Shown here one piece after another: positions 1 to 64,000 of a stretch of DNA of 64,000 bases; within the stretch, counting starts at the first letter, position 1; every line of letters begins with the position of its first letter. The position numbers and the translations under genes were made by a program. Under the pieces are notes generated by a model, which worked only from the letters and a program-made list of their open reading frames with translations, was not told the origin of the DNA and searched no databases. The stretch comes from Eubacterium sp. (GTDB taxonomy: Bacteria > Bacillota > Clostridia > Peptostreptococcales > Anaerovoracaceae). The stretch is taken from NCBI GenBank assembly GCA_017533915.1, contig JAFWHX010000015.1, positions 62,001 to 126,000 on the forward strand, in the 5' to 3' direction.

Positions 1-2109
1 CACCGTGGTGTTGACCGATTCAACATGGTCTCCGTCCGCCAGAAGTGTTTCATCATACGAATACTTATTATCTGTGAGTGACTGACCATCATATTCCTTC
101 TCGACATCATCAGCCTTGATGGTGATTTTACCGTCGAGTACTGTCAGTGTTCCATTTTCATATGTGATCTCATAGCTTCCTGTGACATCTTCATTACTGG
201 AATTCTTGATCACAGCATCACTTGGAACATTGGCGCTTGTTCCTACATCTGTCTGCGATCCAGTGATCGTTACACTCTCAACGCTGTCGCCTCCAGCAAG
301 TTCTGTATTGGTGAAGCTGTCTTTCGTAAGTGCTGTTCCATCTGATACTTTTGACGCGCTGTCTGCACGTATAGTGATCGATCTCGGAGTGACTTCCAGT
401 TCACCATTTTCATATGTGATCTCGTAATTATCTGTAACATCCTGATTCTGTGAGTTCTTGATCACAGCATTACTCGGCACATTGGCACTTTTACCTACAA
501 CAGTCTGAGAACCAGTGATCGTCAGTGAATCAATATAGTCACCATCTGCAAGGTCTGTATTATCATAAGTATTACAGGTCAGCGGCGTACCATCATAAAG
601 CTTGATATCATTATCAGCAGTTATCGTGAGCGGGATCTTGTCCCCACCCTTCGCATCTCCGTCGCCATTAAGCGTAAATGCACCGGCTAGTCCACCAGCA
701 AGAACATATACTGAAAATCCATCTGTACTGAACTTCACAGTATCATCCTTAGAAGTCACATCCATGATCTCAGGTGTTTTGTCCTTTGCATCTTCAAAGT
801 GGACGACACTGAGAGCTGTGTCTTCATCTATTTCTTCATCAGTCAATCTAATACTGACTTTCACCTTGCTGTCCGGCTGGAATTCTTCTTTTGTTTCCGG
901 ATCGATCAGCTTGATGTCGAAAGCACGAGCAAATAACAGCTCATCTGCGTCTTCATCAAGAGCGTCGGCAGTCTTCTCCACATAGTCCGTGTATGCTTTG
1001 CTCTTCTGTCCGATCTCTTCCGCCTGAAGAGTAACTGATTCAGCAAAATTGCCTGTAACAGTTATGATCGTCTTACCGGCCCTGGCTTCAAGTGTACGCG
1101 AAGCCATCTGTGATGTAACTACAAGAGAAAGAGTGCTGACAGGGTTCTGATTCTCTGCGCTCTCTGCCTTCTTCTGATAGTTATATTTAAACGTAACCGA
1201 ATCCTTAGCCTGATCCAGGCCGGCTTTTTTGTTTGTGAACCTTACGGCATCTTCGCCGTCTTTATAAGCCTTATCTTTGTCGTATGCTTTGTAGTAAAGA
1301 AGCTTTTTGTCAACGTCCTCTGACCTGTATACTGAAGCGTCCGCCGCGTAAGTATTCTTATCTAATTTCTTTGTATATTCTTCTGATCTCAGTGCTGCTT
1401 CTTCATATGAATAAGCGATCAGCGCGTTTTTATCGCTGATCTCCTTGTCAATAACAGCACCTTTCACAGTGATCTCTACAGGTTCTTCCGGAATATATAC
1501 TTTCCCGTTCTTATCAAAAAGTGTGATGTCGAGCGAGAAGAGGCCCTTCTCTTTATAGGTCTCCCCATCTTTTAATGAGATATATCCTGCTTCTGCTGTA
1601 GTTCCTTCCGGAAGCTTTCCGCTCACTGTGACTTCAAGGTCGATATCATCACCTTCTGAGTCAGCTTTTCTTCCTGTGAGAGATTTCCAGAAAGAATTAA
1701 CCCTCTTATACTCTTTAGTCTTCTTCTGTTCTTTATTATCTTTATAGAGCTCTTCTTTGATGAGCGTGGCTTTGATAACGCTCTTCTTCAGCTGCTCATC
1801 TTCTGTTTTGGTGGATGTATCGTCTTTCTTTTTCGGGGTTTTTGCATCTGAAGAACCGCCATCGGTCTTATCCTCTGGCGTTTTAGCGGTCTCATCTTTC
1901 TTTTCAGGTTTCTCGTCTTTGGCATCCTCTTTTTCTTCGGAAGGCTGCTCAGACTGAGGTTCGTCAGGAGCCGTCTCCTGTGCGCTCTCCTCTACCTGAT
2001 CAGTCTCGCCGGCAGCATAAACCGCGAGCATGCTCGCGTCAGTTATGCTCCCAGAGAAGACCATCATGGTTATCAGTAATAATGATAGTATTTGTTTTAG
2101 TCTCTTCAT
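1..2109 (-). CDS. Secreted surface protein with MBG/YDG-type repeats (3' end outside window)
   Basis: The gene starts at 2109 (ATG, preceded by AGGGTG) and runs off the left edge with no stop, giving at least 703 residues. Residues 1-33 form a signal peptide: basic KRLK, a hydrophobic core, and VYAA before the mature protein. A Lys/Glu/Asp/Pro-rich spacer follows to about residue 105, then beta-rich sequence. From about residue 510 come at least two tandem repeats of about 85 residues containing TITGSQT, NVPS/AVIKN and YEITYENG, the pattern of MBG/YDG repeats in Firmicutes adhesins. A sortase signal would lie outside the window. The gene follows the pilus operon in the same direction after 143 bp, so it may be a pilus-co-regulated adhesin, but that is inference. 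The family assignment is by pattern only. Confidence 0.8.
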   Translation of the reverse strand, partial: MKRLKQILSLLLITMMVFSGSITDASMLAVYAAGETDQVEESAQETAPDEPQSEQPSEEKEDAKDEKPEKKDETAKTPEDKTDGGSSDAKTPKKKDDTSTKTEDEQLKKSVIKATLIKEELYKDNKEQKKTKEYKRVNSFWKSLTGRKADSEGDDIDLEVTVSGKLPEGTTAEAGYISLKDGETYKEKGLFSLDITLFDKNGKVYIPEEPVEITVKGAVIDKEISDKNALIAYSYEEAALRSEEYTKKLDKNTYAADASVYRSEDVDKKLLYYKAYDKDKAYKDGEDAVRFTNKKAGLDQAKDSVTFKYNYQKKAESAENQNPVSTLSLVVTSQMASRTLEARAGKTIITVTGNFAESVTLQAEEIGQKSKAYTDYVEKTADALDEDADELLFARAFDIKLIDPETKEEFQPDSKVKVSIRLTDEEIDEDTALSVVHFEDAKDKTPEIMDVTSKDDTVKFSTDGFSVYVLAGGLAGAFTLNGDGDAKGGDKIPLTITADNDIKLYDGTPLTCNTYDNTDLADGDYIDSLTITGSQTVVGKSANVPSNAVIKNSQNQDVTDNYEITYENGELEVTPRSITIRADSASKVSDGTALTKDSFTNTELAGGDSVESVTITGSQTDVGTSANVPSDAVIKNSSNEDVTGSYEITYENGTLTVLDGKITIKADDVEKEYDGQSLTDNKYSYDETLLADGDHVESVNTTV

Positions 2110-2130
2110 TTTTATCACCCTGTCTTAGTA

Positions 2131-2180
2131 GCCTTGCTGCCCCGTGAAGCGACATACATCCAGATCGCTTTTCAGCAGGC
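2131..2180 (-). promoter_or_regulatory. Possible structured leader of the surface-protein gene
   Basis: On the minus strand this holds a nested hairpin. An outer stem pairs GCCTGCTG (2180-2173) with CAGCAAGGC (2139-2131, one bulge), and an inner stem pairs AAGCGA (2170-2165) with TCGCTT (2152-2147). It lies 20-70 nt before the start codon. I could not match it to a known riboswitch consensus. It may be a simple 5'UTR fold. Confidence 0.25.
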
Positions 2181-2252
2181 CGAACAGTTTATCAATAACT
2201 ATTACTTTTTTATTACCCCTATGTGATCCCAATACCCGATCAAAGCTATAAG

Positions 2253-2876
2253 TTATTCAAAATCCTCAATGCTTATGCCTTCTTTAGTCAATTCATCTTC
2301 TTCTGCCTCATCCTTCGGAAGAGCTGAGTCAGGAGTACCTCCTACCATAGTCTCAAAGAAAGTAGCAGTCAGATTGATATAGATAACGTTATTATCATTG
2401 AGTGAATAATTGATGTCGTCGACAAGACATCTGTATTCACCGTGTGTCAAGTCGCTTACCACGCCCACAGCATCATTGTAGCTCTTTGTTTCAAACTGAA
2501 GCGTAAATGTCCTTCTTATCTGATCTCCGTCCCTTGTGATCTCAGTGAATGAGATAGAATAGTCTGAAACTCCTCTCAGTACCTGGTTCAGGAAAGCCGT
2601 CTCCCTCTTGCTGTTGTTATAGCTCTCCATGCGTGATGTATCTTCGGAAATGTCCATCTCGTCCATTTCTTTTTCCATATTCTCCAGCTTCGCTATCTTG
2701 GCATTTGCAAGATCCAGATCAGCCTGGGCAATATCGGCTCTGCTCTTAAGCGTCGAGGTCATTTCTTCAGTAGTAACATATACAAACCGGTAATACAGAA
2801 GTCCGACCAGAAGTATCGAGAGTACAGCTATAAGGATCTTCTCAGATGTAGTGAATTCTCTGCTCATTATATTCAT
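2253..2876 (-). CDS. PilO-like type IV pilus assembly protein
   Basis: This 207-residue protein has a short cytoplasmic N-terminus, one membrane segment at about residues 14-32, a coiled-coil region (about 38-75) and a C-terminal alpha/beta domain. That layout and its position as last gene of a pilM-N-O set identify it as the PilO-like inner-membrane alignment component that would pair with the PilN-like protein. It ends in an acidic tail. Start 2876 is preceded by GGAGGTAG. The upstream gene ends 15 nt away, so they are co-transcribed. Sequence conservation in this family is weak, so the call rests on architecture and gene order. Confidence 0.7.
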   Translation of the reverse strand: MNIMSREFTTSEKILIAVLSILLVGLLYYRFVYVTTEEMTSTLKSRADIAQADLDLANAKIAKLENMEKEMDEMDISEDTSRMESYNNSKRETAFLNQVLRGVSDYSISFTEITRDGDQIRRTFTLQFETKSYNDAVGVVSDLTHGEYRCLVDDINYSLNDNNVIYINLTATFFETMVGGTPDSALPKDEAEEDELTKEGISIEDFE

Positions 2877-2890
2877 GATCTGCTACCTCC

Positions 2891-3496
2891 TTACTCTTCC
2901 GGTTCTGGCTGTTTCAGATAGATGACGAATGTGACAGCAACTTTACCGTCATCATTATCATCCTGCCCTTTTCTGGCTGAGGAAATTACGCATCTTTCAA
3001 CAATCGGCTTTTCCTCCAGCTCTACTGCCAGATCATTAAGTTCTCTAAGCGACGGGCCGTTCACCTCCAGGGTCATCGTATTGCCCGTCAGATTCCAGCT
3101 TTTCGAAACATTACCGCGTAGAAATGCTTTATCGATAAGCTTCATAGCTTTTACACGGTCTACCCTTCCAAGTTCTTCCTCGGTCATGCCGGACACTGTG
3201 TAATGTGCATATATATCATCTATCGCCTGAAGCTGTTCTATTTTACTATTAGCATCATCGATCTCTGACTCGATAGTCTGTAGTCTGTTCGCCTCTCTTA
3301 ACGTAGCGGTGATCCTGTCTACAACAAGGAACTTGCCAAGAACTACCATGATCAGAACTATTGCAAGGATCAGCGGCAGATTCCTCTGCAGCGAGAATAC
3401 CTTTTTCTTCTTTACCACAATATTAATGTAGTTTTTTGTAGGGACCTTGCCTTTATTAAGTTTAGGCAGATCTGGTACTTTCAGATTTATAGCCAT
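2891..3496 (-). CDS. PilN-like type IV pilus assembly protein
   Basis: This 201-residue protein has a basic cytoplasmic N-terminus (rich in Lys and Asn), a single transmembrane segment at about residues 40-58, a coiled coil (about 65-95) and a C-terminal ferredoxin-like region. This is the PilN layout: the N-terminus contacts PilM and the extracytoplasmic domain contacts PilO. It sits between the pilM gene and the pilO-like gene with short gaps (28 and 14 nt). The family is divergent, and architecture plus operon order are the main support. Confidence 0.72.
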   Translation of the reverse strand: MAINLKVPDLPKLNKGKVPTKNYINIVVKKKKVFSLQRNLPLILAIVLIMVVLGKFLVVDRITATLREANRLQTIESEIDDANSKIEQLQAIDDIYAHYTVSGMTEEELGRVDRVKAMKLIDKAFLRGNVSKSWNLTGNTMTLEVNGPSLRELNDLAVELEEKPIVERCVISSARKGQDDNDDGKVAVTFVIYLKQPEPEE

Positions 3497-3524
3497 TTGC
3501 AGTACTCCTTACGCAATACTCGCG

Positions 3525-4508
3525 TTATATCTCCAGTGTTATGCCGACAGCCTGCACAAATGTGTTGCATTCATTGATACGCTCTCCATCCGGCACCAGC
3601 TCAGATGCATTATGGAGGTCAGCATCAACAGTCTCATCTAAAGTGCTAACCAAAGCCTGATTTGCGGCACCGCCTCCACATAGCCAGAGGTTGTCAAGAA
3701 CACTTCCCTGGTTGCTGAACTGATAGAAATTGATAGCTCGTGTAAGCTCTACAGCCAGATTATCGTAAAATGATCTGCATTCTTCTGAGCTCAGGCAGTT
3801 CTCAAAATCATTCAATACATATGTATGCGCCAGATGCTTCTCAACACCGTACTTATCCGCGATGATATCATCAAGCTGTGACAGGCCCATATCAAATGCA
3901 CGAGTCGCAATATACTGGTCGCCCTTATACATATACATGGTTATAGAGCTGTATCCAAGATCCAGTATTCCGAACTCGTCTGTCACCTGTTTCAGGGTGT
4001 CGATCCTGCTTCTGATAAGGGAGATGTACGTGCATAATGCAGGGGCAGTCTTTACAAGCCTGAGACCTGCCTTCCTGAGCACTGTCTCTAATTCTTCGAC
4101 CAGGCTCTTCTCTACTCCTACCGCAAGCAGATGCAGATTCTCCTCATCACGATCTATCACAGCATAGTCAAAAGCATAGTTCTCGACTTCACTAGTAATA
4201 TAATCGTTGAATTCAAACGGCAGATTATAGGCGAGCTGTTCTTCTGTCATCAGAGGAACATCCACATTCTTCACATACACCAGATCACCTGGCAGTATCA
4301 CTGCCGCGCTGCCTGCTCTTATGCCACTTTCCTTCATCGTCTGGCTGATAAGTGTCGCCATCGTCTCCACGGAGATGAACCGGCTGTCCTGTATCAGATT
4401 TTCAGGCATGTCCGCATATGCGGTCTTCATGACTCTCCCATTGCTCACAAGCGCCAGCTTAAGCCTGTCGCTGCCAATGTCGATACCAAGTACTGTATTA
4501 CTGCTCAT
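3525..4508 (-). CDS. pilM: PilM, actin-like type IV pilus assembly ATPase
   Basis: The protein has 327 residues from ATG 4508, which follows GAGGAGAAA; an in-frame start 18 nt upstream would precede that site and is less likely. The N-terminus VLGIDIGSDRLKLA is the phosphate-1 motif of the actin/FtsA/PilM fold, and LDLGYSSITMYMY is the phosphate-2 region. PilM is a cytoplasmic scaffold that binds the PilN N-terminus and links PilB to the membrane subcomplex. The gene starts 10 nt after the prepilin peptidase gene. Confidence 0.85.
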   Translation of the reverse strand: MSSNTVLGIDIGSDRLKLALVSNGRVMKTAYADMPENLIQDSRFISVETMATLISQTMKESGIRAGSAAVILPGDLVYVKNVDVPLMTEEQLAYNLPFEFNDYITSEVENYAFDYAVIDRDEENLHLLAVGVEKSLVEELETVLRKAGLRLVKTAPALCTYISLIRSRIDTLKQVTDEFGILDLGYSSITMYMYKGDQYIATRAFDMGLSQLDDIIADKYGVEKHLAHTYVLNDFENCLSSEECRSFYDNLAVELTRAINFYQFSNQGSVLDNLWLCGGGAANQALVSTLDETVDADLHNASELVPDGERINECNTFVQAVGITLEI

Positions 4509-4518
4509 TTTCTCCTCT

Positions 4519-5310
4519 CTATCCAATCAGCCCCAGATACCAGTTGATCAACGGATCCCCTGCGAACAGGACCACCACTGACGCTGCCGCTATCCACGGG
4601 CCAAAAGGAAACTCCTTCTTATTATCTAATTGCGATATTAAACCAATATTAAAAACTAAACCTGTTATGCAGGACAGTATCAGAACAAACAGTGTCCCGA
4701 CAAACCCGAAGTATAGTCCTGCTACGAATAGAAGCTTTATATCTCCTCCCCCAAGACTGTCCTTCTTAAGGATATGATCCATAAGAAGAGACAATCCGAG
4801 TATTGCAGCTCCAAATGTGAATGCCGCTGCCACGTGCATCATTATCTCATGTCCGCTGTATAGTACCGGAGCAGTTACTGCCCACGCGCCAATAGCGATC
4901 ACATGACAACTGTCCGGTATCGTCATTGTGTCCAGGTCAGTAAGTGTGAGAAGATATAATACAGCCAGGAACACATAATTCCTCAGGCAGAGCACTGTCA
5001 AATCGAATCTCAGGATACAAGCTACGCTTATCACCGCGAATATCAGCTCTACCAAAGGATATCTGGCTGATATCTTCTCATGACAGTATCTGCATTTCCC
5101 GCCGAGCATCACCCAGCTTACGATCGGGATCAGATCCATCCAGCCAAGCTCATGGCCGCAACTCATGCAGTGGCTCCTGCCTTTTACAAATGATTCCCCG
5201 TTCCCTAAACGTATAGCAGTACAGTTAAGGAACGATCCCATGCAGGCGCCAAAGACGAAAGCAACCACAATACAGTATGCAAGTATCAGGCTGCTGTCAT
5301 ATATGCTCAA
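4519..5310 (-). CDS. pilD: Prepilin peptidase / N-methyltransferase (A24 family)
   Basis: This 263-residue integral membrane protein has about eight hydrophobic segments. It cleaves the class III leader of prepilins and methylates the new N-terminal residue. Two zinc-type pairs, HCMSCG and KCRYCH (about residues 46-77), mark the bifunctional form. The two aspartates of the aspartic protease occur in LTDLDTMTIPD and in GGGDIKLLF. Its substrates are presumably the two pilins encoded at 11.5-13.1 kb, whose leaders end in G-FTLAELL. It belongs to the pil operon. Confidence 0.93.
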   Translation of the reverse strand: MSIYDSSLILAYCIVVAFVFGACMGSFLNCTAIRLGNGESFVKGRSHCMSCGHELGWMDLIPIVSWVMLGGKCRYCHEKISARYPLVELIFAVISVACILRFDLTVLCLRNYVFLAVLYLLTLTDLDTMTIPDSCHVIAIGAWAVTAPVLYSGHEIMMHVAAAFTFGAAILGLSLLMDHILKKDSLGGGDIKLLFVAGLYFGFVGTLFVLILSCITGLVFNIGLISQLDNKKEFPFGPWIAAASVVVLFAGDPLINWYLGLIG

Positions 5311-5368
5311 TAGTCATGCTCCTAATTTCTGTTTACATTAATTTCTATATATTGCTCTGCCCGGATAA

Positions 5369-5385
5369 GCGAGCATGCTCGCGTC
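5369..5385. repeat. 17-bp repeat containing palindrome GCGAGCATGCTCGC
   Basis: This 17-mer is a perfect 14-bp palindrome plus GTC. It lies in the pilC-pilD intergenic gap and is identical to 2024-2040, inside the surface-protein gene, where the palindrome extends to 16 bp (2023-2038). A one-mismatch copy is at 14677-14693, and a 13-nt part recurs at 21832-21844. Confidence 0.6.
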
Positions 5386-5395
5386 TGTTTTCTCT

Positions 5396-6616
5396 TTAAA
5401 GTCCGTTGTAGATCGAGAACATGGCAATATATATTGCTATAACGATATATCCGGCTATAGCTCCCATGAATATCAAAGTAGCCGGTTCAAGTTTAGCGAG
5501 TGCAGCAGCGGTCGCTGCCTCAAGTTCAGTGTCATAGTACTGAGCAGTCATGCCGAGAGTATTCTCCAGCTCTCCACTTTCCTCGCCTACTGCAGTCATG
5601 TCGACAAGAATATCCGGGAGACATCCGGAGTTCCTCAAGCTGCCTCCAAGCGTATGACCTGTCTCAAGTTCTGCAACTATCTTTTCCACTTCAGAGCCTA
5701 TGTAATAATTCGATATAGCTCTTGAAGTTATGCCTACAGCTTTTGTCATTGGAAGACCAGCTCCAAGCATCATTGCCATGGTGTTTGCGAACTGACTTGA
5801 TGCATTAAGCATATTAATGTTACCCAAAACCGGAAGCTTAAGTGCGATCTTCGCAAGCCTCATTCTTCCATCTTCAGTATTGCCATATAATTTCAGCGCT
5901 ATCGCAGCTACGATCATCAATATTGCAATGATGAGCCACGACTTCCTGAAGAAATTGGAAATAATGATCAGCGACATGGTTATCGCAGGCATGTTATTGC
6001 CCTGTGCTTCAAAAATAGCCATGAAAGTAGGAACTACTTTCACCATGAGCACCATGACTACAATGATAGCCAATATGATAACAAATGTCGGGTAGATCAA
6101 TGCTCCCCTGACTTTACCCTTCAGCTTGAGCTGCTTGGTGAAATGGTCGCTTGCGGACTGGAATGCAGTATCCAGATTGCCGGCTTCTTCACCCGCATGA
6201 ATAGTCTCTAGGAAAGTTATCGGCAGGATCTTTCTTCCTCTGTCCGCAAAGCTCGCAGAAAGCGAACGTCCAGCTTCCACATCATCCGCGACCTGTTTCA
6301 GCAACTTCTTCAGAGTATTATCTGTCATTTTATCACTGATCAGCTGCACAGTCCTCGCGATAGGGATACCTGCTTTAAGTATCACTGCAAACTGGCTGCA
6401 CATCAAAGTGAACGCCTTATAGTTCAGACGATTGCCGTTGATATCTGTCGCAAGGAATGTCGATTTCCTGTCCTGCTCCTTTTCCGGTGCTATCTGGACT
6501 ACTATAGGATAATTCTGTTTGATCCTGTTCACGGCGTCCATCTGATTGACGCCCTCGATCACTCCGCTGATCTTCTTCCCGTCTTTTGATAAAGCTGTAT
6601 ATTTAAAAGTATCCAC
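5396..6616 (-). CDS. pilC: PilC, type IV pilus platform protein
   Basis: The protein has 406 residues, the usual length for the GspF/PilC family. It contains two homologous cytoplasmic helical domains (about residues 65-190 and 270-395), each followed by membrane segments. Family signatures include FTLMCSQFAVILKAGIPI, ETIHAGEEAGNL and the repeat copy TAVGEESGELE. It is the inner-membrane platform on which PilB and PilT act. The neighbours are pilT (10 nt upstream) and pilD (85 nt downstream, a gap that holds the palindromic 17-mer). Confidence 0.95.
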   Translation of the reverse strand: MDTFKYTALSKDGKKISGVIEGVNQMDAVNRIKQNYPIVVQIAPEKEQDRKSTFLATDINGNRLNYKAFTLMCSQFAVILKAGIPIARTVQLISDKMTDNTLKKLLKQVADDVEAGRSLSASFADRGRKILPITFLETIHAGEEAGNLDTAFQSASDHFTKQLKLKGKVRGALIYPTFVIILAIIVVMVLMVKVVPTFMAIFEAQGNNMPAITMSLIIISNFFRKSWLIIAILMIVAAIALKLYGNTEDGRMRLAKIALKLPVLGNINMLNASSQFANTMAMMLGAGLPMTKAVGITSRAISNYYIGSEVEKIVAELETGHTLGGSLRNSGCLPDILVDMTAVGEESGELENTLGMTAQYYDTELEAATAAALAKLEPATLIFMGAIAGYIVIAIYIAMFSIYNGL

Positions 6617-6626
6617 TGGATCCCCC

Positions 6627-7676
6627 TTAACAGTTCTTCTTTACATAATCTTTCTCATGAGCATACTCTACTGCGATGTCCTTGCTTATCTGCCCTGACC
6701 TGACGAGCTTTACGAGCGCCTGGTCCATGGTCTGACCGCCTATAGCGGCACTTGTCGCTACCGCGTTCTGGATCTGCGGCGTATTGCCGTTCCTGATCAG
6801 ATTTCTAACAGCGTCTGTTACTATCATCAGTTCTGCTGCAAGAGCTCTTCCTCCCATTTTCTTTGGAAGGAGCTGCTGTGATATTACCGCCTGCATGCAC
6901 GTAGAAAGCTGCAACCTGATCTGTGTCTGCATACCTTCCGGGAATGTTTGCACGATACGGTCGATAGAATCCGCAGCGCTGCCTGTATGTAGTGTACCGA
7001 ACACCAGATGTCCGGTCTCAGCTGCTGTTATCGCGGTCTCTATCGTTTCCTTGTCACGCATCTCACCGATGAGGATCACGTTAGGGTCCTCACGGAGGCT
7101 CGCTCTCAACCCTGATGCAAATGAACCTGTGTCTTTGCCCACTTCTCTTTGGTTGATCGCCGCCTTGTCTGGCTTATACAGATACTCGACAGGATCTTCA
7201 AGCGTTACTATATGGCAGTTCTTGGTGTGATTGATATAATCGATCATCGCAGCAAGTGTAGTTGATTTACCGGAGCCAGTCTCTCCTGTTACGAGCACGA
7301 TCCCTTTGTGCAGGTTAGGAAGATCCAGCGCCGCCGGCGGAAGTCCAAGCACCTTTAGATCAGGTATCGTATCCGACAAAAGCCTGAGTGCTGTAGACGG
7401 CACGCCCTGCTGCTTGAAAATATGGATACGGCAGCGGTTATCGGCATATGTCTCAGCGGCATCGAGCTCGCCTACTTTCTCAAATTCCGCATACGCCTCT
7501 GGCGTCTTTGCCTGTTCTTTCGCATATTCTATACATTCCTCCTTGGTAAGCGGAGCATCAGACATGTTCCTGAGCTCACCATCCACCCTGTACTTTGGTG
7601 GAAGTCCGCAGATCAGATGGATATCTGACGCGCCGTCTGCTTTTGCTTTCGCTACCAGCTGCTCTATAGTCAGCAT
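6627..7676 (-). CDS. pilT: PilT, type IV pilus retraction ATPase
   Basis: I take ATG 7676 (after AAGGAGG), giving 349 residues; a longer reading to 7721 would pass through that ribosome-binding site. The Walker A motif is GETGSGKST, followed by the Asp-box/Walker B region (NVILIGEMRD) and the His-box (GHLVFGTLHTGSA). The C-terminal AELMI motif (AAELMIVTDAVRNLI), characteristic of PilT retraction motors, is present. The protein is a hexameric cytoplasmic ATPase. Its presence suggests a retractable pilus and possible twitching motility. Confidence 0.95.
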   Translation of the reverse strand: MLTIEQLVAKAKADGASDIHLICGLPPKYRVDGELRNMSDAPLTKEECIEYAKEQAKTPEAYAEFEKVGELDAAETYADNRCRIHIFKQQGVPSTALRLLSDTIPDLKVLGLPPAALDLPNLHKGIVLVTGETGSGKSTTLAAMIDYINHTKNCHIVTLEDPVEYLYKPDKAAINQREVGKDTGSFASGLRASLREDPNVILIGEMRDKETIETAITAAETGHLVFGTLHTGSAADSIDRIVQTFPEGMQTQIRLQLSTCMQAVISQQLLPKKMGGRALAAELMIVTDAVRNLIRNGNTPQIQNAVATSAAIGGQTMDQALVKLVRSGQISKDIAVEYAHEKDYVKKNC

Positions 7677-7725
7677 TCCGATTCCTCCTTCATGCCTGAT
7701 CGGCATTCTGAGCAGAAACAATTAA

Positions 7726-9453
7726 CTAAATATCTTCGTAAACTACTCTCAGAACTTCGTCTGTGGTGGTAATACCCTGTTCTACAAGGTTGATCGCGCT
7801 CTGCTTGAGCGATACGAAGCCGCTCGCAGGGTCAGTCAGCATAGTCTCTATAGCTTCTCTCCCGGCTCCTTTAGCGACCATACGTCTGACTTTTATGCTG
7901 AGCGGGAATATCTCGAATACTCCAGTCCTTCCTCTGTAACCTGTATCAAAGCACTTAGGACAACCTTTGCCTTTATAGAACACGCGGTTAGGGTCATATT
8001 CAAGTCCGAGGCTTTGCTGCTCTTCTTCAGATGGATGATATGGCTCCTTGCAGTCCGGACATACCTTACGGACAAGTCTTTGTGAGAATACACCCTTGAC
8101 TGCGCTTGCCACGAGGTACGGCTCCACACCCATATCTACAAGACGCTCAATCGTACCGATCGCATCGCTTGTATGGATAGTGGACAGTACCACATGACCT
8201 GTAATAGCAGATCTCATCGCGATCTCCGCTGTTTCACCGTCACGTATCTCACCTACGCAGATGATATCAGGGTCCTGTCTCAAGATCGATCTGAGACCTG
8301 TAGCAAAAGTCATCCCGGTCTTTTCGTTTATCTGCACCTGATTGACTCCGTCGACGTTATACTCTACTGGGTCTTCCAGAGTAACCAGATTTACTTCCCT
8401 TGTATTAAGTTCATTTATCATGGAGTACATGGTCGTAGTCTTTCCGCTTCCTGTAGGACCTACGATAAGTATTACGCCATTCTTGACTTTTATAAGCTTT
8501 TCGTATTTCTTAAGATCATCCGGCTGGAGGCCTATAGCGTCACGGCCAAGATTACCGGTCGTTTTATCGAGAAGTCTGGCTACGATCTTTTCACCATAGA
8601 CAGTAGGAAGAGTCGATACACGTACGTCGATGTCTTTGTTCTTTATACGCACGTTGAAACGTCCATCCTGAGGCACGCGGCGCTCCGCGATATCAAGATT
8701 CGCCATGACTTTGATCCTGGCGATCACAGATGATTGGAGCTCACTTGGAACTGTCAGGATATCTCTAAGAAGACCATCTATACGCATACGCACTGACAGC
8801 TGCTCTTCGCGAGGCTCGATGTGGATATCGCTGGATCTCTCTGTAACAGCTCTCTCCAGGATAGAGTTCACAAGTCTGATTGCAGGTGCCTGGCTCGCGC
8901 TATCTTCGCCAATAAGCGTAGACGCTGCGATGTTGTCAGTAGAGGCGCCTTCATTTTCTGACATGGCAAACTCTTTTTTCATCTCTTCGATCGCCTTGGC
9001 AGCTCCGACATTACCATACAATACCTGTATAGCCCTGTCGATCGAATCTGCAGTCGCGATCATCGGAACGACCTTCTTCTTTACGACTTTCCTGACTTCC
9101 TCTATAGCATAAAAGTTCAGTGGGTCGCTCATCGCCAGGTAGAGCTCATCTCTTATCAGCCTTACAGGAACGACCTGATACTGCTTTGCGATATTCTGAG
9201 GAACTACCTGAGCAAGCTCCGTAGGGATCGTGATCTTATTCAGATCCACGAACTCCACGCCGAGCTGCATCTGAAGAGCTTCAATCATCTCCATTTCGGT
9301 GATCATTCCCGCTTCCTGGAGCACTGTACCGAGACGTTTGCCGGTTCCTTTTTGTAGCTCCAGCCCTTTGGCGAGTTCTTCTTCCGTAAGAAGACCCGCA
9401 GAGACCAAAAGGTCTCCCAGTCTTAAATTCTTTGTCGATGCTGCGTTTTTCAT
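7726..9453 (-). CDS. pilB: PilB, type IV pilus extension ATPase with c-di-GMP-binding MshEN domain
   Basis: The protein has 575 residues. Residues 10-60 contain two successive RLGxxL...GxxxxxxxxxxLxxQ motifs (starting RLGDLLV and RLGTVLQ), the bipartite c-di-GMP-binding signature of MshEN domains. The motor core follows, with Walker A GPTGSGKTTT, Walker B region DIICVGEIRDGET and His-box. A zinc-binding tetracysteine (CPDCKEPY ... CPKCFDTGY) lies near the C-terminus, as in PilB and GspE. It powers pilus extension. It is the first gene of the operon. A diguanylate cyclase gene ends about 310 bp upstream, so direct c-di-GMP control of assembly is a reasonable inference. Confidence 0.96.
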   Translation of the reverse strand: MKNAASTKNLRLGDLLVSAGLLTEEELAKGLELQKGTGKRLGTVLQEAGMITEMEMIEALQMQLGVEFVDLNKITIPTELAQVVPQNIAKQYQVVPVRLIRDELYLAMSDPLNFYAIEEVRKVVKKKVVPMIATADSIDRAIQVLYGNVGAAKAIEEMKKEFAMSENEGASTDNIAASTLIGEDSASQAPAIRLVNSILERAVTERSSDIHIEPREEQLSVRMRIDGLLRDILTVPSELQSSVIARIKVMANLDIAERRVPQDGRFNVRIKNKDIDVRVSTLPTVYGEKIVARLLDKTTGNLGRDAIGLQPDDLKKYEKLIKVKNGVILIVGPTGSGKTTTMYSMINELNTREVNLVTLEDPVEYNVDGVNQVQINEKTGMTFATGLRSILRQDPDIICVGEIRDGETAEIAMRSAITGHVVLSTIHTSDAIGTIERLVDMGVEPYLVASAVKGVFSQRLVRKVCPDCKEPYHPSEEEQQSLGLEYDPNRVFYKGKGCPKCFDTGYRGRTGVFEIFPLSIKVRRMVAKGAGREAIETMLTDPASGFVSLKQSAINLVEQGITTTDEVLRVVYEDI

Positions 9454-9557
9454 CTTTAACCCTTTGACATGATAAATCTGAACTATTTACTGTTATTCCA
9501 TTTATCTGCCCAGCTTGTCTTTGACATGTATATACCAAAAACTATTATTTTGTACGC

Positions 9558-9586
9558 CAAAAAGGTACCCTGCCGATGGCACGTAC
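9558..9586 (-). terminator. Candidate attenuator in the pil operon leader
   Basis: On the minus strand, GTAC-G-TGCC-ATC-GGCA-GG-GTAC forms an 8-bp hairpin with a small internal loop, followed by C and five Ts. It lies upstream of pilB, 105 nt before the start codon and downstream of a TATAAT box. A second small hairpin (AGCC/GGCT) precedes it. This could be a regulated terminator. Confidence 0.45.
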
Positions 9587-9630
9587 GCAAAAACTGAGCC
9601 AAAATGGCTTTTATTTGATGTTATTGTAAC

Positions 9631-9636
9631 ATTATA
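9631..9636 (-). promoter_or_regulatory. Possible -10 box of the pil operon promoter
   Basis: The minus strand reads TATAAT here in an AT-rich stretch, about 180 nt before pilB. No clear -35 hexamer at 17 bp is visible; TTTTCA at 15 bp is the nearest. The stretch 9454-9766 otherwise holds the candidate attenuator and the terminator of the preceding operon, with no gene. Confidence 0.35.
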
Positions 9637-9715
9637 AAGGCTAAAATGCAATGAAAATTCAACGAAAATCGACGAAATACCTAATGAATTATTCATTGTT
9701 TTATATCGCGATGCA

Positions 9716-9752
9716 TAAAAAACACGGCTAGAGCATGTTGCTCTGAGCCGTG
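9716..9752 (-). terminator. Rho-independent terminator of the diguanylate cyclase operon
   Basis: The minus strand has a 13-bp stem (CACGGCT + AGAGCA arms, one bulged base, loop ACA) followed by a run of six Ts. It lies 15 nt after the GGDEF gene stop and separates that operon from pilB. Confidence 0.85.
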
Positions 9753-9766
9753 CATTCCGAATCGCG

Positions 9767-10927
9767 TTATTTCATGTTCTCCCGATCTGTTTTGCGTCGC
9801 CTGTCACCCGAGTGATGTGACGACTTCATAGTATACATCCTGTCGTCGATGATCTTCATGAACCGGTCAAGATCTCCTCCAGTATAGAGGCCTGTACCAT
9901 ACGATAATGAAAGTTTATACGGATTGGAAGCAAAGTGTTCCGCATTATATGCATCCAGGAATTTATTCACACGGCACATATAATCATCAAGTCCATGCTC
10001 CTTCTCGGTAAGCTTAAGCACTACGAACTCATCTCCGGCAAAGCGGAAAACAAGCTCGCTTTTGCTTCGTGCAGATTTAAGAATGCTCGCAACATCTCTA
10101 AGTACCCGGTCCCCTTCGGAATGTCCCAGATTGTCATTAATGTCTTTGAACCTGTCAACGTCGATCATCACTCCGGCAAACGACAGGCCGCGATTTATCC
10201 AGGATGAGGTGATAGTGTTCAGATACTGCCTGTTATATGTGTCGGCCAAAGCATCTACATATGCCATCTCATTCTGCTGCATCATGAACAGTCCGGTCAG
10301 ACCAATCGCAGCTGACAGCCATGCAAGTGACAAGCCATAGAATGCGAACTGGAGTCCTGCCCCGACAAGGATAGGAACCAGGAACACCATGATATTCAGG
10401 AACGGTTTGGCGCCTGTCTCTTTCTGGTATTTATGCGTTACCCACATTGCCGTAAGGCAATAGAACAGTATTACTATGTAATAAACATAACTGAAAGGCT
10501 TTCGCTCATAGATGTTCTGCTCTGTGATATAGTAGGCGATCGGAATAAAAAAGTTCATAATTGTCATCACAAACATAAATACTCCGATCATGATATGCGG
10601 CTTATAGTATTTCCAGATACGTTTCGGATCTCTGTAAAGTCCAAGCTCGACATAAAAAAGGAGACAGAGCGGGAGCAGCAGATTGACTGTATAAAGATAC
10701 GTATTGGCGATATAGTTAAAAGCTCTGGCTCCGGCAAACAGTTTGCCGTCTATTGTATATGAAAACGCCTCCATGAAGCACCCTGTCATTACTCCATAAA
10801 GCATCAAAACGAACAGCTTATCCTCTGTCTGCCTGCGAAGTATTCTGGTACTTGCGGCGTAGCGGAGAACAAGAATCAGGAATATTCCCACACCGTTTGC
10901 TATGTAAACTGAACGAAGATCTATCAT
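9767..10927 (-). CDS. Membrane diguanylate cyclase (GGDEF domain)
   Basis: This 386-residue protein has an N-terminal sensor half (about 1-215) of six to seven hydrophobic helices and a GGDEF domain from about residue 224. The domain has the expected start (DALADTYNRQYL), the magnesium/substrate site MIDVDRFKDIND and the signature motif FRFAGDEF. The first glycine is alanine (AGDEF), a variant found in some active cyclases. The inhibitory RxxD site five residues upstream reads SKSE, so product inhibition through that site is not expected. It would make c-di-GMP from two GTP. Position beside pilB with an MshEN domain suggests it feeds T4P control. Its start follows the stop of the upstream small gene by 3 nt. 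Confidence 0.92.
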   Translation of the reverse strand: MIDLRSVYIANGVGIFLILVLRYAASTRILRRQTEDKLFVLMLYGVMTGCFMEAFSYTIDGKLFAGARAFNYIANTYLYTVNLLLPLCLLFYVELGLYRDPKRIWKYYKPHIMIGVFMFVMTIMNFFIPIAYYITEQNIYERKPFSYVYYIVILFYCLTAMWVTHKYQKETGAKPFLNIMVFLVPILVGAGLQFAFYGLSLAWLSAAIGLTGLFMMQQNEMAYVDALADTYNRQYLNTITSSWINRGLSFAGVMIDVDRFKDINDNLGHSEGDRVLRDVASILKSARSKSELVFRFAGDEFVVLKLTEKEHGLDDYMCRVNKFLDAYNAEHFASNPYKLSLSYGTGLYTGGDLDRFMKIIDDRMYTMKSSHHSGDRRRKTDRENMK

Positions 10928-10930
10928 TGA

Positions 10931-11311
10931 TCAGTCACCATTTTGTCCCTTATTGTTCAGATCGCGCATCTCATCTTCTATCTTATACCATCGCTGTACT
11001 GTATTCTCAAGAAAAAAATAATAGCTGAAATAAAATGCCAGAAGCACGGCAAAAGCGAGCATGAACAAGGCTGCTCCAACACCGAGCTCTGGATGTATAA
11101 GCACCAGATATACTGCAAACAGTTCAACTATAACACTCATCGCAGTTACGATTAGATGAATCAGGCGCTCATGCTGCAGCACCGCGATCTTCCTTCTGTG
11201 CTCAGCAAGCATATCATCTGTAACCACGTGGCCGTTGATCGCTGCTCTGACAGCAGCTTCATGTTCGCGGCAGTATTTCTTCAGATCTATTCCAAAAGAA
11301 TCACTTTTCAT
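10931..11311 (-). CDS. Small membrane protein of unknown function, coupled to the GGDEF gene
   Basis: The protein has 126 residues. The N-terminal half is soluble and charged (about 1-50, with CREHEAAVRAAINGH). Two adjacent hydrophobic segments follow at about 52-72 and 76-98, then a charged helical tail. I do not recognise the family. It ends 3 nt before the diguanylate cyclase start, so the two are translated together. A role in modulating or localising the cyclase is a guess from context. It is divergently transcribed from the first pilin gene across 188 AT-rich bp. Confidence 0.65.
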   Translation of the reverse strand: MKSDSFGIDLKKYCREHEAAVRAAINGHVVTDDMLAEHRRKIAVLQHERLIHLIVTAMSVIVELFAVYLVLIHPELGVGAALFMLAFAVLLAFYFSYYFFLENTVQRWYKIEDEMRDLNNKGQNGD

Positions 11312-11499
11312 ATCTGCCTCTTTATAACTTCTGATCTGTTTTTATTATACCATATAGTAAATCATATAAGCAGAACTATCTGTTTCAGCCACATGTTTTA
11401 ATATATCTGTAATATTTACAGTTTATTATATAATATTATTTGATTTAAAATTTTAATATGCTATTATTAATCATAGTATTTAATAAGGAGGCAGCAACT

Positions 11500-12267
11500 A
11501 TGAATAAAAAAGGCTTTACTCTTGCAGAGCTTCTTATAGTTGTAGCGATAATCGCTGTTCTGGTTGTGATCGCTATTCCCATTTTCACAAAGCAGCTTGA
11601 ACGGAGTCGCGAAGCCACAGATCTGGCGAATGTACGCAGCGCTTATGCTGAGGTCATGACAGCAGCCGCAAGCAACGATACAAGTTCACCAGTATATAAG
11701 GGCGACGGTACTTATCAGTCAGTGGTCTCACCATTAAAGCAGAAAGAAGATGGGTGGGCTACAAATGTAGATAACATAGAGATTGGCGGCGTACCCAGCA
11801 GTACATGGATAGGCGAGCCGACAGCTGGAGGAAGCTGTACGGTAAGTTTCAATACCTCGTCCGAAAAAGTCACCATCAACTGGGGCGGATCAGGCGGCGG
11901 CACTGGCGGTGACACTCCAGGAGGAGATGGCGGTGACACTCCAGGAGGAGATGGCGGCGGCGGAGATGATCCAGCTTCAGAAACTGCGGCGCCTTTGGAT
12001 TCTGCTATTAAATCTGCAGCAGAAGCTGCATTGCTTAACCTTATAGGTACTCCACATGGTTCCCAGAGACTTACTGTTACCATCAGTAACGGAACAGTTT
12101 CAGTGAATACTCACGGCAATCCAAGCGAACGTGTAACCGAAGCTTCAGTTATCAATGTGCTTAGATCATTACCTGGAGTTACATTTGATTCATCCGGAAA
12201 GATGTACAGCAACGGACATCCGGTGACAGATACGATCGCAGTTCATTACACGCCGAGCGGACATTAA
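11500..12267 (+). CDS. Type IV prepilin with Gly-rich linker and extra C-terminal domain
   Basis: ATG 11500 (after AAGGAGGCAGCA) gives 255 residues; an in-frame ATG at 11458 lacks a binding site and would lengthen the leader. The class III leader MNKKG is cut before FTLAELLIVVAIIAVLV, with Glu5 of the mature protein present. A pilin core follows to about residue 128, then a Gly/Asp/Pro linker (about 129-162) made partly by a perfect 24-bp duplication at 11908-11955 that repeats GDTPGGDG. A C-terminal domain of about 90 residues (LTVTISNGTVSVNTHG and onward) has no counterpart in the second pilin. This suggests a major-pilin duplicate carrying an exposed module, perhaps a minor or adhesive pilin. 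It is one of only four plus-strand genes here. Confidence 0.9.
   Translation: MNKKGFTLAELLIVVAIIAVLVVIAIPIFTKQLERSREATDLANVRSAYAEVMTAAASNDTSSPVYKGDGTYQSVVSPLKQKEDGWATNVDNIEIGGVPSSTWIGEPTAGGSCTVSFNTSSEKVTINWGGSGGGTGGDTPGGDGGDTPGGDGGGGDDPASETAAPLDSAIKSAAEAALLNLIGTPHGSQRLTVTISNGTVSVNTHGNPSERVTEASVINVLRSLPGVTFDSSGKMYSNGHPVTDTIAVHYTPSGH
11908..11955 (+). repeat. Perfect 24-bp tandem duplication inside the pilin linker
   Basis: Positions 11908-11931 and 11932-11955 are identical. They encode two copies of GDTPGGDG in the linker between the pilin core and the C-terminal domain. Copy number changes would keep frame and alter linker length. Confidence 0.9.
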
Positions 12268-12311
12268 TCACAGTAATTTATCGCAAATAGTGCCATATTT
12301 CTGAAGAATAA

Positions 12312-12352
12312 GCAGGCTGACAATACACATAGTATTTGCAGCCTGCTCTTTT
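12312..12352 (+). terminator. Terminator of the first pilin gene
   Basis: GCAGGCTG (12312-12319) pairs with CAGCCTGC (12339-12346) and is followed by TCTTTTATT, 45 nt after the pilin stop codon. The rest of 12355-12620 holds no supportable gene. Confidence 0.8.
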
Positions 12353-12620
12353 ATTATCATTTGAAATATAGCAAACAGTGTTGATCGTCATACCAAGCCA
12401 GATTATTAGAGGATTGATGCAGTTTTGTGGTCCGCGCAAAAGGTTTTGCTGGAAATCGTGGCCGAAATTGTGATTCCTTGAGTTTTCGGTCACAAAGAGA
12501 TGTTTTACCAACATGTTTTGTCCTATATGCCCCTATAGGCCTATAAGTCTCATATAACCCCTCCTTGCTGCCAGATAGCATGGCAGAAATACAGCTTGCA
12601 GAATCCGCACGTAAGAGATC

Positions 12621-12654
12621 ACAAAAAACGACCAGCTCTTTCGAGCTGGCCGTC
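12621..12654 (-). terminator. Terminator of the second pilin gene
   Basis: On the minus strand, GCCAGCTC-GAAA-GAGCTGGT forms a strong hairpin followed by six Ts. It lies about 50 nt after the second pilin's stop. Confidence 0.88.
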
Positions 12655-12706
12655 ATCATGATCGGATTTAATTAACTGAAACCTTTTGAATCACTAATGC
12701 TAAACG

Positions 12707-13093
12707 CTATTTTGTAACAGTTACCGTACCGTTTGCTGCGACATTAACTTTAACTGTATCACCCTTTACGATATCAGGAATTTCGATGTCTGCTTCAGCA
12801 CCATCTATACGTGTCTTAAGGGTCGGTGATCCACCTTCGATCAGCCAGCCTGATGTCTGCTGCTTAATAGTTGTTACTGTAGCAGTTTTTGCTGTAGTTG
12901 AACCATCTGCAAGATAGTCAGAAACAGCTTCTGCATATGCAGCACGGATGTTTGAGAGGTCTGTAGCTTCACGGCTTCTCTCGAGCTGCTTTGTGAAGAT
13001 AGGAATAGCAATAGCAACGAGTACTGCGATAATAGCTACAACGATTAAGAGTTCGGCTAATGTGAAGCCTTTTTTGTTGTTCTTCTTGTTCAT
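12707..13093 (-). CDS. Type IV prepilin (probable major pilin)
   Basis: The protein has 128 residues from ATG 13093, which is placed 7-8 nt after AAGGAG; an upstream in-frame ATG at 13114 lacks such a site. The leader MNKKNNKKG is followed by FTLAELLIVVAIIAVLVAI, and the first 40 mature residues are almost identical to the other pilin. The short globular part (about 80 residues) has no cysteines and no added domain, typical of Gram-positive major pilins. It has its own promoter (13277-13305), a long leader and its own terminator, which fits high expression as the structural subunit. Confidence 0.92.
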   Translation of the reverse strand: MNKKNNKKGFTLAELLIVVAIIAVLVAIAIPIFTKQLERSREATDLSNIRAAYAEAVSDYLADGSTTAKTATVTTIKQQTSGWLIEGGSPTLKTRIDGAEADIEIPDIVKGDTVKVNVAANGTVTVTK

Positions 13094-13270
13094 TGAAATT
13101 CTCCTTCCTGACAAGAATCCCGGGGGATGATATTTTGTTTAAGTTTCATGAACAATTCATTTCCCCCGATAGCAAATGAACGCTCACATTAGGTATACTT
13201 TACTTTCGGTAAAGTATATATCATCACATCTCTATGCTTGTTGGCCTGGGATGTTTAAACCTATTTCTAA
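13094..13270 (-). promoter_or_regulatory. Long structured 5' leader of the major pilin gene
   Basis: The predicted transcript carries about 175 nt before the start codon. It contains a 9-bp hairpin ATACTTTAC-CGAAA-GTAAAGTAT near 13195-13220 and a second arm pair CGGGGGA ... TCCCCCG (7 bp, about 31-nt loop) near 13121-13168. No c-di-GMP riboswitch consensus was recognised. mRNA stabilisation or regulation are both possible. Confidence 0.4.
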
Positions 13271-13276
13271 CATCGG

Positions 13277-13305
13277 ATTTTAGCATAATATCAATGATTA
13301 TGCAA
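13277..13305 (-). promoter_or_regulatory. Sigma-A-type promoter for the major pilin
   Basis: On the minus strand TTGCAT (13305-13300) and TAAAAT (13282-13277) are separated by exactly 17 bp. The box pair lies in the 262-bp gap between the PTS operon's last stop and the pilin gene. Confidence 0.6.
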
Positions 13306-13355
13306 TATTTATTTCCTAAACACGTATTTTATATCATCGTTACATTAAAAAATCA

Positions 13356-15386
13356 TTAAGACAATAATAGTATGATTACCATCGGGGAAAATCCTGCATT
13401 TTTTATTACATCCAGATCTGCCTCCATGACCTGATCGCCTTTGTGAACGGGGTCTCCTTCCTTCACGAGCACGCTGAAACCGTTTCCTCCCAGGTTTACT
13501 GTATCTATTCCGACATGCACCAGAATCTTCATTCCATTTGACGCGGTAAATGTTATCGCATGCCTGGTCTCTGCTATCCCCGAGACCGTTCCGTCACACG
13601 GTGCGTATATTTTCCCGTTATCCGGCATGATCCCGACACATCTGCCAAGTGTTCCGCCGGCAAATGCCGGATCTGGTATATCTTCCATCGGTATCAGCCT
13701 GCCATCAGCAGCTGCTGCCAGCTCGATGTTTTCTTCGTTCCCCGCAAGTCTCTTTTCTGCATCGATCACGAGAGCCTTCGTCTTTTCCACTTTACCGACA
13801 GATACTGACAGCTCATCCACCCCACGCCTGATCAGCTCTTCGACCGCTTCCGGATTGGCGGCGAGCTCACCGCATACAGCGGTAGGAACATTGTTCTGAT
13901 GCCCAGCCGAAGCCGTCATCTCGATGAGCCTGAGCACCGCATCATGCATCGGGTCATAATACTCGTCGAGCCCCACGGCCTCGCGGTCAAGAGCAAGAGT
14001 GTATTGTGTAAGGTCGTTAGTCCCGATACTGAAGAAGTCGACTATCTTCGAAAGCTCGTCCGCTATCATCACCGCGGCCGGCGTCTCTACCATGATCCCA
14101 AGCGGCGGAACCCGGTACTCCACATCCTCGTCAGCCAGCTCCTTCGCGCATTTCTCCATCAAAGTCCTGACCGCTTCTACTTCCCGGCAGGCCGCGATCA
14201 TTGGCACCATGATGCGTACGTTTCCATATACTGCAGCTCTGAGCAGAGCCCTGAGCTGTGTCCTGAACAAAGCCTCTTCTTTCAGGGATACTCTTACTCC
14301 TCTGCATCCGAGCGCAGGATTCTTCTCATCAGGGAGCTTCAGCCAGTCCGCTTTCTTGTCCGAGCCCAGGTCCATCGTGCGGATCACGGTCTCCTTCCCT
14401 GCCATCGCCTCAGCCACGGCTTTATATGCCTGGAACTGCTCCTCTTCAGACGGTGCCTCCTTATCTGCAAGGAACAAAAGCTCTGTCCTGAAAAGCCCTA
14501 CCCCCTCGGCTCCTGATCTCTTCAGCGCGTCGATCTCCTGCGGTCCAGAGATGTTTGCATATACTTTCGTCCGCGTGGATCCCCGGTGAGCATTTTCAAG
14601 CTCGCGTTTCTTTTTTTCATTAAGCTCGTTCATCTTCAGAACAGCTTTCTGATATGTTTCCTTATCCAGATCGGTCGCGAGCATGCTCCCGTCGATCATG
14701 AGCAGCACATCTCTTCCCTCTGCCTCTGCTTTTTCATCAGGCGTGCATTCGTTCGTGCTCATCTCTGCACGGATCGCTCCCACAGCTTCTGATGACCCGT
14801 AGCAATACGGTATGCCAAGGTTTCCTGCCATGATCGACACATGTGACGTCGGCGCTCCATTCACGGTTACTATCCCTAGGATCATCTCCTGGTCGAACGC
14901 TGTGAGCTGCGCAGGGCTCAGCTCATCCGCCACGATTATAGCAGGCTCTTTCAGAGCATCAGTACTTTGCCCACTTCTGATGATATCTGCGAGTCTTTCG
15001 CTTAATCCAATGATATCATCTCCGCGCTGCCTGATATACTCACTCTCATTTCCCCGTATCACTTCAGCAAGCTCTTTGCCCGCGTCTATTGCTGCAGCGG
15101 CAGCATCCAGCTTCTTGTCAGCGATCAGCTTTTTAGCAGTATCAATGAATTTGTCATCTTTCAGAAGAAGACTTTCCATCTCATAGATGCCGACGTTATC
15201 CTTATCCGCCTTAGATGCGGCATTAGTGAGTTCTTTGTCAAGCTTTCTGACAGCATCGTCAAAGCGTGCCTCTTCAGTTTCGGCATCATCAGCAGCTGCC
15301 GGCTTAGAACCGCTCCTTTTCTCGATGAAAAAAGCTTTCCCGGCGGCAAAGCCTTTTTGTGCAATTGTCAGTTCAAATCGTTTCAT
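13356..15386 (-). CDS. PTS enzyme I fused to an EIIA-Glc-type domain
   Basis: The protein has 676 residues. Residues 1-545 are enzyme I: the phosphohistidine region reads APTSHVSIMAG, and the PEP-binding barrel contains GVGLFRTELLF and FSIGTNDLTQY. From about residue 550 an EIIA (glucose/sucrose superfamily) domain follows, with both conserved histidines (ETRHAITF and LVHVGIDTVNL). Enzyme I is autophosphorylated by PEP and passes phosphate to HPr; EIIA takes it from HPr and gives it to EIIB. The HPr and EIIB partners are fused in the adjacent gene (gap 6 nt). Enzyme I is about 570 residues when alone, so the extra length is a true domain. The C-terminus looks slightly shortened compared with other EIIA domains. 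Confidence 0.92.
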   Translation of the reverse strand: MKRFELTIAQKGFAAGKAFFIEKRSGSKPAAADDAETEEARFDDAVRKLDKELTNAASKADKDNVGIYEMESLLLKDDKFIDTAKKLIADKKLDAAAAAIDAGKELAEVIRGNESEYIRQRGDDIIGLSERLADIIRSGQSTDALKEPAIIVADELSPAQLTAFDQEMILGIVTVNGAPTSHVSIMAGNLGIPYCYGSSEAVGAIRAEMSTNECTPDEKAEAEGRDVLLMIDGSMLATDLDKETYQKAVLKMNELNEKKKRELENAHRGSTRTKVYANISGPQEIDALKRSGAEGVGLFRTELLFLADKEAPSEEEQFQAYKAVAEAMAGKETVIRTMDLGSDKKADWLKLPDEKNPALGCRGVRVSLKEEALFRTQLRALLRAAVYGNVRIMVPMIAACREVEAVRTLMEKCAKELADEDVEYRVPPLGIMVETPAAVMIADELSKIVDFFSIGTNDLTQYTLALDREAVGLDEYYDPMHDAVLRLIEMTASAGHQNNVPTAVCGELAANPEAVEELIRRGVDELSVSVGKVEKTKALVIDAEKRLAGNEENIELAAAADGRLIPMEDIPDPAFAGGTLGRCVGIMPDNGKIYAPCDGTVSGIAETRHAITFTASNGMKILVHVGIDTVNLGGNGFSVLVKEGDPVHKGDQVMEADLDVIKNAGFSPMVIILLLS

Positions 15387-15392
15387 AGCTTT

Positions 15393-17195
15393 TTACATAT
15401 TCTGTTCCAGAAACTCTTTTACTGCTTTAAGTGCAGTATCTGAATCCTTTCCTTCTGCTGATATCTTCAGCAGTGTCCCCTGTGATGCGCCCAGTTCCAT
15501 AATATCAAATACACTTCTGGCAGACGCAGTCTTACCGTTTGCCGAGATCTCCACCTTGCAGTCATACTGTTTTGCTATCTGGCTGAGCTTCCCTGCCGGT
15601 CTGGCATGGATCCCCGCAGGATCCTTTATCGTATACTCAAAACTGTTCGGCAGTATGAGGATCATGATAGGATCACCATGATGTACTGCCGGATAGCAAT
15701 CAGTATCATCAACAGGTACAGTGCTTTCTGAGGCCTTCTCATCACCTTCATTAACATCCCGTGCCTGTGCAAGCTCAGCAGCGCTGTATGTAAAGTCTGT
15801 TATTAGAAATGCGCATATATATGAAACTAAAAGGCCGGCCAGATAGAACATTACGCTCTTGACTGCACCATTCGGACCGCTCGTCATCACGAACGCACCC
15901 AGAATGCCGGAAGGCCCCCATGTCGTGGAAGCGACCTCGGCAGCCATCACAAGCGCACCTCCAAACCCTGCACCCAGACCGGCTGTGATGAACGGCTTGC
16001 CCAGAGGAAGCGTTACGCCATATATCAGCGGCTCTCCTACTCCAAGGAAGCCAGCTGGAAGCGCGCCTTTTATTATCGAGCAGAGTCCTTTGTCTCCTGC
16101 ATGCTTAGCTTTGATATATATCGCTATAGCCGCACCTACCTGTCCTGCTCCAGCCATAGCGAGCGCAGGATAAAGTGTCACATAGCCTATCTCCTGGAGC
16201 TGCACGGAATACAGAGCTACAAGCCCGTGGTGCATCCCTGCAGCGACGAGCGGTAGGAACATCGCGGCTGAGACATATCCTGCTATGATCCTTACTATTA
16301 TGCTCTCAGACAGACAGAAACGGCTCACTACCCAGACTATCCCGCTTGAGACATAGCCGAGAGCAGGCATTATGATCAGGATATACGGCACAGCGCAGAT
16401 CAGCATCGTCAGGAGCGGAGTGAAGATCACATCTACACTCTCAGGCATCTTTGATCTTATCTTCTTCTCAACTATCGAGAGCAGAAATACGCCGACTATA
16501 ACGGCAAGCACTCCACCTTTGCCTGTATTCAGTATCGAATTGAGAGGCGTTTCCTCGTCATAAAGTTCCAACGTCTGCGATATATCAGCGATCCCCGGGA
16601 GTGTCGTTATCATACCGAGCATGCCGCCAAGTATAGGTGTCGCGCCGAACCGCTCTGCCGCACGATAACCTGCCCAGGCCGTAAGATACGTCATGAACGC
16701 GTTATTGATAAGTGAGAGCAGATTATATATGATATTCCAGACTTTGATATCGGCATAATCCGGCACGAGCTGTGCTATGATCGCAGCAAAACCTGCGCAT
16801 AGACCTGCTGCTATGATACCTGGGATCAGCGGCACGAATATATCACCCAGTGTCTTTAAAAATGCTTTGACTCGCTTCAGACCGCTGTCTGAACCGCCGC
16901 GGTCATCGGAACCAGTCTCCGCGCCGATGTCATCATCTGAGCCAAGCCCCAGCTCATGGAACTTATCAGCATACTTCCTGCTTTTCCCAGGTCCTACGAC
17001 GATCTCATAATAACGATCACGGTCATGGATAAGTTCAAGCACATCATCCATTACCCGAATCGATGCAGCATCGACCGACGCATCGTCTCTGACCGTTACC
17101 CGCACCCGCGTCATACAGTTCGTGACATTGACGATGTTTCCGCTTCCGCCGAGGCGGTCAGCCATCTTTTTAACATTTTCTACGTAATCAGCCAT
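15393..17195 (-). CDS. PTS EIIB-EIIC permease fused to HPr
   Basis: The protein has 600 residues. EIIB occupies about 1-85 with phosphocysteine 27 in TNCMTRVRV. EIIC (about 110-470) has around ten membrane segments and the signature GVGEPLIYGVTLPLGKPF, as in the sucrose/beta-glucoside/N-acetylmuramate branch. After an acidic linker, residues about 515-600 form a complete HPr with phosphohistidine in GIHARPAG and a serine at the regulatory position (RSVFDIMEL). Together with the EI-EIIA gene this supplies every PTS phosphocarrier. The sugar is not predictable; MurP-like features are only suggestive, and no sugar-phosphate hydrolase is adjacent. Confidence 0.92.
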   Translation of the reverse strand: MADYVENVKKMADRLGGSGNIVNVTNCMTRVRVTVRDDASVDAASIRVMDDVLELIHDRDRYYEIVVGPGKSRKYADKFHELGLGSDDDIGAETGSDDRGGSDSGLKRVKAFLKTLGDIFVPLIPGIIAAGLCAGFAAIIAQLVPDYADIKVWNIIYNLLSLINNAFMTYLTAWAGYRAAERFGATPILGGMLGMITTLPGIADISQTLELYDEETPLNSILNTGKGGVLAVIVGVFLLSIVEKKIRSKMPESVDVIFTPLLTMLICAVPYILIIMPALGYVSSGIVWVVSRFCLSESIIVRIIAGYVSAAMFLPLVAAGMHHGLVALYSVQLQEIGYVTLYPALAMAGAGQVGAAIAIYIKAKHAGDKGLCSIIKGALPAGFLGVGEPLIYGVTLPLGKPFITAGLGAGFGGALVMAAEVASTTWGPSGILGAFVMTSGPNGAVKSVMFYLAGLLVSYICAFLITDFTYSAAELAQARDVNEGDEKASESTVPVDDTDCYPAVHHGDPIMILILPNSFEYTIKDPAGIHARPAGKLSQIAKQYDCKVEISANGKTASARSVFDIMELGASQGTLLKISAEGKDSDTALKAVKEFLEQNM

Positions 17196-17255
17196 AAGCA
17201 GCTACCTTTATATCCGTACCCTTAACTTTACTCATCATGACAGGTCAGATAATTA

Positions 17256-18020
17256 TTATCGTACATCATACAGATCCGGTCTCCGGTTTCTGTATGACGG
17301 ATTGACTTCCCTCATGTGCTGCTGAAATCCCATGTCAAGCAGATGGTATACTGTACATTCCTCGTCTGATGCCCTTGCGACTATCCTGCCGTCCGGATCA
17401 GCAACGCTCGACCTTCCCGCGCATCTCTTTCCGAATTGATTAGCGGCGCATACATACATTATGTTGTACAGCGACGCCGCCCTCAGCAGAACCTCCCAGT
17501 CGTCCGTCCTCGGCCTGTAGAACGCAGCCGGCACCATCAGGATGTCTATCCCCTTTAAAGCCAGCGTCCTTACATACTCTGAGAATCTTATGTCATAGCA
17601 GATCACGACGCCTATCCTGCCGATATCGAGGTCGAATATCCCTAGATGATCACCAGGAGTAAGCCGGTCGGATTCTTTATCCTCATATGCGTCAAACAGG
17701 TGGCATTTACTGTAGTCTCCGACCACATTGCCCTCTCTGTCTATGATATATGTCGTGTTGGAAGGCTTTATCCCGGACTTGTACTTCACCGGCATCGACC
17801 CGGTAACTATATTGACGTGATTTCTTATGGCACACTCGCGCCATGCTTCAATGAAGACATCTCTGTCGCCCTCGTAGTAAAGTTCAGGCATGCAGACGAT
17901 GTCGAGCACACTGTGCTGCCCGGCAGCTTCATCCACCATGCTCACAGCTTTCGCGAGCACGCTCGCCGGATCTTTATCATACCCGACCTGCACCAGCAGA
18001 ACTCCGATCTTTTCTTTCAT
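17256..18020 (-). CDS. Carbon-nitrogen hydrolase (nitrilase superfamily amidase)
   Basis: ATG 18020 follows AGGAGGAGCACG, giving 254 residues. The Glu-Lys-Cys triad is visible: Glu in CMPELYYEG, Lys in DYSKCHLFD and Cys in VICYDIRFSEY. The sequence resembles the Nit2/omega-amidase branch, cytosolic enzymes that hydrolyse omega-amides or deaminated metabolites. The substrate is unknown. It lies between the membrane glycerophosphodiesterase gene and the PTS permease gene, with 27 nt and 60 nt gaps in the same direction, so it is likely in the same operon. Confidence 0.88.
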   Translation of the reverse strand: MKEKIGVLLVQVGYDKDPASVLAKAVSMVDEAAGQHSVLDIVCMPELYYEGDRDVFIEAWRECAIRNHVNIVTGSMPVKYKSGIKPSNTTYIIDREGNVVGDYSKCHLFDAYEDKESDRLTPGDHLGIFDLDIGRIGVVICYDIRFSEYVRTLALKGIDILMVPAAFYRPRTDDWEVLLRAASLYNIMYVCAANQFGKRCAGRSSVADPDGRIVARASDEECTVYHLLDMGFQQHMREVNPSYRNRRPDLYDVR

Positions 18021-18047
18021 CGTGCTCCTCCTGCTCACCAGGCAGAA

Positions 18048-19793
18048 TCAGAATAACGTCTTTATCCTGTCTACCATTCTGTCTATGTCAGATCTGTGCC
18101 CAAGGCTGTTCGCGATCCCGACAGCCTGCGTGATGTTATCCGTGATTATTCCGTCAGCCTGAGTACTGAGAACGTGTCTCTGGTCGCCTTTCTCATTTAC
18201 TGTCCACACGAGGATCTTTTTCCCCTCATCATGGACATTCCTTATCGTATCGGACGTAGCTGACTCCTCTTCAAGAGCCAGATAATCACAATTCAACTCT
18301 GCTGTCCTGCCAAATGACGCAAACGCCAGAAAGCCAGTCTCTATCTCAGGATATGTATTCTCCAGATAATCTATGACATCATACTTAAGTGATATCATCA
18401 CGCACTGGTCCTCCATGCCGTACTGCTTCGCGATAGTAACAGCATCGTCAGCCATCTTCCTGTCAGCAGTATTCCCTTTAAGTTCTACAAAAAGGATCAT
18501 CTTGTCTTTGCACGCGATAAGCATATCCTCATAAGTCGCGACCGGCTCGCCGTCGACCGAGAGGGTTTTGATCTCACTAAGAGTCATCTCTTCCGGTTTC
18601 CTGTCGTCTCCTGCGGTCCGCTTGAATGTTCCGTCATGATTTACGACGTACCAGCCGTCCTTCGTCCTCTGGATGTCTATCTCCGCGCCGTACGCTCCGG
18701 CAAGAAATGCAGTGTCGATCCCTGCGACAGTGTTTTCCGGAGCCTCATTTCCGCCCGCACGGTGTGCGATAACTTTGACGCTCGTACCATCCGGGAACAG
18801 CCGGTCAAAATTCATGTCTACCACAACTGATGCTGCGACGACTGCAGCAAGAACTAATGCGATCCATCTTGCATAGCTTATCTGTTTTTCCCTTGTTATC
18901 CCTTTATATTCATAAAGACTGCCCTGTTTGTATGAGTAATATAGCTGTGTCATCTTCATAAGGTATACAGGCACAGCGAACAGTGCGGCAAGCGACGAGG
19001 CTATGACTCCTGCCGCCGCGAAAAGTATCGTAAGAAACCGTTCGATCACTGCCGGCAGCGGAAGCATCTCTATGACCTTAAGCGGTATGAAAAGGCATAC
19101 GACCCCGGCAGCTGCTACCAGGCAGGTGATCGTAAGTATAAACAGGACATTCTGTTTAAGGAAATCGCCTGCATTAGCTTTTATGAGATCCCGGGACTGT
19201 CTGCTCGCATCTCCGATCGGCAGGTCGTCTATCACGATCCCATGCAGGATGAACAGATTAGCTACACCGACGATAAGGAGCACGATGACCGCGATCCCTG
19301 AAAGGACGGAATACAGAAGCGAATCTTCGATAGCGACCGCGATAAACGTCGGAATGTAGAAATTCCTCGTTGCGGTCACAGAAAGACCTATACCAAGCAC
19401 CGGCGCTACGAGAGCGATATATATCACTACCAGAAGCCCTCGTATATCGAGCAGCCTGCGCATTGATTTTAATCCCTCCAAAAGACTGTCTTTAAGGGAG
19501 ATTCGCCTTCCTGTCACTATGTTCCTTGCGAGCACGATCTTGGAGTTCATATCGAATGCCACGTATATGAACAGCGATGTCAGACCGAGAAGCAGTATCA
19601 GTATCCCCTGCCATGTCGTAAACAGAAACATGAAATCACCTGATGTGACAGCGACTCTGCCGCTACTCCTGAGAAGGACCTGAAACAGCCTGCCCAGTAT
19701 GAACAGCAATACACCAAGGATTGCCTTGGTGACTATCTGATAGCAGAATATGTCAGGCAGCGCCTGAAGGTATGGCTTAAGTTTCTCCTGCAT
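18048..19793 (-). CDS. Glycerophosphodiester phosphodiesterase with N-terminal membrane domain
   Basis: The 581-residue protein has about seven to eight hydrophobic helices in residues 1-335 (GDPD-associated membrane domain) and then a GDPD catalytic domain. Catalytic motifs are VIAHRAGGNEAPENT, GAEIDIQRTKDG and VVNHDGTF, which supply the HR, E, D and H residues of the calcium-dependent fold. It hydrolyses glycerophosphodiesters to glycerol-3-phosphate and an alcohol, probably at the membrane surface. It is the first gene of the four-gene set ending with EI-EIIA. Confidence 0.9.
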   Translation of the reverse strand: MQEKLKPYLQALPDIFCYQIVTKAILGVLLFILGRLFQVLLRSSGRVAVTSGDFMFLFTTWQGILILLLGLTSLFIYVAFDMNSKIVLARNIVTGRRISLKDSLLEGLKSMRRLLDIRGLLVVIYIALVAPVLGIGLSVTATRNFYIPTFIAVAIEDSLLYSVLSGIAVIVLLIVGVANLFILHGIVIDDLPIGDASRQSRDLIKANAGDFLKQNVLFILTITCLVAAAGVVCLFIPLKVIEMLPLPAVIERFLTILFAAAGVIASSLAALFAVPVYLMKMTQLYYSYKQGSLYEYKGITREKQISYARWIALVLAAVVAASVVVDMNFDRLFPDGTSVKVIAHRAGGNEAPENTVAGIDTAFLAGAYGAEIDIQRTKDGWYVVNHDGTFKRTAGDDRKPEEMTLSEIKTLSVDGEPVATYEDMLIACKDKMILFVELKGNTADRKMADDAVTIAKQYGMEDQCVMISLKYDVIDYLENTYPEIETGFLAFASFGRTAELNCDYLALEEESATSDTIRNVHDEGKKILVWTVNEKGDQRHVLSTQADGIITDNITQAVGIANSLGHRSDIDRMVDRIKTLF

Positions 19794-19857
19794 TTGTTAT
19801 TCTCCTTCAATGCAATCACCTGTGATGAAAGCTTTAGCTACTATGGAAAAACGATCA

Positions 19858-19941
19858 TCATCTTACTGTTACTTTTACTGTTTTCCGCACTCCGTTGATG
19901 GCGATCACATAGATCTTGCAGGATTCTCTTTGATGTTCTCT
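19858..19941 (-). pseudogene. Remnant of the C-terminus of an Ig-like secreted protein
   Basis: On the minus strand a short open stretch ends CKIYVIAINGVRKTVKVTV-R-stop (stop 19860-19858). This resembles the final beta-strands of the Ig-like domains in other secreted proteins of this window, which end in TIKVK. The frame closes only 28 codons upstream and no start is present. I read it as a gene relic in the 376-bp gap 19794-20169, whose remaining sequence is very AT-rich and holds nothing else recognisable. Confidence 0.3.
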
Positions 19942-20126
19942 TCAGGTCTGTAAACAATTTCTCTTCACCTGTTCCCTTTGGCCTTCTCTATATGCTTTTT
20001 TTGATATATGTATCTAATTATAATAAAATATCTCTCTATTAATCATTAATTAAAGCTCTTTAATAAAAATATTAAATAATATTCTTATCCATGATAATGA
20101 TACCATATCCAGGATCATTTATGAAC

Positions 20127-20212
20127 TATGAATGACTGGTTTCTGAGTATGAATGGCTGGTTCCTGAAACTATGAACGACTGTTTCCTGAATATGAATGG
20201 CTGGTTCCTGAG
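20127..20212. repeat. Four tandem ~21-23-bp repeats spanning the 3' end of the YwaF-like gene
   Basis: Units starting TATGAATGGCTGGTTCCTGA (with variants) repeat four times. On the minus strand the last two units are translated, giving the tail YSGTSHSYSGNSRS, and the other two lie past the stop. Confidence 0.8.
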
Positions 20213-20952
20213 TAGAACAGCCTGCTTTCAACAAGGAATATAAGATATGACGCCAGGACGATACAGAGCAGATAGACAGCAATCTCCAGAGCCACCCCGG
20301 ATCTTTCGGCGATATCCCTGAATACTGGCTGAGTGGTCATGTAGAACGGATTAATGTAGAACATGTCAGGCTCACGCGCCGGATCGTGGATGATGAGCCT
20401 TGCAAGACAATTGATAAGCTCTGCTATCACCACTGTCACTCCATACATCAGAAGTGCACCACGAAACGAAGGCCTGACCCTCTTCATCAGGATCAAGATC
20501 GCGATCATGGATTCAGTGATGATAAGAGCATGATATATAAATGAGTGGACCGTAAATACGATCTCGTCAAGCAGCATGCCTTCAGGGTATGCCAGAGCCA
20601 TTACCGCGCCGAGCAGCGAAAACGTGCTCAGATAAACGAGCACCGCTTCCTGTGCTTTCCCCTTGACATATACGGCCGCAAAAGACAGATACATAGAGAG
20701 CGAGCAAAGCTGCCATGGAAAATAGATGAGAGCGATCTGTCCATCATAGATATATGTATAGCAGAACCACTGTTTAAAGACCTCGGCGATCATCATGAAC
20801 AGACCGAGTGCCCAGAGAAGCTTCAGAAGGAAATCCTCCCGCTTATTCTTTATAAGATGATAGACCGCGATATTGATCAGGATCGCGAGTGTCACGAATG
20901 CCAGGTGTATGGTCCCAAATACTGTCGGTGATTCAGCAAACAAAACATCCAT
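20170..20952 (-). CDS. YwaF/TIGR02206-type integral membrane protein
   Basis: The protein has 260 residues with about six to seven membrane helices. The motif FPWQLCSLSMYLSF and the overall arrangement match the YwaF (TIGR02206) family of uncharacterised membrane proteins. Function is unknown. The last 14 residues (Ser/Gly/Tyr/His-rich) are encoded by two copies of a short tandem repeat that continues beyond the stop codon, so the C-terminus has probably been extended by repeat expansion. Confidence 0.75.
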   Translation of the reverse strand: MDVLFAESPTVFGTIHLAFVTLAILINIAVYHLIKNKREDFLLKLLWALGLFMMIAEVFKQWFCYTYIYDGQIALIYFPWQLCSLSMYLSFAAVYVKGKAQEAVLVYLSTFSLLGAVMALAYPEGMLLDEIVFTVHSFIYHALIITESMIAILILMKRVRPSFRGALLMYGVTVVIAELINCLARLIIHDPAREPDMFYINPFYMTTQPVFRDIAERSGVALEIAVYLLCIVLASYLIFLVESRLFYSGTSHSYSGNSRS

Positions 20953-21193
20953 AATTATTCTTTTGTCGACTCCCGGTACAAATACTTTGATTATTCTGCG
21001 GCAGATCTGCCATTCACAGCGTGTACGCGCTTTGGCCTGATTGTAGTAAATACATTATATCGCAGTTTATGTGCTTTCTCATTACCTTTTTATAGCTGCT
21101 GAAGACTGGAATCATATATAAACAGGGTATATGATACCACCATGCAGCGATTAGCTGTGCGATAAGAGTAAATAAGACAGGAAGCAGGATAAA

Positions 21194-22589
21194 GTGTCAG
21201 AGTCCTTACAACAGAATGATAATGAAACAGGAAAAGCATCTAAACTCAAGGAGATCGCCGAGATCGGCATCCCTGCAGTGTTTGAGAGCATCCTTTCAGT
21301 AGTGATCGCCACCATAGACACGAAGATGATCTCAGTACTTGGCAAGGGAGCAGTGTCTGCGGTATCTTTCACCACGCAGCCTAAGCTTATCATACTTGCC
21401 ATTTTCTATGCTATGGGGACTGCCGCGTCGGTGTTCGTTGCTCAGGCTTTAGGTAAAAAAGACAAGAATGAGGCAAATACATATTTTCAGGAGATCCTGC
21501 GGTTGACCATAGTTCTTTCCATCGCTTTCGGGCTCCTTGGGGCTGTTTTTACAGGCCTGATAATGTCGATATGCAACCACCAGGCTGATACTGTAGGTAT
21601 GTCCACCGACTTTTTCCGCATTATAATGGCTTTTCTGGTGTTCAACTGTGTATCCATCGTGCTGAACTCATCTCTCAGAGGTATTGGAAAAACACGCCTC
21701 ACGCTGATCTCCAGCATTGCAATGGGTATCGTGGATATCATAGTGAACTACCTGCTTATCGAAGGGCACTTCGGCTTTCCAAGACTTGAAATAGTCGGCG
21801 ACGCTCTAGGCACCGTATGCGGCATGCTCGCGTCCTGTGTGATCAGTATCATCCTTCTGATAAAGTATTCAGGTTTTCTTACCCTGGACGGACTGTTCCA
21901 TCTGAAAAAGATTCCGGAAGTGATGAAAAATATACGCGTTCAGGCAGGAAACACCGTATTCGAGAACCTGTTCACACGTATAGGCTTCCTTCTGTCCAGT
22001 ATCATAATATCAGGTCTGTCATCCGATCTGACTGCAGTTTATTCAGTCACGATGATCCTTCTCAATTATTCATTTTCCTTCGGTGACGGCCTTCAGGCTG
22101 CAGTGGTGACACTGACAGGCGGAGCATGGGAGCGAAAAAAACCATGATGTGAAAGAATATGTTCACCTGTGCCTGCTTGTCGGCGCCGGCGTGTCCATTG
22201 CATTGAGTGCTGTGTACCTGCTTGGCGCGTGTCCTTTCTACAGCATGTATTTCCATGATGAAGAAGCTATATCTCAGGGCATATCATATACTTATGTCGC
22301 AGCAGCGCTTACTTTCCTGCAGATCATCCGCATCATATACGTCGGCGCAATGCGGAGCATGGGCGAGGTAAAGACCCCGCGGAGAATGGCGACGCTCTGT
22401 GTACTCGTCATCAGCCCCTCAGTTGCTTTCATACTTACTGTAATATTCTCATACGGGGTATGGGGTATCTGGGCAGCATCGCTTGTCAGTCAGATCTGCT
22501 GGTTCTTAATGAGCTGCATCAAGGGCAGACAGTGTATAGCCAAAGTAACAGCCATGGAAGAACAGGAATCATCAGAGAAAACCGAGTGA
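21194..22589 (+). pseudogene. MATE-family efflux transporter split by a frameshift at an A7 run
   Basis: The first part (21194-22147, GTG start) encodes about 310 residues of a MATE transporter: AEIGIPAVFESILS, GTAASVFVAQALGKKD and GDALGTVCGML are typical. The second part continues in another frame to 22589 with the last helices (SMGEVKTPRRMATLCV). The break is at AAAAAAA (22135-22141). Removing one A restores continuous reading as TGGAWERKNHDVKEYV across the join. The product would be a sodium- or proton-coupled drug exporter of about 464 residues. It may be a real pseudogene, a slippery-site gene, a phase-variable gene or a sequencing error. Confidence 0.82.
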
Positions 22590-22733
22590 ATGAATCCTGA
22601 AATACAATTTCTGCATCGTCATACTACTGTTTTCGGCAATACTCACGCTTCTTACAACAAGCTTCTCTAAATGCTGGCATACAAATGCCAACGAATGAAC
22701 CCACAAAGTAAAAGCTACAAAAAAGCACAAAAA

Positions 22734-22752
22734 AATGGAGCATAGTGGGATC
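22734..22752. repeat. Duplicated 3' end of the tRNA-Ala gene (att-like)
   Basis: This 19-bp sequence matches 22826-22844, the 3' end of the tRNA-Ala gene plus its flank, with one mismatch. It is in the same orientation and 92 bp away. Such duplications mark integration at tRNA 3' ends; no integrase is present nearby. Confidence 0.55.
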
Positions 22753-22790
22753 ACGCTGTGCTTTGATCCCAATCAGTAAACCCAAACAGC

Positions 22791-22825
22791 AAAAAACAGG
22801 ATGCCAGATGACATCCTGTTTTTTT
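22791..22825. terminator. Terminator following tRNA-Ala
   Basis: CAGGATG (22797-22803) and CATCCTG (22812-22818) form a 7-bp stem extended by A/T pairs, with an A-run on the left and a T-run on the right, so it can work in both directions. It sits immediately after the tRNA 3' end on the minus strand. Confidence 0.8.
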
Positions 22826-22827
22826 AA

Positions 22828-22900
22828 TGGAGCATAGGGGGATCGAACCCCTGACCTCAAGATTGCGAACCTTGCGCTCTCCCAGCTGAGCTAATGCCCC
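22828..22900 (-). tRNA. tRNA-Ala (anticodon CGC)
   Basis: The minus strand folds as a 73-nt cloverleaf. Acceptor GGGGCAT pairs with ATGCTCC (one G-T), the D-arm is AGCTCAGCTGGGAGAGC, the anticodon arm is CAAGG-TTCGCAA-TCTTG with anticodon CGC, and the T-arm is CAGGGGTTCGATCCCCCTA in part. Discriminator is A and CCA is not encoded. It reads GCG alanine codons. Confidence 0.95.
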
Positions 22901-23076
22901 ATATATTTAATAGTGCCTGTTTTGGCGGTTCGCACAATGAAGATTATATTATAAATCAGATTTTATTTCAAGGACATTTTTCTCAATGCCGGACTGCACA
23001 ATAAACGCAGCCCAAAGCCATTCAAGGATGTCGTGATCAAAACAAAATGATGGTCGGTACCTATATGAAAAATCTC

Positions 23077-23246
23077 GTTAGTATACATTTACTACCTATC
23101 GTCAGAATGTATACTAACTTTCAGCAGTCTATGCAGATCGGTTAGTATAAAAGTTCTAACACTTGTCTGTTTGTATACTAACTTTCAGCAGTCTATGCAG
23201 ATCAGTTAGTATAAAAATACTAACACTTGTCTGTTTGTATACTAAC
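23077..23246. repeat. Phased alternating 10-mers (32-bp spacing) within a 64-bp tandem repeat
   Basis: GTTAGTATAC-type 10-mers start at 23077, 23141 and 23205 (the last two end in A instead of C). The reverse complement GTATACTAAC starts at 23109, 23173 and 23237. Every neighbour is exactly 32 bp apart with a 22-bp spacer. The second and fourth spacers match except for one base, as the third and fifth nearly do, so the true period is 64 bp. No protein is encoded. Confidence 0.9.
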
Positions 23247-23254
23247 TGTCGCTG

Positions 23255-23292
23255 CATAATAAAAGCTCCGGACCTGAAATCCGGAGCTTATT
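23255..23292 (-). terminator. Strong hairpin, probable terminator downstream of ppdK
   Basis: AAGCTCCGGA (23263-23272) and TCCGGAGCTT (23280-23289) make a perfect 10-bp stem with a 7-nt loop. On the minus strand it is followed by TTTTATTATG. It lies about 165 nt beyond the ppdK stop. Confidence 0.75.
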
Positions 23293-23320
23293 ATGTGTTT
23301 TCTCGCGCGGAATCGAATCG

Positions 23321-23408
23321 ATTGCCTGCGCCTGTAAGCCGCCTATCAATAGCCTGCGCCTGTAAGCCGCCTTTCAATGGGCGCCTATCTACCACCCTCG
23401 CAGGCAAT
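23321..23408. repeat. 28-bp tandem repeats inside a 10-bp inverted repeat
   Basis: Two 28-bp units beginning GCCTGCGCCTGTAAGCCGCC start at 23324 and 23352. GCCTATCTAC recurs at 23383 and 23411, again 28 bp apart. The block is bounded by ATTGCCTGCG (23321-23330) and its exact complement CGCAGGCAAT (23399-23408). Confidence 0.75.
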
Positions 23409-23456
23409 CCGCCTATCTACCGCACATTAACGGTACAAACAGCTTTACCCTTGCAC

Positions 23457-26093
23457 TTACTCTTCTTCTGCTTCCTGCTTGATGACTGCCTGTGCTGCTG
23501 CGAGACGGGCAACTGGCACTCTGTATGGTGAGCAGGATACGTAGTTGAGGCCGATCTTGTTGCAGAGTTCGATACTCTTTGGATCGCCACCGTGTTCGCC
23601 GCAGATACCGAGCTTGAGGTTCGGTCTTGTCTTGCGGCCATATTCTGCTGCGTACTTCATGAGACGTCCTACGCCATAGATATCGATCGTCTTGAACGGG
23701 TCAGTATCCATGATGCCTTCATCAACGTATTTTGCGATGATGTCTGCTGTATCGTCTCTTGAGAATCCGTATGTCATCTGTGTAAGGTCGTTTGTTCCGA
23801 ATGAGAAGAACTCTGCGTGATGAGCTATTCCATCAGCTGTAAGTGCAGCACGAGGAACCTCGATCATAGTACCTACCTGGTACTCGATCTTCTTGCCCAT
23901 TCTTGCCATGCAGCTCTCTGCTGCTTTGTCGACGATGTCCTTAACATATGCGAGCTCACGACGTCCGCCTACCAGCGGGATCATGATCTCTGGAACGATC
24001 TCGATACCGAGTTCTTCAGAAACTTCGATAGCTGCTGAGATGATCGCTTCTGTCTGCATCTGAGGGATCTCCGGATACTCGATAGCAAGACGGCATCCTC
24101 TGTCACCGAGCATCGGGTTGAACTCGCGGAGAGCTTCTGATCTTTCTTTGATCGTCTCTTCGGATACTCCTGATGTCTGTGCAAGCTGCTTGATGTCTTC
24201 TTCTGTCTTTGGAAGGAACTCATGCAGTGGTGGGTCGAGGAGTCTTACTGTCATAGGACGATCCTTAAGCACTGTGTACATTGCCTTGAAGTCGCTTCTC
24301 TGATATGGAAGGAGCTTGTCAAGAGCAGCTCTTCTTCCTTTTTCGTTCTTGGCTATGATCATCTCACGGAATGCAGGGATCCTGATGTCCTGGAAGAACA
24401 TGTGCTCTGTTCTGCAGAGACCGACTCCTTCAGCTCCGAATTCAACTGCCTGCTTAACGTCTGCAGGTGTATCAGCGTTTACTCTGACCTTAAGTCTTCT
24501 GATCTCATCTGCCCAGGTCATGATACGGCCGAAGTTTCCTGAGAAATCAGGTGGGATGAGTGTGATCTCGCCGAGGTATACCTTACCTGTAGTACCGTTG
24601 AGTGAGATGAACTCGCCTTCTTTATACTCTTTGTCGCCGACTCTCATGATTCCGTTCTTCTCGTCTACGACAACTTCTCTTGCGCCTGCTACGCAGCATT
24701 TACCCATTCCACGAGCTACTACTGCAGCATGTGATGTTCTTCCGCCGCGGGCTGTGAGAAGTCCCTCAGCTGCGATCATTCCAGCAAGGTCTTCAGGTGA
24801 TGTCTCAGGTCTTACGAGTATGGCCTTTTCACCGGCTTCCTTGAGCTCAACTGCCTTTGCTACACTCAGGCAGATCTTTCCGACTGCTGCGCCTGGAGAT
24901 GCAGGAAGTCCCTCTGCAATGAGTTCTGCTTTGGCTTCATCTTCTGCATCAAATACAGGGTGGAGCAGATGCTCAACGTGCTCTGGCTCAATCCTGAGTA
25001 CAGCTGTCTTTCTGTCGATCAGCTTCTCATCTACCATGTCGCATGCAACTTTTACTGCAGCCTCAGCGGTTCTCTTTGCTGCTCTTGTCTGGAGCATGTA
25101 GAGCTTGCCCTCTTCAACTGTGAACTCCATATCCTGCATATCTGTGTAATGCTGCTCGAGTACCTGGCAGATATGCTCAAATGTCTTATATGCTGATGGG
25201 AATCTCTCTGCCATCTGTGAGATAGGCTCAGGAGTTCTGATACCAGCTACTACGTCTTCGCCCTGCGCGTTTACAAGGAATTCACCGTAGATCCTCTTCT
25301 CGCCCGTCGCCGGGTCTCTTGTGAATGCTACGCCTGTTCCTGATGTATTTCCTTTATTTCCAAATACCATCGACTGTACGTTTACAGCTGTTCCGAGGTC
25401 GTTTGGAATGTCGTTTATCTTTCTGTAGAGGATCGCTCTGTCGTTGTTCCATGATCTGAACACGGCTGTTACAGCTTCCATCATCTGCTCTTCAGGATCC
25501 ATCGGGAAGTCTCTTCCGATCTCAGCCTTTACGAGTTTCTTATAGTCTGCGATGATAGCTTTGAGGTCTTCTGTCTTGAGGTCAACGTCAAATTTGGCTC
25601 CGACTTCTTCCTTCTTGCCGTCAAAGATCTCTTCGAACTTCTTCATAGGTATCTCAAGAACGACGTCTCCGAACATCTGGATGAAACGTCTGTAGCTGTC
25701 GTAAGCAAATCTGTCATTGCTTGTGAGTTTTCCGAGTGCTACTACTGTCTCGTCATTGAGTCCGAGGTTCAGAATGGTATCCATCATGCCCGGCATTGAG
25801 ATCGGTGCTCCTGATCTTACTGACACCAGAAGCGGATCCTCAGGATCTCCAAACTTCTTTCCCATTACGCTCTCCAGATCAGCGAGCTTTTCTTTGATCT
25901 CCTTGACGATGGATTCGTTGATCTTGCCGCCGTCCTCATAGTATTTGCTGCAAGCTTCAGTAGTTACAGTAAAACCGAACGGTACAGGAAGACCGATCTT
26001 TGTCATCTCAGCAAGGCCTGCGCCCTTTCCGCCGAGAATCGCTCTCATGTCCTTGGAACCTTCATTGAATGAATAAACATACTTTTTGTCCAT
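23457..26093 (-). CDS. ppdK: Pyruvate, phosphate dikinase
   Basis: The protein has 878 residues, the usual length. An N-terminal nucleotide-binding domain (KYVYSFNEGSKDMRAILGGKG and on) is followed by the phosphohistidine domain with GGRTSHAAVVARGMGKCCVAG and the PEP/pyruvate barrel with GVGLCRTEHMFF, FFSFGTNDLTQMTYG and GICGEHGGDP. It interconverts pyruvate, ATP and phosphate with PEP, AMP and pyrophosphate, central to anaerobic glycolysis and gluconeogenesis. It stands alone between repeat region 23.1-23.4 kb and a 420-bp gap after glyS. A paralogue of the PTS enzyme I core is also in this window. Confidence 0.98.
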   Translation of the reverse strand: MDKKYVYSFNEGSKDMRAILGGKGAGLAEMTKIGLPVPFGFTVTTEACSKYYEDGGKINESIVKEIKEKLADLESVMGKKFGDPEDPLLVSVRSGAPISMPGMMDTILNLGLNDETVVALGKLTSNDRFAYDSYRRFIQMFGDVVLEIPMKKFEEIFDGKKEEVGAKFDVDLKTEDLKAIIADYKKLVKAEIGRDFPMDPEEQMMEAVTAVFRSWNNDRAILYRKINDIPNDLGTAVNVQSMVFGNKGNTSGTGVAFTRDPATGEKRIYGEFLVNAQGEDVVAGIRTPEPISQMAERFPSAYKTFEHICQVLEQHYTDMQDMEFTVEEGKLYMLQTRAAKRTAEAAVKVACDMVDEKLIDRKTAVLRIEPEHVEHLLHPVFDAEDEAKAELIAEGLPASPGAAVGKICLSVAKAVELKEAGEKAILVRPETSPEDLAGMIAAEGLLTARGGRTSHAAVVARGMGKCCVAGAREVVVDEKNGIMRVGDKEYKEGEFISLNGTTGKVYLGEITLIPPDFSGNFGRIMTWADEIRRLKVRVNADTPADVKQAVEFGAEGVGLCRTEHMFFQDIRIPAFREMIIAKNEKGRRAALDKLLPYQRSDFKAMYTVLKDRPMTVRLLDPPLHEFLPKTEEDIKQLAQTSGVSEETIKERSEALREFNPMLGDRGCRLAIEYPEIPQMQTEAIISAAIEVSEELGIEIVPEIMIPLVGGRRELAYVKDIVDKAAESCMARMGKKIEYQVGTMIEVPRAALTADGIAHHAEFFSFGTNDLTQMTYGFSRDDTADIIAKYVDEGIMDTDPFKTIDIYGVGRLMKYAAEYGRKTRPNLKLGICGEHGGDPKSIELCNKIGLNYVSCSPYRVPVARLAAAQAVIKQEAEEE

Positions 26094-26256
26094 AAAATCC
26101 CTGTTTTAAATAATACCTTTCCTTCTCTTCTTCTTTCTTTCTTTTTCCTCTTTGATCCAGATTTCTCCCTTTTGCTCATTATCTTGCGGATCAAGCAGTT
26201 TTACTTTTCCGGCGCCTCCGACGAGAGAAATGATCCGGCGGTGCCTTTATATCAAA

Positions 26257-26272
26257 AGCCGGATTCCCGGCT
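26257..26272 (-). terminator. Hairpin with short T-run in the glyS-ppdK gap
   Basis: AGCCGG-GAAT-CCGGCT on the minus strand is followed by TTTG. The 420-bp gap 26094-26513 also holds a purine-rich ppdK leader and a second hairpin at 26458-26485; I recognised no RNA gene in it. Confidence 0.45.
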
Positions 26273-26457
26273 ATTGATTTCACATTATTATAATCCGGAG
26301 ATAGGTATAGACCGCCCAGCTCCGGACTTCTATCATAAAAAAAATATGGCGATTAGTCAAGAACTATATTAAAGTATATTGCTGAATTATTTCTTATGAT
26401 TTTCCTGCGCAGCAGTTTTAACCTGCTTCACGTGCCAGGCGTATCGGTATATATTCT

Positions 26458-26485
26458 GCGAGCACGGTATTGAAGCCGTGCTCGC
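26458..26485 (-). terminator. 10-bp stem hairpin after glyS (no T-run)
   Basis: GCGAGCACGG (26458-26467) and CCGTGCTCGC (26476-26485) pair perfectly around an 8-nt loop, 28 nt past the glyS stop. The lack of a T-run makes intrinsic termination uncertain; it may protect the mRNA end. Confidence 0.45.
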
Positions 26486-26513
26486 GAAAATATGCGTATG
26501 GATTTTGTTCAGT

Positions 26514-27923
26514 CTAGAATTTGAGACGTTCCTGGATATAAGCTTTCACGTCTGCGATCGGCATACGCTCCTGCTCCATCGTGTCTCTGTCACGGACTGT
26601 CACGCAGCCGTCGTTCTCGGTATCAAAGTCTACGCAGATGCAGAATGGTGTTCCGATCTCGTCCTGTCTTCTGTAGCGCTTTCCGATGGAGCCTGACTCG
26701 TCGTAGTCAACTGCGAACTCGTCAAGCAGCTCTTCGTAGATCGGCTGTGCCTGGTCTGCGAGTTTCTTTGAAAGCGGCAGTACTGCTGCCTTGAACGGTG
26801 CCAGTGCAGGATGGAAGCGCATCACGATACGTGTGTCTTCTTTGCCTTTTGCATCGGTAACTGTCTCTTCGTCATAAGCGTCGATGAGGAACGCAAGCGC
26901 TACTCTGTCAGCTCCCAGTGACGGCTCAACTACGTATGGTACGTATGTCTTCTTGTCTTCGCCTTCACCTTCTGTGTACGAAAGATCCTGATGTGAGAAC
27001 TTCTCGTGCTGTGACAGGTCGTAGTCTGTTCTGTCTGCGATACCCCAGAGCTCGCCCCATCCAAATGGGAAGAGGTACTCGATGTCTGTAGTTCCTTTGC
27101 TGTAGAACGCAAGCTCTTCAGGCGTATGGTCTCTCATTCTGAGCTTCTCCGGCGTCATGCCGAGTGACTTCAGCCAGTCCATGCTGAATTGCTTCCAGTA
27201 TTTCCACCAGTCAAGATCGGTCCCAGGCTGGCAGAAGAACTCGAGCTCCATCTGCTCGAACTCTCTTGTTCTGAATGTGAACTGTCCCGGTGTGATCTCG
27301 TTACGGAATGACTTACCGATCTGACCGATACCGAACGGGAGCTTACGTCTTGTTGTACGCTGCACGTTCTTGAAGTTTACGAAGATTCCCTGTGCTGTCT
27401 CAGGTCTCATGTAGATCTGTGATGTGCTGTCCTGTGTTACTCCCTGATATGTCTTGAACATCAGGTTGAACTCTCTGATCTGTGTGAAGTCGGAACCGCC
27501 GCAGTCAGGGCATGTGATGCCGTGTTCTTTAATGTAGTTCTCCATCTTCTCATGTGGCCAGCCGTCTACCACGACCGGATCAAGACCGTTCTCAGCTACA
27601 TACTCTTCGATCAGCTTATCTGCACGATGTCTCGCGTGGCACTTCTTGCAGTCGATCAGTGGGTCCGAAAAGCTTCCTACATGTCCTGAAGCTACCCATG
27701 TTGTCGGGTTCATAAGGATAGCGGCATCAAGTCCTACATTGTACTTGTTGCCCTGAACGAACTTCTTCCACCACGCCTTTTTAACGTTATTCTTGAATTC
27801 CACACCCAGCGGACCGTAATCCCATGTGTTCGCAAGTCCGCCATAGATCTCAGATCCCGGAAATACGAACCCGCGGCCTTTTGCGAGTGCTACAATTTTT
27901 TCCATCGTGACTTCATTACTCAT
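26514..27923 (-). CDS. glyS: Glycyl-tRNA synthetase, dimeric type
   Basis: The protein has 469 residues and is the single-chain alpha2 form. Class II motifs are visible: motif 2 region [25 protein letters not shown] and motif 3 [13 protein letters not shown]. An N-terminal zinc-type pair (CKKCHARH and CPDCGG) lies in the insertion domain at about 95-150. The C-terminal anticodon-binding domain ends near residue 465. It charges tRNA-Gly. The recO-glyS-ppdK neighbourhood is common in Clostridia. Confidence 0.97.
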
Positions 27924-27968
27924 CGATACTTACCTCTTCATCAAAATCCTGTCTGTTTGTCTGCTGTA

Positions 27969-28715
27969 TTACTGCTCTTCGTCTGTAGTTTCTTCCTTGG
28001 CTTCCTCAACGATGTCTTCAACTGTCTCTACAGCATCGTCTTTAGCTTCTTCTACAGCGTCTGCAGCCTCATCAACTGCGTCAGATACTACGTCCTCAGC
28101 GTCCTTCTTGGCGCCTGTGAACTTGTCAGCAGCATCCTTCGCCATATCTAAAGCTTCCTCGCCCTTCTTCTGGACTTCGTCAACGATTCCAGGAGCCTTC
28201 TCTTTGATCTGTTCAGCTTTTTCTTTTACTGTATCAAAGATCTGTGTGCCCTGAGCCTTGGTCTGCTCATAGACTTCTGTTCCTTTTTCCTTTGCCTGCT
28301 CGTACAGGTTGCCTGCCTTGTCGGTGATGTCGACGACTGATCCGTCTTCCTTGACGACTTCGATCTTGCAGTTGAATCCGAATGAAGCAGCTACTCCAAG
28401 AATAATTCCCCAAGGTGCTACGATTGCGCCGATAACTCCGGCGTTGAGCGGCAGATTGATGATCCTGTCTCCGTCCTTGCTGATAATGATTCTGGAAGCG
28501 TTACCGCGATCAACTACTTCCTTGATCTTGTCGATGATCTCATTACCCTTCTGGCTGATCTTCTGTGATGAAGTCTCGCCGTCAGTCTTGTCCTCGATAC
28601 TTACGATAGCGTCGACTACATTACCATCAGCAGCTTCCAGAGCTTCCTTAGCTTCCTTGTAGGTCACACCTGTCCTGTCCTTGACAAGCTCGATCTTTTC
28701 CAGTGTTACTTCCAT
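27969..28715 (-). CDS. DUF4342-type protein with UBA-like N-terminus and acidic helical tail
   Basis: The 248-residue protein starts with a UBA/TS-N-like domain (KDRTGVTYKEAKEALEAADGNVVDAI, about 10-40). A DUF4342 region follows at about 75-130, including INLPLNAGVIGAIVAPWGI, which is hydrophobic and could insert into a membrane. Residues about 135-248 are a long Glu/Asp/Ala/Lys helix with heptad-like repeats, similar to LEA or apolipoprotein-type helices. Function is unknown. It follows no clear operon: 45 nt to glyS and 113 nt to recO. Confidence 0.7.
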   Translation of the reverse strand: MEVTLEKIELVKDRTGVTYKEAKEALEAADGNVVDAIVSIEDKTDGETSSQKISQKGNEIIDKIKEVVDRGNASRIIISKDGDRIINLPLNAGVIGAIVAPWGIILGVAASFGFNCKIEVVKEDGSVVDITDKAGNLYEQAKEKGTEVYEQTKAQGTQIFDTVKEKAEQIKEKAPGIVDEVQKKGEEALDMAKDAADKFTGAKKDAEDVVSDAVDEAADAVEEAKDDAVETVEDIVEEAKEETTDEEQ

Positions 28716-28828
28716 TTCAATTACCTCCGTTTATTAATCGATGGTTTATTATCTTTCTGAACGACCCCGAAACAATCAGTCTGCCGTATATTCAAAGAGT
28801 ATGACAGTTGTTACGGCCTGTTTCACGC

Positions 28829-29677
28829 TTATGCCTGTTGTCCGCTGAACAAAGATTCACTCTTCAGATCGCCTAAATCGAAATGATAGTCAATATACGC
28901 CTTCAAAAGGCGCTTAAGCTTCCCGGCCACTTCGTCCGAAAGCGCGATCCCCGCAAACTTATGCATCGGGTTTCTCGCATAATATTTCACCACGTTAATT
29001 ATATCAGTACTAATAGGGAAAATCAATGCTTCCTCGGCATTTGGCTCAAAGTTCATCATACTTTCACCAGACTTCACATTACCTGCACAATCCCCGCACA
29101 GAACGCCGCCGTCTTTTATGCTGATCGCGGCAGGAACAGGTGATCCTTCGCCGCCTGATGGCTCGCTTTCGTCAGTTGCCCTGCTGATGTGAGAAGTGAA
29201 TGTTTTGCCGCAAGAGACACACTTATCGAGCTCCGGGAAAACCCCAAGTACATCGACCAGCTTGATCTCATAAGCAAGCAGCAAAGTCTCATGCTTGCGC
29301 TTGCGCTGTTCCAGTTCTTCAAGAAAACTGATCAGAAGATCGAATACCTGCGGCTGCGGAAGACCTTCCGGCACCACTTTCTCAGTGAGCTCGAGCGCGT
29401 ATGCCGCAGCAGCATACCGGTCAAGATCCTCACCTATCCCATAGTAGCTCGTTACTGCGTCCGCTCTGTCCAGCTCATAGTAATTCCGGCCTTCATAGAT
29501 CTGGTAATTACCGAACGTAAAAGGCCTGAGCGCAAGCGCCGTACGGGATCTCCCCTTATCGCCGACGTTGCTCCCTACGCTTATCTTTCCGTATTTTCTT
29601 GTGAAAAGGAGGATCATCCTCCGGCCCTGCACCATCTTGGTCTGGCGGAATATGATCCCCTCAGTTTCAAGTGTCAT
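28829..29677 (-). CDS. recO: DNA repair protein RecO
   Basis: The protein has 282 residues. An N-terminal OB-fold (TEGIIFRQTKMVQGRRMILLF) and a helical domain are followed by a zinc-binding pair CVSCGK ... CGDC, separated by a longer-than-usual Gly/Glu/Ser insert at about residues 175-190. RecO works with RecR in loading RecA at gaps. The start codon comes directly after the era stop codon (TAGATG), so translation is coupled. Confidence 0.93.
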   Translation of the reverse strand: MTLETEGIIFRQTKMVQGRRMILLFTRKYGKISVGSNVGDKGRSRTALALRPFTFGNYQIYEGRNYYELDRADAVTSYYGIGEDLDRYAAAAYALELTEKVVPEGLPQPQVFDLLISFLEELEQRKRKHETLLLAYEIKLVDVLGVFPELDKCVSCGKTFTSHISRATDESEPSGGEGSPVPAAISIKDGGVLCGDCAGNVKSGESMMNFEPNAEEALIFPISTDIINVVKYYARNPMHKFAGIALSDEVAGKLKRLLKAYIDYHFDLGDLKSESLFSGQQA

Positions 29678-30637
29678 CTATTGTTCTCTTTCCTTATATC
29701 CGAACTCCAGCAGCGCGCGGTCGCTGTCGCGCCAGTTCTCACGGACCTTGACCCAGAGCTCGAGATAGATCTTCGTTCCGAGAAGCGCCTCCAGCTCCTC
29801 ACGTGCAGCCTTGCCTATTCCTTTCAGCTTCTTTCCCTGCTTTCCGATGATTATACCTTTATGTGACTTTTTCTCGCAGAAGATCACGCAGCCGATCCTT
29901 GTAAGCTTCGGCGTCTCTTCGTAAGACTCGATCTCGACGGCGATACCGTGCGGCACCTCCTCGTCAAGGCACATCAAAGTCTTCTCGCGTATGATCTCCG
30001 TCACCAGGAATCTCTCCGGGTAGTCTGTGATCATGTCTTCAGGGAAATACATTGGTCCTTCGTCGAGCATGCTCTCCAGGTGCTCCATAAGCTCCGGCAC
30101 ATTCTTCCCTGTGAGAGCCGATGTGCCATAGATCTCATCAAAAACTCCTGCGCTGTCGTAAAGGTTATAGATCTTCAGATACTCGTCAGGCTCCATAATG
30201 TCTATTTTATTTATGACCAGTATCTTAGGAGCTTCACATGCCTTCACCATATCAAAGACATACCTGTCGCCGCCCTTTTCTGAATAACTGTCGACTATAA
30301 AGATCACGGCGTCGACTTCGTACAGGGTATTTGCCGCCATTTCTGTCATAGCCTGTCCAAGCTTGTTTCTACCCTTATGTACTCCCGGCGTGTCGATGAA
30401 TATCATCTGGCAGCCCTCGTCTATGATCTTTCCGCCGGCGGTCCTCGCAGTACCCGCGTCAGCTGAATCTGCCGCATCGATGACGCTCGGCATCCTCGTA
30501 TAGATACCGCGTATACTGTTTCTCGTCGTCTGAGGCTTGTCAGTCGTGATCGCTACTTTCTCTCCCACCATCTGATTGAGAAGCGTTGATTTACCTACAT
30601 TCGGCCTTCCTATTATGCCTATGAATCCAGATCTCAA
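29678..30637 (-). CDS. era: GTPase Era
   Basis: The protein has 319 residues with a TTG start at 30637 after AGAGGAG. G motifs are GRPNVGKST (G1), DTPGVHKG (G3) and NKID (G4); a KH domain at the C-terminus includes GIIIGKQGKKLKGIG. Era matures the 30S subunit by binding the 16S rRNA 3' end. An insert of about 22 residues (Ala/Asp/Thr/Gly-rich) lies between the switch I strand and the DTPG motif, where most Era proteins have a short turn. Confidence 0.96.
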   Translation of the reverse strand: MRSGFIGIIGRPNVGKSTLLNQMVGEKVAITTDKPQTTRNSIRGIYTRMPSVIDAADSADAGTARTAGGKIIDEGCQMIFIDTPGVHKGRNKLGQAMTEMAANTLYEVDAVIFIVDSYSEKGGDRYVFDMVKACEAPKILVINKIDIMEPDEYLKIYNLYDSAGVFDEIYGTSALTGKNVPELMEHLESMLDEGPMYFPEDMITDYPERFLVTEIIREKTLMCLDEEVPHGIAVEIESYEETPKLTRIGCVIFCEKKSHKGIIIGKQGKKLKGIGKAAREELEALLGTKIYLELWVKVRENWRDSDRALLEFGYKEREQ

Positions 30638-30724
30638 GTTATTACTCCTCTTACTCAGTAAAACAAAACATTTCCGGAACAGGTAACGTATTCTGCAAGA
30701 CCATGCTGGTCTGAAAAAATAGCA

Positions 30725-31198
30725 CTATCGTGTTATCCCGAGCTCTGCCATCACTTCGTCCTCGCGGGCCCTCATTTCCTTTTTATCTTCTTCTTCCATG
30801 TGATCGTAGCCAAGGAGATGAAGTATGCTGTGCACGAAAAGATAGATCACCTCACGCTCAAGCGGGTGGCCGAATTCTTCTGCCTGCTCTGAAGCGCGCT
30901 CCATACAGATAACCACATCTCCAAGCTCAGCAACTCCTGTCTCTTCCTGCATGTCGATCATATCGTCTACCGAGTCGAACTGCGGAAATGATAAAACATC
31001 TGTCACGCGGTCCACATCGCGGTAGTCGCGGTTCAGATCCTGTATCTCCTCAGGTGTAACAAAGGAAACGCTGACCTCGGCGCCCTCAGGATCGATCCCT
31101 TCTTTCCGGAGGATCACAGAAAGCGCATTTCTCATCGTTTCCCCGTATATCTTTTCCTGGCTCTCGCCCTCGCTGCTCTGTGCAAAATATATCTGCAT
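30725..31198 (-). CDS. ybeY: Endoribonuclease YbeY
   Basis: The protein has 157 residues, the typical length. The zinc site H-x3-H-x5-H is present in HSILHLLGYDHMEEED. Upstream DVLSFPQ is also a family signature. YbeY processes the 3' end of 16S rRNA and takes part in 70S quality control. It starts 3 nt after the phoH stop and is followed by era after 87 nt, the usual Clostridia order. Confidence 0.96.
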   Translation of the reverse strand: MQIYFAQSSEGESQEKIYGETMRNALSVILRKEGIDPEGAEVSVSFVTPEEIQDLNRDYRDVDRVTDVLSFPQFDSVDDMIDMQEETGVAELGDVVICMERASEQAEEFGHPLEREVIYLFVHSILHLLGYDHMEEEDKKEMRAREDEVMAELGITR

Positions 31199-31201
31199 TC
31201 T

Positions 31202-32179
31202 TTACCCTTCCCTGGTGCTGTGCCTTTGTTCAAATTTATCGTATGCGTTGATGATGCGCTTTACCATCTCGTTGCGCACGACGTCGACGTCCGTCAGATA
31301 ACAGAAATCGATACCGTTTACGTCTTTCAGTATACGCTGTGCTTCGACCAGTCCGCTTTTGCTGCCGCGTGGAAGATCGACCTGTGTCACATCGCCGGTA
31401 ACCACGATCTTGCTGCCGAATCCCATACGGGTCAGGAACATCTTCATCTGCTCACGCGTCGAGTTCTGCGCCTCGTCGAGGATTATGAATGAGCTGTCAA
31501 GCGTCCGTCCGCGCATGTATGCAAGCGGGACGACTTCGATGACTTCCTTTTCTTTCAGCGCAAGCGCCTTGTCCCGTCCGAGGATATCATAAAGGCTGTC
31601 GTAAAGCGGGCGGAGATACGGATCGACTTTCTCCTGAAGATCGCCCGGCAGGAATCCGAGATTCTCACCGGCTTCAACTGCTGGCCTGGCAAGTATTATA
31701 CGCTCAACTTCTTTGTTTCTGAGAGCGTTTACCGCCATTGCGACTGCGATATATGTCTTGCCTGTACCGGCTGGGCCGATCGCGAATACCACATCGCGCT
31801 TCTTGATGCTGCGGACATAATTCTTCTGGCCGATCGTCTTTGGCCTTACCGGTTTGCCGCGTGTTGTAAAGCAGATGATGTCGCCAGTAACGTTACTATC
31901 CGAATATGATTTGCCCGACGCTTTAAGACTGATCGCATACCTGACTTTCTGCTCGTCAAGTGTCTCACCTTTCGCGAGCATGTTCGAAAGCTCTTCCACG
32001 ATGCCAGCCGCGAGCACGTCGTCTCCGCCTTTGATCAAAAGCTTCGACTCTCTTTGTATGATCTCAGAACCTGTTGCCTCTTCGATCAGTCTGAGGTTAA
32101 AGTCCAGATTTCCGAACAGATCCTCCCTGTCGATATCATCACGGATACTTATTTCTTTGATACTACCGTTCTCAACCAA
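31202..32179 (-). CDS. phoH: PhoH-like ATPase
   Basis: The protein has 325 residues with TTG start 32179, eight bases after AAGGAGAT. A KH-like N-terminal region precedes the P-loop GPAGTGKTYIAVA and Walker B FIILDEAQN. PhoH proteins are predicted RNA-associated ATPases, here co-transcribed with YbeY and Era, which both act on 16S rRNA. The exact activity is not established. Confidence 0.93.
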   Translation of the reverse strand: MVENGSIKEISIRDDIDREDLFGNLDFNLRLIEEATGSEIIQRESKLLIKGGDDVLAAGIVEELSNMLAKGETLDEQKVRYAISLKASGKSYSDSNVTGDIICFTTRGKPVRPKTIGQKNYVRSIKKRDVVFAIGPAGTGKTYIAVAMAVNALRNKEVERIILARPAVEAGENLGFLPGDLQEKVDPYLRPLYDSLYDILGRDKALALKEKEVIEVVPLAYMRGRTLDSSFIILDEAQNSTREQMKMFLTRMGFGSKIVVTGDVTQVDLPRGSKSGLVEAQRILKDVNGIDFCYLTDVDVVRNEMVKRIINAYDKFEQRHSTREG

Positions 32180-32322
32180 ACGTATAAATCTCCTTCTATA
32201 TATTATCTATATCCATTCTATCCCTAACCAGCATTTATAGCAACTATTCACCCAAACAGCCTATGTAGTTGTACCTGCCTTGATACATTTCATCGATTTG
32301 AACCGCATCAGGGATGTAATAC

Positions 32323-32348
32323 AAAAAACCGGGGGACTTGTCCCCGGC
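32323..32348 (-). terminator. Terminator of rpsU
   Basis: On the minus strand GGGGAC-AA-GTCCCCC extended by CCGG forms a stem followed by six Ts. It lies 15 nt after the rpsU stop. Confidence 0.85.
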
Positions 32349-32362
32349 CGTGTGATGTGAAA

Positions 32363-32542
32363 TCAGTATTTTCTAGCCTTTTTTCTGGCTGCTTCAGATT
32401 TCTTCTTTCTCTTTACGCTTGGCTTCTCGTAATGCTCTCTTTTTCTTACTTCAGCCATGACGCCGTCTCTGGCGCACGCTCTCTTGAATCTCTTCAGAGC
32501 ATTTTCCAGTCCTTCGTTTTCTCTGACGATTACCTGTGCCAT
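32363..32542 (-). CDS. rpsU: 30S ribosomal protein S21
   Basis: I take ATG 32542, giving 59 residues. The in-frame GTG at 32554 overlaps the strong AGGAGGTG binding site and so is unlikely to be the start. The sequence [20 protein letters not shown] and the Lys/Arg-rich C-terminus are typical of S21. It binds the platform near the anti-Shine-Dalgarno region. It has its own promoter and terminator. Confidence 0.96.
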
Positions 32543-32610
32543 ACCTTGTTTCACCTCCTGCCTGCTATGAAATTGGTTTATGGCAGGTCGCCTTTACCAG
32601 TAACGAAATA

Positions 32611-32639
32611 ATTATACACGTTTTGCAGTGGCTGCGCAA
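32611..32639 (-). promoter_or_regulatory. Promoter of rpsU
   Basis: On the minus strand TTGCGC (32639-32634) and TATAAT (32616-32611) are separated by 17 bp, about 70 nt before the rpsU start. Confidence 0.65.
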
Positions 32640-32672
32640 GATATTTTTTCGCTGTCTGTCAGTACATGTATA

Positions 32673-32708
32673 AAAGTACACGCGTGTGTTTTTCAGCACA
32701 CGCGTGTA
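32673..32708 (-). terminator. Terminator of the C1 protease gene
   Basis: ACACGCGTGTG and CACACGCGTGT (minus strand) pair over 11 bp with an 8-nt loop, followed by ACTTTTAT. It lies about 30 nt after the stop codon. Confidence 0.8.
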
Positions 32709-32739
32709 TCGTTCGGTTATTTTTCTTCAACTCTAAGCT

Positions 32740-35343
32740 TTATTTGACCTTAGGGCTTACTGCGACCTTACTGTAATCTCCGTATACATCTCCCTTTGCG
32801 TAAGCTCTCATGCGGATGTCGTACTTCTTGCCCTTCTTTAGCTTCGTCAGAACAAGCTTTGTCGACTTGACGCCGTACGTCTTTGTCTTCCACTTCTTTG
32901 TCCCATTTACACGATATGACAGCTCATACTTGGAAACACCTGAAGCTTTCTGGTTCTTCACAGTAACTGTGAGCTTTTTCTTTCCAGAAGCGACCTTGGA
33001 GATCACACCGCGCACCGGCTTGATCGAGAACGTGGCCTTTACTGATCCCGAATAGTTGTCAGTCGTAGGTGATACAGTTATAGTAGCTTCTCCGCACTTC
33101 ACGTTATTCTTATATGTCAACTTGAACTGGTCCAGATCGACAAGACTTCCGAGGTTATCTACTACAACGACGTAATCACACTTAATAGCTTTTCCGGTAT
33201 ACACATGTTCCCTATCGAAGACAAATGCGCCCACGAACTTAGGCTGAATAACTTTGATCTTTACTACACTTGTTCCGATGATCTTCTTTTGTCCACCGTC
33301 AAGATAACTGGCTTCAACATAAAGATTTGTTGTTCCTTCTTTCAGGCCCCTGACAGTGATCTTTGTATCATCAACATAATCCTGAGTGACTGATGCGATC
33401 TGATCGCCGCCCTCTTCAAGCGTCACATCTACCTTTACATCATCAGGCAGCAGCCCTGCATCACCCTTGAATACTACTCTGAACCAATCTTCATTAGATA
33501 TGCTGGTCGATGAAACCGAAACAATATCCGGCACCTTGAATCGGATATTTGTTGCCTCTGTATTGTATGCCTTTATCGGCAGGTTATCATATGCAAAGAA
33601 GTCCTTTTCCTCTCCGGAGTTAAGGTACTTAACGATCTCTGTGAAATCTGTCCAGCCGGTATCATCAAGTACATAGCTTTCCTTCTCATTGACTACGCCT
33701 ACACCCCATGTTCCGAGATCCAGGAAGTTACTGTATTCTTTACCAAGTCCCTGCGGGAATACGATGGAGTGTATACCGTCCGCCAGAATGTGAGTCTGTA
33801 CTACACTGTAGTGCTGTCCCTTCATTATTGTCTGCGGTACATTAAGATCCATCTTATGGAATCCACCAAAGGCATATGTATTTTCAATAGTGTCAATAAG
33901 CTTGCCATCTGTAGGATCAGTGAAGCCTTCGTTGAGCAGATAGATCTCACTTATGACCTTGGTGTCAGGATGTGTAGTCTGACATGATACCTGTTCCAGG
34001 TTCTGACAAACCTCTGCCTGGAATACATTAGCGAACTTGAGATCCGCATCTTCCACCGTCATATAATTACTTGTGCCAAGCAGATCGTGCTGATCAAGAT
34101 AATATTTCTTTCCGATATTGCTCTTATCAAATTCGAATGACTCGATCATTGCGAGTGACTGATCATAATATGACAGCCAGAAGTATCCGGTACCCTTTCC
34201 TTCTTTGTTCTGGATACCCCAGTTCCCGCCGCCTTTTGCCGGGAATTCTTCCTCGCCGGAGCCCCAGCTGTTCTTGACGAGCCATGCACCAGGTGCAGGA
34301 GGTTTATGACCTTCTACAAACTGTACCGGTGATCCCTCAGCACCAATCGTGTCATCCCATCCTACTATGCATACACCATGGTTTGCGCGATTTGCATCAT
34401 ATGTATAATGAGCCCAATCCTTACTGATATACTGGCCATCGCCTGCTTCCTGGCTCGGCATGAACGAATCCGCATGGAACGCAACAGTGACTGCACGGTT
34501 ATTCATGAGCTCTCTCTTGATAGCTTTTGTCGCATCCTCGTCATATTCGTATCCGGATTCATCTACCATAGCAGGAGTAGGGAATATTGAGGATTCCTTC
34601 AAAACATATGACTGATAAAATCTGTACTTGGAAGGGATCGACCAGTCATCTTCATCGTCATAGCAGTAGTCCTGAAGCACTCCATCGATCCTGCGCTTCT
34701 GTACATTCCCTTCTCTGCCCTTGTACTCAAGAATGTGCTCATCTTCTGGATCGAGCTTATCTCTGTTTTCCAGATTCGGACCCATGCCCGATGAGAACAG
34801 GCTTGTGGCATATGTCATCTGACCGCCGCGGTTCAGCATGTCTACAACTGATATTCCTTTTTCAGAATGTGTTCCTTCACCGTACTGACGATGATTTTCA
34901 TCGTCTATGTACTGAGAAACGAAATACACAAGATGCTTCTCTGACAGATCCAGTGTTTTATCATTATATCCATCAGTTTCAGCAAGACCGCTGCTCAGGA
35001 GACTGCTCTCAGCCGCAGCCATCGCCGAAAAGCCCCAGCATGTTCCAAACGGATTCTGGAATCTGACCGGTGTGACGTATGACTTATCGTCTCCATCATC
35101 AAGGAACTTAGAAGAAAGGTCCCACTTTTCAGGAAGTGCTTCTCCCTCGTTCAGCTTGAGCCTTGATGCTTTCGTCAGGAAAGCAAACGGGTCTCTGTTC
35201 TCATTCTGTCTGAGTATCTCCTGCGCGAATGCCTTTGCGTGCTTATCCGCAGCATTGGATTTCGTGTCAGCAGATACAGTCATTGGCAAGGCGCCGCAGA
35301 TCATTGCCAGAGACAGTGCCAATGCCAGCATTTTCTTCATCAT
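32740..35343 (-). CDS. Secreted papain-family (C1) cysteine protease with Ig-like and FN3 domains
   Basis: The start is ATG 35343 (a second ATG follows at once), 7 nt after AGGGGA, giving 867 residues. A signal peptide ends near VSADT. The C1 domain (about 70-370) has Gln/Cys in RFQNPFGTCWGFSAMAAAES, His in ANHGVCIVGWDD and Asn in LVKNSWG, a complete catalytic set. A 'lectin-like' beta region follows, then two Ig-like modules, including the YTGKAI ... YKNNVKCGEATI type, and a C-terminal FN3-like domain (about 775-865). No sortase motif is seen, so it is probably released or held by its repeats. Its promoter overlaps the terminator of the gatD-like gene. Confidence 0.9.
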   Translation of the reverse strand: MMKKMLALALSLAMICGALPMTVSADTKSNAADKHAKAFAQEILRQNENRDPFAFLTKASRLKLNEGEALPEKWDLSSKFLDDGDDKSYVTPVRFQNPFGTCWGFSAMAAAESSLLSSGLAETDGYNDKTLDLSEKHLVYFVSQYIDDENHRQYGEGTHSEKGISVVDMLNRGGQMTYATSLFSSGMGPNLENRDKLDPEDEHILEYKGREGNVQKRRIDGVLQDYCYDDEDDWSIPSKYRFYQSYVLKESSIFPTPAMVDESGYEYDEDATKAIKRELMNNRAVTVAFHADSFMPSQEAGDGQYISKDWAHYTYDANRANHGVCIVGWDDTIGAEGSPVQFVEGHKPPAPGAWLVKNSWGSGEEEFPAKGGGNWGIQNKEGKGTGYFWLSYYDQSLAMIESFEFDKSNIGKKYYLDQHDLLGTSNYMTVEDADLKFANVFQAEVCQNLEQVSCQTTHPDTKVISEIYLLNEGFTDPTDGKLIDTIENTYAFGGFHKMDLNVPQTIMKGQHYSVVQTHILADGIHSIVFPQGLGKEYSNFLDLGTWGVGVVNEKESYVLDDTGWTDFTEIVKYLNSGEEKDFFAYDNLPIKAYNTEATNIRFKVPDIVSVSSTSISNEDWFRVVFKGDAGLLPDDVKVDVTLEEGGDQIASVTQDYVDDTKITVRGLKEGTTNLYVEASYLDGGQKKIIGTSVVKIKVIQPKFVGAFVFDREHVYTGKAIKCDYVVVVDNLGSLVDLDQFKLTYKNNVKCGEATITVSPTTDNYSGSVKATFSIKPVRGVISKVASGKKKLTVTVKNQKASGVSKYELSYRVNGTKKWKTKTYGVKSTKLVLTKLKKGKKYDIRMRAYAKGDVYGDYSKVAVSPKVK

Positions 35344-35401
35344 CAAAATCTCCCCTTTCATTCCTGGTCATCAATCTAACCATAATGGTTTTTATATTAG
35401 C

Positions 35402-35430
35402 ATTATACAAAAACAGCATTGGCTATACAA
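35402..35430 (-). promoter_or_regulatory. Promoter of the C1 protease gene, embedded in a terminator
   Basis: On the minus strand TTGTAT (35430-35425) and TATAAT (35407-35402) are exactly 17 bp apart. The -35 box is the loop, and the spacer is the 3' arm plus T-run, of the upstream terminator hairpin. Confidence 0.6.
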
Positions 35431-35441
35431 TAGCCAATGCT
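35406..35441 (-). terminator. Terminator of the murT/gatD-like operon
   Basis: AGCATTGGCTA and TAGCCAATGCT pair over 11 bp around a 5-nt loop, followed by GTTTTTG on the minus strand, 42 nt after the gatD-like stop. Confidence 0.85.
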
Positions 35442-35482
35442 AATTAACACATCATTATAAATGTCCTTTATAGATGATCCTG

Positions 35483-36241
35483 CTATTTGCAGTTCGTCAG
35501 ATTTGTCTGTTTGCTCAGATTGAATTTCTTCTTGAGCTCAAACGATTTCTTCTCGAGATCCATATCGTATGAGATCTCACCACAGGATTTACCTGATGCC
35601 CATGCGGCGGCTCTGATGATCTCTACCGTGAGCCACGGGCAGTACGCGAGCACCGGCCCCAGCGCATTTGTAAATACTGAATATCCGCGTGTCATGCCCT
35701 CTTTTCTGTCTTTGCCGCTGTTTCCGTAGCCGTATTCCAGCTCTCCGAACGGTTCCTCGTCACCGATGTCCAGATCAGCCATGCTCACCTGTGAACCCAC
35801 GATCTCCATATCGACGTCATTATACGTACAGTTAAACAGTACGTCGTCTCCATAAATGTAACCGCGCTCGGTCATCACAGAATGTATTATTCCCAGGCCG
35901 TCTATCTCCGAGCCATCAGTCCTGATTATCTTCTTACCGAACAGCCCTGTGGTCGTTCCCGTAACGAACAGCGGATGACCGTCCTCTATGTATTCTGATA
36001 TCCTGTCTCTGTACGGCATGAGCCAGTCGCGTACGTATGGAAATACCGAGATCTCCCCCGGTGCGGCGAACAGAACGTCATATGCCATCGGGTCAAAATC
36101 CTCTGTATCAAAATCTATCTTCGTCACTGAGTGATCGAACCCGGCAAGCTCGGCATACCTTGCAAGCGCGAGCACATTGCCGCGCTCACCATGGAGAAAC
36201 AGCGCATCCGGGAAAAGCCAGCCTATCTTGAATCTACTCAT
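35483..36241 (-). CDS. GatD-like class I amidotransferase homologue lacking catalytic Cys and His
   Basis: ATG 36241 overlaps the upstream stop as ATGA, giving 252 residues; an upstream in-frame start lies inside the murT-like gene. It aligns well with GatD: the N-terminus IGWLFPDALFLHGERGNVLAL, GKKIIRTDGSEIDGLGI and YGYGNSGKDRKEG are all family blocks. The nucleophile elbow (ICGGYQ in active GatD) reads VTGTTTG, so the Cys is absent. The TYLHGP block reads TNALGPVL, so the His is Leu. Glutamine hydrolysis by the standard triad is therefore not possible. The pair partner is also altered. It may be a structural or regulatory subunit or use free ammonia. Confidence 0.85.
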   Translation of the reverse strand: MSRFKIGWLFPDALFLHGERGNVLALARYAELAGFDHSVTKIDFDTEDFDPMAYDVLFAAPGEISVFPYVRDWLMPYRDRISEYIEDGHPLFVTGTTTGLFGKKIIRTDGSEIDGLGIIHSVMTERGYIYGDDVLFNCTYNDVDMEIVGSQVSMADLDIGDEEPFGELEYGYGNSGKDRKEGMTRGYSVFTNALGPVLAYCPWLTVEIIRAAAWASGKSCGEISYDMDLEKKSFELKKKFNLSKQTNLTNCK

Positions 36242-37758
36242 TTGTCCAGGCCCTCCTTTCTCACATGCGCCTGCAGATTCTGGAAGATGTGCATCCACGT
36301 AATGATGTAGATGTCATCTGTCCTGCAGGATTCTATCTCACGGAATATAGTCTCTGCGTCGTCCTTAGGATCGATCGAGATCTTGTCGGAATCCACGCCC
36401 TCGTAAAGCAGCCTGTTCGCAGTATCGTAACACACAGGATCCGAGAAACAGAAGTACTTCTCCACGCCAGACTTCTCGACACGCGAGAAATCGCAGTCGA
36501 ACGCATAGAATGTGTCCGTATAATACGGTACATAATCCGCTACCGGGTAAAGACCAAGGATGACCATCTTTTCGTTCTTGTCCGAAGCGATCACGTTCAG
36601 TGTGCTCTGGAGAGTCTCTGGCCCTTCCTGCTTGATCCGCATATATTTGATCGTCTTGTCTTTATATTTCAGGATTTCATACCTGCCGCCGACATTCTTG
36701 AATGACCCGAATGCCTTTGCCGCGTCCTCAGGGCTTATCCCGCCGAAGTCCTCGGCGACTGCGATCGCTGACGCATAGTTGTATAGCATGTACGGCATGT
36801 CATAAGGCATCGGGAATTCGACGCCCCGGAACGTGAACTTCTTCGCATCAAAATCTACATCGCGGATCTCATACTTCGCGTGTGCCTCGCTGTGGTACCC
36901 GCAGCCCGTGCAGACAAATCGGCCCATGCCGTCCGTATTGAACGGGCCGAAGCTTATCTTGTGGCCGCAGTACGGGCAAGGCATGGTGACATACGTCTCA
37001 TTCTTTACGAACGATTCGCTGTGCTTTTCTACGCCGTAAGTCACGATACGGTCAGCCAGCTTTCCAAGCGACTGTGAGCGCGGTTCCTCATTATTGAGGT
37101 ACATGGTCCTGACCGGCTTGTAATTCGTAACGTCAGTGACTGCCGCGATAGCGGCGCCGTCAGCCGCTACTGCTGTGAACGAAGCATTGTCCGACGTACC
37201 GCCTCCCTGCAGCTTCACCGCGGAAGAACTGTTCGCCGCAAGTGTTCCGGCAGGATTTTGATGCTCGCCGCCGCCAAAGGCCTGCTCGAGCTTTCTGTAG
37301 ATGAAGTCAGGATCGCCGTTACGCTGCACCTGGTCCTTCTCCAGATTAGTGATGAGCACGTTCTCCGCCGGCAGCTGAGCACGCGTGATCGGCATGTACC
37401 GCTCGTCAGTCTCAAAAATGAAATAGTCTGTGTTGATCTTTCCTGTGAGCGTGCTCGCTTTGATCAAGGCTGTCGCGACGCCGAAAATGAGATTGGCGCC
37501 CTCAAGATTGGACACCACCTTCTTGCCGTTCTGTTTAAATATGTGGTTGATAAGGTTGTTCGTGGTCGACTTTCCGTTCGTCCCTGTAATAAAAAGGACC
37601 TTGGAGCAGTCGATCCCCTTCTTCCAGAAGTGGTACACCATCTTCTTGTCGATCTTCATAGCCCACTGCCCAGCGAGGTTCGAGCCTCTCGACTTGTCGA
37701 TGATGCTTATCAGTAAATTGATGATCTTACCGAACCAGAGCGCAATAATAAACTTCAT
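36238..37758 (-). CDS. MurT-like Mur ligase family protein (divergent)
   Basis: The protein has 506 residues. A membrane-proximal hydrophobic N-terminus (1-20) is followed by a Mur ligase central domain with P-loop ITGTNGKSTTNNL and ETDERY, a Ser/Gly/Ala-rich insert at about 170-225, a MurT-type zinc ribbon (CPYCGHK ... CTGCGY) and a MurT C-terminal domain. Active MurT proteins have KNPAG and ND...ADGRD motifs, the latter region supplying the Asp of the GatD triad. Here the matching regions read KQEGPETL and LYPVADYVPYY. In canonical pairs MurT/GatD amidates lipid II D-glutamate. This copy probably does something else or is regulatory. Confidence 0.85.
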   Translation of the reverse strand: MKFIIALWFGKIINLLISIIDKSRGSNLAGQWAMKIDKKMVYHFWKKGIDCSKVLFITGTNGKSTTNNLINHIFKQNGKKVVSNLEGANLIFGVATALIKASTLTGKINTDYFIFETDERYMPITRAQLPAENVLITNLEKDQVQRNGDPDFIYRKLEQAFGGGEHQNPAGTLAANSSSAVKLQGGGTSDNASFTAVAADGAAIAAVTDVTNYKPVRTMYLNNEEPRSQSLGKLADRIVTYGVEKHSESFVKNETYVTMPCPYCGHKISFGPFNTDGMGRFVCTGCGYHSEAHAKYEIRDVDFDAKKFTFRGVEFPMPYDMPYMLYNYASAIAVAEDFGGISPEDAAKAFGSFKNVGGRYEILKYKDKTIKYMRIKQEGPETLQSTLNVIASDKNEKMVILGLYPVADYVPYYTDTFYAFDCDFSRVEKSGVEKYFCFSDPVCYDTANRLLYEGVDSDKISIDPKDDAETIFREIESCRTDDIYIITWMHIFQNLQAHVRKEGLDK

Positions 37759-37796
37759 TATATCTCCTGTTAATATCTGTTATTAAAAAGACATCA

Positions 37797-37817
37797 TCCG
37801 GCGCATAAAGCGCCGGA
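37797..37817 (-). terminator. Hairpin after the HIT gene
   Basis: TCCGGCGC and GCGCCGGA make an 8-bp stem with a 5-nt loop; on the minus strand a T-run (CTTTTT) follows after about six bases. It is a weak-to-moderate terminator between the HIT gene and murT-like gene. Confidence 0.55.
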
Positions 37818-37845
37818 AGACCTTGAATTATCATACGATCGGCCA

Positions 37846-38187
37846 TCAGCCTGGCGGCCATGTCATCTTGCGCTTCCCGAGAATATGGAAGTGAAGATGC
37901 TTAACTGTCTGCCCTCCGTCATCGCCTGTGTTGATCACGATCCTGTAGCCGTTCTCAAGTCCCTGCTCGGCTGCGAGCTTCGGGATAGTCAGCATGATGT
38001 GGCTGATCAGTTCGCTGTCATCTTCAGTAGCAGCGTCGATCGACTCGATATGCTTCTTGGGGACCACCAGGAAATGCACCGGCGCCTGCGGCTCCAGATC
38101 ATTGAAAGCGATGATCAGCTCATCTTCATAGATCGGATCCGTTGGGATGTCATGGTTTGCAATACTGCAGAAAATGCAATCTGCCAT
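37846..38187 (-). CDS. HIT family protein (HINT-type nucleotide hydrolase)
   Basis: The protein has 113 residues. The histidine triad is HLHFHILG near residue 98, and the N-terminus has CIFCSIANHDIP with the usual zinc-type CxxC. HINT proteins hydrolyse AMP-lysine or similar phosphoramidates; the physiological substrate is uncertain. It is a single-gene unit with a hairpin after it. Confidence 0.93.
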   Translation of the reverse strand: MADCIFCSIANHDIPTDPIYEDELIIAFNDLEPQAPVHFLVVPKKHIESIDAATEDDSELISHIMLTIPKLAAEQGLENGYRIVINTGDDGGQTVKHLHFHILGKRKMTWPPG

Positions 38188-38343
38188 TTGCCTCTCCTTT
38201 CCGCTGCGAGCCGCCTGACAGGTACAGCTTTAAGCCGTTCCTGTCAGATGCCGCACAGCAAAACTTTATTGCTATATTAGTATATCACGATTATGCGCCG
38301 CGTTTTTCTTATATTTATCTAAGGAAAAATATATTGACAAGCG

Positions 38344-39669
38344 TCAGGGCCGCAGACTTCCGATCATACCGTCAAGATACGGCTCTGACAGACAAACATC
38401 GGCAAAGTCTCCGGCAGATGCAGCCTGTGCGCCGTCTTTATCCGGAATATACACTTTTATGTAATTGTCAGTATAGCCTGTCATCATGCCGTTCTCCTCT
38501 TGTTCGAACAGCACACGGCGTACCGTACCGCAGCATTTCTCAAGGAATCTCCGCTGCACTTTTTCAGCTTCAGCGATCAGGATCCTGCTTCGCTCACTCT
38601 TGACTCTTTCGTCGACCTGGTCTTCCATCTCTGCAGCCCTCGTGCCGCGTCGTACCGAGTACTTGAAAACATGTGTCTTTACCAGCTCAGACTCACGTAC
38701 GAGCTTTATGCTGTCATCAAAATCTTCTTCAGTCTCACCCGGAAATCCGACGATGATATCTGCTGAGATACCGTAATATGGATCCTGCGCTCGAAGACGT
38801 CTCACTATATCAAGATAATCGTCGTGCGTATAATGGCGGTTCATGACCCTGAGGACGCTGTCCGAGCCGCTCTGTGCGGACAGATGAAGGTGGTGGCAGA
38901 GCTTGTCATATTTTAGAAGCCCCACCGCATAATCCGCGTCCACCACAGTCGGTTCGAGTGATGAAAGGCGGATCCTGAAATCAGATCCCGCTTCCATTTT
39001 ATCCAGTGATTCTATAAGAGGCGATATGCCGCCATAACCCAGGTCTGTACCGTAAAGTGCAGTATTTATGCCGGTCAGCACTATCTCTTTGTACCCGTAC
39101 TCCACAAGACCCCGGACCTCGCTCACTATCTCATCCCTGTCGCGGCTCCTGACTTTTCCTCTGGCGAACGGTATGATGCAGTATGAGCAAAACCTGTCGC
39201 AGCCTTCCTGTATCTTTATGAACGCACGTGTCCTGCCTTCCATTCCGGTGATCACGCCAAGTTCTTCATATCTGTTGAGCTGATCATACGATTTGACATC
39301 CTCCAGAGGTCCTTCTGTGCCTGTCCTGCTCTCCAGGACCTTCTGAACGAGATCATAGATCCGGCTCTTCTCATCTGTCCCGGTCACGATGTCCACGCCT
39401 TCTATCTTGGCTACAGCATCCTTATCCATCTGCGCATAGCAGCCGGTCACAGCGATCACTGCATCCGGATTCAGCTTATGAGCCTTCCTTATGAACTGCC
39501 GCGATTTACGGTCAGCCATATTAGTGACTGTGCACGTGTTCACCACATAAACATCAGCAGGCTCATCTTCGGATACTATCTCATACCCTTCGCGCCTGAA
39601 CTGCTCGCGGATGGTCTCCGTCTCATATTGATTGACTTTGCATCCAAGTGTATAGAAAGCAGCTCTCAT
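38344..39669 (-). CDS. mtaB: tRNA t6A37 methylthiotransferase MtaB
   Basis: The protein has 441 residues: an N-terminal UPF0004 domain (TLGCKVNQYETE, three cysteines for the second cluster), a radical SAM domain with CDRFCSYCIIPFARG, and a C-terminal TRAM-like region. GCKVNQYE separates MtaB from MiaB and RimO. It adds the methylthio group to t6A37 of ANN-decoding tRNAs. The gene starts 1 nt after the prmA stop. Confidence 0.95.
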   Translation of the reverse strand: MRAAFYTLGCKVNQYETETIREQFRREGYEIVSEDEPADVYVVNTCTVTNMADRKSRQFIRKAHKLNPDAVIAVTGCYAQMDKDAVAKIEGVDIVTGTDEKSRIYDLVQKVLESRTGTEGPLEDVKSYDQLNRYEELGVITGMEGRTRAFIKIQEGCDRFCSYCIIPFARGKVRSRDRDEIVSEVRGLVEYGYKEIVLTGINTALYGTDLGYGGISPLIESLDKMEAGSDFRIRLSSLEPTVVDADYAVGLLKYDKLCHHLHLSAQSGSDSVLRVMNRHYTHDDYLDIVRRLRAQDPYYGISADIIVGFPGETEEDFDDSIKLVRESELVKTHVFKYSVRRGTRAAEMEDQVDERVKSERSRILIAEAEKVQRRFLEKCCGTVRRVLFEQEENGMMTGYTDNYIKVYIPDKDGAQAASAGDFADVCLSEPYLDGMIGSLRP

Positions 39670-39670
39670 T

Positions 39671-40696
39671 CTATTTCTCCGCTATAACGCAGCACCACTC
39701 CCCGTCGTGCATGACCTCTTTAACTGTCAGTCCGGCGCTTTCAAATGCCGACTTCACCATTTCTTCTTTTTCATTCAGTATTCCTGAAGAGACGAGCACG
39801 CCGCCTTTCTTCAAATGATCTGAAAGTCCCTGCGAGATCATACAGAGAAGCTCTGCCATCAGATTGGCTGCAATTATATCCGCCTGATATATTCTGCCGT
39901 CGCACCTGATCCCTTCAGTAACGTCACCTGTAATGGCTCTGCACACTCCGTCTGTTCCGTTCAGCCGAAAGTTTTCTTCCGATACCCTGACCGCTTCTTC
40001 ATCGATATCAACGCCCAGTACGTCAGAGGCACCGAGCTTTGCACCCGCGATGGACAATATACCTGAGCCGCACCCCGCATCGAGCATGCTCATGCCTGGT
40101 CTGACATATTTCTCCAGCGCCTTCATGCACATCGACGTCGTTTCATGCGTCCCGGTCCCGAAAGCCATGCCAGGGTCGATCTCTATCATGATCTCATCTT
40201 CTGACGGCTTATATTCTTCCCAGGTCGGCTTCACGACTATTCTTTCAGATATATGCGCCGGCTTGAAGTATTCCTTCCACTTGTCTTTCCAGAGCGAGTC
40301 GTCCTTCACTTCAGCTGTGACCTCTATGTCTCCAGGTTCCTGACCTCCATACATACCTTCATCAAAATCTTTTTTTACCTGTTCCATCGCGGCTTTTACA
40401 GATGCTGTGAACCGCCTGTCATCATCTGAGAGGCTTTGATCGGCTGCCGGCTCAGTCATGCCGTCAGACGCTCCGGACACCTCATGGTAGATATGTATCT
40501 CTGGCTGTTTGCCTATATCGGCTGCCACTTTCTCGTCAACGTAGTCCCACTCATATGTCTCTTTATCTGCCATGATCTCCTCAGCATCATGAGGATCACG
40601 GACTTCCGCATCATCGATCCCGATCATGTCGAGCGCCGCAAGCGCCGGCTCGATCGCACGGTGTTCCAGTTTTATTGTGATCTCGATATATTTCAT
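39671..40696 (-). CDS. prmA: Ribosomal protein L11 methyltransferase
   Basis: The protein has 341 residues. The SAM site is MLDAGCGSGILSIAGAKLGA and the catalytic-loop region is IIAANLMAELL. The N-terminal substrate-binding domain is longer than in most homologues because of a charged stretch (about residues 70-110, rich in Asp, Ser and Glu). It trimethylates L11. The prmA-mtaB pairing is common in Firmicutes. Confidence 0.94.
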   Translation of the reverse strand: MKYIEITIKLEHRAIEPALAALDMIGIDDAEVRDPHDAEEIMADKETYEWDYVDEKVAADIGKQPEIHIYHEVSGASDGMTEPAADQSLSDDDRRFTASVKAAMEQVKKDFDEGMYGGQEPGDIEVTAEVKDDSLWKDKWKEYFKPAHISERIVVKPTWEEYKPSEDEIMIEIDPGMAFGTGTHETTSMCMKALEKYVRPGMSMLDAGCGSGILSIAGAKLGASDVLGVDIDEEAVRVSEENFRLNGTDGVCRAITGDVTEGIRCDGRIYQADIIAANLMAELLCMISQGLSDHLKKGGVLVSSGILNEKEEMVKSAFESAGLTVKEVMHDGEWCCVIAEK

Positions 40697-40863
40697 AATA
40701 AGATGTCCCTTCTTCCGGCTATGATCCTACTTAATCTTACAGCGCACCTCATATTTCAGTCAACTCATTCATGACCTGCCGCTTGTTCAGCGGCTGTGTC
40801 TTCCATCTATACGTAGGCTGTAAGCTCACGACCGATCAGCCGCTTGAGTCTTTCGGCGTCAAT

Positions 40864-40890
40864 AAAAAAGGAGCTGCGTCTGCTCCTTTT
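40864..40890 (-). terminator. Terminator of the carD-like gene
   Basis: AAGGAGC and GCTCCTT pair with a 7-nt loop and on the minus strand six Ts follow. It lies 16 nt after the CarD stop. Confidence 0.85.
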
Positions 40891-40905
40891 CTTCGGCTTT
40901 ATGCT

Positions 40906-41469
40906 TTAATCTTCATCCTGGTCTTCACCAGAATCATCCGCTTTATCTTCTGGTCCGTCATCAGGCATCTCTCCGAGCCGCGCGTCTATGAAATCCACTA
41001 CGCTGTCTCGCGGGATCTCAAGTACTGCAGCGATCTCGCCGAAAAGCAGGTCTTCTGCATGCTGCATATATCTTATATCGATCTGGCCGAGCTGCTTGTT
41101 CTGCTTCTCTGCCGCCGCTTTTTTACGGTGTATGGATTTGGTCAGTTTTACAAGATCAGCGCACTCATGTGAATCTATCGCCGCCTGATAGAATCTGGCA
41201 AGCTGTTGTATACTCCTTGCTTTCCGGTCCTCTACCTCGATCTCCGGCATGCTGTCTATCATAGCCAGGATCTCTTCCTTGCTCATCACCGGGCGCATAT
41301 ACACTTTATCATTATCGATCGGCACATATATCCTGTCGCTTTTATAGAGCGGATTGAGCACATAATACTTCCGTCCATGCTCGGCACTGCTCCAGTCAAG
41401 TTCAGTTATTTCTTCTACTCTGCAGACTCCTCGTGCTCCGTACATAATGAGATCGCCGATCTCAAACAT
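40906..41469 (-). CDS. CarD/CdnL-family transcription regulator
   Basis: ATG 41469 sits 6 nt after AGGAGG, giving 187 residues. The N-terminal RNA-polymerase-interacting Tudor-like domain (MFEIGDLIMYGARGVCRVEEI) and the helical DNA-binding part (about 65-160) match CarD proteins, which stabilise open promoter complexes, often at rRNA promoters. The last about 20 residues are Asp/Glu-rich. Confidence 0.92.
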   Translation of the reverse strand: MFEIGDLIMYGARGVCRVEEITELDWSSAEHGRKYYVLNPLYKSDRIYVPIDNDKVYMRPVMSKEEILAMIDSMPEIEVEDRKARSIQQLARFYQAAIDSHECADLVKLTKSIHRKKAAAEKQNKQLGQIDIRYMQHAEDLLFGEIAAVLEIPRDSVVDFIDARLGEMPDDGPEDKADDSGEDQDED

Positions 41470-41573
41470 TCTCCGCCTCCTGATGCCACATATATCCGGC
41501 CGCATCTGAAATGATGTCCTACTGTTGCCTACTATGCTTTAATTATATATGAAAATCTGTCTGATTTCAAAAG

Positions 41574-41600
41574 AAAAACATCCCGTATACGAGATGTTTT
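41574..41600 (-). terminator. Terminator of the SH3b protein gene
   Basis: AAACATC ... GATGTTT pairs around GTATAC, and on the minus strand the stem is followed by TTTTTC. It lies about 75 nt after the stop codon. Confidence 0.65.
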
Positions 41601-41673
41601 CAATAATTCATGCACTTTTGACCGATGGCAGAGCCCGGCCGGCTCGTACGTCATGGTATCTTAAGATCATCCC

Positions 41674-42252
41674 CTATTTAAGCGATGACTTATGAAGATA
41701 ATATCCCTTCCATTTGCCGGACGCGATCTTATACCATCCATCATCAAGATCAGTTACTTTTACAGTCTCACCATTGTTCAGCCTTCCCACCTGAGAATAG
41801 CTTGTCCCGCGGCCTGTCCTTACCGCAGCAAAACCATCCCATGCGTCGACTGTGAACGTTTCGGCGCCGTCATCTTCATCATCCGCGTCGTCATCTTCAT
41901 CGTCCGCGTCATCGTCCTCATCAGCACTGTCGTTGTCATCATCCGTCAGATCGTCATCCTGATCGTCATCGTCATACAGATCTTCATCATCTTCATCGAC
42001 GTCATTATCAGTCAGATCGTCATCCCAGCTGTCGTCCTGATCATCAGGATCTTCGTCACCGGTGCTGTCAGGATCTGACGTTTCTTCCTGCTGTGTCTCT
42101 TCTTGTGTAGTACCAGATGAATATGTGCCATTGACGATGACATCCTTTATCTTAAGCATGAACAGAGTTCCCGCAACAAGCCATATCAAAGCGAGGATCG
42201 TCAGGACCAGTGCTGTTTTTCCTTTATTCGGATTTTCAGGTCTACTTCTCAT
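41674..42252 (-). CDS. Membrane-anchored SH3b-domain protein with long Asp-rich spacer
   Basis: ATG 42252 follows GAGGAGAT, giving 192 residues. A single N-terminal transmembrane segment lies at about 14-36. Residues about 55-125 consist almost only of Asp, Glu and a few Ser/Ala/Gln (repeats like DDADDEDD). A C-terminal bacterial SH3 domain (about 130-190; LNNGETVKVTDLDDGWYKI) should bind peptidoglycan. It is a probable cell-wall sensor or tether. The polyacidic spacer may span the wall or bind cations. Confidence 0.85.
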   Translation of the reverse strand: MRSRPENPNKGKTALVLTILALIWLVAGTLFMLKIKDVIVNGTYSSGTTQEETQQEETSDPDSTGDEDPDDQDDSWDDDLTDNDVDEDDEDLYDDDDQDDDLTDDDNDSADEDDDADDEDDDADDEDDGAETFTVDAWDGFAAVRTGRGTSYSQVGRLNNGETVKVTDLDDGWYKIASGKWKGYYLHKSSLK

Positions 42253-42273
42253 ATATCTCCTCAATACGGCGCC

Positions 42274-43050
42274 TCAGCTCTTAAGCAGGCGCTCTGCTTT
42301 GTGCCATTCCGGCATATATTTGTCCAGGATCGCTTTGAACCGCGGTCCGTGATTGGGTTCCTGCACGTGCGCCACCTCATGCAGCGCCACGTATACAAGA
42401 CAGATCTCCGGCTTTTCGGCGAGCCTTGTGTTAAGGCATACCCGTTTGTCTTTTACTGACAGGCTGCCCCATCTTGACTTCATATATCTTGAGTGCCATT
42501 CAGAAAAGACGAATCCGGTCTTTTCTGACCAGAACGCAAGCACACTTCCCGCTTCTTTCTCAAGCAGCTCTTTGTATTTTCTTTTCACCAGCTGCTCGCG
42601 CTGTTTTGTCGTGCTTCCCGGCGGCATGATGAGCAAAGCCTCTCCCTGCTCACATACTGAAGATCCCCTACCATTTATATCGAAGACAGGCTCAGGCTCA
42701 AGTATCAGTCTGCCCCGCTTTCTTCCGGCGTCTTCAGTTACATTGAGCTCATACGGCCTTCCCCAGAAATACAGAGTCTCTCCACTAATATATTCCAGTG
42801 CCATCCTTGACTGTTTTGGCTTATTTCGAAACCTTTCCTGATGCTTTCTTATCCAGTCTGCCTTACTGGAGACGAACGCCTTTATCTCACGCTCAGTATA
42901 CAGGAACGGAGCTGTCACGAGCACTTCTCCCTCGGGCGGCTTGATATAAATATGCAGCCTTCTCGTGTTCTTACGCTCCACAACGCATTCGATACCTGCG
43001 ATCGTCACCTTCCTGCGCATGAAGATTTTGTCAGGTCTATTTATCAGCAT
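42274..43050 (-). CDS. YgjP-like (M48/DUF45) metallopeptidase
   Basis: The zinc motif is HEVAH in VALHEVAHVQEPNHGPRF, with the third ligand region downstream, as in the YgjP/UTP pyrophosphatase-associated family. The start is uncertain: ATG 43050 overlaps the upstream gene's end by 14 nt, and ATG 43020 gives MRRKVTIAGIECVV. Neither has a clear ribosome-binding site, so translational coupling is likely. The N-terminal beta domain (KRxT-like KNTRRLHIYI) fits the family. Size is about 249-259 residues. Role unknown; cytosolic. Confidence 0.85.
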   Translation of the reverse strand: MLINRPDKIFMRRKVTIAGIECVVERKNTRRLHIYIKPPEGEVLVTAPFLYTEREIKAFVSSKADWIRKHQERFRNKPKQSRMALEYISGETLYFWGRPYELNVTEDAGRKRGRLILEPEPVFDINGRGSSVCEQGEALLIMPPGSTTKQREQLVKRKYKELLEKEAGSVLAFWSEKTGFVFSEWHSRYMKSRWGSLSVKDKRVCLNTRLAEKPEICLVYVALHEVAHVQEPNHGPRFKAILDKYMPEWHKAERLLKS

Positions 43051-43534
43051 CACCGTCGTCCGGCTCATCACTGCCGCCGTCAGATGTCTCAGAACCATCA
43101 GCGTCGTCGTCCGCACCGTCAGATTCTTCAGGCTCATCGTCAGAGTCGTCACTGTCAAAGAAGTTGTCAAGATCGATCTTCTCTGCCGCCTTGACGTCTT
43201 CATCGCTGGATTTTATCTCAGCTTCGATCTCCTCCTGAGTCGGTCCCTGCAGTTCTTTCAGCTCCGCAAGTATCTTGGCAGAAACTTCGTCGAGCTTCGC
43301 TTTGTCGTATGTCTCTTTCGTCTTATCAGCGCGAAGATCCTTGTACCAGTCCATGATCGCATTCACGCGGTCTTTGTCTTCCTTAGGCATCTTCTTGAAG
43401 TCATCACGCCTCATCGGCTTGAATACTGCATTCAGGTTCACCAGGCTCAGCACGATCTGGCTCTTTGACAGCTCCGCCGTGCCACCTGCGTTGATCTTCT
43501 GAAGCGCTCCCTTGGTTTTCATATCATCAAACAT
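43037..43534 (-). CDS. Uncharacterised protein with helical body and acidic tail
   Basis: The protein has 165 residues. I do not recognise it. Residues 1-100 are mixed and mostly helical (MFDDMKTKGALQKINAGG, then KSQIVLSLVNLNAVFKPM and a Lys-rich helix). Residues about 110-165 are an Asp/Glu/Ser/Gly tail with 50% or more acidic residues. No signal peptide or membrane segment. It overlaps the start of the YgjP-type gene, implying co-expression. Confidence 0.65.
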   Translation of the reverse strand: MFDDMKTKGALQKINAGGTAELSKSQIVLSLVNLNAVFKPMRRDDFKKMPKEDKDRVNAIMDWYKDLRADKTKETYDKAKLDEVSAKILAELKELQGPTQEEIEAEIKSSDEDVKAAEKIDLDNFFDSDDSDDEPEESDGADDDADGSETSDGGSDEPDDGDADK

Positions 43535-43673
43535 AGCAATTCTCCTGTATCGTCAGCCTGCACAGTATTTATAGTCTTTTCCGTATTATACCACATGAAT
43601 GTAAGTAATATCAAAAATCCATTCCGGTTTATCTCGTTTTTATGCTGCTCTGTATGCCGTGCGATGTGCCGTA

Positions 43674-45821
43674 TCAGTACTCAGGTACTACGTCTTCGTC
43701 CGGGTCTTCCTGCTGAGCTCTGGCTGCTTCCATGGCTTTCGGCAGGACTTCGAGAAACTGGTCGACTTCCTCTTCAGTATTGTAGATCCCGAAGCTCACA
43801 CGGATCATGCCAGGGGTCTTTGCGTCTGTACAGCTCTCGAATGATTCCACCATGCTGTCTGGTATGTCCATAAGACGCCATACGTATGGATGTGCGCAGA
43901 AAGCCCCACGTCTTGTAGCCACCGCGCCGAGTTCGCTCAGTTTGTCAGCGACAAGCTTTGAATTGATGTCTGTGAAGTTGAATGTGACTACGCCTACACG
44001 GTCATCGATATTCTCGGAATCTCCATAGATGATAGCGTTGTCATATTGTTTGATACCTGCGATCAGCTTGGTGTTAAGGGCTTTTTCGTGTGCGGATATA
44101 GCGTCAAATCCTACGTCGTTCAGTATATCCAGTGCTTTGCCGAGTCCTACGACTCCAGGATAATTCGGTGATCCGGCTTCGTATCTCGCAGGTGCTTCTT
44201 TATAGTGCTGCCAGTAATCTCCGACGACCGTTACAGTACCTCCGCCGTAGAATGTCGGCATACGTTTGTTCAGGATCTTTGATGGCCCTACTACTGCGCC
44301 GCCGCCATACGGTGAATACATCTTATGAGCGGAGAATACGAAGAAGTCGATGTCAGCGTCATCTGTCTCACCCTGCATAGAGAATTTTCTGTGGGCTACG
44401 ATCTGAGCTCCGTCAACGATTATCTTTGCGCCGTATTTGTGTGCCAGTCTTGCTACACGGTGTACGTCTGTTACATAGCCTGTTACGTTGGATGCCGCGG
44501 TAACAGTTACGTACTTGATCTTCCCTTTATACTTCTTCAGCATCTTCTCTATGTTGCCATAGCTGATACGTCCGTCTTTCTCGACCTCTGCATACACTAC
44601 TTTGCAGCGTTCACGCCACGAAAGGTCATTAGCATGATGCTCCATCCTTGTCGCGAGCACGATGTCCTTCTTGCTCTTCACGAGGGCGGATGCCAGTTTG
44701 TTCAGACCGTCTGTCGTATTGTTAACGTAGAAGCATGTATAGATCTCAGGATCTGCACTCACGAAATCGAGCACTTTGTCACGGGTGTGAAGATACAGCT
44801 CTGTTGAATAGTTGGACTTCTGCGACGAGCCGCGGCCGATCGATCCATACATCTCTAGCTTCTCATCGACTTCTTCCATTACGTCACGGAATGCCGGAGT
44901 AGTCGCGGCATTATCAAAGTTGATCATCGGCTTTTCTGTACCGTCTGCCAGCTTCACAGGAGCATCAAGGCCTACTATTATATCTCTGATATTGCTGATG
45001 TCGTATTTGTCCTCATCAGCAAGAGAATCGCCTGTCACGATGACGTCGAGGTTCTGTTCAAATACACTATCATCAGAGAATGTGATCTTCACATTAAGGT
45101 TCGTTTTCCCGGAAGCTTTTGCTGTGAGGACCCCATCTTCAGTGAGATCAACTATCGTTGATCCGTCTTCTGCATACTCGTTTATTATCTTTGGATCTGT
45201 ATCTTCAGGAGCACCTGTAAGGGTATACTCTGCTTTATAATCAGTCTTATTGATCCTGGTCCCGATCGATGCATTATGCATTATCTCTTCGTACAGAACT
45301 GTGCCATAATCCATCGTCTTTTTCTTATCACCGAGATTCAGCTTGAGCCAGATGCTGCTTGGTCCCTTGTCGTTAAAATACACAGCGGCATCTGCGACGT
45401 CTGTCATCTTTGCCTGTTTCACTTTGATCGTGATAGTACCAATCTTTGTCTTTTTTCTGGCGCCTTTTTTCTTCTCGTAGATAACAGCTGAAGTCTTGCC
45501 GATACTTTTCGATACAACCAGCTTCTTTCCGTAGATAGATTTGACAGGGCTGTTTACGACCGCTGCGATCTTCTTATTCTTGACTACTGCTGAATAAGTC
45601 GCTTTCTTTTTTGGATTTTCCACTATGCGTGACAGCGGTTCGCACGCGTCAGGCATGTATCTGCTGTCGATGTACTTACTATACGTCAGTGTGATTTTTT
45701 TATCTTCATCTGATATTCTTGTCTTCGCAACTGCTCTGGCAGGTGCCATTGCCTGCAGGCCGAGGATCATAAGCGCTGTCATAACAGCTGCTGTTAAGGC
45801 CCATCTTTTTGCTAGTTTCAT
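43674..45821 (-). CDS. Exported cysteine-desulfurase-like PLP enzyme with Ig-like N-terminal half
   Basis: ATG 45821 follows AGGGAGAA, giving 715 residues. Residues 1-32 are a classic signal peptide (KLAKRW, hydrophobic core, APARAVA). Residues about 40-290 are beta-rich and Lys-rich with a BIG2-like stretch (DLTEDGVLTAKASGKTNL). Residues about 295-700 are a class V aminotransferase/cysteine desulfurase: NFDNAATTP, MEHHANDLSW (PLP-stacking His), IIVDGAQ (PLP-N1 Asp), FSAHKMYSPYGGG (Schiff-base Lys) and RGAFCAHP (persulfide Cys). All key residues are present. The C-terminus is acidic; no sortase motif. Export of such an enzyme is very unusual. It could make sulfide or alanine outside the cell. 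Confidence 0.9.
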   Translation of the reverse strand: MKLAKRWALTAAVMTALMILGLQAMAPARAVAKTRISDEDKKITLTYSKYIDSRYMPDACEPLSRIVENPKKKATYSAVVKNKKIAAVVNSPVKSIYGKKLVVSKSIGKTSAVIYEKKKGARKKTKIGTITIKVKQAKMTDVADAAVYFNDKGPSSIWLKLNLGDKKKTMDYGTVLYEEIMHNASIGTRINKTDYKAEYTLTGAPEDTDPKIINEYAEDGSTIVDLTEDGVLTAKASGKTNLNVKITFSDDSVFEQNLDVIVTGDSLADEDKYDISNIRDIIVGLDAPVKLADGTEKPMINFDNAATTPAFRDVMEEVDEKLEMYGSIGRGSSQKSNYSTELYLHTRDKVLDFVSADPEIYTCFYVNNTTDGLNKLASALVKSKKDIVLATRMEHHANDLSWRERCKVVYAEVEKDGRISYGNIEKMLKKYKGKIKYVTVTAASNVTGYVTDVHRVARLAHKYGAKIIVDGAQIVAHRKFSMQGETDDADIDFFVFSAHKMYSPYGGGAVVGPSKILNKRMPTFYGGGTVTVVGDYWQHYKEAPARYEAGSPNYPGVVGLGKALDILNDVGFDAISAHEKALNTKLIAGIKQYDNAIIYGDSENIDDRVGVVTFNFTDINSKLVADKLSELGAVATRRGAFCAHPYVWRLMDIPDSMVESFESCTDAKTPGMIRVSFGIYNTEEEVDQFLEVLPKAMEAARAQQEDPDEDVVPEY

Positions 45822-45930
45822 AAAATTCTCCCTACTCACTGATGATCATATTAATGTCAGTTGATCAAAACTTTATTGCTCTGCTAAACAGTGCAATCCT
45901 CTAGCATTATATACCTTTGCAGTAAAAAAA

Positions 45931-45971
45931 GCATTAATAAACAGCCCCGCATCTTCCGATGCGGGGCTGTT
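45931..45971 (-). terminator. Terminator of the rpsB-tsf operon
   Basis: AACAGCCCCGCATC and GATGCGGGGCTGTT make a perfect 14-bp stem with a 4-nt loop, followed on the minus strand by TTATTAATGC and a T7 run. Confidence 0.9.
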
Positions 45972-46049
45972 ACCCATTGATGAGTTCTTTTCTTTATCGG
46001 TCCTGCTGATGCTGTGCTGTCTCCGTACGGCAGCTGCAGGATCCAGAAG

Positions 46050-47144
46050 TTATTTCGCCATCTGAGCTGCTACTTCTTCTGCGAAGTTCTCTTCCTTCTT
46101 CTCGATTCCTTCGCCTACTTCGAATCTGATGACCTTTGTCAGCTTCAGATCCTTGTCAACACTCTGCAGATACTGAGCAACTGTCTGCTTGCCATCTTCT
46201 GCTCTTACATAAGTCTGATCAAGCAGGCAGGTCTCTTTCAGCTGCTTGGAGACACGTCCGTCTACCAGGCCATTGAAGATCTTGTTCTCTGTGATCTCCA
46301 TCTTAGCTGCAATTGCAAGATTGGTGAGCTTTGATTTTGCCTCTTCTGAAAGGAAGTTCGGCAGATAGTTGAAGTTGAATCCCTTGTCAGCCTTCTTCTC
46401 AGCCAGAATGTCAGTATCTTCTTTGCCCCAGATACCGGCAGCTGCTTTGTCAAGAAGTCCATTAAGGATAGGCTTCGGCAGTGAGAACGGATCGTTCAGC
46501 GCGCTTTCCAGAGTGATCTTTCTGATGTGAGCAAGTTCTTCCTCTGAGATCTCATCTCTGCTTACATACTGAGGGTTCATTGCTGCGACCTGCATCGCAA
46601 CGTTCTTCAGCGCTGTCTTGTTGTCATCATTGTCTGCTCCTTCAGCAGCAATGACAACACCAATGGTGCCGCCGCCGTGGATGTAAGATGACATAACTTC
46701 ACCAGAAGCCTTGCCGATCCTTCTTATTGACAGCTTCTCGCCGATCTTTGCGATCTTTGCGATGAGAGCATCGTTGACTGTACCTTCTTCACCGTAAGGC
46801 ATAGCCATGAATGCGTCCATATCCTCAGACGGAGCTTTCAGAGCAAGCTCTGCAAGATTCTCTACGAATTCGATGAACTCAGGGTTCTTCGCAACGAAGT
46901 CTGTCTCTGAGTTTACTTCAACGACTGCAGCTTCTTTCTGATCATCTGACAAAGCTACTCTTACGAGTCCCTCAGCAGCGATCCTGCCCGCCTTCTTCTC
47001 AGCCTTTGCAAGGCCCTTCTCTTTCAGTACTTCTATAGCCTGATCGATATCACCGTCTGTCTCAACAAGAGCCTTCTTGCAGTCCATCATGCCTGCGCCG
47101 GTCTTATCTCTAAGCTCCTTAACGAGCTGTGCAGTTACTGCCAT
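46050..47144 (-). CDS. tsf: Elongation factor Ts with internal insertion
   Basis: ATG 47144 follows GAGGAGAAAGAA, giving 364 residues. The UBA-type N-terminus (VKELRDKTGAGMMDCKKAL), core (EVNSETDFVAKN) and C-terminal motif (CLLDQTYV) are standard. EF-Ts recycles EF-Tu-GDP. Most bacterial EF-Ts are about 280-310 residues; here about 60 extra residues lie between the helix ending TLESAL and the block ENKIFNGLVDGR (about residues 220-285). It starts 13 nt after rpsB. Confidence 0.96.
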   Translation of the reverse strand: MAVTAQLVKELRDKTGAGMMDCKKALVETDGDIDQAIEVLKEKGLAKAEKKAGRIAAEGLVRVALSDDQKEAAVVEVNSETDFVAKNPEFIEFVENLAELALKAPSEDMDAFMAMPYGEEGTVNDALIAKIAKIGEKLSIRRIGKASGEVMSSYIHGGGTIGVVIAAEGADNDDNKTALKNVAMQVAAMNPQYVSRDEISEEELAHIRKITLESALNDPFSLPKPILNGLLDKAAAGIWGKEDTDILAEKKADKGFNFNYLPNFLSEEAKSKLTNLAIAAKMEITENKIFNGLVDGRVSKQLKETCLLDQTYVRAEDGKQTVAQYLQSVDKDLKLTKVIRFEVGEGIEKKEENFAEEVAAQMAK

Positions 47145-47157
47145 TTCTTTCTCCTCT

Positions 47158-47940
47158 CTATTCTTCCTCAGAAGCTGCGACTTCTTCGATGTCCTCTGCA
47201 GGAGCATCATTTCCTTCTGTCTCAGCCATCGCTATATCTTCGCCTTCATCAAAGCTCTCGCCCTGGTTTCCTTCGATAACTGCGTCAGCCATCTTTGATG
47301 CGATCAGCTTGACCGCTCTGATAGCGTCGTCATTAGCCGGGATAACGATATCAACGTCATCCGGATCACAGTTAGTATCGATCATTCCTACGATTGGAAT
47401 GCCAAGTGTTCTTGCTTCTTTAACAGCGATCTTCTCTTTCTTAGGGTCTACTACGAACATAGCGCCAGGCATGCCCTTCATCTCTCTGATGCCGCCAAGG
47501 TTCCTCTGGAGCTTGTCGTGCTCAGCCATGAGCTTCAGAACTTCTTTCTTTGAGAGCTTCTCAAAAGTTCCGTCTTCCTGCATCTTCTCGATGTCGTTCA
47601 GCTTTTTGATCCTGCCGCTGATCGTCTTGTAGTTTGTGAGCATTCCGCCGAGCCATCTCTCGCTGACATAATACTGTCCGCATCTCTCAGCCTCTGAAAC
47701 GATAGCGTTCTGAGCCTGCTTCTTGGTTCCTACAAAAAGGATAGGCTTTCCGGATGCTCCGACTTCCTTCATGAAGTCATAAGCTTCGTCGATCTTCTCT
47801 ACAGTTTTCTGAAGGTCGATGATATGGATGCCGTTTCTCTCTGTGAAGATGTACGGATCCATCTTAGGGTTCCATTTTCTTGTCTGGTGCCCGAAGTGAA
47901 CTCCAGCTTCGAGCAGCTGTTTCATTGATACTACTGACAT
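47158..47940 (-). CDS. rpsB: 30S ribosomal protein S2 with acidic C-terminal extension
   Basis: The protein has 260 residues. Signatures are [24 protein letters not shown] near the N-terminus and [22 protein letters not shown] near the end. The core is complete by residue 225; the last about 35 residues are almost all Glu, Asp and Ala. Preceded by AGGAGGT. It heads the rpsB-tsf operon with a 200-nt leader. Confidence 0.97.
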
Positions 47941-48147
47941 AACTTACCTCCTGGTTTTAATACTGCCATCCATCACGTGCGGCGTCCGTAAACCGTGAAC
48001 AAAACCTTCACGGCACCATCTGAGCGCCCGTTCTGGATGTGTTACTGCCAACCGTGCAAAAAACTTACGGTGTCTGCTGTGTCCTTTAAGTACCCGATAT
48101 CGGCACATAAAAACTGCTGTCCCACCATGAGTGCACGGACAAAGTCT
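47941..48147 (-). promoter_or_regulatory. Long leader of rpsB-tsf (possible autoregulatory RNA)
   Basis: About 200 nt lie between the predicted transcription start and rpsB. It contains several GC-rich complementary segments (for example CCGTGAA/TTCACGG). S2 autoregulates through its leader in other bacteria, so this may serve that role. I recognised no specific consensus. Confidence 0.35.
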
Positions 48148-48176
48148 ATTATACGTGACCGTACCTGCCGATTCAA
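48148..48176 (-). promoter_or_regulatory. Promoter of rpsB-tsf
   Basis: TTGAAT (48176-48171) and TATAAT (48153-48148) on the minus strand have a 17-bp spacer, a near-consensus vegetative promoter. Confidence 0.75.
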
Positions 48177-48448
48177 GTCTTTTTTTGTTATATTTACATG
48201 CTTTTTGCACTTTCTTCAAAGGATCGTTTTCAGGATCAGCCGTTCTGTGTGTCTGCTATAATTTATAATTATATCTACATTGTTATTAATTATTTATACA
48301 TATAATTTCGAATGGGACTGCCTGCGAACACATATGTAGTCACAAAAGATCTGCGAGGTGCTATTTTTTAACTGAAGCGGCAATACATGACACTTATTGC
48401 TAATCATTTCATCAGGATCTTCCTGTATCAATTTCAGGAGGTATTGAA

Positions 48449-48826
48449 ATGAAGAACACAAAATATATTCCTGTGATAAGCAGAAAAGAAAACTGCAAGC
48501 TGGCAGTTTCAGACATCTGTTATGTATACCGCACGAACCGTAAGCTTAATTTTGAGACTGATCTGGGAGTCAAAAGCACCTATGCGAAAATGGACATCAT
48601 AGAAAGATGTCTTGGCCCGGAGTTCTGCAGATGCATGTCAGGATGCATCGTCAACATGTCCAGGATAAAAGACATGCGCGACGGTATCGTTTTCTTTGAT
48701 GACGGAAAGATAATCAAGCTTGGGAGAGATGCGTTCATAAAACTCAAGCAGCGATACCAGACGTATCTGTACGGCCTTCTTTCCAGCGATAAGACTGATG
48801 ATCCGGACAGTGATGAAGATAACTAG
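48449..48826 (+). CDS. Stand-alone LytTR DNA-binding protein
   Basis: ATG 48449 follows AGGAGGTATTGAA; 125 residues. Residues 1-105 match a LytTR domain: DICYVYRTNRKLNFET, RCLGPEFCRCMSGCIVNMSRIKDM and FFDDGKIIKLGRDAF. There is no receiver or membrane domain, so it is not a full two-component regulator. LytTR domains bind direct repeats as dimers. The tail (residues 113-125) is Asp-rich. It is monocistronic with its own terminator and opposite in direction to both neighbours. Targets unknown. Confidence 0.88.
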   Translation: MKNTKYIPVISRKENCKLAVSDICYVYRTNRKLNFETDLGVKSTYAKMDIIERCLGPEFCRCMSGCIVNMSRIKDMRDGIVFFDDGKIIKLGRDAFIKLKQRYQTYLYGLLSSDKTDDPDSDEDN

Positions 48827-48905
48827 ATACGCTTACATAAACAAACAGTTCCCCAGGTGCAGATCAGAGCTTTGACAGCTGCGGCAAAGAAGACAGGTGT
48901 CACTC

Positions 48906-48936
48906 AAAGAGGCGTCCGGCAGCAGGCCGCCTCTTT
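48906..48936 (+). terminator. Terminator of the LytTR gene
   Basis: AAAGAGGCG (48906-48914) pairs with CGCCTCTTT (48928-48936) around a 13-nt loop. Confidence 0.65.
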
Positions 48937-48953
48937 CTCATGGTTTTAATACA

Positions 48954-48996
48954 TAAAAAAGACAGCTCCGGAAACCTTTCCGGAACTGTCTTTTAT
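48954..48996. terminator. Bidirectional terminator between the LytTR and DD-carboxypeptidase genes
   Basis: GACAGCTCCGG and CCGGAACTGTC pair (one mismatch) with an A-run on the left and TTTTAT on the right. It serves the convergent genes on both sides. Confidence 0.85.
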
Positions 48997-49004
48997 CGTT
49001 TCTC

Positions 49005-50393
49005 TTATGCATATTCCCGCACATATTTCATAAGCTTCTTGGTAGCTTTGAAGCGGTCGTAAGTATTGAAGACTTCAAGTATATATGTTTTGCCCTTCCA
49101 CTTATACGCGCTTGAGAGACAGTTGCCTGCCATCGCAGTAGTCCCTGTCTTTCCGCCCATGTAGCCTTTTATGTGCTCTTTCAGCAGATTGTTCGTAGGC
49201 TTGACTTCATACTCCCACGGCTCTTTTTTGTTCAGGTTGTGGAGCGTGAATTTCTCCATCAGCATTATCTCGTTATACTCATCGAACTCTATCGCCTTTG
49301 CGTTGATGAGTGCCATGTCATACGCCGTAGAATAATGACCGTTCACATCGAGTCCCGACGGTGTCAGGAAATGTGTATGCTTGCAGCCCAGTTCTTTCGC
49401 ACGCGCATTCATCATGTCGCGGAATTTCTCATATGAGCCGCCGACATACTCTCCGATCGCAGTCGCACATTCATTCGCTGACTGTATGAGCATCGCACGC
49501 ATCAGATCTCCAAGCCTGAACTTGTATCCGATGTGGATGCCGTAATATGCGTATGGAGTCATGACTGCACGGTACGAGAACTTTACCACTTCTCTGTCCT
49601 TGCTGTTTTCCATCGCAAGTATCGCCGTCATGATCTTGGTCGTGCTCGCATTCGGGATCTCTTTGTTCATATTCTGGTCGTAAAGCACCTCGCCGTTGTC
49701 GACACAGTAGATCACGGAAGACGAGCATTTTATCTTCAGGTCGGTCCTGTTCCGGCACGTCACTTCTGTCGGATCTCCTGTATATTCCTTTACGCCAAAC
49801 GCGCGGTCGATATGTATCCTCCACTTTGAATAAGTGTAGTCCTTCCAGGATGACGGGAATTCTACCTTTATCTCTTCCACATCATCAAAACCCGTACCGA
49901 TCGTCTTCTCAGTGACCCACTTCTCGGTCTCCTCATCAAAGCGCTGTAGCTCCAGATCCCTGTCTTCAGGATGCGTCACTGTCAGAGTAACTGTGACCCC
50001 TTTATCGGCTTTTTTTGCGATCTTCTGCTTGAGCCCGGTAACTTCTGTCTCAGTCGGGAAGAAAAGCCTCGTTGCTGACCAGAAGCAGAAAAAAATAAGC
50101 GGGATGCAAATAACAGCGGCAATGATCAGCCTTATTGCTGCAGCAATCGTGCGCTTTCTTCTGCGTTTCGCCTGTCTTTTCCTGAACAGCTCATCGTCGG
50201 CTTCTGAAAGCCCCGGCTGGCGCGGCTCTCTTGAACTGCTGCCTTCACCGGCATCACGCCCGCCGTACTGCTGCCCGGACTGCCCGCCGTCCTCAGGATC
50301 GTATTCTCTACGTTCTTCAGCGTAATCCGGGCTCACGGCATCACGTGATGTCTGCTCGTCCTGATAATGATTGTCTTGGTCGAAATCTGACAT
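49005..50393 (-). CDS. D-alanyl-D-alanine carboxypeptidase (S11 family), membrane-anchored
   Basis: The protein has 462 residues. Catalytic motifs of the penicillin-binding S11 fold are STTK (PNASTTKIMTAI), SAN (QSANECATAIGE) and KTG (GGKTGTTAMAGNC). It is anchored by one membrane helix at about 85-110 after an unusual 80-residue, Asp/Gln/Glu/Arg-rich cytoplasmic N-terminus. About 100 residues of beta-type sequence separate the helix from the catalytic domain. It trims pentapeptide stems in peptidoglycan. It follows rpoZ after 71 nt. Confidence 0.93.
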   Translation of the reverse strand: MSDFDQDNHYQDEQTSRDAVSPDYAEERREYDPEDGGQSGQQYGGRDAGEGSSSREPRQPGLSEADDELFRKRQAKRRRKRTIAAAIRLIIAAVICIPLIFFCFWSATRLFFPTETEVTGLKQKIAKKADKGVTVTLTVTHPEDRDLELQRFDEETEKWVTEKTIGTGFDDVEEIKVEFPSSWKDYTYSKWRIHIDRAFGVKEYTGDPTEVTCRNRTDLKIKCSSSVIYCVDNGEVLYDQNMNKEIPNASTTKIMTAILAMENSKDREVVKFSYRAVMTPYAYYGIHIGYKFRLGDLMRAMLIQSANECATAIGEYVGGSYEKFRDMMNARAKELGCKHTHFLTPSGLDVNGHYSTAYDMALINAKAIEFDEYNEIMLMEKFTLHNLNKKEPWEYEVKPTNNLLKEHIKGYMGGKTGTTAMAGNCLSSAYKWKGKTYILEVFNTYDRFKATKKLMKYVREYA

Positions 50394-50464
50394 AATAATC
50401 TGATTATAAATCTATAAACATTCGAGGGAGCACTTATTTTGATGTGCTCCCCCGGAAATACTCT

Positions 50465-50854
50465 CTATTCCTCTTCAGCCTGATCCTCTGGTGCAGCTTC
50501 AGCATCTCCGCTCTCAGCTTCATCAGCAGCATCCTCTGCAGCTTCAGCATCTTCGCTCTCAGCTTCAGCATCCGCCGCGTCATTCTCTTCTGCCTCTTCG
50601 GCTTCGGTCTCTTCACCCTCTGCAGCAGCTTCTGATTCCTCTTCAGCTTCAGCTGGCTTATCTTCAGGATAACGGACTTTGATCATATCCTCGTTTATCT
50701 CTCTGGCTGCGATAGAGACCGGCCTGTTTACCTTGCAGTCTACAAGAGGCGGCTTTCCGTCTATGATGTCGCGTGCGCGCTTTGCTGCCAGGATGACTAG
50801 CGTGTATCTGCTGTCTGCCTTATGCTTGATCTCATTGATCGATGGATATAACAT
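50465..50854 (-). CDS. rpoZ: RNA polymerase omega subunit with long acidic tail
   Basis: The protein has 129 residues. The first 70 are omega: MLYPSINEIKHKADSRYTLV, AKRARDI and the conserved PVSIAAREIN. The remaining about 55 residues are nearly all Ala, Glu and Asp. Omega is usually 65-90 residues in Firmicutes. ATG 50854 shares one base with the gmk stop (TAATG), so the two are coupled. Confidence 0.94.
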   Translation of the reverse strand: MLYPSINEIKHKADSRYTLVILAAKRARDIIDGKPPLVDCKVNRPVSIAAREINEDMIKVRYPEDKPAEAEEESEAAAEGEETEAEEAEENDAADAEAESEDAEAAEDAADEAESGDAEAAPEDQAEEE

Positions 50855-51486
50855 TATTCGTCCTCCTTGTACTGTTCAATCATCTTATATATGTATTCCG
50901 TGACTTTAGAATGCTCGGCTTTGATTATGGCTTTGACTCTGTCGACCGCCTCATCGAGCTTTCCATTCACGACTGCGTAATCATACTTGTCGATATACGC
51001 GATCTCTGATAAAGCCTGCGAGAGCCTGTAGTCGATCGCTTCCTGCGTTTCAGTCCCGCGTCCCGTTATGCGCTTCCTGAGTTCTGCCATTGAAGGCGGC
51101 AGTATGAAGATGAACACACCTCCGGGATATGTCTTCCTTACCTTGAGCGCTCCCTGCATTTCGATCTCTAGTATCACATCGATACCGGCGTTCAGCTTGT
51201 CGATCACCTTCTGCTTTGGCGTTCCGTAATGATGGCCGTACACTTCCGCGAACTCGAGCAGGCCGTCGTTTGCGCGGAGCTGCTCAAACTCTTCTTCATT
51301 TATGAAATAATAGTGCACTCCGTCATGCTCTCCAGCCCTCGGCGCCCTTGTCGTCACAGAGATCGACAGGCAAAGTTCTGCCGGATCCGCATCCTTCATG
51401 AGCTCGCTGCAGATCGTGCCTTTACCGGCTCCAGAAGGTCCAGATATCACGAATAATTTGCCCCTGCTCTTAACTTCCTCTGCCAT
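50854..51486 (-). CDS. gmk: Guanylate kinase
   Basis: The protein has 210 residues with P-loop ISGPSGAGKGTI, GMP-binding TTRAPRAGEHDGVHYYF and lid region RITGRGTETQEAI. It converts GMP to GDP. The yicC-gmk-rpoZ order is conserved in Firmicutes; here a large secreted-protein gene is inserted between yicC and gmk, and the usual small remA-type gene is absent. Confidence 0.96.
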   Translation of the reverse strand: MAEEVKSRGKLFVISGPSGAGKGTICSELMKDADPAELCLSISVTTRAPRAGEHDGVHYYFINEEEFEQLRANDGLLEFAEVYGHHYGTPKQKVIDKLNAGIDVILEIEMQGALKVRKTYPGGVFIFILPPSMAELRKRITGRGTETQEAIDYRLSQALSEIAYIDKYDYAVVNGKLDEAVDRVKAIIKAEHSKVTEYIYKMIEQYKEDE

Positions 51487-51676
51487 GCTCTATCACCCGT
51501 GAACAATAACCATAGCAGGCATACCAGCCGTCTTCCAAAGCCTGCGTACCTGCTTCTGCTATAAATTAATTAATTATACCATTATGCCGTCCGCTTTGCA
51601 ATGCCGGGAAGCAGGATCTATGTGAGCTGATCTTCGAGTATATATGCATGATCAACGTTTTCAAATGACGATCAAA

Positions 51677-53332
51677 TCATTTGACTTTGATCGTTATTAT
51701 GCCGGTCTTTTTCTCAGGCAGATATTTACTCGTGCCTTTGGCGGTCACGGTGACTTTCATCTTATATGTCCCCTTCTTGGTGCCCTTCTTCACTTTGATC
51801 GCCGTAGTCTTTTTGTTGAATGTCAGCGCTTTTCTTGATTTCTTGTCTACACCTTTTCCTGAGTATGAAAGATTCTTTTCAGGACAATCAGATGTTACCA
51901 TTACCGCCCAGACAGTAAACGTGTACTTTTTCAGCCTGGAATACTTCAGCTTCTGAGTCACGTTCTCTATCTCGACGTCAGAAGGCACCTTCCATACAAG
52001 AGCCTTGCAGCTGATCTCCTGCGGAGATGAGACCGGCATCTGATAGAACAGCAATTTACGTTCATTGTATGAGTACCACACGATCTGACCGTCCTTTATG
52101 ATCGGCTCACAGTCACTGAGTATTCCGTTCATCTTATATACTTCTGATGTGGCTTCGCCCTTCCCATTGAGATAGACGCATTTTATCACATCTTCTTTTT
52201 CAGTGCTGCCATACTCATTCCAAATCAGAAGAAAAGTATCATTGTTGATTTTGACGAGATATGGATTTGACACGTGCCTGTCGCCATCTTCCGAAAAGTC
52301 CGTAAACCATCTGAGAGTATTATCGCCGGTTTTTTTGTTTACCGCTCCGACGAAAACGTTGTATGTCATATTAGTACCGCTGCTTTGATCGGCTGAAGAG
52401 CCTGCGACAAGATACGATGAATCCGAGACCTGAAGATCTCCGAGCATTACTCCGGTCTCTCTGTAATTGCTCCTCTGCGCAGCTTCTATTATATCAACTG
52501 AAAACCTGCGATATCCGTTTCCGGTGAATACCGACGGATCACTGCTCTCAGGATCCTCGTTCATATAACGGTCGTCGTATACGGCAAGCCGTATTCCCCT
52601 CGGACCGCTGTCGCCATGATCCGCTACAACTATTTTATCATCGTCAGTGCGGATAAGCTGCATGAACGAATGAGATGCAAATTGCATGGAAAAAGCTTCG
52701 ACCTTGTCCATCTTATCCACATCTAAGAATAAAGACAGATTTTTCTGATGATTCAAGCCGTCAGCGGTCTGATACTTCTGGTGACAGGTGTGAATGATAA
52801 GATAATGGCCCCATCCTTCTATATCACATGAGCCGAAACTGAAAGGAGAGTATACATCTGAACCGTAAAGGCTTGCAGAATCGATCCTGTTCCAGCTCTT
52901 GTCATACTTGGTGATCCTTATCACTTCTTTATCGTCAGACTCATCTCTATTATAGTCGCCTGTCACTATGTAGTAATAATCGCCATATGCGTAAAAGCCT
53001 CCCCAGTATGGCAGTTCCTTCTTCAGCGTCTTGTATGTATCACCGATCCTGTTGAAATCATCGTCATAGTATTCTATCCCGACGAGGTCAAAATCAACGT
53101 CATCTATATCATCGCTGTTTATGCCTCCGGTCTGGACACGCATATATCCATTATCTGTCGGCACCAGATATGAATATGTAATATCTCCCCATGTACTGTA
53201 GGAATGTCCGTAATAATTACGTCCCCACATAAATTCAGCTTTTGCCGCATACGAGGAGACCGCACTTCCGACAAATATGACCATAAGCATTATGGTAAGA
53301 ATCAATGCTGATCTGAAATGCTTTCTTTTCAT
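51677..53332 (-). CDS. Large secreted protein of unknown function with Ig-like C-terminus
   Basis: The protein has 551 residues with an N-terminal signal peptide (KRKHFRSALIL..., cleavage near SYAAKA). The body (about 30-440) is rich in Tyr, Trp, Asp and Gly, with repeated short beta-strand patterns ending in Asp turns, which suggests a beta-propeller. I do not recognise a family. The C-terminal 110 residues, ending GIITIKVK, form an Ig-like module similar to other secreted proteins here. No sortase signal. It interrupts the yicC-gmk-rpoZ order. Confidence 0.75.
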   Translation of the reverse strand: MKRKHFRSALILTIMLMVIFVGSAVSSYAAKAEFMWGRNYYGHSYSTWGDITYSYLVPTDNGYMRVQTGGINSDDIDDVDFDLVGIEYYDDDFNRIGDTYKTLKKELPYWGGFYAYGDYYYIVTGDYNRDESDDKEVIRITKYDKSWNRIDSASLYGSDVYSPFSFGSCDIEGWGHYLIIHTCHQKYQTADGLNHQKNLSLFLDVDKMDKVEAFSMQFASHSFMQLIRTDDDKIVVADHGDSGPRGIRLAVYDDRYMNEDPESSDPSVFTGNGYRRFSVDIIEAAQRSNYRETGVMLGDLQVSDSSYLVAGSSADQSSGTNMTYNVFVGAVNKKTGDNTLRWFTDFSEDGDRHVSNPYLVKINNDTFLLIWNEYGSTEKEDVIKCVYLNGKGEATSEVYKMNGILSDCEPIIKDGQIVWYSYNERKLLFYQMPVSSPQEISCKALVWKVPSDVEIENVTQKLKYSRLKKYTFTVWAVMVTSDCPEKNLSYSGKGVDKKSRKALTFNKKTTAIKVKKGTKKGTYKMKVTVTAKGTSKYLPEKKTGIITIKVK

Positions 53333-53351
53333 GTTGTTACCTCTTTAAATT

Positions 53352-53431
53352 GCCTGGATCACTTTAAATACCGCTCTGATCACTCCATCTTCAGCCCGGA
53401 TCACTCTATCTGCAGCCCGAATCACTCTATA
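53352..53431. repeat. Tandem ~21-22-bp repeats at the 3' end of yicC
   Basis: On the minus strand AGAGTGATYCGGGCTGMAGAT repeats, starting in the last codons and stop of yicC. Two near-identical copies are followed by two degenerate ones. Confidence 0.7.
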
Positions 53432-54306
53432 TTCTGCACCTGTTCGCGTATCTTCTCTACTTCTGACTTTATCTGCAGCATTATCTGCGTTATCCCCAGA
53501 TCGTTGGCCTTTGATCCGATCGTGTTTGCCTCGCGGTTCATCTCCTGCACAAGAAAGTCGAGCTTCTTTCCGTCCGCGCCTTTGCTTTCATTTATAATAG
53601 CCTTCATCTGGTCCATATGACTCCTGAGGCGTGTGATCTCCTCTGTGATATCAGCGTGATCCGCAAACAGCGCGACCTCCTGCGCAAGCCTGTCCTCTGG
53701 CACGACAGCTGCCCCGTCCAGAAGATCGTCGATCCTCGCGCGAAGCTTTTCCTTATATATTCCAGGCAGCTCTGCCGCCTTTACTTCTATCTGCGCTACA
53801 TAGTCTTTGACCAGATCCGCACGGGATAGAAGGTCAACCGCCAGCTTCTCACCTTCGACTGCGCGCATCTTCTCGAGATTCTCCGCTGCAGCATCAGTGG
53901 CTTTGATGATGCTCTGACGGATCTCCTCCTCATCTTCGACATCTGAGCTCTGCTTGAGCACCTCCGGCATTCCGGACAAAAGCTCCAGTGTTATATCCCC
54001 CTGCACGCCGTATTCTTCTTTGAGTACTTTGAAGTTCTGCATATACTGTTCTGCCAGCGGTTTGTTCAACTCGACTTTGATGTCACTTTCCGCAATGTAC
54101 TCGACCTGAAGCTGCACGTCTATCTTGCCGCGGCTGATATGCTCTTTTACGGTACTTCTCACCGCGTCCTCTGCGAACTGATACCTCCTCGGCATACGCA
54201 CCGAAATGTCGCTGTACCTGTGATTCACCGACTTGATCTCAATGATCATGTTTCTCTTTCCGTCGTTATATTCACCGCGTCCAAACCCGGTCATGCTTTT
54301 TACCAT
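53422..54306 (-). CDS. yicC: YicC family endoribonuclease
   Basis: ATG 54306 follows GAGGAGG; 294 residues. MVKSMTGFGRGEYN at the N-terminus and the C-terminal DUF1732 region (KLDFLVQEMNREANTIGSKAND) define the family, which has endoribonuclease activity in Escherichia coli and Bacillus subtilis. It stands at the head of the yicC/gmk/rpoZ cluster. The last codons lie inside a short tandem repeat. Confidence 0.94.
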   Translation of the reverse strand: MVKSMTGFGRGEYNDGKRNMIIEIKSVNHRYSDISVRMPRRYQFAEDAVRSTVKEHISRGKIDVQLQVEYIAESDIKVELNKPLAEQYMQNFKVLKEEYGVQGDITLELLSGMPEVLKQSSDVEDEEEIRQSIIKATDAAAENLEKMRAVEGEKLAVDLLSRADLVKDYVAQIEVKAAELPGIYKEKLRARIDDLLDGAAVVPEDRLAQEVALFADHADITEEITRLRSHMDQMKAIINESKGADGKKLDFLVQEMNREANTIGSKANDLGITQIMLQIKSEVEKIREQVQNIE

Positions 54307-54423
54307 TATCAAAACCTCCTCGGTCATCTGTATCATCCCGGCTGCCTGGAACTACTGCTTTCCATATACCCGCCGACTACATGCTCCTAAGTTTTCCTAT
54401 GTCCATATTGTACCACAAATATC

Positions 54424-54511
54424 ATTAACATGGAGACCGCAACACATTAACATGGAAAACGTAACCTATTAACATTGAGAACGCAACACATTAACATTGA
54501 GAACGCAACCT
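54424..54511. repeat. 22-bp tandem repeat, four copies
   Basis: Units ATTAACATNGARAMCGYAAC plus AC or CT start at 54424, 54446, 54468 and 54490, exactly 22 bp apart. Endings alternate AC, CT, AC, CT, so the higher-order unit is 44 bp. It lies upstream of yicC. Confidence 0.92.
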
Positions 54512-54631
54512 ATCAGCTGATCTATTCATTATGCATCTTCACTCCCGCACACCAGCATAAAGATCCTTGAGGAAGCCTCTCCCATCTCAAAGACCCGCAG
54601 TTCATGTAAATGCTGCCGTGCTCAGCCGACA

Positions 54632-54740
54632 ACCCGCAGTTTGTTGAGCCGTCTGCTGCATCGCCCGCCCAACGCAGTTTGTTGTGAGATGTTTGCTGCA
54701 TCGCCCAACCAAAGCAGTTTGTTGAGGTACCGTCTGCTAT
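54632..54740. repeat. ~39-bp tandem repeat, three copies
   Basis: CGCAGTTTGTTG (or AGCAGTTTGTTG) followed by a CTGC-rich segment starts at about 54636, 54674 and 54714. Parts resemble, in inverted orientation, the 35-bp array at 55.6-55.8 kb (CTCAACAAA). Confidence 0.75.
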
Positions 54741-54764
54741 GCTTCCATCTGATTATTGCTCACT

Positions 54765-55517
54765 TTTCGATAGAATCTCCTTCTCGGAGCTGTCCCTGTA
54801 GAAAAATGCATCGGAATTACTCGTTTTATTACACTTTTCATCAAACTCTTGCTGTTTTTTCTACAGAATCCCTCCTTTGGGACCGTTTCCGTAGAAAAAT
54901 GCCTCGGAATTGCTCGTTTTATTACACTTTTCATCAAATCCTTGCTGATTTTTCTACGGAATCCCTCCTTTGAGACCGTTTCCGTAGAAAAATGCATCGT
55001 GATTGCTCGTTTTACTACACTTTTCATCAAATCCTTGCTGATTTTTCTACAGAATCCCTCCTTTGGGGTTATTTCTGTCTACAGAATGAAGAAAATCGTG
55101 CAAAATGATATCATTTCCGTTAGTTTTCTGCTTTCTGTAGACGGAATCATTGGTTTTCTGGCTGTTTCTGTCTACAGAATGAAGAAATTCATGCAAAGTG
55201 ATATCATTTCCGTTAGTTTTCTGCTTTCTGTAGACGGAATCATTGGTTTTCTGGCTGTTTCTGTCTACAGAATGAAGAAATTCATGCAAAGTGATATCAT
55301 TTCCGTTAGTTTTTTGCTTTCTGTAGACAGAATCAGGGTTTTCTGGCAGTTTCTGTCTACAGAATGAGAAAAATCCTGCAAAAGGAGATCATTTTCAATC
55401 ATTTTTTGCTTTTTGTAGACGGAATCAGGGGTTTTCTGGTCATTTCTGTCTACAAATTGAAAAAAATCATGCAAAGTGATATCATTTTTGCTATTATTCT
55501 ACTTTTTGTAGACGAGC
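54765..55517. repeat. 93-bp tandem array, about eight units, with inverted-repeat arms
   Basis: GTAGAAAAATGC starts at 54798, 54891 and 54984 (93 bp each). TTTCTGTCTAC starts at 55072, 55165, 55258, 55350 and 55443 (93 bp, once 92). The two subfamilies share length and layout. Arms such as TTTTTCTACGGAA/TTTCCGTAGAAAAA and TTCTGTAGAC/GTCTACAGAA can form hairpins. As 93 is a multiple of 3, long open frames appear on both strands, but none has a gene-like start or composition. Confidence 0.92.
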
Positions 55518-55605
55518 ACCTGATCTTGAGTATGGCTGACTGCAGATCACATTCAAACCTGACACCAAATATAGTTTGCGGATCCAACTGTATCCGAATG
55601 ACAGC

Positions 55606-55768
55606 CATCTCAACAAACAATAACAAAGCTGAAATCACTCATCTCAACAAATCAGGTTTTGATGGAGTGGCACCCATCTCGGCAAATCACAATTTGATGG
55701 AGCGGCACCTATCTCGGCAAATCACAATATGATGGAACAGCACCTATATCAACAAATCACAAGTTATC
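55606..55768. repeat. 35-bp tandem array, about four and a half copies
   Basis: Units ATCTCGGCAAATCACAATTT with a GATGGAGCGGCACC end start at 55641, 55676 and 55711, with a degenerate unit before and a partial one after. It ends about 85 bp before the rqcH start. Confidence 0.88.
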
Positions 55769-55851
55769 GTTGTGTGCTCTTCCAAAATTGCTACTCTGAA
55801 TATATAATCAATACAGATCGTGTTATACACCTTTAACTGAGGAGAAGATAT

Positions 55852-57807
55852 ATGGCTTTTGATGGAATTATCACAAGGGCTGCCGCGCGGGAGCTTTCGG
55901 GGATCCTGGTTGACGGCAGGATCGATAAGATCTATGAGCCTGAGCCGGACTCGATTGTACTGAATATACGTACTTCAAGGAAGACCGAGGCTGTCAGGCT
56001 TTTTGCGTCCTGTCACAGTGCGGGAGCTTCAGTCAGACTCATTCAGCGGAACCCGGAAAATCCAAAAGAGCCATATCCTTTCTGCATGCTTCTGCGCAAA
56101 CATATCCAGGGGAGCAGAATCGTATCGATCGAGCAGCGCGGAGCGGAACGCATTATTGAATTCACTCTTGAGAGGCTGAATGAACTAGGCCTCATGGTGA
56201 CAAAAAAACTGATCTTTGAGATCATGGGCAAATACAGCAATATAATACTTGTCGACATGAGCAGGAGATCTGCGAAGCCGGGTCACCCGGGACTCGTTGA
56301 AGTCTCAGAGGATGATGGCTCTGCAGGATGCATGATATTAGGCAGTATAAAAGGTGTACCATCCGGGTTGAGCCGTGTGCGTGAGATCCTTCCGGGAAGG
56401 CTTTACGAGTATCCGCCTGAGCAGGACAAGATCCCGTTTGACAAGGCATCTGTCAGTGATCTGTCTCTTGATTCAGATCTTGAGTCATCTGTCAGTGATC
56501 TGTCTCTTGATTTGGATTCTGATCCGGCGGTTTGTGATCAATCTGATGCATCCTCTGATCCGGTGGTTTCTAATACTACGTCTGATGCTTCCTCTGATCC
56601 GGCGGTGTCTAATCATACGTCTGATGCAGTATCTGATCCGGAACATGGCACCAGTGAGGGAGATGCGGCGCGCACAGTGAACGCATCTAAAGAGATCCTG
56701 AAAAGGATCGGCGGTATATCTCCTGCAGTCGCGGATGAGCTTGCGCTTCAAAGAAGCGGAGAGGACAGGAAGGCTTTGATCGACGAGGTACTGAAAGAGA
56801 TAGAGGCCGAAACGTTCTCCCCACGTGTATATGAGGATGATGCCGGTGTACCGCGGGAGTTTCACATCATGCGCCTGTCAGGTTACGAAGGGCTGCATGA
56901 AATAAGATTCGAGAGTCTGTCCGAGTGCATGGATTATTTCTTTGAGCACCGGGAGCAGACAAACAGGATAACGCAGAGATCGAATGAACTTTCAAGACCG
57001 GTGCAGGCAGCACTTGAGAAGCTTGAACTGAAGAAGCAGCGTCTGCTTGAGGATCTACTACGCGCAGAAAACTCGGACAAGCTGAGATTATACGGCGAGC
57101 TGCTCACAGCAAACATGAGCATGCTCACCCAGGGTGCGAAGGAAGTTACTGTGACCAGCTATTATGACGGCAGTGAAGTAACTATACCGCTGGACCCAAG
57201 ATGGTCTCCGTCGAAAAATGCCCAGAGCTATTACAAGCGCTATGCCAAGTCGAAGACAGCAGTGAAAGAAAAGAACCGCCAGCTTGATGATACCAATGAG
57301 AACATAGAATATCTGGAGTCATGCCTTGCTTTCATTGAGAATGCGCAAAGCATCGCAGAGCTCGAAACACTCCGTACTGAACTGGAAGAGACAGGCTTCA
57401 TCAGAAGGAGGCACGCTGCCGGCAGAAAACCGCCGAGATTCAAGGCAAATCCGCGGCAATATGAAACTACTGACGGATTCGTGGTCCTCGTCGGAAGAAA
57501 CAACCGCGAGAATGATGTTTTGACGCTGGAGATGGCTTCGCGCGGCGATTACTGGCTCCATACAAAAGACATCCCGGGCTCGCATGTGATCCTGAAATCC
57601 GGCGGGCACGATGTGACTGAGACCGCGATACTGGAGGCGGCGGGTCTGGCGGCTTTGTACAGCAAAGCAAAAGGCTCGGAAAACGTTCCGGTCGACTATG
57701 TACCTGTCCGCTACGTAAAGAAGCCATCAGGCGCAAGACCCGGCAAAGTCATTTTCACCCACAATAGAACAGTGTATGTCGACCCAGGTGAGCCGGACAA
57801 AAAGTAA
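55852..57807 (+). CDS. rqcH: RqcH (NFACT/Rqc2 family) ribosome quality-control factor
   Basis: ATG 55852 follows GAGGAGAAGATAT; 651 residues. NFACT-N lies at 1-185 (FDGIITRAAARELSGILVDGRIDKIYEP), a helix-hairpin-helix at about 280-310, a coiled coil at about 370-480 and NFACT-R at about 515-620 (GDYWLHTKDIPGSHVIL). RqcH recruits tRNA-Ala to stalled 50S subunits for Ala tailing. Two oddities: the Asp-Arg pair needed for tailing reads Glu99-Arg100, and residues 199-272 are a Ser/Asp repeat insert (DLSLDSDLE, SDASSDP) encoded by tandem repeats. It is divergent from yicC across the repeat island. Confidence 0.94.
   Translation: MAFDGIITRAAARELSGILVDGRIDKIYEPEPDSIVLNIRTSRKTEAVRLFASCHSAGASVRLIQRNPENPKEPYPFCMLLRKHIQGSRIVSIEQRGAERIIEFTLERLNELGLMVTKKLIFEIMGKYSNIILVDMSRRSAKPGHPGLVEVSEDDGSAGCMILGSIKGVPSGLSRVREILPGRLYEYPPEQDKIPFDKASVSDLSLDSDLESSVSDLSLDLDSDPAVCDQSDASSDPVVSNTTSDASSDPAVSNHTSDAVSDPEHGTSEGDAARTVNASKEILKRIGGISPAVADELALQRSGEDRKALIDEVLKEIEAETFSPRVYEDDAGVPREFHIMRLSGYEGLHEIRFESLSECMDYFFEHREQTNRITQRSNELSRPVQAALEKLELKKQRLLEDLLRAENSDKLRLYGELLTANMSMLTQGAKEVTVTSYYDGSEVTIPLDPRWSPSKNAQSYYKRYAKSKTAVKEKNRQLDDTNENIEYLESCLAFIENAQSIAELETLRTELEETGFIRRRHAAGRKPPRFKANPRQYETTDGFVVLVGRNNRENDVLTLEMASRGDYWLHTKDIPGSHVILKSGGHDVTETAILEAAGLAALYSKAKGSENVPVDYVPVRYVKKPSGARPGKVIFTHNRTVYVDPGEPDKK
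56449..56640 (+). repeat. In-frame tandem repeats in rqcH
   Basis: GTCAGTGATCTGTCTCTTGAT occurs twice, and TCTGATGCNTCCTCTGATCC recurs with variants. They encode the Ser/Asp-rich insert between NFACT-N and the helix-hairpin-helix. Confidence 0.85.
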
Positions 57808-58016
57808 AAGTCTGCTGCTCACACAGTATGCCTGCCACTGCATGAGGCGCAGGAAAATCCGGCATGCAGAAAACGGCCAAAACAAAAAAATACGGTAAAA
57901 CGACATTTAAAACACTATTTTCGACATAAACTCAGATTCCCTCTTGTATTCCCCAAAGAACAGGCTTAAGTTTACCGTGAAACAGATCCGGAAACTTATA
58001 CAGTTAGGAGGTGAGA

Positions 58017-58330
58017 ATGAGCAGCAGTAATGAAAGCTGAGAAAACAAAGTGTAAGATCATATGATCACACTGTGTCATAAAGGAATTCAGACAACAGAA
58101 AAACGATCGATAAAAAACAAACAGAAAACCTGAGATCAGAAGATCAGCCTGATACAGTAGAGACAAACGATACTGCCTGGCTTCAAATCTCAACAAAGAG
58201 GAAACCTGACATCCGTACGATATTCAGTATTATAGAAAAGTATATTTCAGAAGCAGAAGCAACTACATATGTTCTTGCCTATCTGCCGCGGAATGATCAG
58301 CAGCTTACGTTTACTGCGTATCGGATCTGA
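58017..58330 (+). pseudogene. Degenerate small gene
   Basis: A strong AGGAGGTGAGA precedes ATG 58017, but that frame stops after seven codons. A different frame is open from 58082 to 58330 (82 codons, no start), ending TTFTAYRI-like sequence with plausible codon use (SIIEKYISEAEATTYVLAYL). This looks like a small gene broken by frameshifts. I do not recognise the family. The rest of 57808-58389 holds only AT-rich sequence and a terminator. Confidence 0.3.
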
Positions 58331-58331
58331 T

Positions 58332-58382
58332 AACGGCGCACCGCTATAAGCATATATTTTCCATGCGGCGGCGCCGTTTTTT
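58332..58382 (+). terminator. Terminator downstream of rqcH region
   Basis: AACGGCGC and GCGCCGTT pair, with a second CCGC/GCGG pairing inside, followed by six Ts on the plus strand. It faces the convergent rluD-family gene. Confidence 0.8.
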
Positions 58383-58389
58383 GCTGCTT

Positions 58390-59331
58390 TTATCGTCCGC
58401 TGCGAAGCGTATCCAGCACTGCTTGGAAGTCTTCTGGAAAATCTGCCTTGAATTCCAGGTATTCTCCGGTCCGCGGATGCACGAACCCTAGCACGCCCGC
58501 GTGCAGCATCTGTCCGCCTGTTATATGTACTGTCCTGCTCCCTGTGCGTACTGTCTCATCGCCGGAACCGTACACCTTATCCCCGACCAGCGGATGCCTG
58601 ATATACGCCATGTGGACTCTGATCTGATGAGTCCTTCCTGTTTCCAGCCTGCACTCTACAAGGGTGCACGAACCGAACCTTTCCATGACCCGGTAGTGTG
58701 TAACTGCCCTTTTCGCATTTGATCCGTCTATCTGTCTGCGCTTGCGGTCTTTATAGTCCCGCCCAATCGGCTGATCTATCGTACCGGTATCTTCTTTGAT
58801 GTTATCTCTTACAAGCGCGGTATAGCGCCGCGTGACAGAGTGCTCGAAAAGCTGTCTGGAAAGTGATGTATGCGCCGCGTCATTCTTTGCGATCATGATG
58901 AGGCCGCTGGTGTCTTTGTCGATCCGGTGCACGATGCCGGGCCTCTGCACCCCGTTGATCGACGAGAGACTCCCGGCACAGTGGAAAAGCAGCGCATTGA
59001 CCAGCGTTCCGGTCAGATTTCCCGGAGCCGGGTGCACGACCATACCTTTTGGCTTGTTCACGACTATCACGTCGTCATCTTCGTACACTATGTCGAGGGG
59101 AATGTCCTCCGGAAGAACGGCAAGCGGCTCAGGGTCCGGCAAAGTCACCTCGATCAAAATTCCTTCAGCCGGTTTGATCTTTTTTGATGATACTGTCTCG
59201 CCGTCAGCTGTGACAAAGCCCTGTTCTATCAGCTGCTGCGCGCGTGACCTTGAAACATCTTCAAGCATATCAGCGATGAGAGTATCTATCCTGCCGGAAC
59301 CTTCCGGTGCACTGAAGCTGTACTTCTCCAT
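58390..59331 (-). CDS. RluA/RluD family pseudouridine synthase
   Basis: ATG 59331 overlaps the lspA stop (TGATG); 313 residues. An N-terminal S4 domain (RIDTLIADMLEDVSRSRAQQLI) precedes the catalytic domain with HRIDKDTSGLIMIAKND, containing the catalytic Asp. Family members modify 23S rRNA. The lspA-rluD pairing is conserved in Firmicutes. Confidence 0.94.
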   Translation of the reverse strand: MEKYSFSAPEGSGRIDTLIADMLEDVSRSRAQQLIEQGFVTADGETVSSKKIKPAEGILIEVTLPDPEPLAVLPEDIPLDIVYEDDDVIVVNKPKGMVVHPAPGNLTGTLVNALLFHCAGSLSSINGVQRPGIVHRIDKDTSGLIMIAKNDAAHTSLSRQLFEHSVTRRYTALVRDNIKEDTGTIDQPIGRDYKDRKRRQIDGSNAKRAVTHYRVMERFGSCTLVECRLETGRTHQIRVHMAYIRHPLVGDKVYGSGDETVRTGSRTVHITGGQMLHAGVLGFVHPRTGEYLEFKADFPEDFQAVLDTLRSGR

Positions 59332-59894
59332 CACTTCTCACCGCTTTCGTCTTCAGTTTCATCATCATCCCCGGATCCTGCATTCCCCTTCAGATCCGGT
59401 TTCTCTTCTTCATTATTGAAAAACAGCAGACAGAACACCATCAGCCCGCAGCCGCATGTCACGGCGATATCTGCCACATTGAACACCGGCGGGAAAATGC
59501 TGAATGATATCATATCAGTGACATGACCGCAGAGGAATCTGTCTATCATATTCCCTATCCCGCCCGATGCGATCAGGGCGAACGAGATCTTGAAAAGCTT
59601 TCCCTTTAGGCCGCTTCCCATATCTTTTGAGATCATATAGATGGCTCCTGCGATCAATATAGCCGGAAAGATCAGCAGAAACCTGCGGTTTCCCGCAAAC
59701 ATCCCGAATGCCGCGCCGCTGTTCTCCACGTGAACTATGCGAAGAAAGTCGCCGATCACATGGATCACTTCACCGTCTGCCATTCCGCGGACCAGATACT
59801 TTGTCAGCTGGTCCAGCACTATCACGATCACACCTATCAATACATAAATCATTATTTCCGCACTTTGCCCCGCACATGACTTCAGCGCTTTCAT
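59331..59894 (-). CDS. lspA: Lipoprotein signal peptidase (signal peptidase II)
   Basis: The protein has 187 residues from ATG 59894 (a GTG lies directly before it). Four membrane helices are visible. Catalytic aspartates occur in GNMIDRFLCGHVTDMI and FNVADIAV, and VENSGAAFGMF is the conserved loop. A Glu/Asp/Gly-rich tail of about 25 residues follows the last helix. It removes lipoprotein signal peptides. Confidence 0.95.
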   Translation of the reverse strand: MKALKSCAGQSAEIMIYVLIGVIVIVLDQLTKYLVRGMADGEVIHVIGDFLRIVHVENSGAAFGMFAGNRRFLLIFPAILIAGAIYMISKDMGSGLKGKLFKISFALIASGGIGNMIDRFLCGHVTDMISFSIFPPVFNVADIAVTCGCGLMVFCLLFFNNEEEKPDLKGNAGSGDDDETEDESGEK

Positions 59895-59963
59895 CACCCG
59901 GACTGTGCCTTCAGGCGATGAACTGGCCTGCCGTCAACTACCTGTCTATCATAGCCTGCCTAT

Positions 59964-59996
59964 AAAAAACTGCGGGGCTCGATCTGAACCCCGCAG
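59964..59996 (-). terminator. Terminator of divIVA
   Basis: CTGCGGGG (59970-59977) and CCCCGCAG (59989-59996) pair with an 11-nt loop; six Ts follow on the minus strand. Confidence 0.9.
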
Positions 59997-60013
59997 ATCC
60001 ATACTGCAAGCTT

Positions 60014-61225
60014 TTAGTTTTCTTTCTTCTGGAAAAGATTATCTATAAGCTTCTCCGTACTTTCTTTTAAATCTTTTGATCTGTCAGTGATCACTATGGT
60101 ATCGTCTGTCACACCGCCCTCAGTTTCTGCATCACCTGAATAGTCAGCTGCGTACTTCGCAGCCTGTTCTTCCTCAGTCTCAGGCTCCGGCTCTTCTACA
60201 GGCTCTTCTCTGTCCGGGTCGTCATACTCCTCGAACTCTGCAGCCTCTATTTCAGCTGCTGCTTTGTCGATGATCAAAGTCTCATCAGTAACTTTCCCCT
60301 GTCCCGCATCAGAAGCAGGCTCAGTTCTCTGTTCTTCAAGCTTAGCCTGAGCAGCAGCAAGCGCTGCTCTGTCTATAACGATCGTCTCCGTAGAAGCACC
60401 TTCAAATTCTTCTTCAGGCTCTTCGTCATCTTCTTCCGGTTCCTCGGCAGGTGACTGTTCGTCTTCAGCTTCACTATCTTCAGTCTCGTCTGCTGTTTCT
60501 TCAGCTTCCTCGTCTGCTGTTTTTTCAGCTTCCTCGTCCTCAGCTTCTTCTACAGACAGCGTCTCGTCAGATACAGCCTCGGAAGTCTCCTCTTCAGCGT
60601 CAGGCTCCTGATCGAGATCCTGCAGCTGATCGTCCGGCTCATCCTCATCCAGTCCGCCCGTAGGCTCCACATCCGGAAGGTCAGCGATCGGATCTTCTTC
60701 TATCGCAGCAGCGCCTGCCACTTTAGTGGCGTCGCTGTCTTTCTCTCCGTAGAGCAGCGTCGGATAAAAATCCTGTCTGAGATCATCCAGAAAATCTTCG
60801 GAATTGTCGTCCACGCGCTCGATCTCTTCTTCAAGCATCTGCTTGAAGCGGAGCTTGAACTTCTCCACTTTTCTGCGAAGACGCTCCGCATCCTCGTCTG
60901 CCTGTGATGTCGAGTTCTTTGCATTCCTGACGATATTCTCGGCATCGTGCTTTGCGTTCTTGATTATGACTTCAGCTTTCTGCTCAGCACTGGCAGAAAT
61001 ATCATTCATGAGCCGCTTGGCGTCCTGCGTCATCTTTGCCGGATCCTTTGCCTCGGCGACCTGCTTCTGGAGCACATGCACACGCTCGAGCATCTTCTTG
61101 TTCTGATCGAGCAGCGCCTGGTAATCGATCATTATCTGGTCCAGAAATTCATCGACCTCTCTCTTGTTATAACCCCTGAGAGATGATGAGAACACTTTGG
61201 TTTCGATGTCATTTGGCGTAATCAT
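60014..61225 (-). CDS. divIVA: DivIVA-domain protein with repeated acidic C-terminal region
   Basis: The protein has 403 residues. The DivIVA N-terminus is clear (MITPNDIETKVFSSSLRGYNKREVDEFLDQI), followed by coiled coil to about 150. Residues about 170-400 are highly acidic. Three short motifs punctuate it: ETIVIDRAAL, ETLIIDKAAA and DTIVITDRS, each after a Thr/Asp/Glu. These look like repeated docking peptides. DivIVA proteins sit at poles or septa. It is next to sepF. Longer than the usual 165-250 residues. Confidence 0.9.
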   Translation of the reverse strand: MITPNDIETKVFSSSLRGYNKREVDEFLDQIMIDYQALLDQNKKMLERVHVLQKQVAEAKDPAKMTQDAKRLMNDISASAEQKAEVIIKNAKHDAENIVRNAKNSTSQADEDAERLRRKVEKFKLRFKQMLEEEIERVDDNSEDFLDDLRQDFYPTLLYGEKDSDATKVAGAAAIEEDPIADLPDVEPTGGLDEDEPDDQLQDLDQEPDAEEETSEAVSDETLSVEEAEDEEAEKTADEEAEETADETEDSEAEDEQSPAEEPEEDDEEPEEEFEGASTETIVIDRAALAAAQAKLEEQRTEPASDAGQGKVTDETLIIDKAAAEIEAAEFEEYDDPDREEPVEEPEPETEEEQAAKYAADYSGDAETEGGVTDDTIVITDRSKDLKESTEKLIDNLFQKKEN

Positions 61226-61309
61226 AATATCCCCCTTACGTATTACATTACTGTCCCTTTTTCACCCCTGAACCGGCACCCCTGCCGGTATATGATAAAG
61301 CCCCCCGGC

Positions 61310-61894
61310 TTATCTCCACGGATTGTCAGGATCACTGGCAACGTCATTCTTATCCTGACCCTTCTCTCCGCCGTTCGTATAATCAAAACGTGACTGATCC
61401 GTCATTCTCTTTCCGCCTGCGATATCTACGTTCTCAGGCGCGAACACGAAGATGTTGCTTGCGATCTTCTGAACATTCCCGTCCAGAGCATATGTGGCTC
61501 CTGACAGAAAATCGAATATCTTTCTGGCGACGTCTGTGGAAAGATGCTCAAGATTGATAATGATCGGCTTGTGTGCCTTAAGGCTGTCTACGAGCTTAGG
61601 GCACTCCTCAAAGCTCTTTGGCTCGATAAGGACGAGCTTGAATGCTCCTGTGTTTGTCACGGAAAATCTCCTTTCTACTGCTGGTGCCGGCTGTTCTGCC
61701 ATCGGCTTGGACGGCGCAAAGTGTTCCGGCGCGCTGTGCTGTTTGCCAGCTGAAATAGTTTCCTCAGTCATATGTTTATCTTTTTCTTTTTTAAGCTTGT
61801 CTTTTGCTTCCTTTACCTCATCCTTCGAGATCTTTTCTTCGTCCTCCGAATCATCGATACCGATAAGATTCTTCACTGCGTCGCCAATACTCAT
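61310..61894 (-). CDS. sepF: Cell division protein SepF
   Basis: ATG 61894 follows AGGAGGGAAAAG; 194 residues. The amphipathic membrane-binding N-terminus precedes a Lys/Glu-rich linker. The SepF core (about 85-170) contains FKLVLIEPKSFEECPKLVDSL and GATYALDGNVQKIASNIFVFAP. SepF anchors FtsZ to the membrane. Upstream is the yggS gene, as in many Gram-positives. Confidence 0.95.
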   Translation of the reverse strand: MSIGDAVKNLIGIDDSEDEEKISKDEVKEAKDKLKKEKDKHMTEETISAGKQHSAPEHFAPSKPMAEQPAPAVERRFSVTNTGAFKLVLIEPKSFEECPKLVDSLKAHKPIIINLEHLSTDVARKIFDFLSGATYALDGNVQKIASNIFVFAPENVDIAGGKRMTDQSRFDYTNGGEKGQDKNDVASDPDNPWR

Positions 61895-61988
61895 CTTTTC
61901 CCTCCTGATCATTTATTTGAAACCGCCTCATACCCATGGCGATATTTCAATCTGTTTCACTCTGCTGCCGACCTGTTTCTCCCCAGGT

Positions 61989-62717
61989 CTATTTTTCTTC
62001 CGATCTGTAATTCCGCATCCCGAAGATCGCAGTACCCACGCGGACCATCGTCGACCCTTCTTCTACCGCGACCCTGAAGTCGTTCGTCATACCCATCGAG
62101 AGGACTGTCATGTCGACATTATCACTGTCAAAGCCCTCTTCGCCATTTTTCTTCTTATTCCGGCAATCATCAAAGACACCTTTTACTTCTCTGAAGAACG
62201 GCCTTGCGTCCTCCGGGTCGTCCACAAAAGGCGCTATCGCCATAAGGCCTTTTACATAAACATGCGGGCACTCCTCTGCTATACTCTTGATCAGAGCATC
62301 CAGCTCTGAAGGATCCAGCCCGAACTTTGTCTCCTGCTCAGCCGGATCGACCTGGATCAGTATATCCATCGTGATCCCAGCCTGAGCCGCCCTCTTCTCT
62401 ATCTCTTTTGCAAGATGCAGACTGTCGACAGACTGGATCATCACGACCTTGTCGATGATCTGCCTGACCTTATTAGTCTGGAGGTGCCCGATAAGGTGCC
62501 ACCTGGCCGGCTTCACATAGTCGTACTTCGCCAGTACCTCCTGGACTTTGTTCTCACCGATGTCTGCAGCGCCGGCGTCGATCACCTCATTCATCTCGTC
62601 CGGACTGTGCAGCTTGGTCACTGCCAGGAGCATTACGTCGTCAGCGCTTCTTCCGCTCCGCTCTGCAGCCTTTGCTATCTCACTTTTTATATATTCGAAA
62701 TTCTCTTTTATCGACAT
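61989..62717 (-). CDS. YggS/PLPBP family pyridoxal phosphate homeostasis protein
   Basis: The protein has 242 residues. The PLP-lysine is in LLAVTKLHSPDEM, and GENKVQE and LSMGMTNDFRVAVEEGSTMVRVG are family signatures. It binds PLP and affects amino-acid and vitamin B6 pools rather than having a known reaction. It starts 2 nt after the HlyD-like gene's stop. Confidence 0.94.
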   Translation of the reverse strand: MSIKENFEYIKSEIAKAAERSGRSADDVMLLAVTKLHSPDEMNEVIDAGAADIGENKVQEVLAKYDYVKPARWHLIGHLQTNKVRQIIDKVVMIQSVDSLHLAKEIEKRAAQAGITMDILIQVDPAEQETKFGLDPSELDALIKSIAEECPHVYVKGLMAIAPFVDDPEDARPFFREVKGVFDDCRNKKKNGEEGFDSDNVDMTVLSMGMTNDFRVAVEEGSTMVRVGTAIFGMRNYRSEEK

Positions 62718-62719
62718 GG

Positions 62720-63802
62720 CTATGAAGCCTTTCTGTCAGGCCTTCTCAGTATATCGTCATAACTTCTGACCGTCGTCACTGTATCTCCTTCTGCATTTCT
62801 GTACTGTGACGGCGATATCGCGCTGTCCGTTCCGTCTGTCGCGATTATATTGATCGGCACGAATTTGTATTTACCGGTCTTCTGACGGACGTAGACGCCT
62901 TTCTGGCCTTTACGCTCAACGATACTGGTATTGCTTATTATGAGCCCCATGACATCCGATGTTATGACTTCTATATCGGCCTTCCTCAGCGTCGCGAAAT
63001 GCTCATACCAGTTATTTGTTTTGATCGTGAGCCGCTTCTCACGGCGCTCGTCGGTTATGCTCTGTACTGTGCCCGTGATCGTCTTTTCATCATTTATGAG
63101 GACTCTTACGCTGCTTCCGACTGCGTATCTCGACTCATGCTCCCTCGGTATGTAGCAGACGATGTACCATGCCGCTCTGTCGACGATCTTGAAGACCGGG
63201 TCTGTCTCGGCGATTATGTCATTGTTGAGTTCCAGGTCGCTCGAGTTCTTCAGCTTCTGGAAGAAAGCCTTATCTTTCTTCTCCATGTTTCCCGGCGTTA
63301 TCCTGGATTCGTTCCCGTCTGCATGGTAAGTCAGTATGCCTTCCTGCGCGGTCACAAAATCGTCTGTATTTATCTTGTGTTTACCCTTGACGTTTTTTCT
63401 GATCTCGCTGTACTGCGCAAGTCCCTTGTTTGAAGTATCGAGAGCCTTTACGTCATTGCCGCTTTCGACATCTTCAGACCCTTCCGCGTCGGCGCCGTCA
63501 GCTTGGCTCCGATCCTCAGGCGCGGCGCTTCCGGCTTTTACCTCCATTATTCTGGTGCCTTTTCTGACGAGCTTATTCTCGTCGATATAGCGGTTAGCAG
63601 TGCCTGTCAGCTCACTGAAATACACGTATTCCGACCTGACGAAATAGCCCTCGACCTTGTCAAAAGTCTTGAGCTCTCCGTATTCTGCGGTATACGACGA
63701 TCTGAGCACGCCCGTTACCTGCGGAAGTATATAAATTATCACATAGAGCACCGCAGCCACAATAAAAAGAATGACGACGGGGCTCTTCTTGACATTTCTC
63801 AT
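62720..63802 (-). CDS. HlyD-like membrane protein of the cell-division cluster
   Basis: The protein has 360 residues with one membrane segment at about 9-29, then a long extracytoplasmic region with barrel-sandwich-like beta-strands (GYFVRSEYVYF; ENKLVRKGTRIMEVKAG) and an unstructured Gly/Asp/Ser part (about 85-115). It resembles the HlyD-family proteins found beside yggS/sepF in Clostridia. No ABC transporter gene is present in this cluster, so an efflux role is unproven. Confidence 0.75.
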   Translation of the reverse strand: MRNVKKSPVVILFIVAAVLYVIIYILPQVTGVLRSSYTAEYGELKTFDKVEGYFVRSEYVYFSELTGTANRYIDENKLVRKGTRIMEVKAGSAAPEDRSQADGADAEGSEDVESGNDVKALDTSNKGLAQYSEIRKNVKGKHKINTDDFVTAQEGILTYHADGNESRITPGNMEKKDKAFFQKLKNSSDLELNNDIIAETDPVFKIVDRAAWYIVCYIPREHESRYAVGSSVRVLINDEKTITGTVQSITDERREKRLTIKTNNWYEHFATLRKADIEVITSDVMGLIISNTSIVERKGQKGVYVRQKTGKYKFVPINIIATDGTDSAISPSQYRNAEGDTVTTVRSYDDILRRPDRKAS

Positions 63803-63855
63803 AAGCCTAACCCCTCGTCATATAGTCTACACCATATTTAGTGGATTTTCCATTG

Positions 63856-64000
63856 TTATTTCTGATTTTTCTTCAATTTGTAGGGCTGTTCTGCGACCCC
63901 TTCAAGAATCTTTCTGAACCGCTTGCTAAGACCGCCTTCTGCTTTGATATGCTCATCAAAATACTGTCTGAACAGATCTGGCCGACGCTCCCTGGTCAGG
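63856..64000 (-). CDS. C-terminus of an unidentified protein (gene continues past the right edge)
   Basis: A 47-codon open frame enters from the right edge and stops at 63858-63856. It is basic and helical (RERRPDLFRQYF; SKRFRKILEG; YKLKKNQK). The RERRPDL block slightly resembles the end of TrmD, but the expected rplS neighbour is absent, so I leave it unnamed. Confidence 0.6.
   Translation of the reverse strand, partial: LTRERRPDLFRQYFDEHIKAEGGLSKRFRKILEGVAEQPYKLKKNQK

Follow-up and report, generated by a model that had tools for sequence, protein, structure and literature searches.

A SufS-like class V PLP protein with a Sec-type signal peptide and Ig-like domains in Eubacterium sp., and its clade of putative surface-held cysteine desulfurases

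Cysteine desulfurases are treated as intracellular enzymes that supply sulfur for cofactors and tRNA. What, then, is a desulfurase-like domain doing behind a signal peptide and two Ig-like domains, in a protein encoded within a stretch of 64,000 nucleotides from Eubacterium sp. (hereafter the window), and, if it acts outside the cell, how would it acquire its PLP and where would the sulfur go? The reading for which we argue, to which we give a probability of roughly 60%, is that the window protein belongs to a clade of SufS-like cysteine desulfurases that leave the cell by Sec and are held at its surface. The export and the fold of the protein are well supported, and cysteine-desulfurase chemistry is most likely but unproven, being suggested by the invariant catalytic residues, the SufS-like fold and a sister group that is often found near DsrE2-type genes.

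The gene (Table 1) begins with a Sec-type signal and cleavage site that are recognised both by a home-made rule and by direct reading, with cleavage judged by eye to be likely at ARA/AVA (residues 28-32) and with residues 2-24 forming a helix in the structure model; by the same reading and rule there is neither a lipobox cysteine nor a twin arginine. Behind the signal, residues 34-268 are predicted to adopt a beta-sandwich fold (pLDDT 92.6), and in structure comparison they match S-layer, LigA, Big_2 and other beta-sandwich domains with moderate Z-scores. A PDB profile search with an alignment of the N-terminal part returned short partial matches only, and Pfam finds no dockerin domain in the window protein. 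The inverted repeat that lies upstream was unflagged by a terminator scan, and counts of promoter-like sites (7, where shuffled sequence gives 4.1 on average, sd 2.0) and terminator-like sites (2 against 2.5) are uninformative.

Table 1. Features of the gene and its upstream flank, with positions counted from the first nucleotide of the window.
Feature	Position	Strand	Basis
Whole gene, exported class V PLP protein, 715 aa	43674..45821	-	ORF, profile matches, structure model
Ribosome-binding-like AGGGAG, ATG 6 nt downstream	45828..45833	-	direct reading
Sec-type signal peptide, residues 1-32	45726..45821	-	home-made rule, reading, model
First Ig-like (Big_2-like) domain, residues 34-139	45405..45722	-	structure model and fold matches; Big_2 matched in relatives
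Second Ig-like beta-sandwich domain, residues 140-268	45018..45404	-	structure model and fold matches
Class V PLP (SufS-like) domain with N-terminal arm, residues 270-700	43722..45014	-	profile, alignment, model
H395, PLP-stacking His	44637..44639	-	89/89 exported, 35/35 sister sequences
K500, Schiff-base Lys	44322..44324	-	89/89 exported, 35/35 sister sequences
C642, loop Cys, equivalent of the SufS persulfide Cys	43896..43898	-	89/89 exported, 35/35 sister sequences
C664, further Cys that sets the exported clade apart	43830..43832	-	89/89 exported, 0/35 sister, 0/2 paralogue sequences
R674, equivalent of the substrate-carboxylate Arg	43800..43802	-	89/89 exported, 35/35 sister sequences; alignment
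C-terminal P-E-Y, aromatic last residue	43677..43685	-	C-termini compared
Terminator-like perfect 13-bp inverted repeat, then T-rich tail, at end of upstream tsf gene	45941..45970	-	direct reading

Applied to 50 genes of the window, the signal rule gives ten ordinary calls, one lipobox call and one membrane call, on proteins that are mostly, if not clearly always, membrane or exported proteins. Elsewhere on the minus strand, 32740-35361 encodes a C1 (papain-family) peptidase whose N-terminus looks like a signal and which contains Lectin_like and fn3 regions; 51677-53332 encodes a protein of 551 aa without a Pfam match, in which the N-terminus is signal-like and the C-terminus resembles an Ig-like domain; and the product of 41674-42264 has a bacterial SH3 domain, a long linker rich in Asp and, towards its N-terminus, a hydrophobic segment. 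The genes at 5396-9453 and 11458-12267 resemble a type IV pilus cluster in their order and in a pilin-like N-terminus (KGFTLAELLIVVAIIAVLVVIAI), as judged from the sequence.

The catalytic part of the protein matches PF00266 (Aminotran_5) at 276.8 bits against a cut-off of 21.5, and so do all 77 members of an alignment, A3, that comprises the window protein, an orthologue and 75 relatives, with the near-copies L131 and L158 left out. Its predicted fold is SufS-like. Across 89 exported sequences, a set that includes near-copies and partial genes, and 35 sequences of an unexported sister group, the residues K500, H395, D470, Q473, R637, C642 and R674 are invariant. From SufS we take these to be, respectively, the Schiff-base lysine, the stacking histidine, the pyridine aspartate and its neighbouring glutamine, and, around the persulfide cysteine, two arginines, with R674 corresponding to the substrate-carboxylate arginine R376 of the Bacillus subtilis enzyme and R379 of that from Escherichia coli. 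By alignment the SufS residue set is thus kept in K500, H395, C642, R637 and R674, the last two being the R359- and R379-equivalents.

The active site of the exported clade is nonetheless changed, as the position equivalent to SufS H55, G329, is glycine in 89/89 exported sequences versus histidine in 32/35 sisters. The loss of H55 need not abolish activity, as is indicated by the title of PDB entry 6mr6, which is of H55A SufS with cysteine persulfide. The C-termini also differ, ending in Y, F or W in 85/88 exported proteins, mostly as P-x-Y, and in 4/37 unexported ones. An exported lipobox paralogue, 53% identical and represented by a pair of loci (L073, 8677-10083; L074, 8642-10000), has glycine in place of C642 in both copies and has lost C664, R637 and R330 whilst keeping K500, so that it is possibly an enzyme of different reaction or a PLP-binding protein. 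Glycine also occupies the C642 position in both members of an unexported pair (L077/L078, counted separately from the 35 sisters). Loss of the loop cysteine therefore occurs among near relatives.

These observations bear out the architecture described in a first-pass annotation of the locus, which had recorded a signal peptide, now seen by rule, by reading and throughout the clade, about 250 residues of Ig-like beta sequence, modelled here as two beta-sandwich domains, and a full class V PLP domain whose Lys, His, Asp and Cys are the invariant K500, H395, D470 and C642. The annotation had allowed that translation might really start after the signal peptide; what is found instead is a ribosome-binding-like site before the first ATG. 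The structure model that it had called for predicts Ig-like domains followed by a SufS-like class V domain.

Could the gene be a lone fusion or a misassembly? This is ruled out because exported versions recur across many genomes. Within the genus the gene is present at 74% identity or more in 2/17 genomes, the window's own counted, and within the family a homologue at 65% identity or more is read from the match list in 16/349 genomes, with matches at E 1e-45 or better in 30/349. A scan of named genomes gave 541 relatives, of which the best 80 come mostly from uncultured Firmicutes, many of them labelled ruminant gut; with three truncated loci dropped, 77 are readable from the start codon, and by the home-made rule 73 of these 77, out of the best 80 of 541, carry signal features. 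The four misses are likely to be explained by two contig edges, one interrupted upstream frame and one wrongly chosen start. The 73 calls divide into 43 lipobox-like and 30 ordinary signals, a division made by a rough rule in that about 14 of the 43 are ambiguous by eye, with an AxA site following (for instance L085-L089, L093 and L094), and a few ordinary calls resemble lipoboxes (L123, L137 and L147). A loose twin-arginine pattern occurs in 4/77 (L079, L092, L097 and L153).

The anchors vary too. In A3, Pfam finds Big_2 in 25 members, Dockerin_1 in nine and a redoxin-like domain in one. Within the family, the loci L059-L072 other than L068 and L071 (genera g50 and g92) have twelve intact N-termini, all with a lipoprotein-type signal, eleven clear and one atypical (L070), and no Ig-like domains; L068 starts with what resembles an unrelated ABC transporter piece, probably from assembly, L071 is truncated at its N-terminus, and in L072 the frame is lost close to the 3' end. 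Dockerin-like repeats can be made out by eye before the PLP enzyme in L090, L091, L095, L098, L100, L101, L108, L112, L125 and L155, and these loci fall in two separate branches of the tree, which suggests more than one link between the clade and dockerin-cohesin assemblies. One lipoprotein-like member (L137, 7188-9335) joins an AhpC/TSA (TlpA-like) domain, a Big_1-like stretch and the class V domain; as a functional clue this thioredoxin-type fusion is weak, CxxC being absent by reading. One and the same catalytic domain is thus joined to a range of surface anchors, for which it is difficult to account if the domain does not act outside the cell.

The ancestry of the clade points towards desulfuration. 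In a tree of 92 catalytic domains, built by a quick method with a midpoint root and some long branches, 66 exported rows, the window protein and the two exported paralogues form one clade with an SH-aLRT of 100; the tree leaves out 21 exported rows, most of them near-copies, and three from the window's own genome that had no usable sequence. The closest group outside the clade shares about 40% identity with it and comes from Clostridia and other Firmicutes. At E 1e-90 or better the catalytic domain has matches in 48/391 genomes sampled from the class and 37/398 from the phylum. Those listed are 37-47% identical, with two exceptions: the window's own genome, counted in both sets, and G673, whose gene (L247) is 70% identical and has a lipobox. 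In its catalytic residues, and in the N-terminal arm that leads into the PLP domain, the sister group agrees with the exported clade; unlike that clade it is unexported, has histidine at G329 in 32/35, lacks C664 in 35/35 and has a DsrE2-type gene in 15/34 loci, on the same strand and within 600 bp in 12. By the rule, no signal peptide is present in 32 of the 34 fetched sister loci, which are the top of ranked lists and non-random, and the exceptions (L233 and L234) resemble wrong starts.

Three of the DsrE2-type genes score 185-196 bits against DrsE_2 (cut-off 25), and the one scanned with the stricter NCBIfam DsrE2 model stays below its cut-off, at 56.1 against 210. Sulfur binding by DsrEFH was tested by incubation with IscS and cysteine, according to an excerpt of PMC3397948. 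The neighbours of the sister group thus point to cysteine desulfuration as the ancestral chemistry and suggest desulfurase ancestry for the exported clade. The sister loci (L227-L261 without L247) are also an observation in their own right: in Firmicutes, a class V gene without export signal that lies close to one of DsrE2 type would be a possible desulfurase-carrier pair, of which no report was found in the open-licence literature.

When 1007 ORFs of 97 exported loci, many of them short, were clustered, no widely conserved neighbour emerged: an ABC transporter ATPase is found in ten loci and the next type in eight, and with no family in more than ten there is no common biosynthetic cluster. 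A single DsrE2 query (blastp, E 1) matched none of these ORFs, and a DrsE_2 gene is above cut-off in only 3/17 carrier genomes; no dedicated sulfur acceptor has so far been found for the exported clade, and none is known. The host genome has two further NifS/IscS-like genes, and the exported gene is therefore not its sole candidate for a class V desulfurase.

By what route would the protein leave the cell? TatC is above cut-off in 0/16 carrier genomes, the window's own included, versus 11/14 control genomes, in a test that covers the carriers rather than the 80 named relatives and in which six of the 16 reach 90% completeness with no more than 5% contamination, the other ten missing one or both limits; one carrier has a sub-threshold match. 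Together with the missing twin-arginine motif, this makes Tat export unlikely and indicates that export is probably by Sec. As Sec exports chains unfolded, we infer from this analysis that PLP must bind outside the cell. No match to PdxS or to PdxJ is found in any of the 17 carriers, which therefore probably depend on outside vitamin B6. This does not set the carriers apart, as PdxS is above cut-off in only 6/99 genomes of the family, and the vitamin B6 argument was set aside as non-discriminating. Excerpts of PMC6206403 describe PvdN and PtaA as periplasmic PLP enzymes that are exported by Tat with PLP bound inside, and a part of PMC6034422 reports a broad-spectrum racemase active in the periplasm. 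The premise of the first-pass annotation, that enzymes of SufS/IscS/NifS type stay cytosolic because PLP is inside, is too strong in the face of these cases. Its interpretation thus stands in part. The premise needs qualifying, the proposal of an enzyme acting outside or on the surface draws strong support from the clade as a whole, in which Sec-type signals and anchors vary, and desulfurase-type chemistry has indirect support. The other signal-plus-class-V proteins for which it had advised a search appear to exist, in the 73 relatives with signal features described above.

What else might such a protein be? We consider it unlikely, if worth keeping in mind, that it is an exported class V lyase for another sulfur or selenium substrate (a cystine or cysteine S-conjugate beta-lyase, a selenocysteine lyase or a cysteine-sulfinate desulfinase) and serves as a nutrient-scavenging exoenzyme. 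This would fit with (i) the change at G329 in all 89 exported proteins, (ii) the presence of selenocysteine lyase among class V relatives (NCBIfam SclA, 123.4 bits against a cut-off of 525) and (iii) the lack of a dedicated sulfur acceptor gene nearby. It is opposed by the loop cysteine, invariant in 89/89, which pure beta-lyases (C-DES) are not known to need, and by the DsrE2-type neighbours of the sister group, which indicate persulfide delivery. That the protein is instead a PvdN-like tailoring enzyme, acting outside the cell on a peptide or metabolite that is itself exported, appears improbable: excerpts of PMC6206403 do have PvdN and PtaA tailoring products outside the cytoplasm with PLP, but no neighbour family reaches beyond ten of the 97 exported loci, PvdN uses the Tat route that the window protein and its carriers appear not to have, and the PvdN model, where listed in one of four proteins, scores 26.5 against a cut-off of 650.

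It would be more surprising still if the protein were a non-catalytic surface module, either structural or one that binds PLP outside for the collection of vitamin B6. Carriers without PdxS or PdxJ, and a paralogue that lost C642 yet keeps K500, would fit such a function. PdxS is rare family-wide, however, so that its absence does not mark out the carriers, and C642, R637 and R674, residues not obviously needed for PLP capture, are invariant in 89/89. An artefact, with a cytosolic protein or a true start downstream of the supposed signal, is scarcely credible. A cysteine desulfurase is listed in a secretome table for Granulicatella adiacens, in the portion of PMC6491454 available, from which it follows that surface detection alone proves little, but the ribosome-binding-like site precedes the first ATG, signal peptides, differing in sequence, are retained in the orthologue and throughout most of the clade, and Ig-like or dockerin modules stand between signal and enzyme in many members.

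For the preferred reading, a surface-held cysteine desulfurase, the Sec route, substrate, products, activity, PLP loading, role of C664 and physiological purpose are what we infer, as follows. The chain would cross the membrane unfolded via Sec and its signal would be cleaved, after which the Ig-like domains would hold the protein at or near the surface, a task that in relatives may fall to a lipid anchor, Big_2 repeats or a dockerin. The class V domain would then fold outside and take PLP from its surroundings via K500. PLP would form an aldimine with L-cysteine or a close analogue, whose carboxylate R674 would hold, and attack of C642 on the sulfur would give alanine and a C642 persulfide. 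Finally, the persulfide would be discharged as sulfide to outside thiols, with C664 possibly resolving it, as is proposed here. A broader proposal, in which a widespread gut and rumen clade of surface or dockerin-bearing desulfurases loads PLP after Sec export, uses C664 as a built-in resolver and releases sulfide outside without a carrier, unlike Suf, Isc and Nif, is tentative and as a whole rather doubtful.

The exported class V family is apparently undescribed so far. No exported cysteine desulfurase family, including any combination of dockerin and cysteine desulfurase, was found reported in the open-licence literature, and the main texts of papers on the cellulosome, the amylosome and R. 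flavefaciens (PMC2930009, PMC4081043, PMC11557425, PMC5814915, PMC3672088 and PMC9112005) mention no aminotransferase, desulfurase, pyridoxal or transaminase. A 2026 review of gut sulfide (PMC13232883) describes cysteine desulfurases, and in the part available the word 'extracellular' is absent. PLP enzymes outside the cytoplasm, such as PvdN, PtaA and the racemases, are already known; what is surprising here is how broad the clade is, that it appears to be exported by Sec, that some members carry dockerins or lipoboxes, and that it has a cysteine of its own. If the reading is true, gut and rumen anaerobes carry out PLP chemistry and release sulfide or persulfide at their surface. Some of the sulfide in the gut might then come from cysteine split outside the cells, and the reading raises the question of how a PLP enzyme acquires its cofactor outside the cell without Tat.

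How does the protein compare with the systems that are known? It scores 285 bits against the SufS model TIGR01979, below the curated cut-off of 475.1, and it also falls below the curated cut-offs for CsdA, NifS, IscS and selenocysteine lyase. To the SufS of B. subtilis, a member with E. coli SufS of the SufS/CsdB group II, it is about 33% identical, differing from that group in being exported, in its extra N-terminal domains, in the glycine at the H55-equivalent position and in the extra invariant C664. PvdN has the class V fold and, like the window protein, for which this is predicted, is a PLP enzyme for action outside the cytoplasm. The periplasmic broad-spectrum amino acid racemases are unrelated to the class V domain in fold and chemistry. 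They are likewise exported PLP enzymes (PMC6034422, in part), and their place is the Gram-negative periplasm. PvdN is unlike the window protein in its export by Tat, its signal being listed in an excerpt of PMC6085387, in the loading of PLP inside the cell (PMC6206403, in part) and in its siderophore substrate in pyoverdine tailoring. Finally, the cysteine desulfurase cargo of Family 2A encapsulins, whose model NF041166 gives 218 bits against a cut-off of 800, differs in its extension, which in the window protein consists of the signal peptide and the Ig-like domains.
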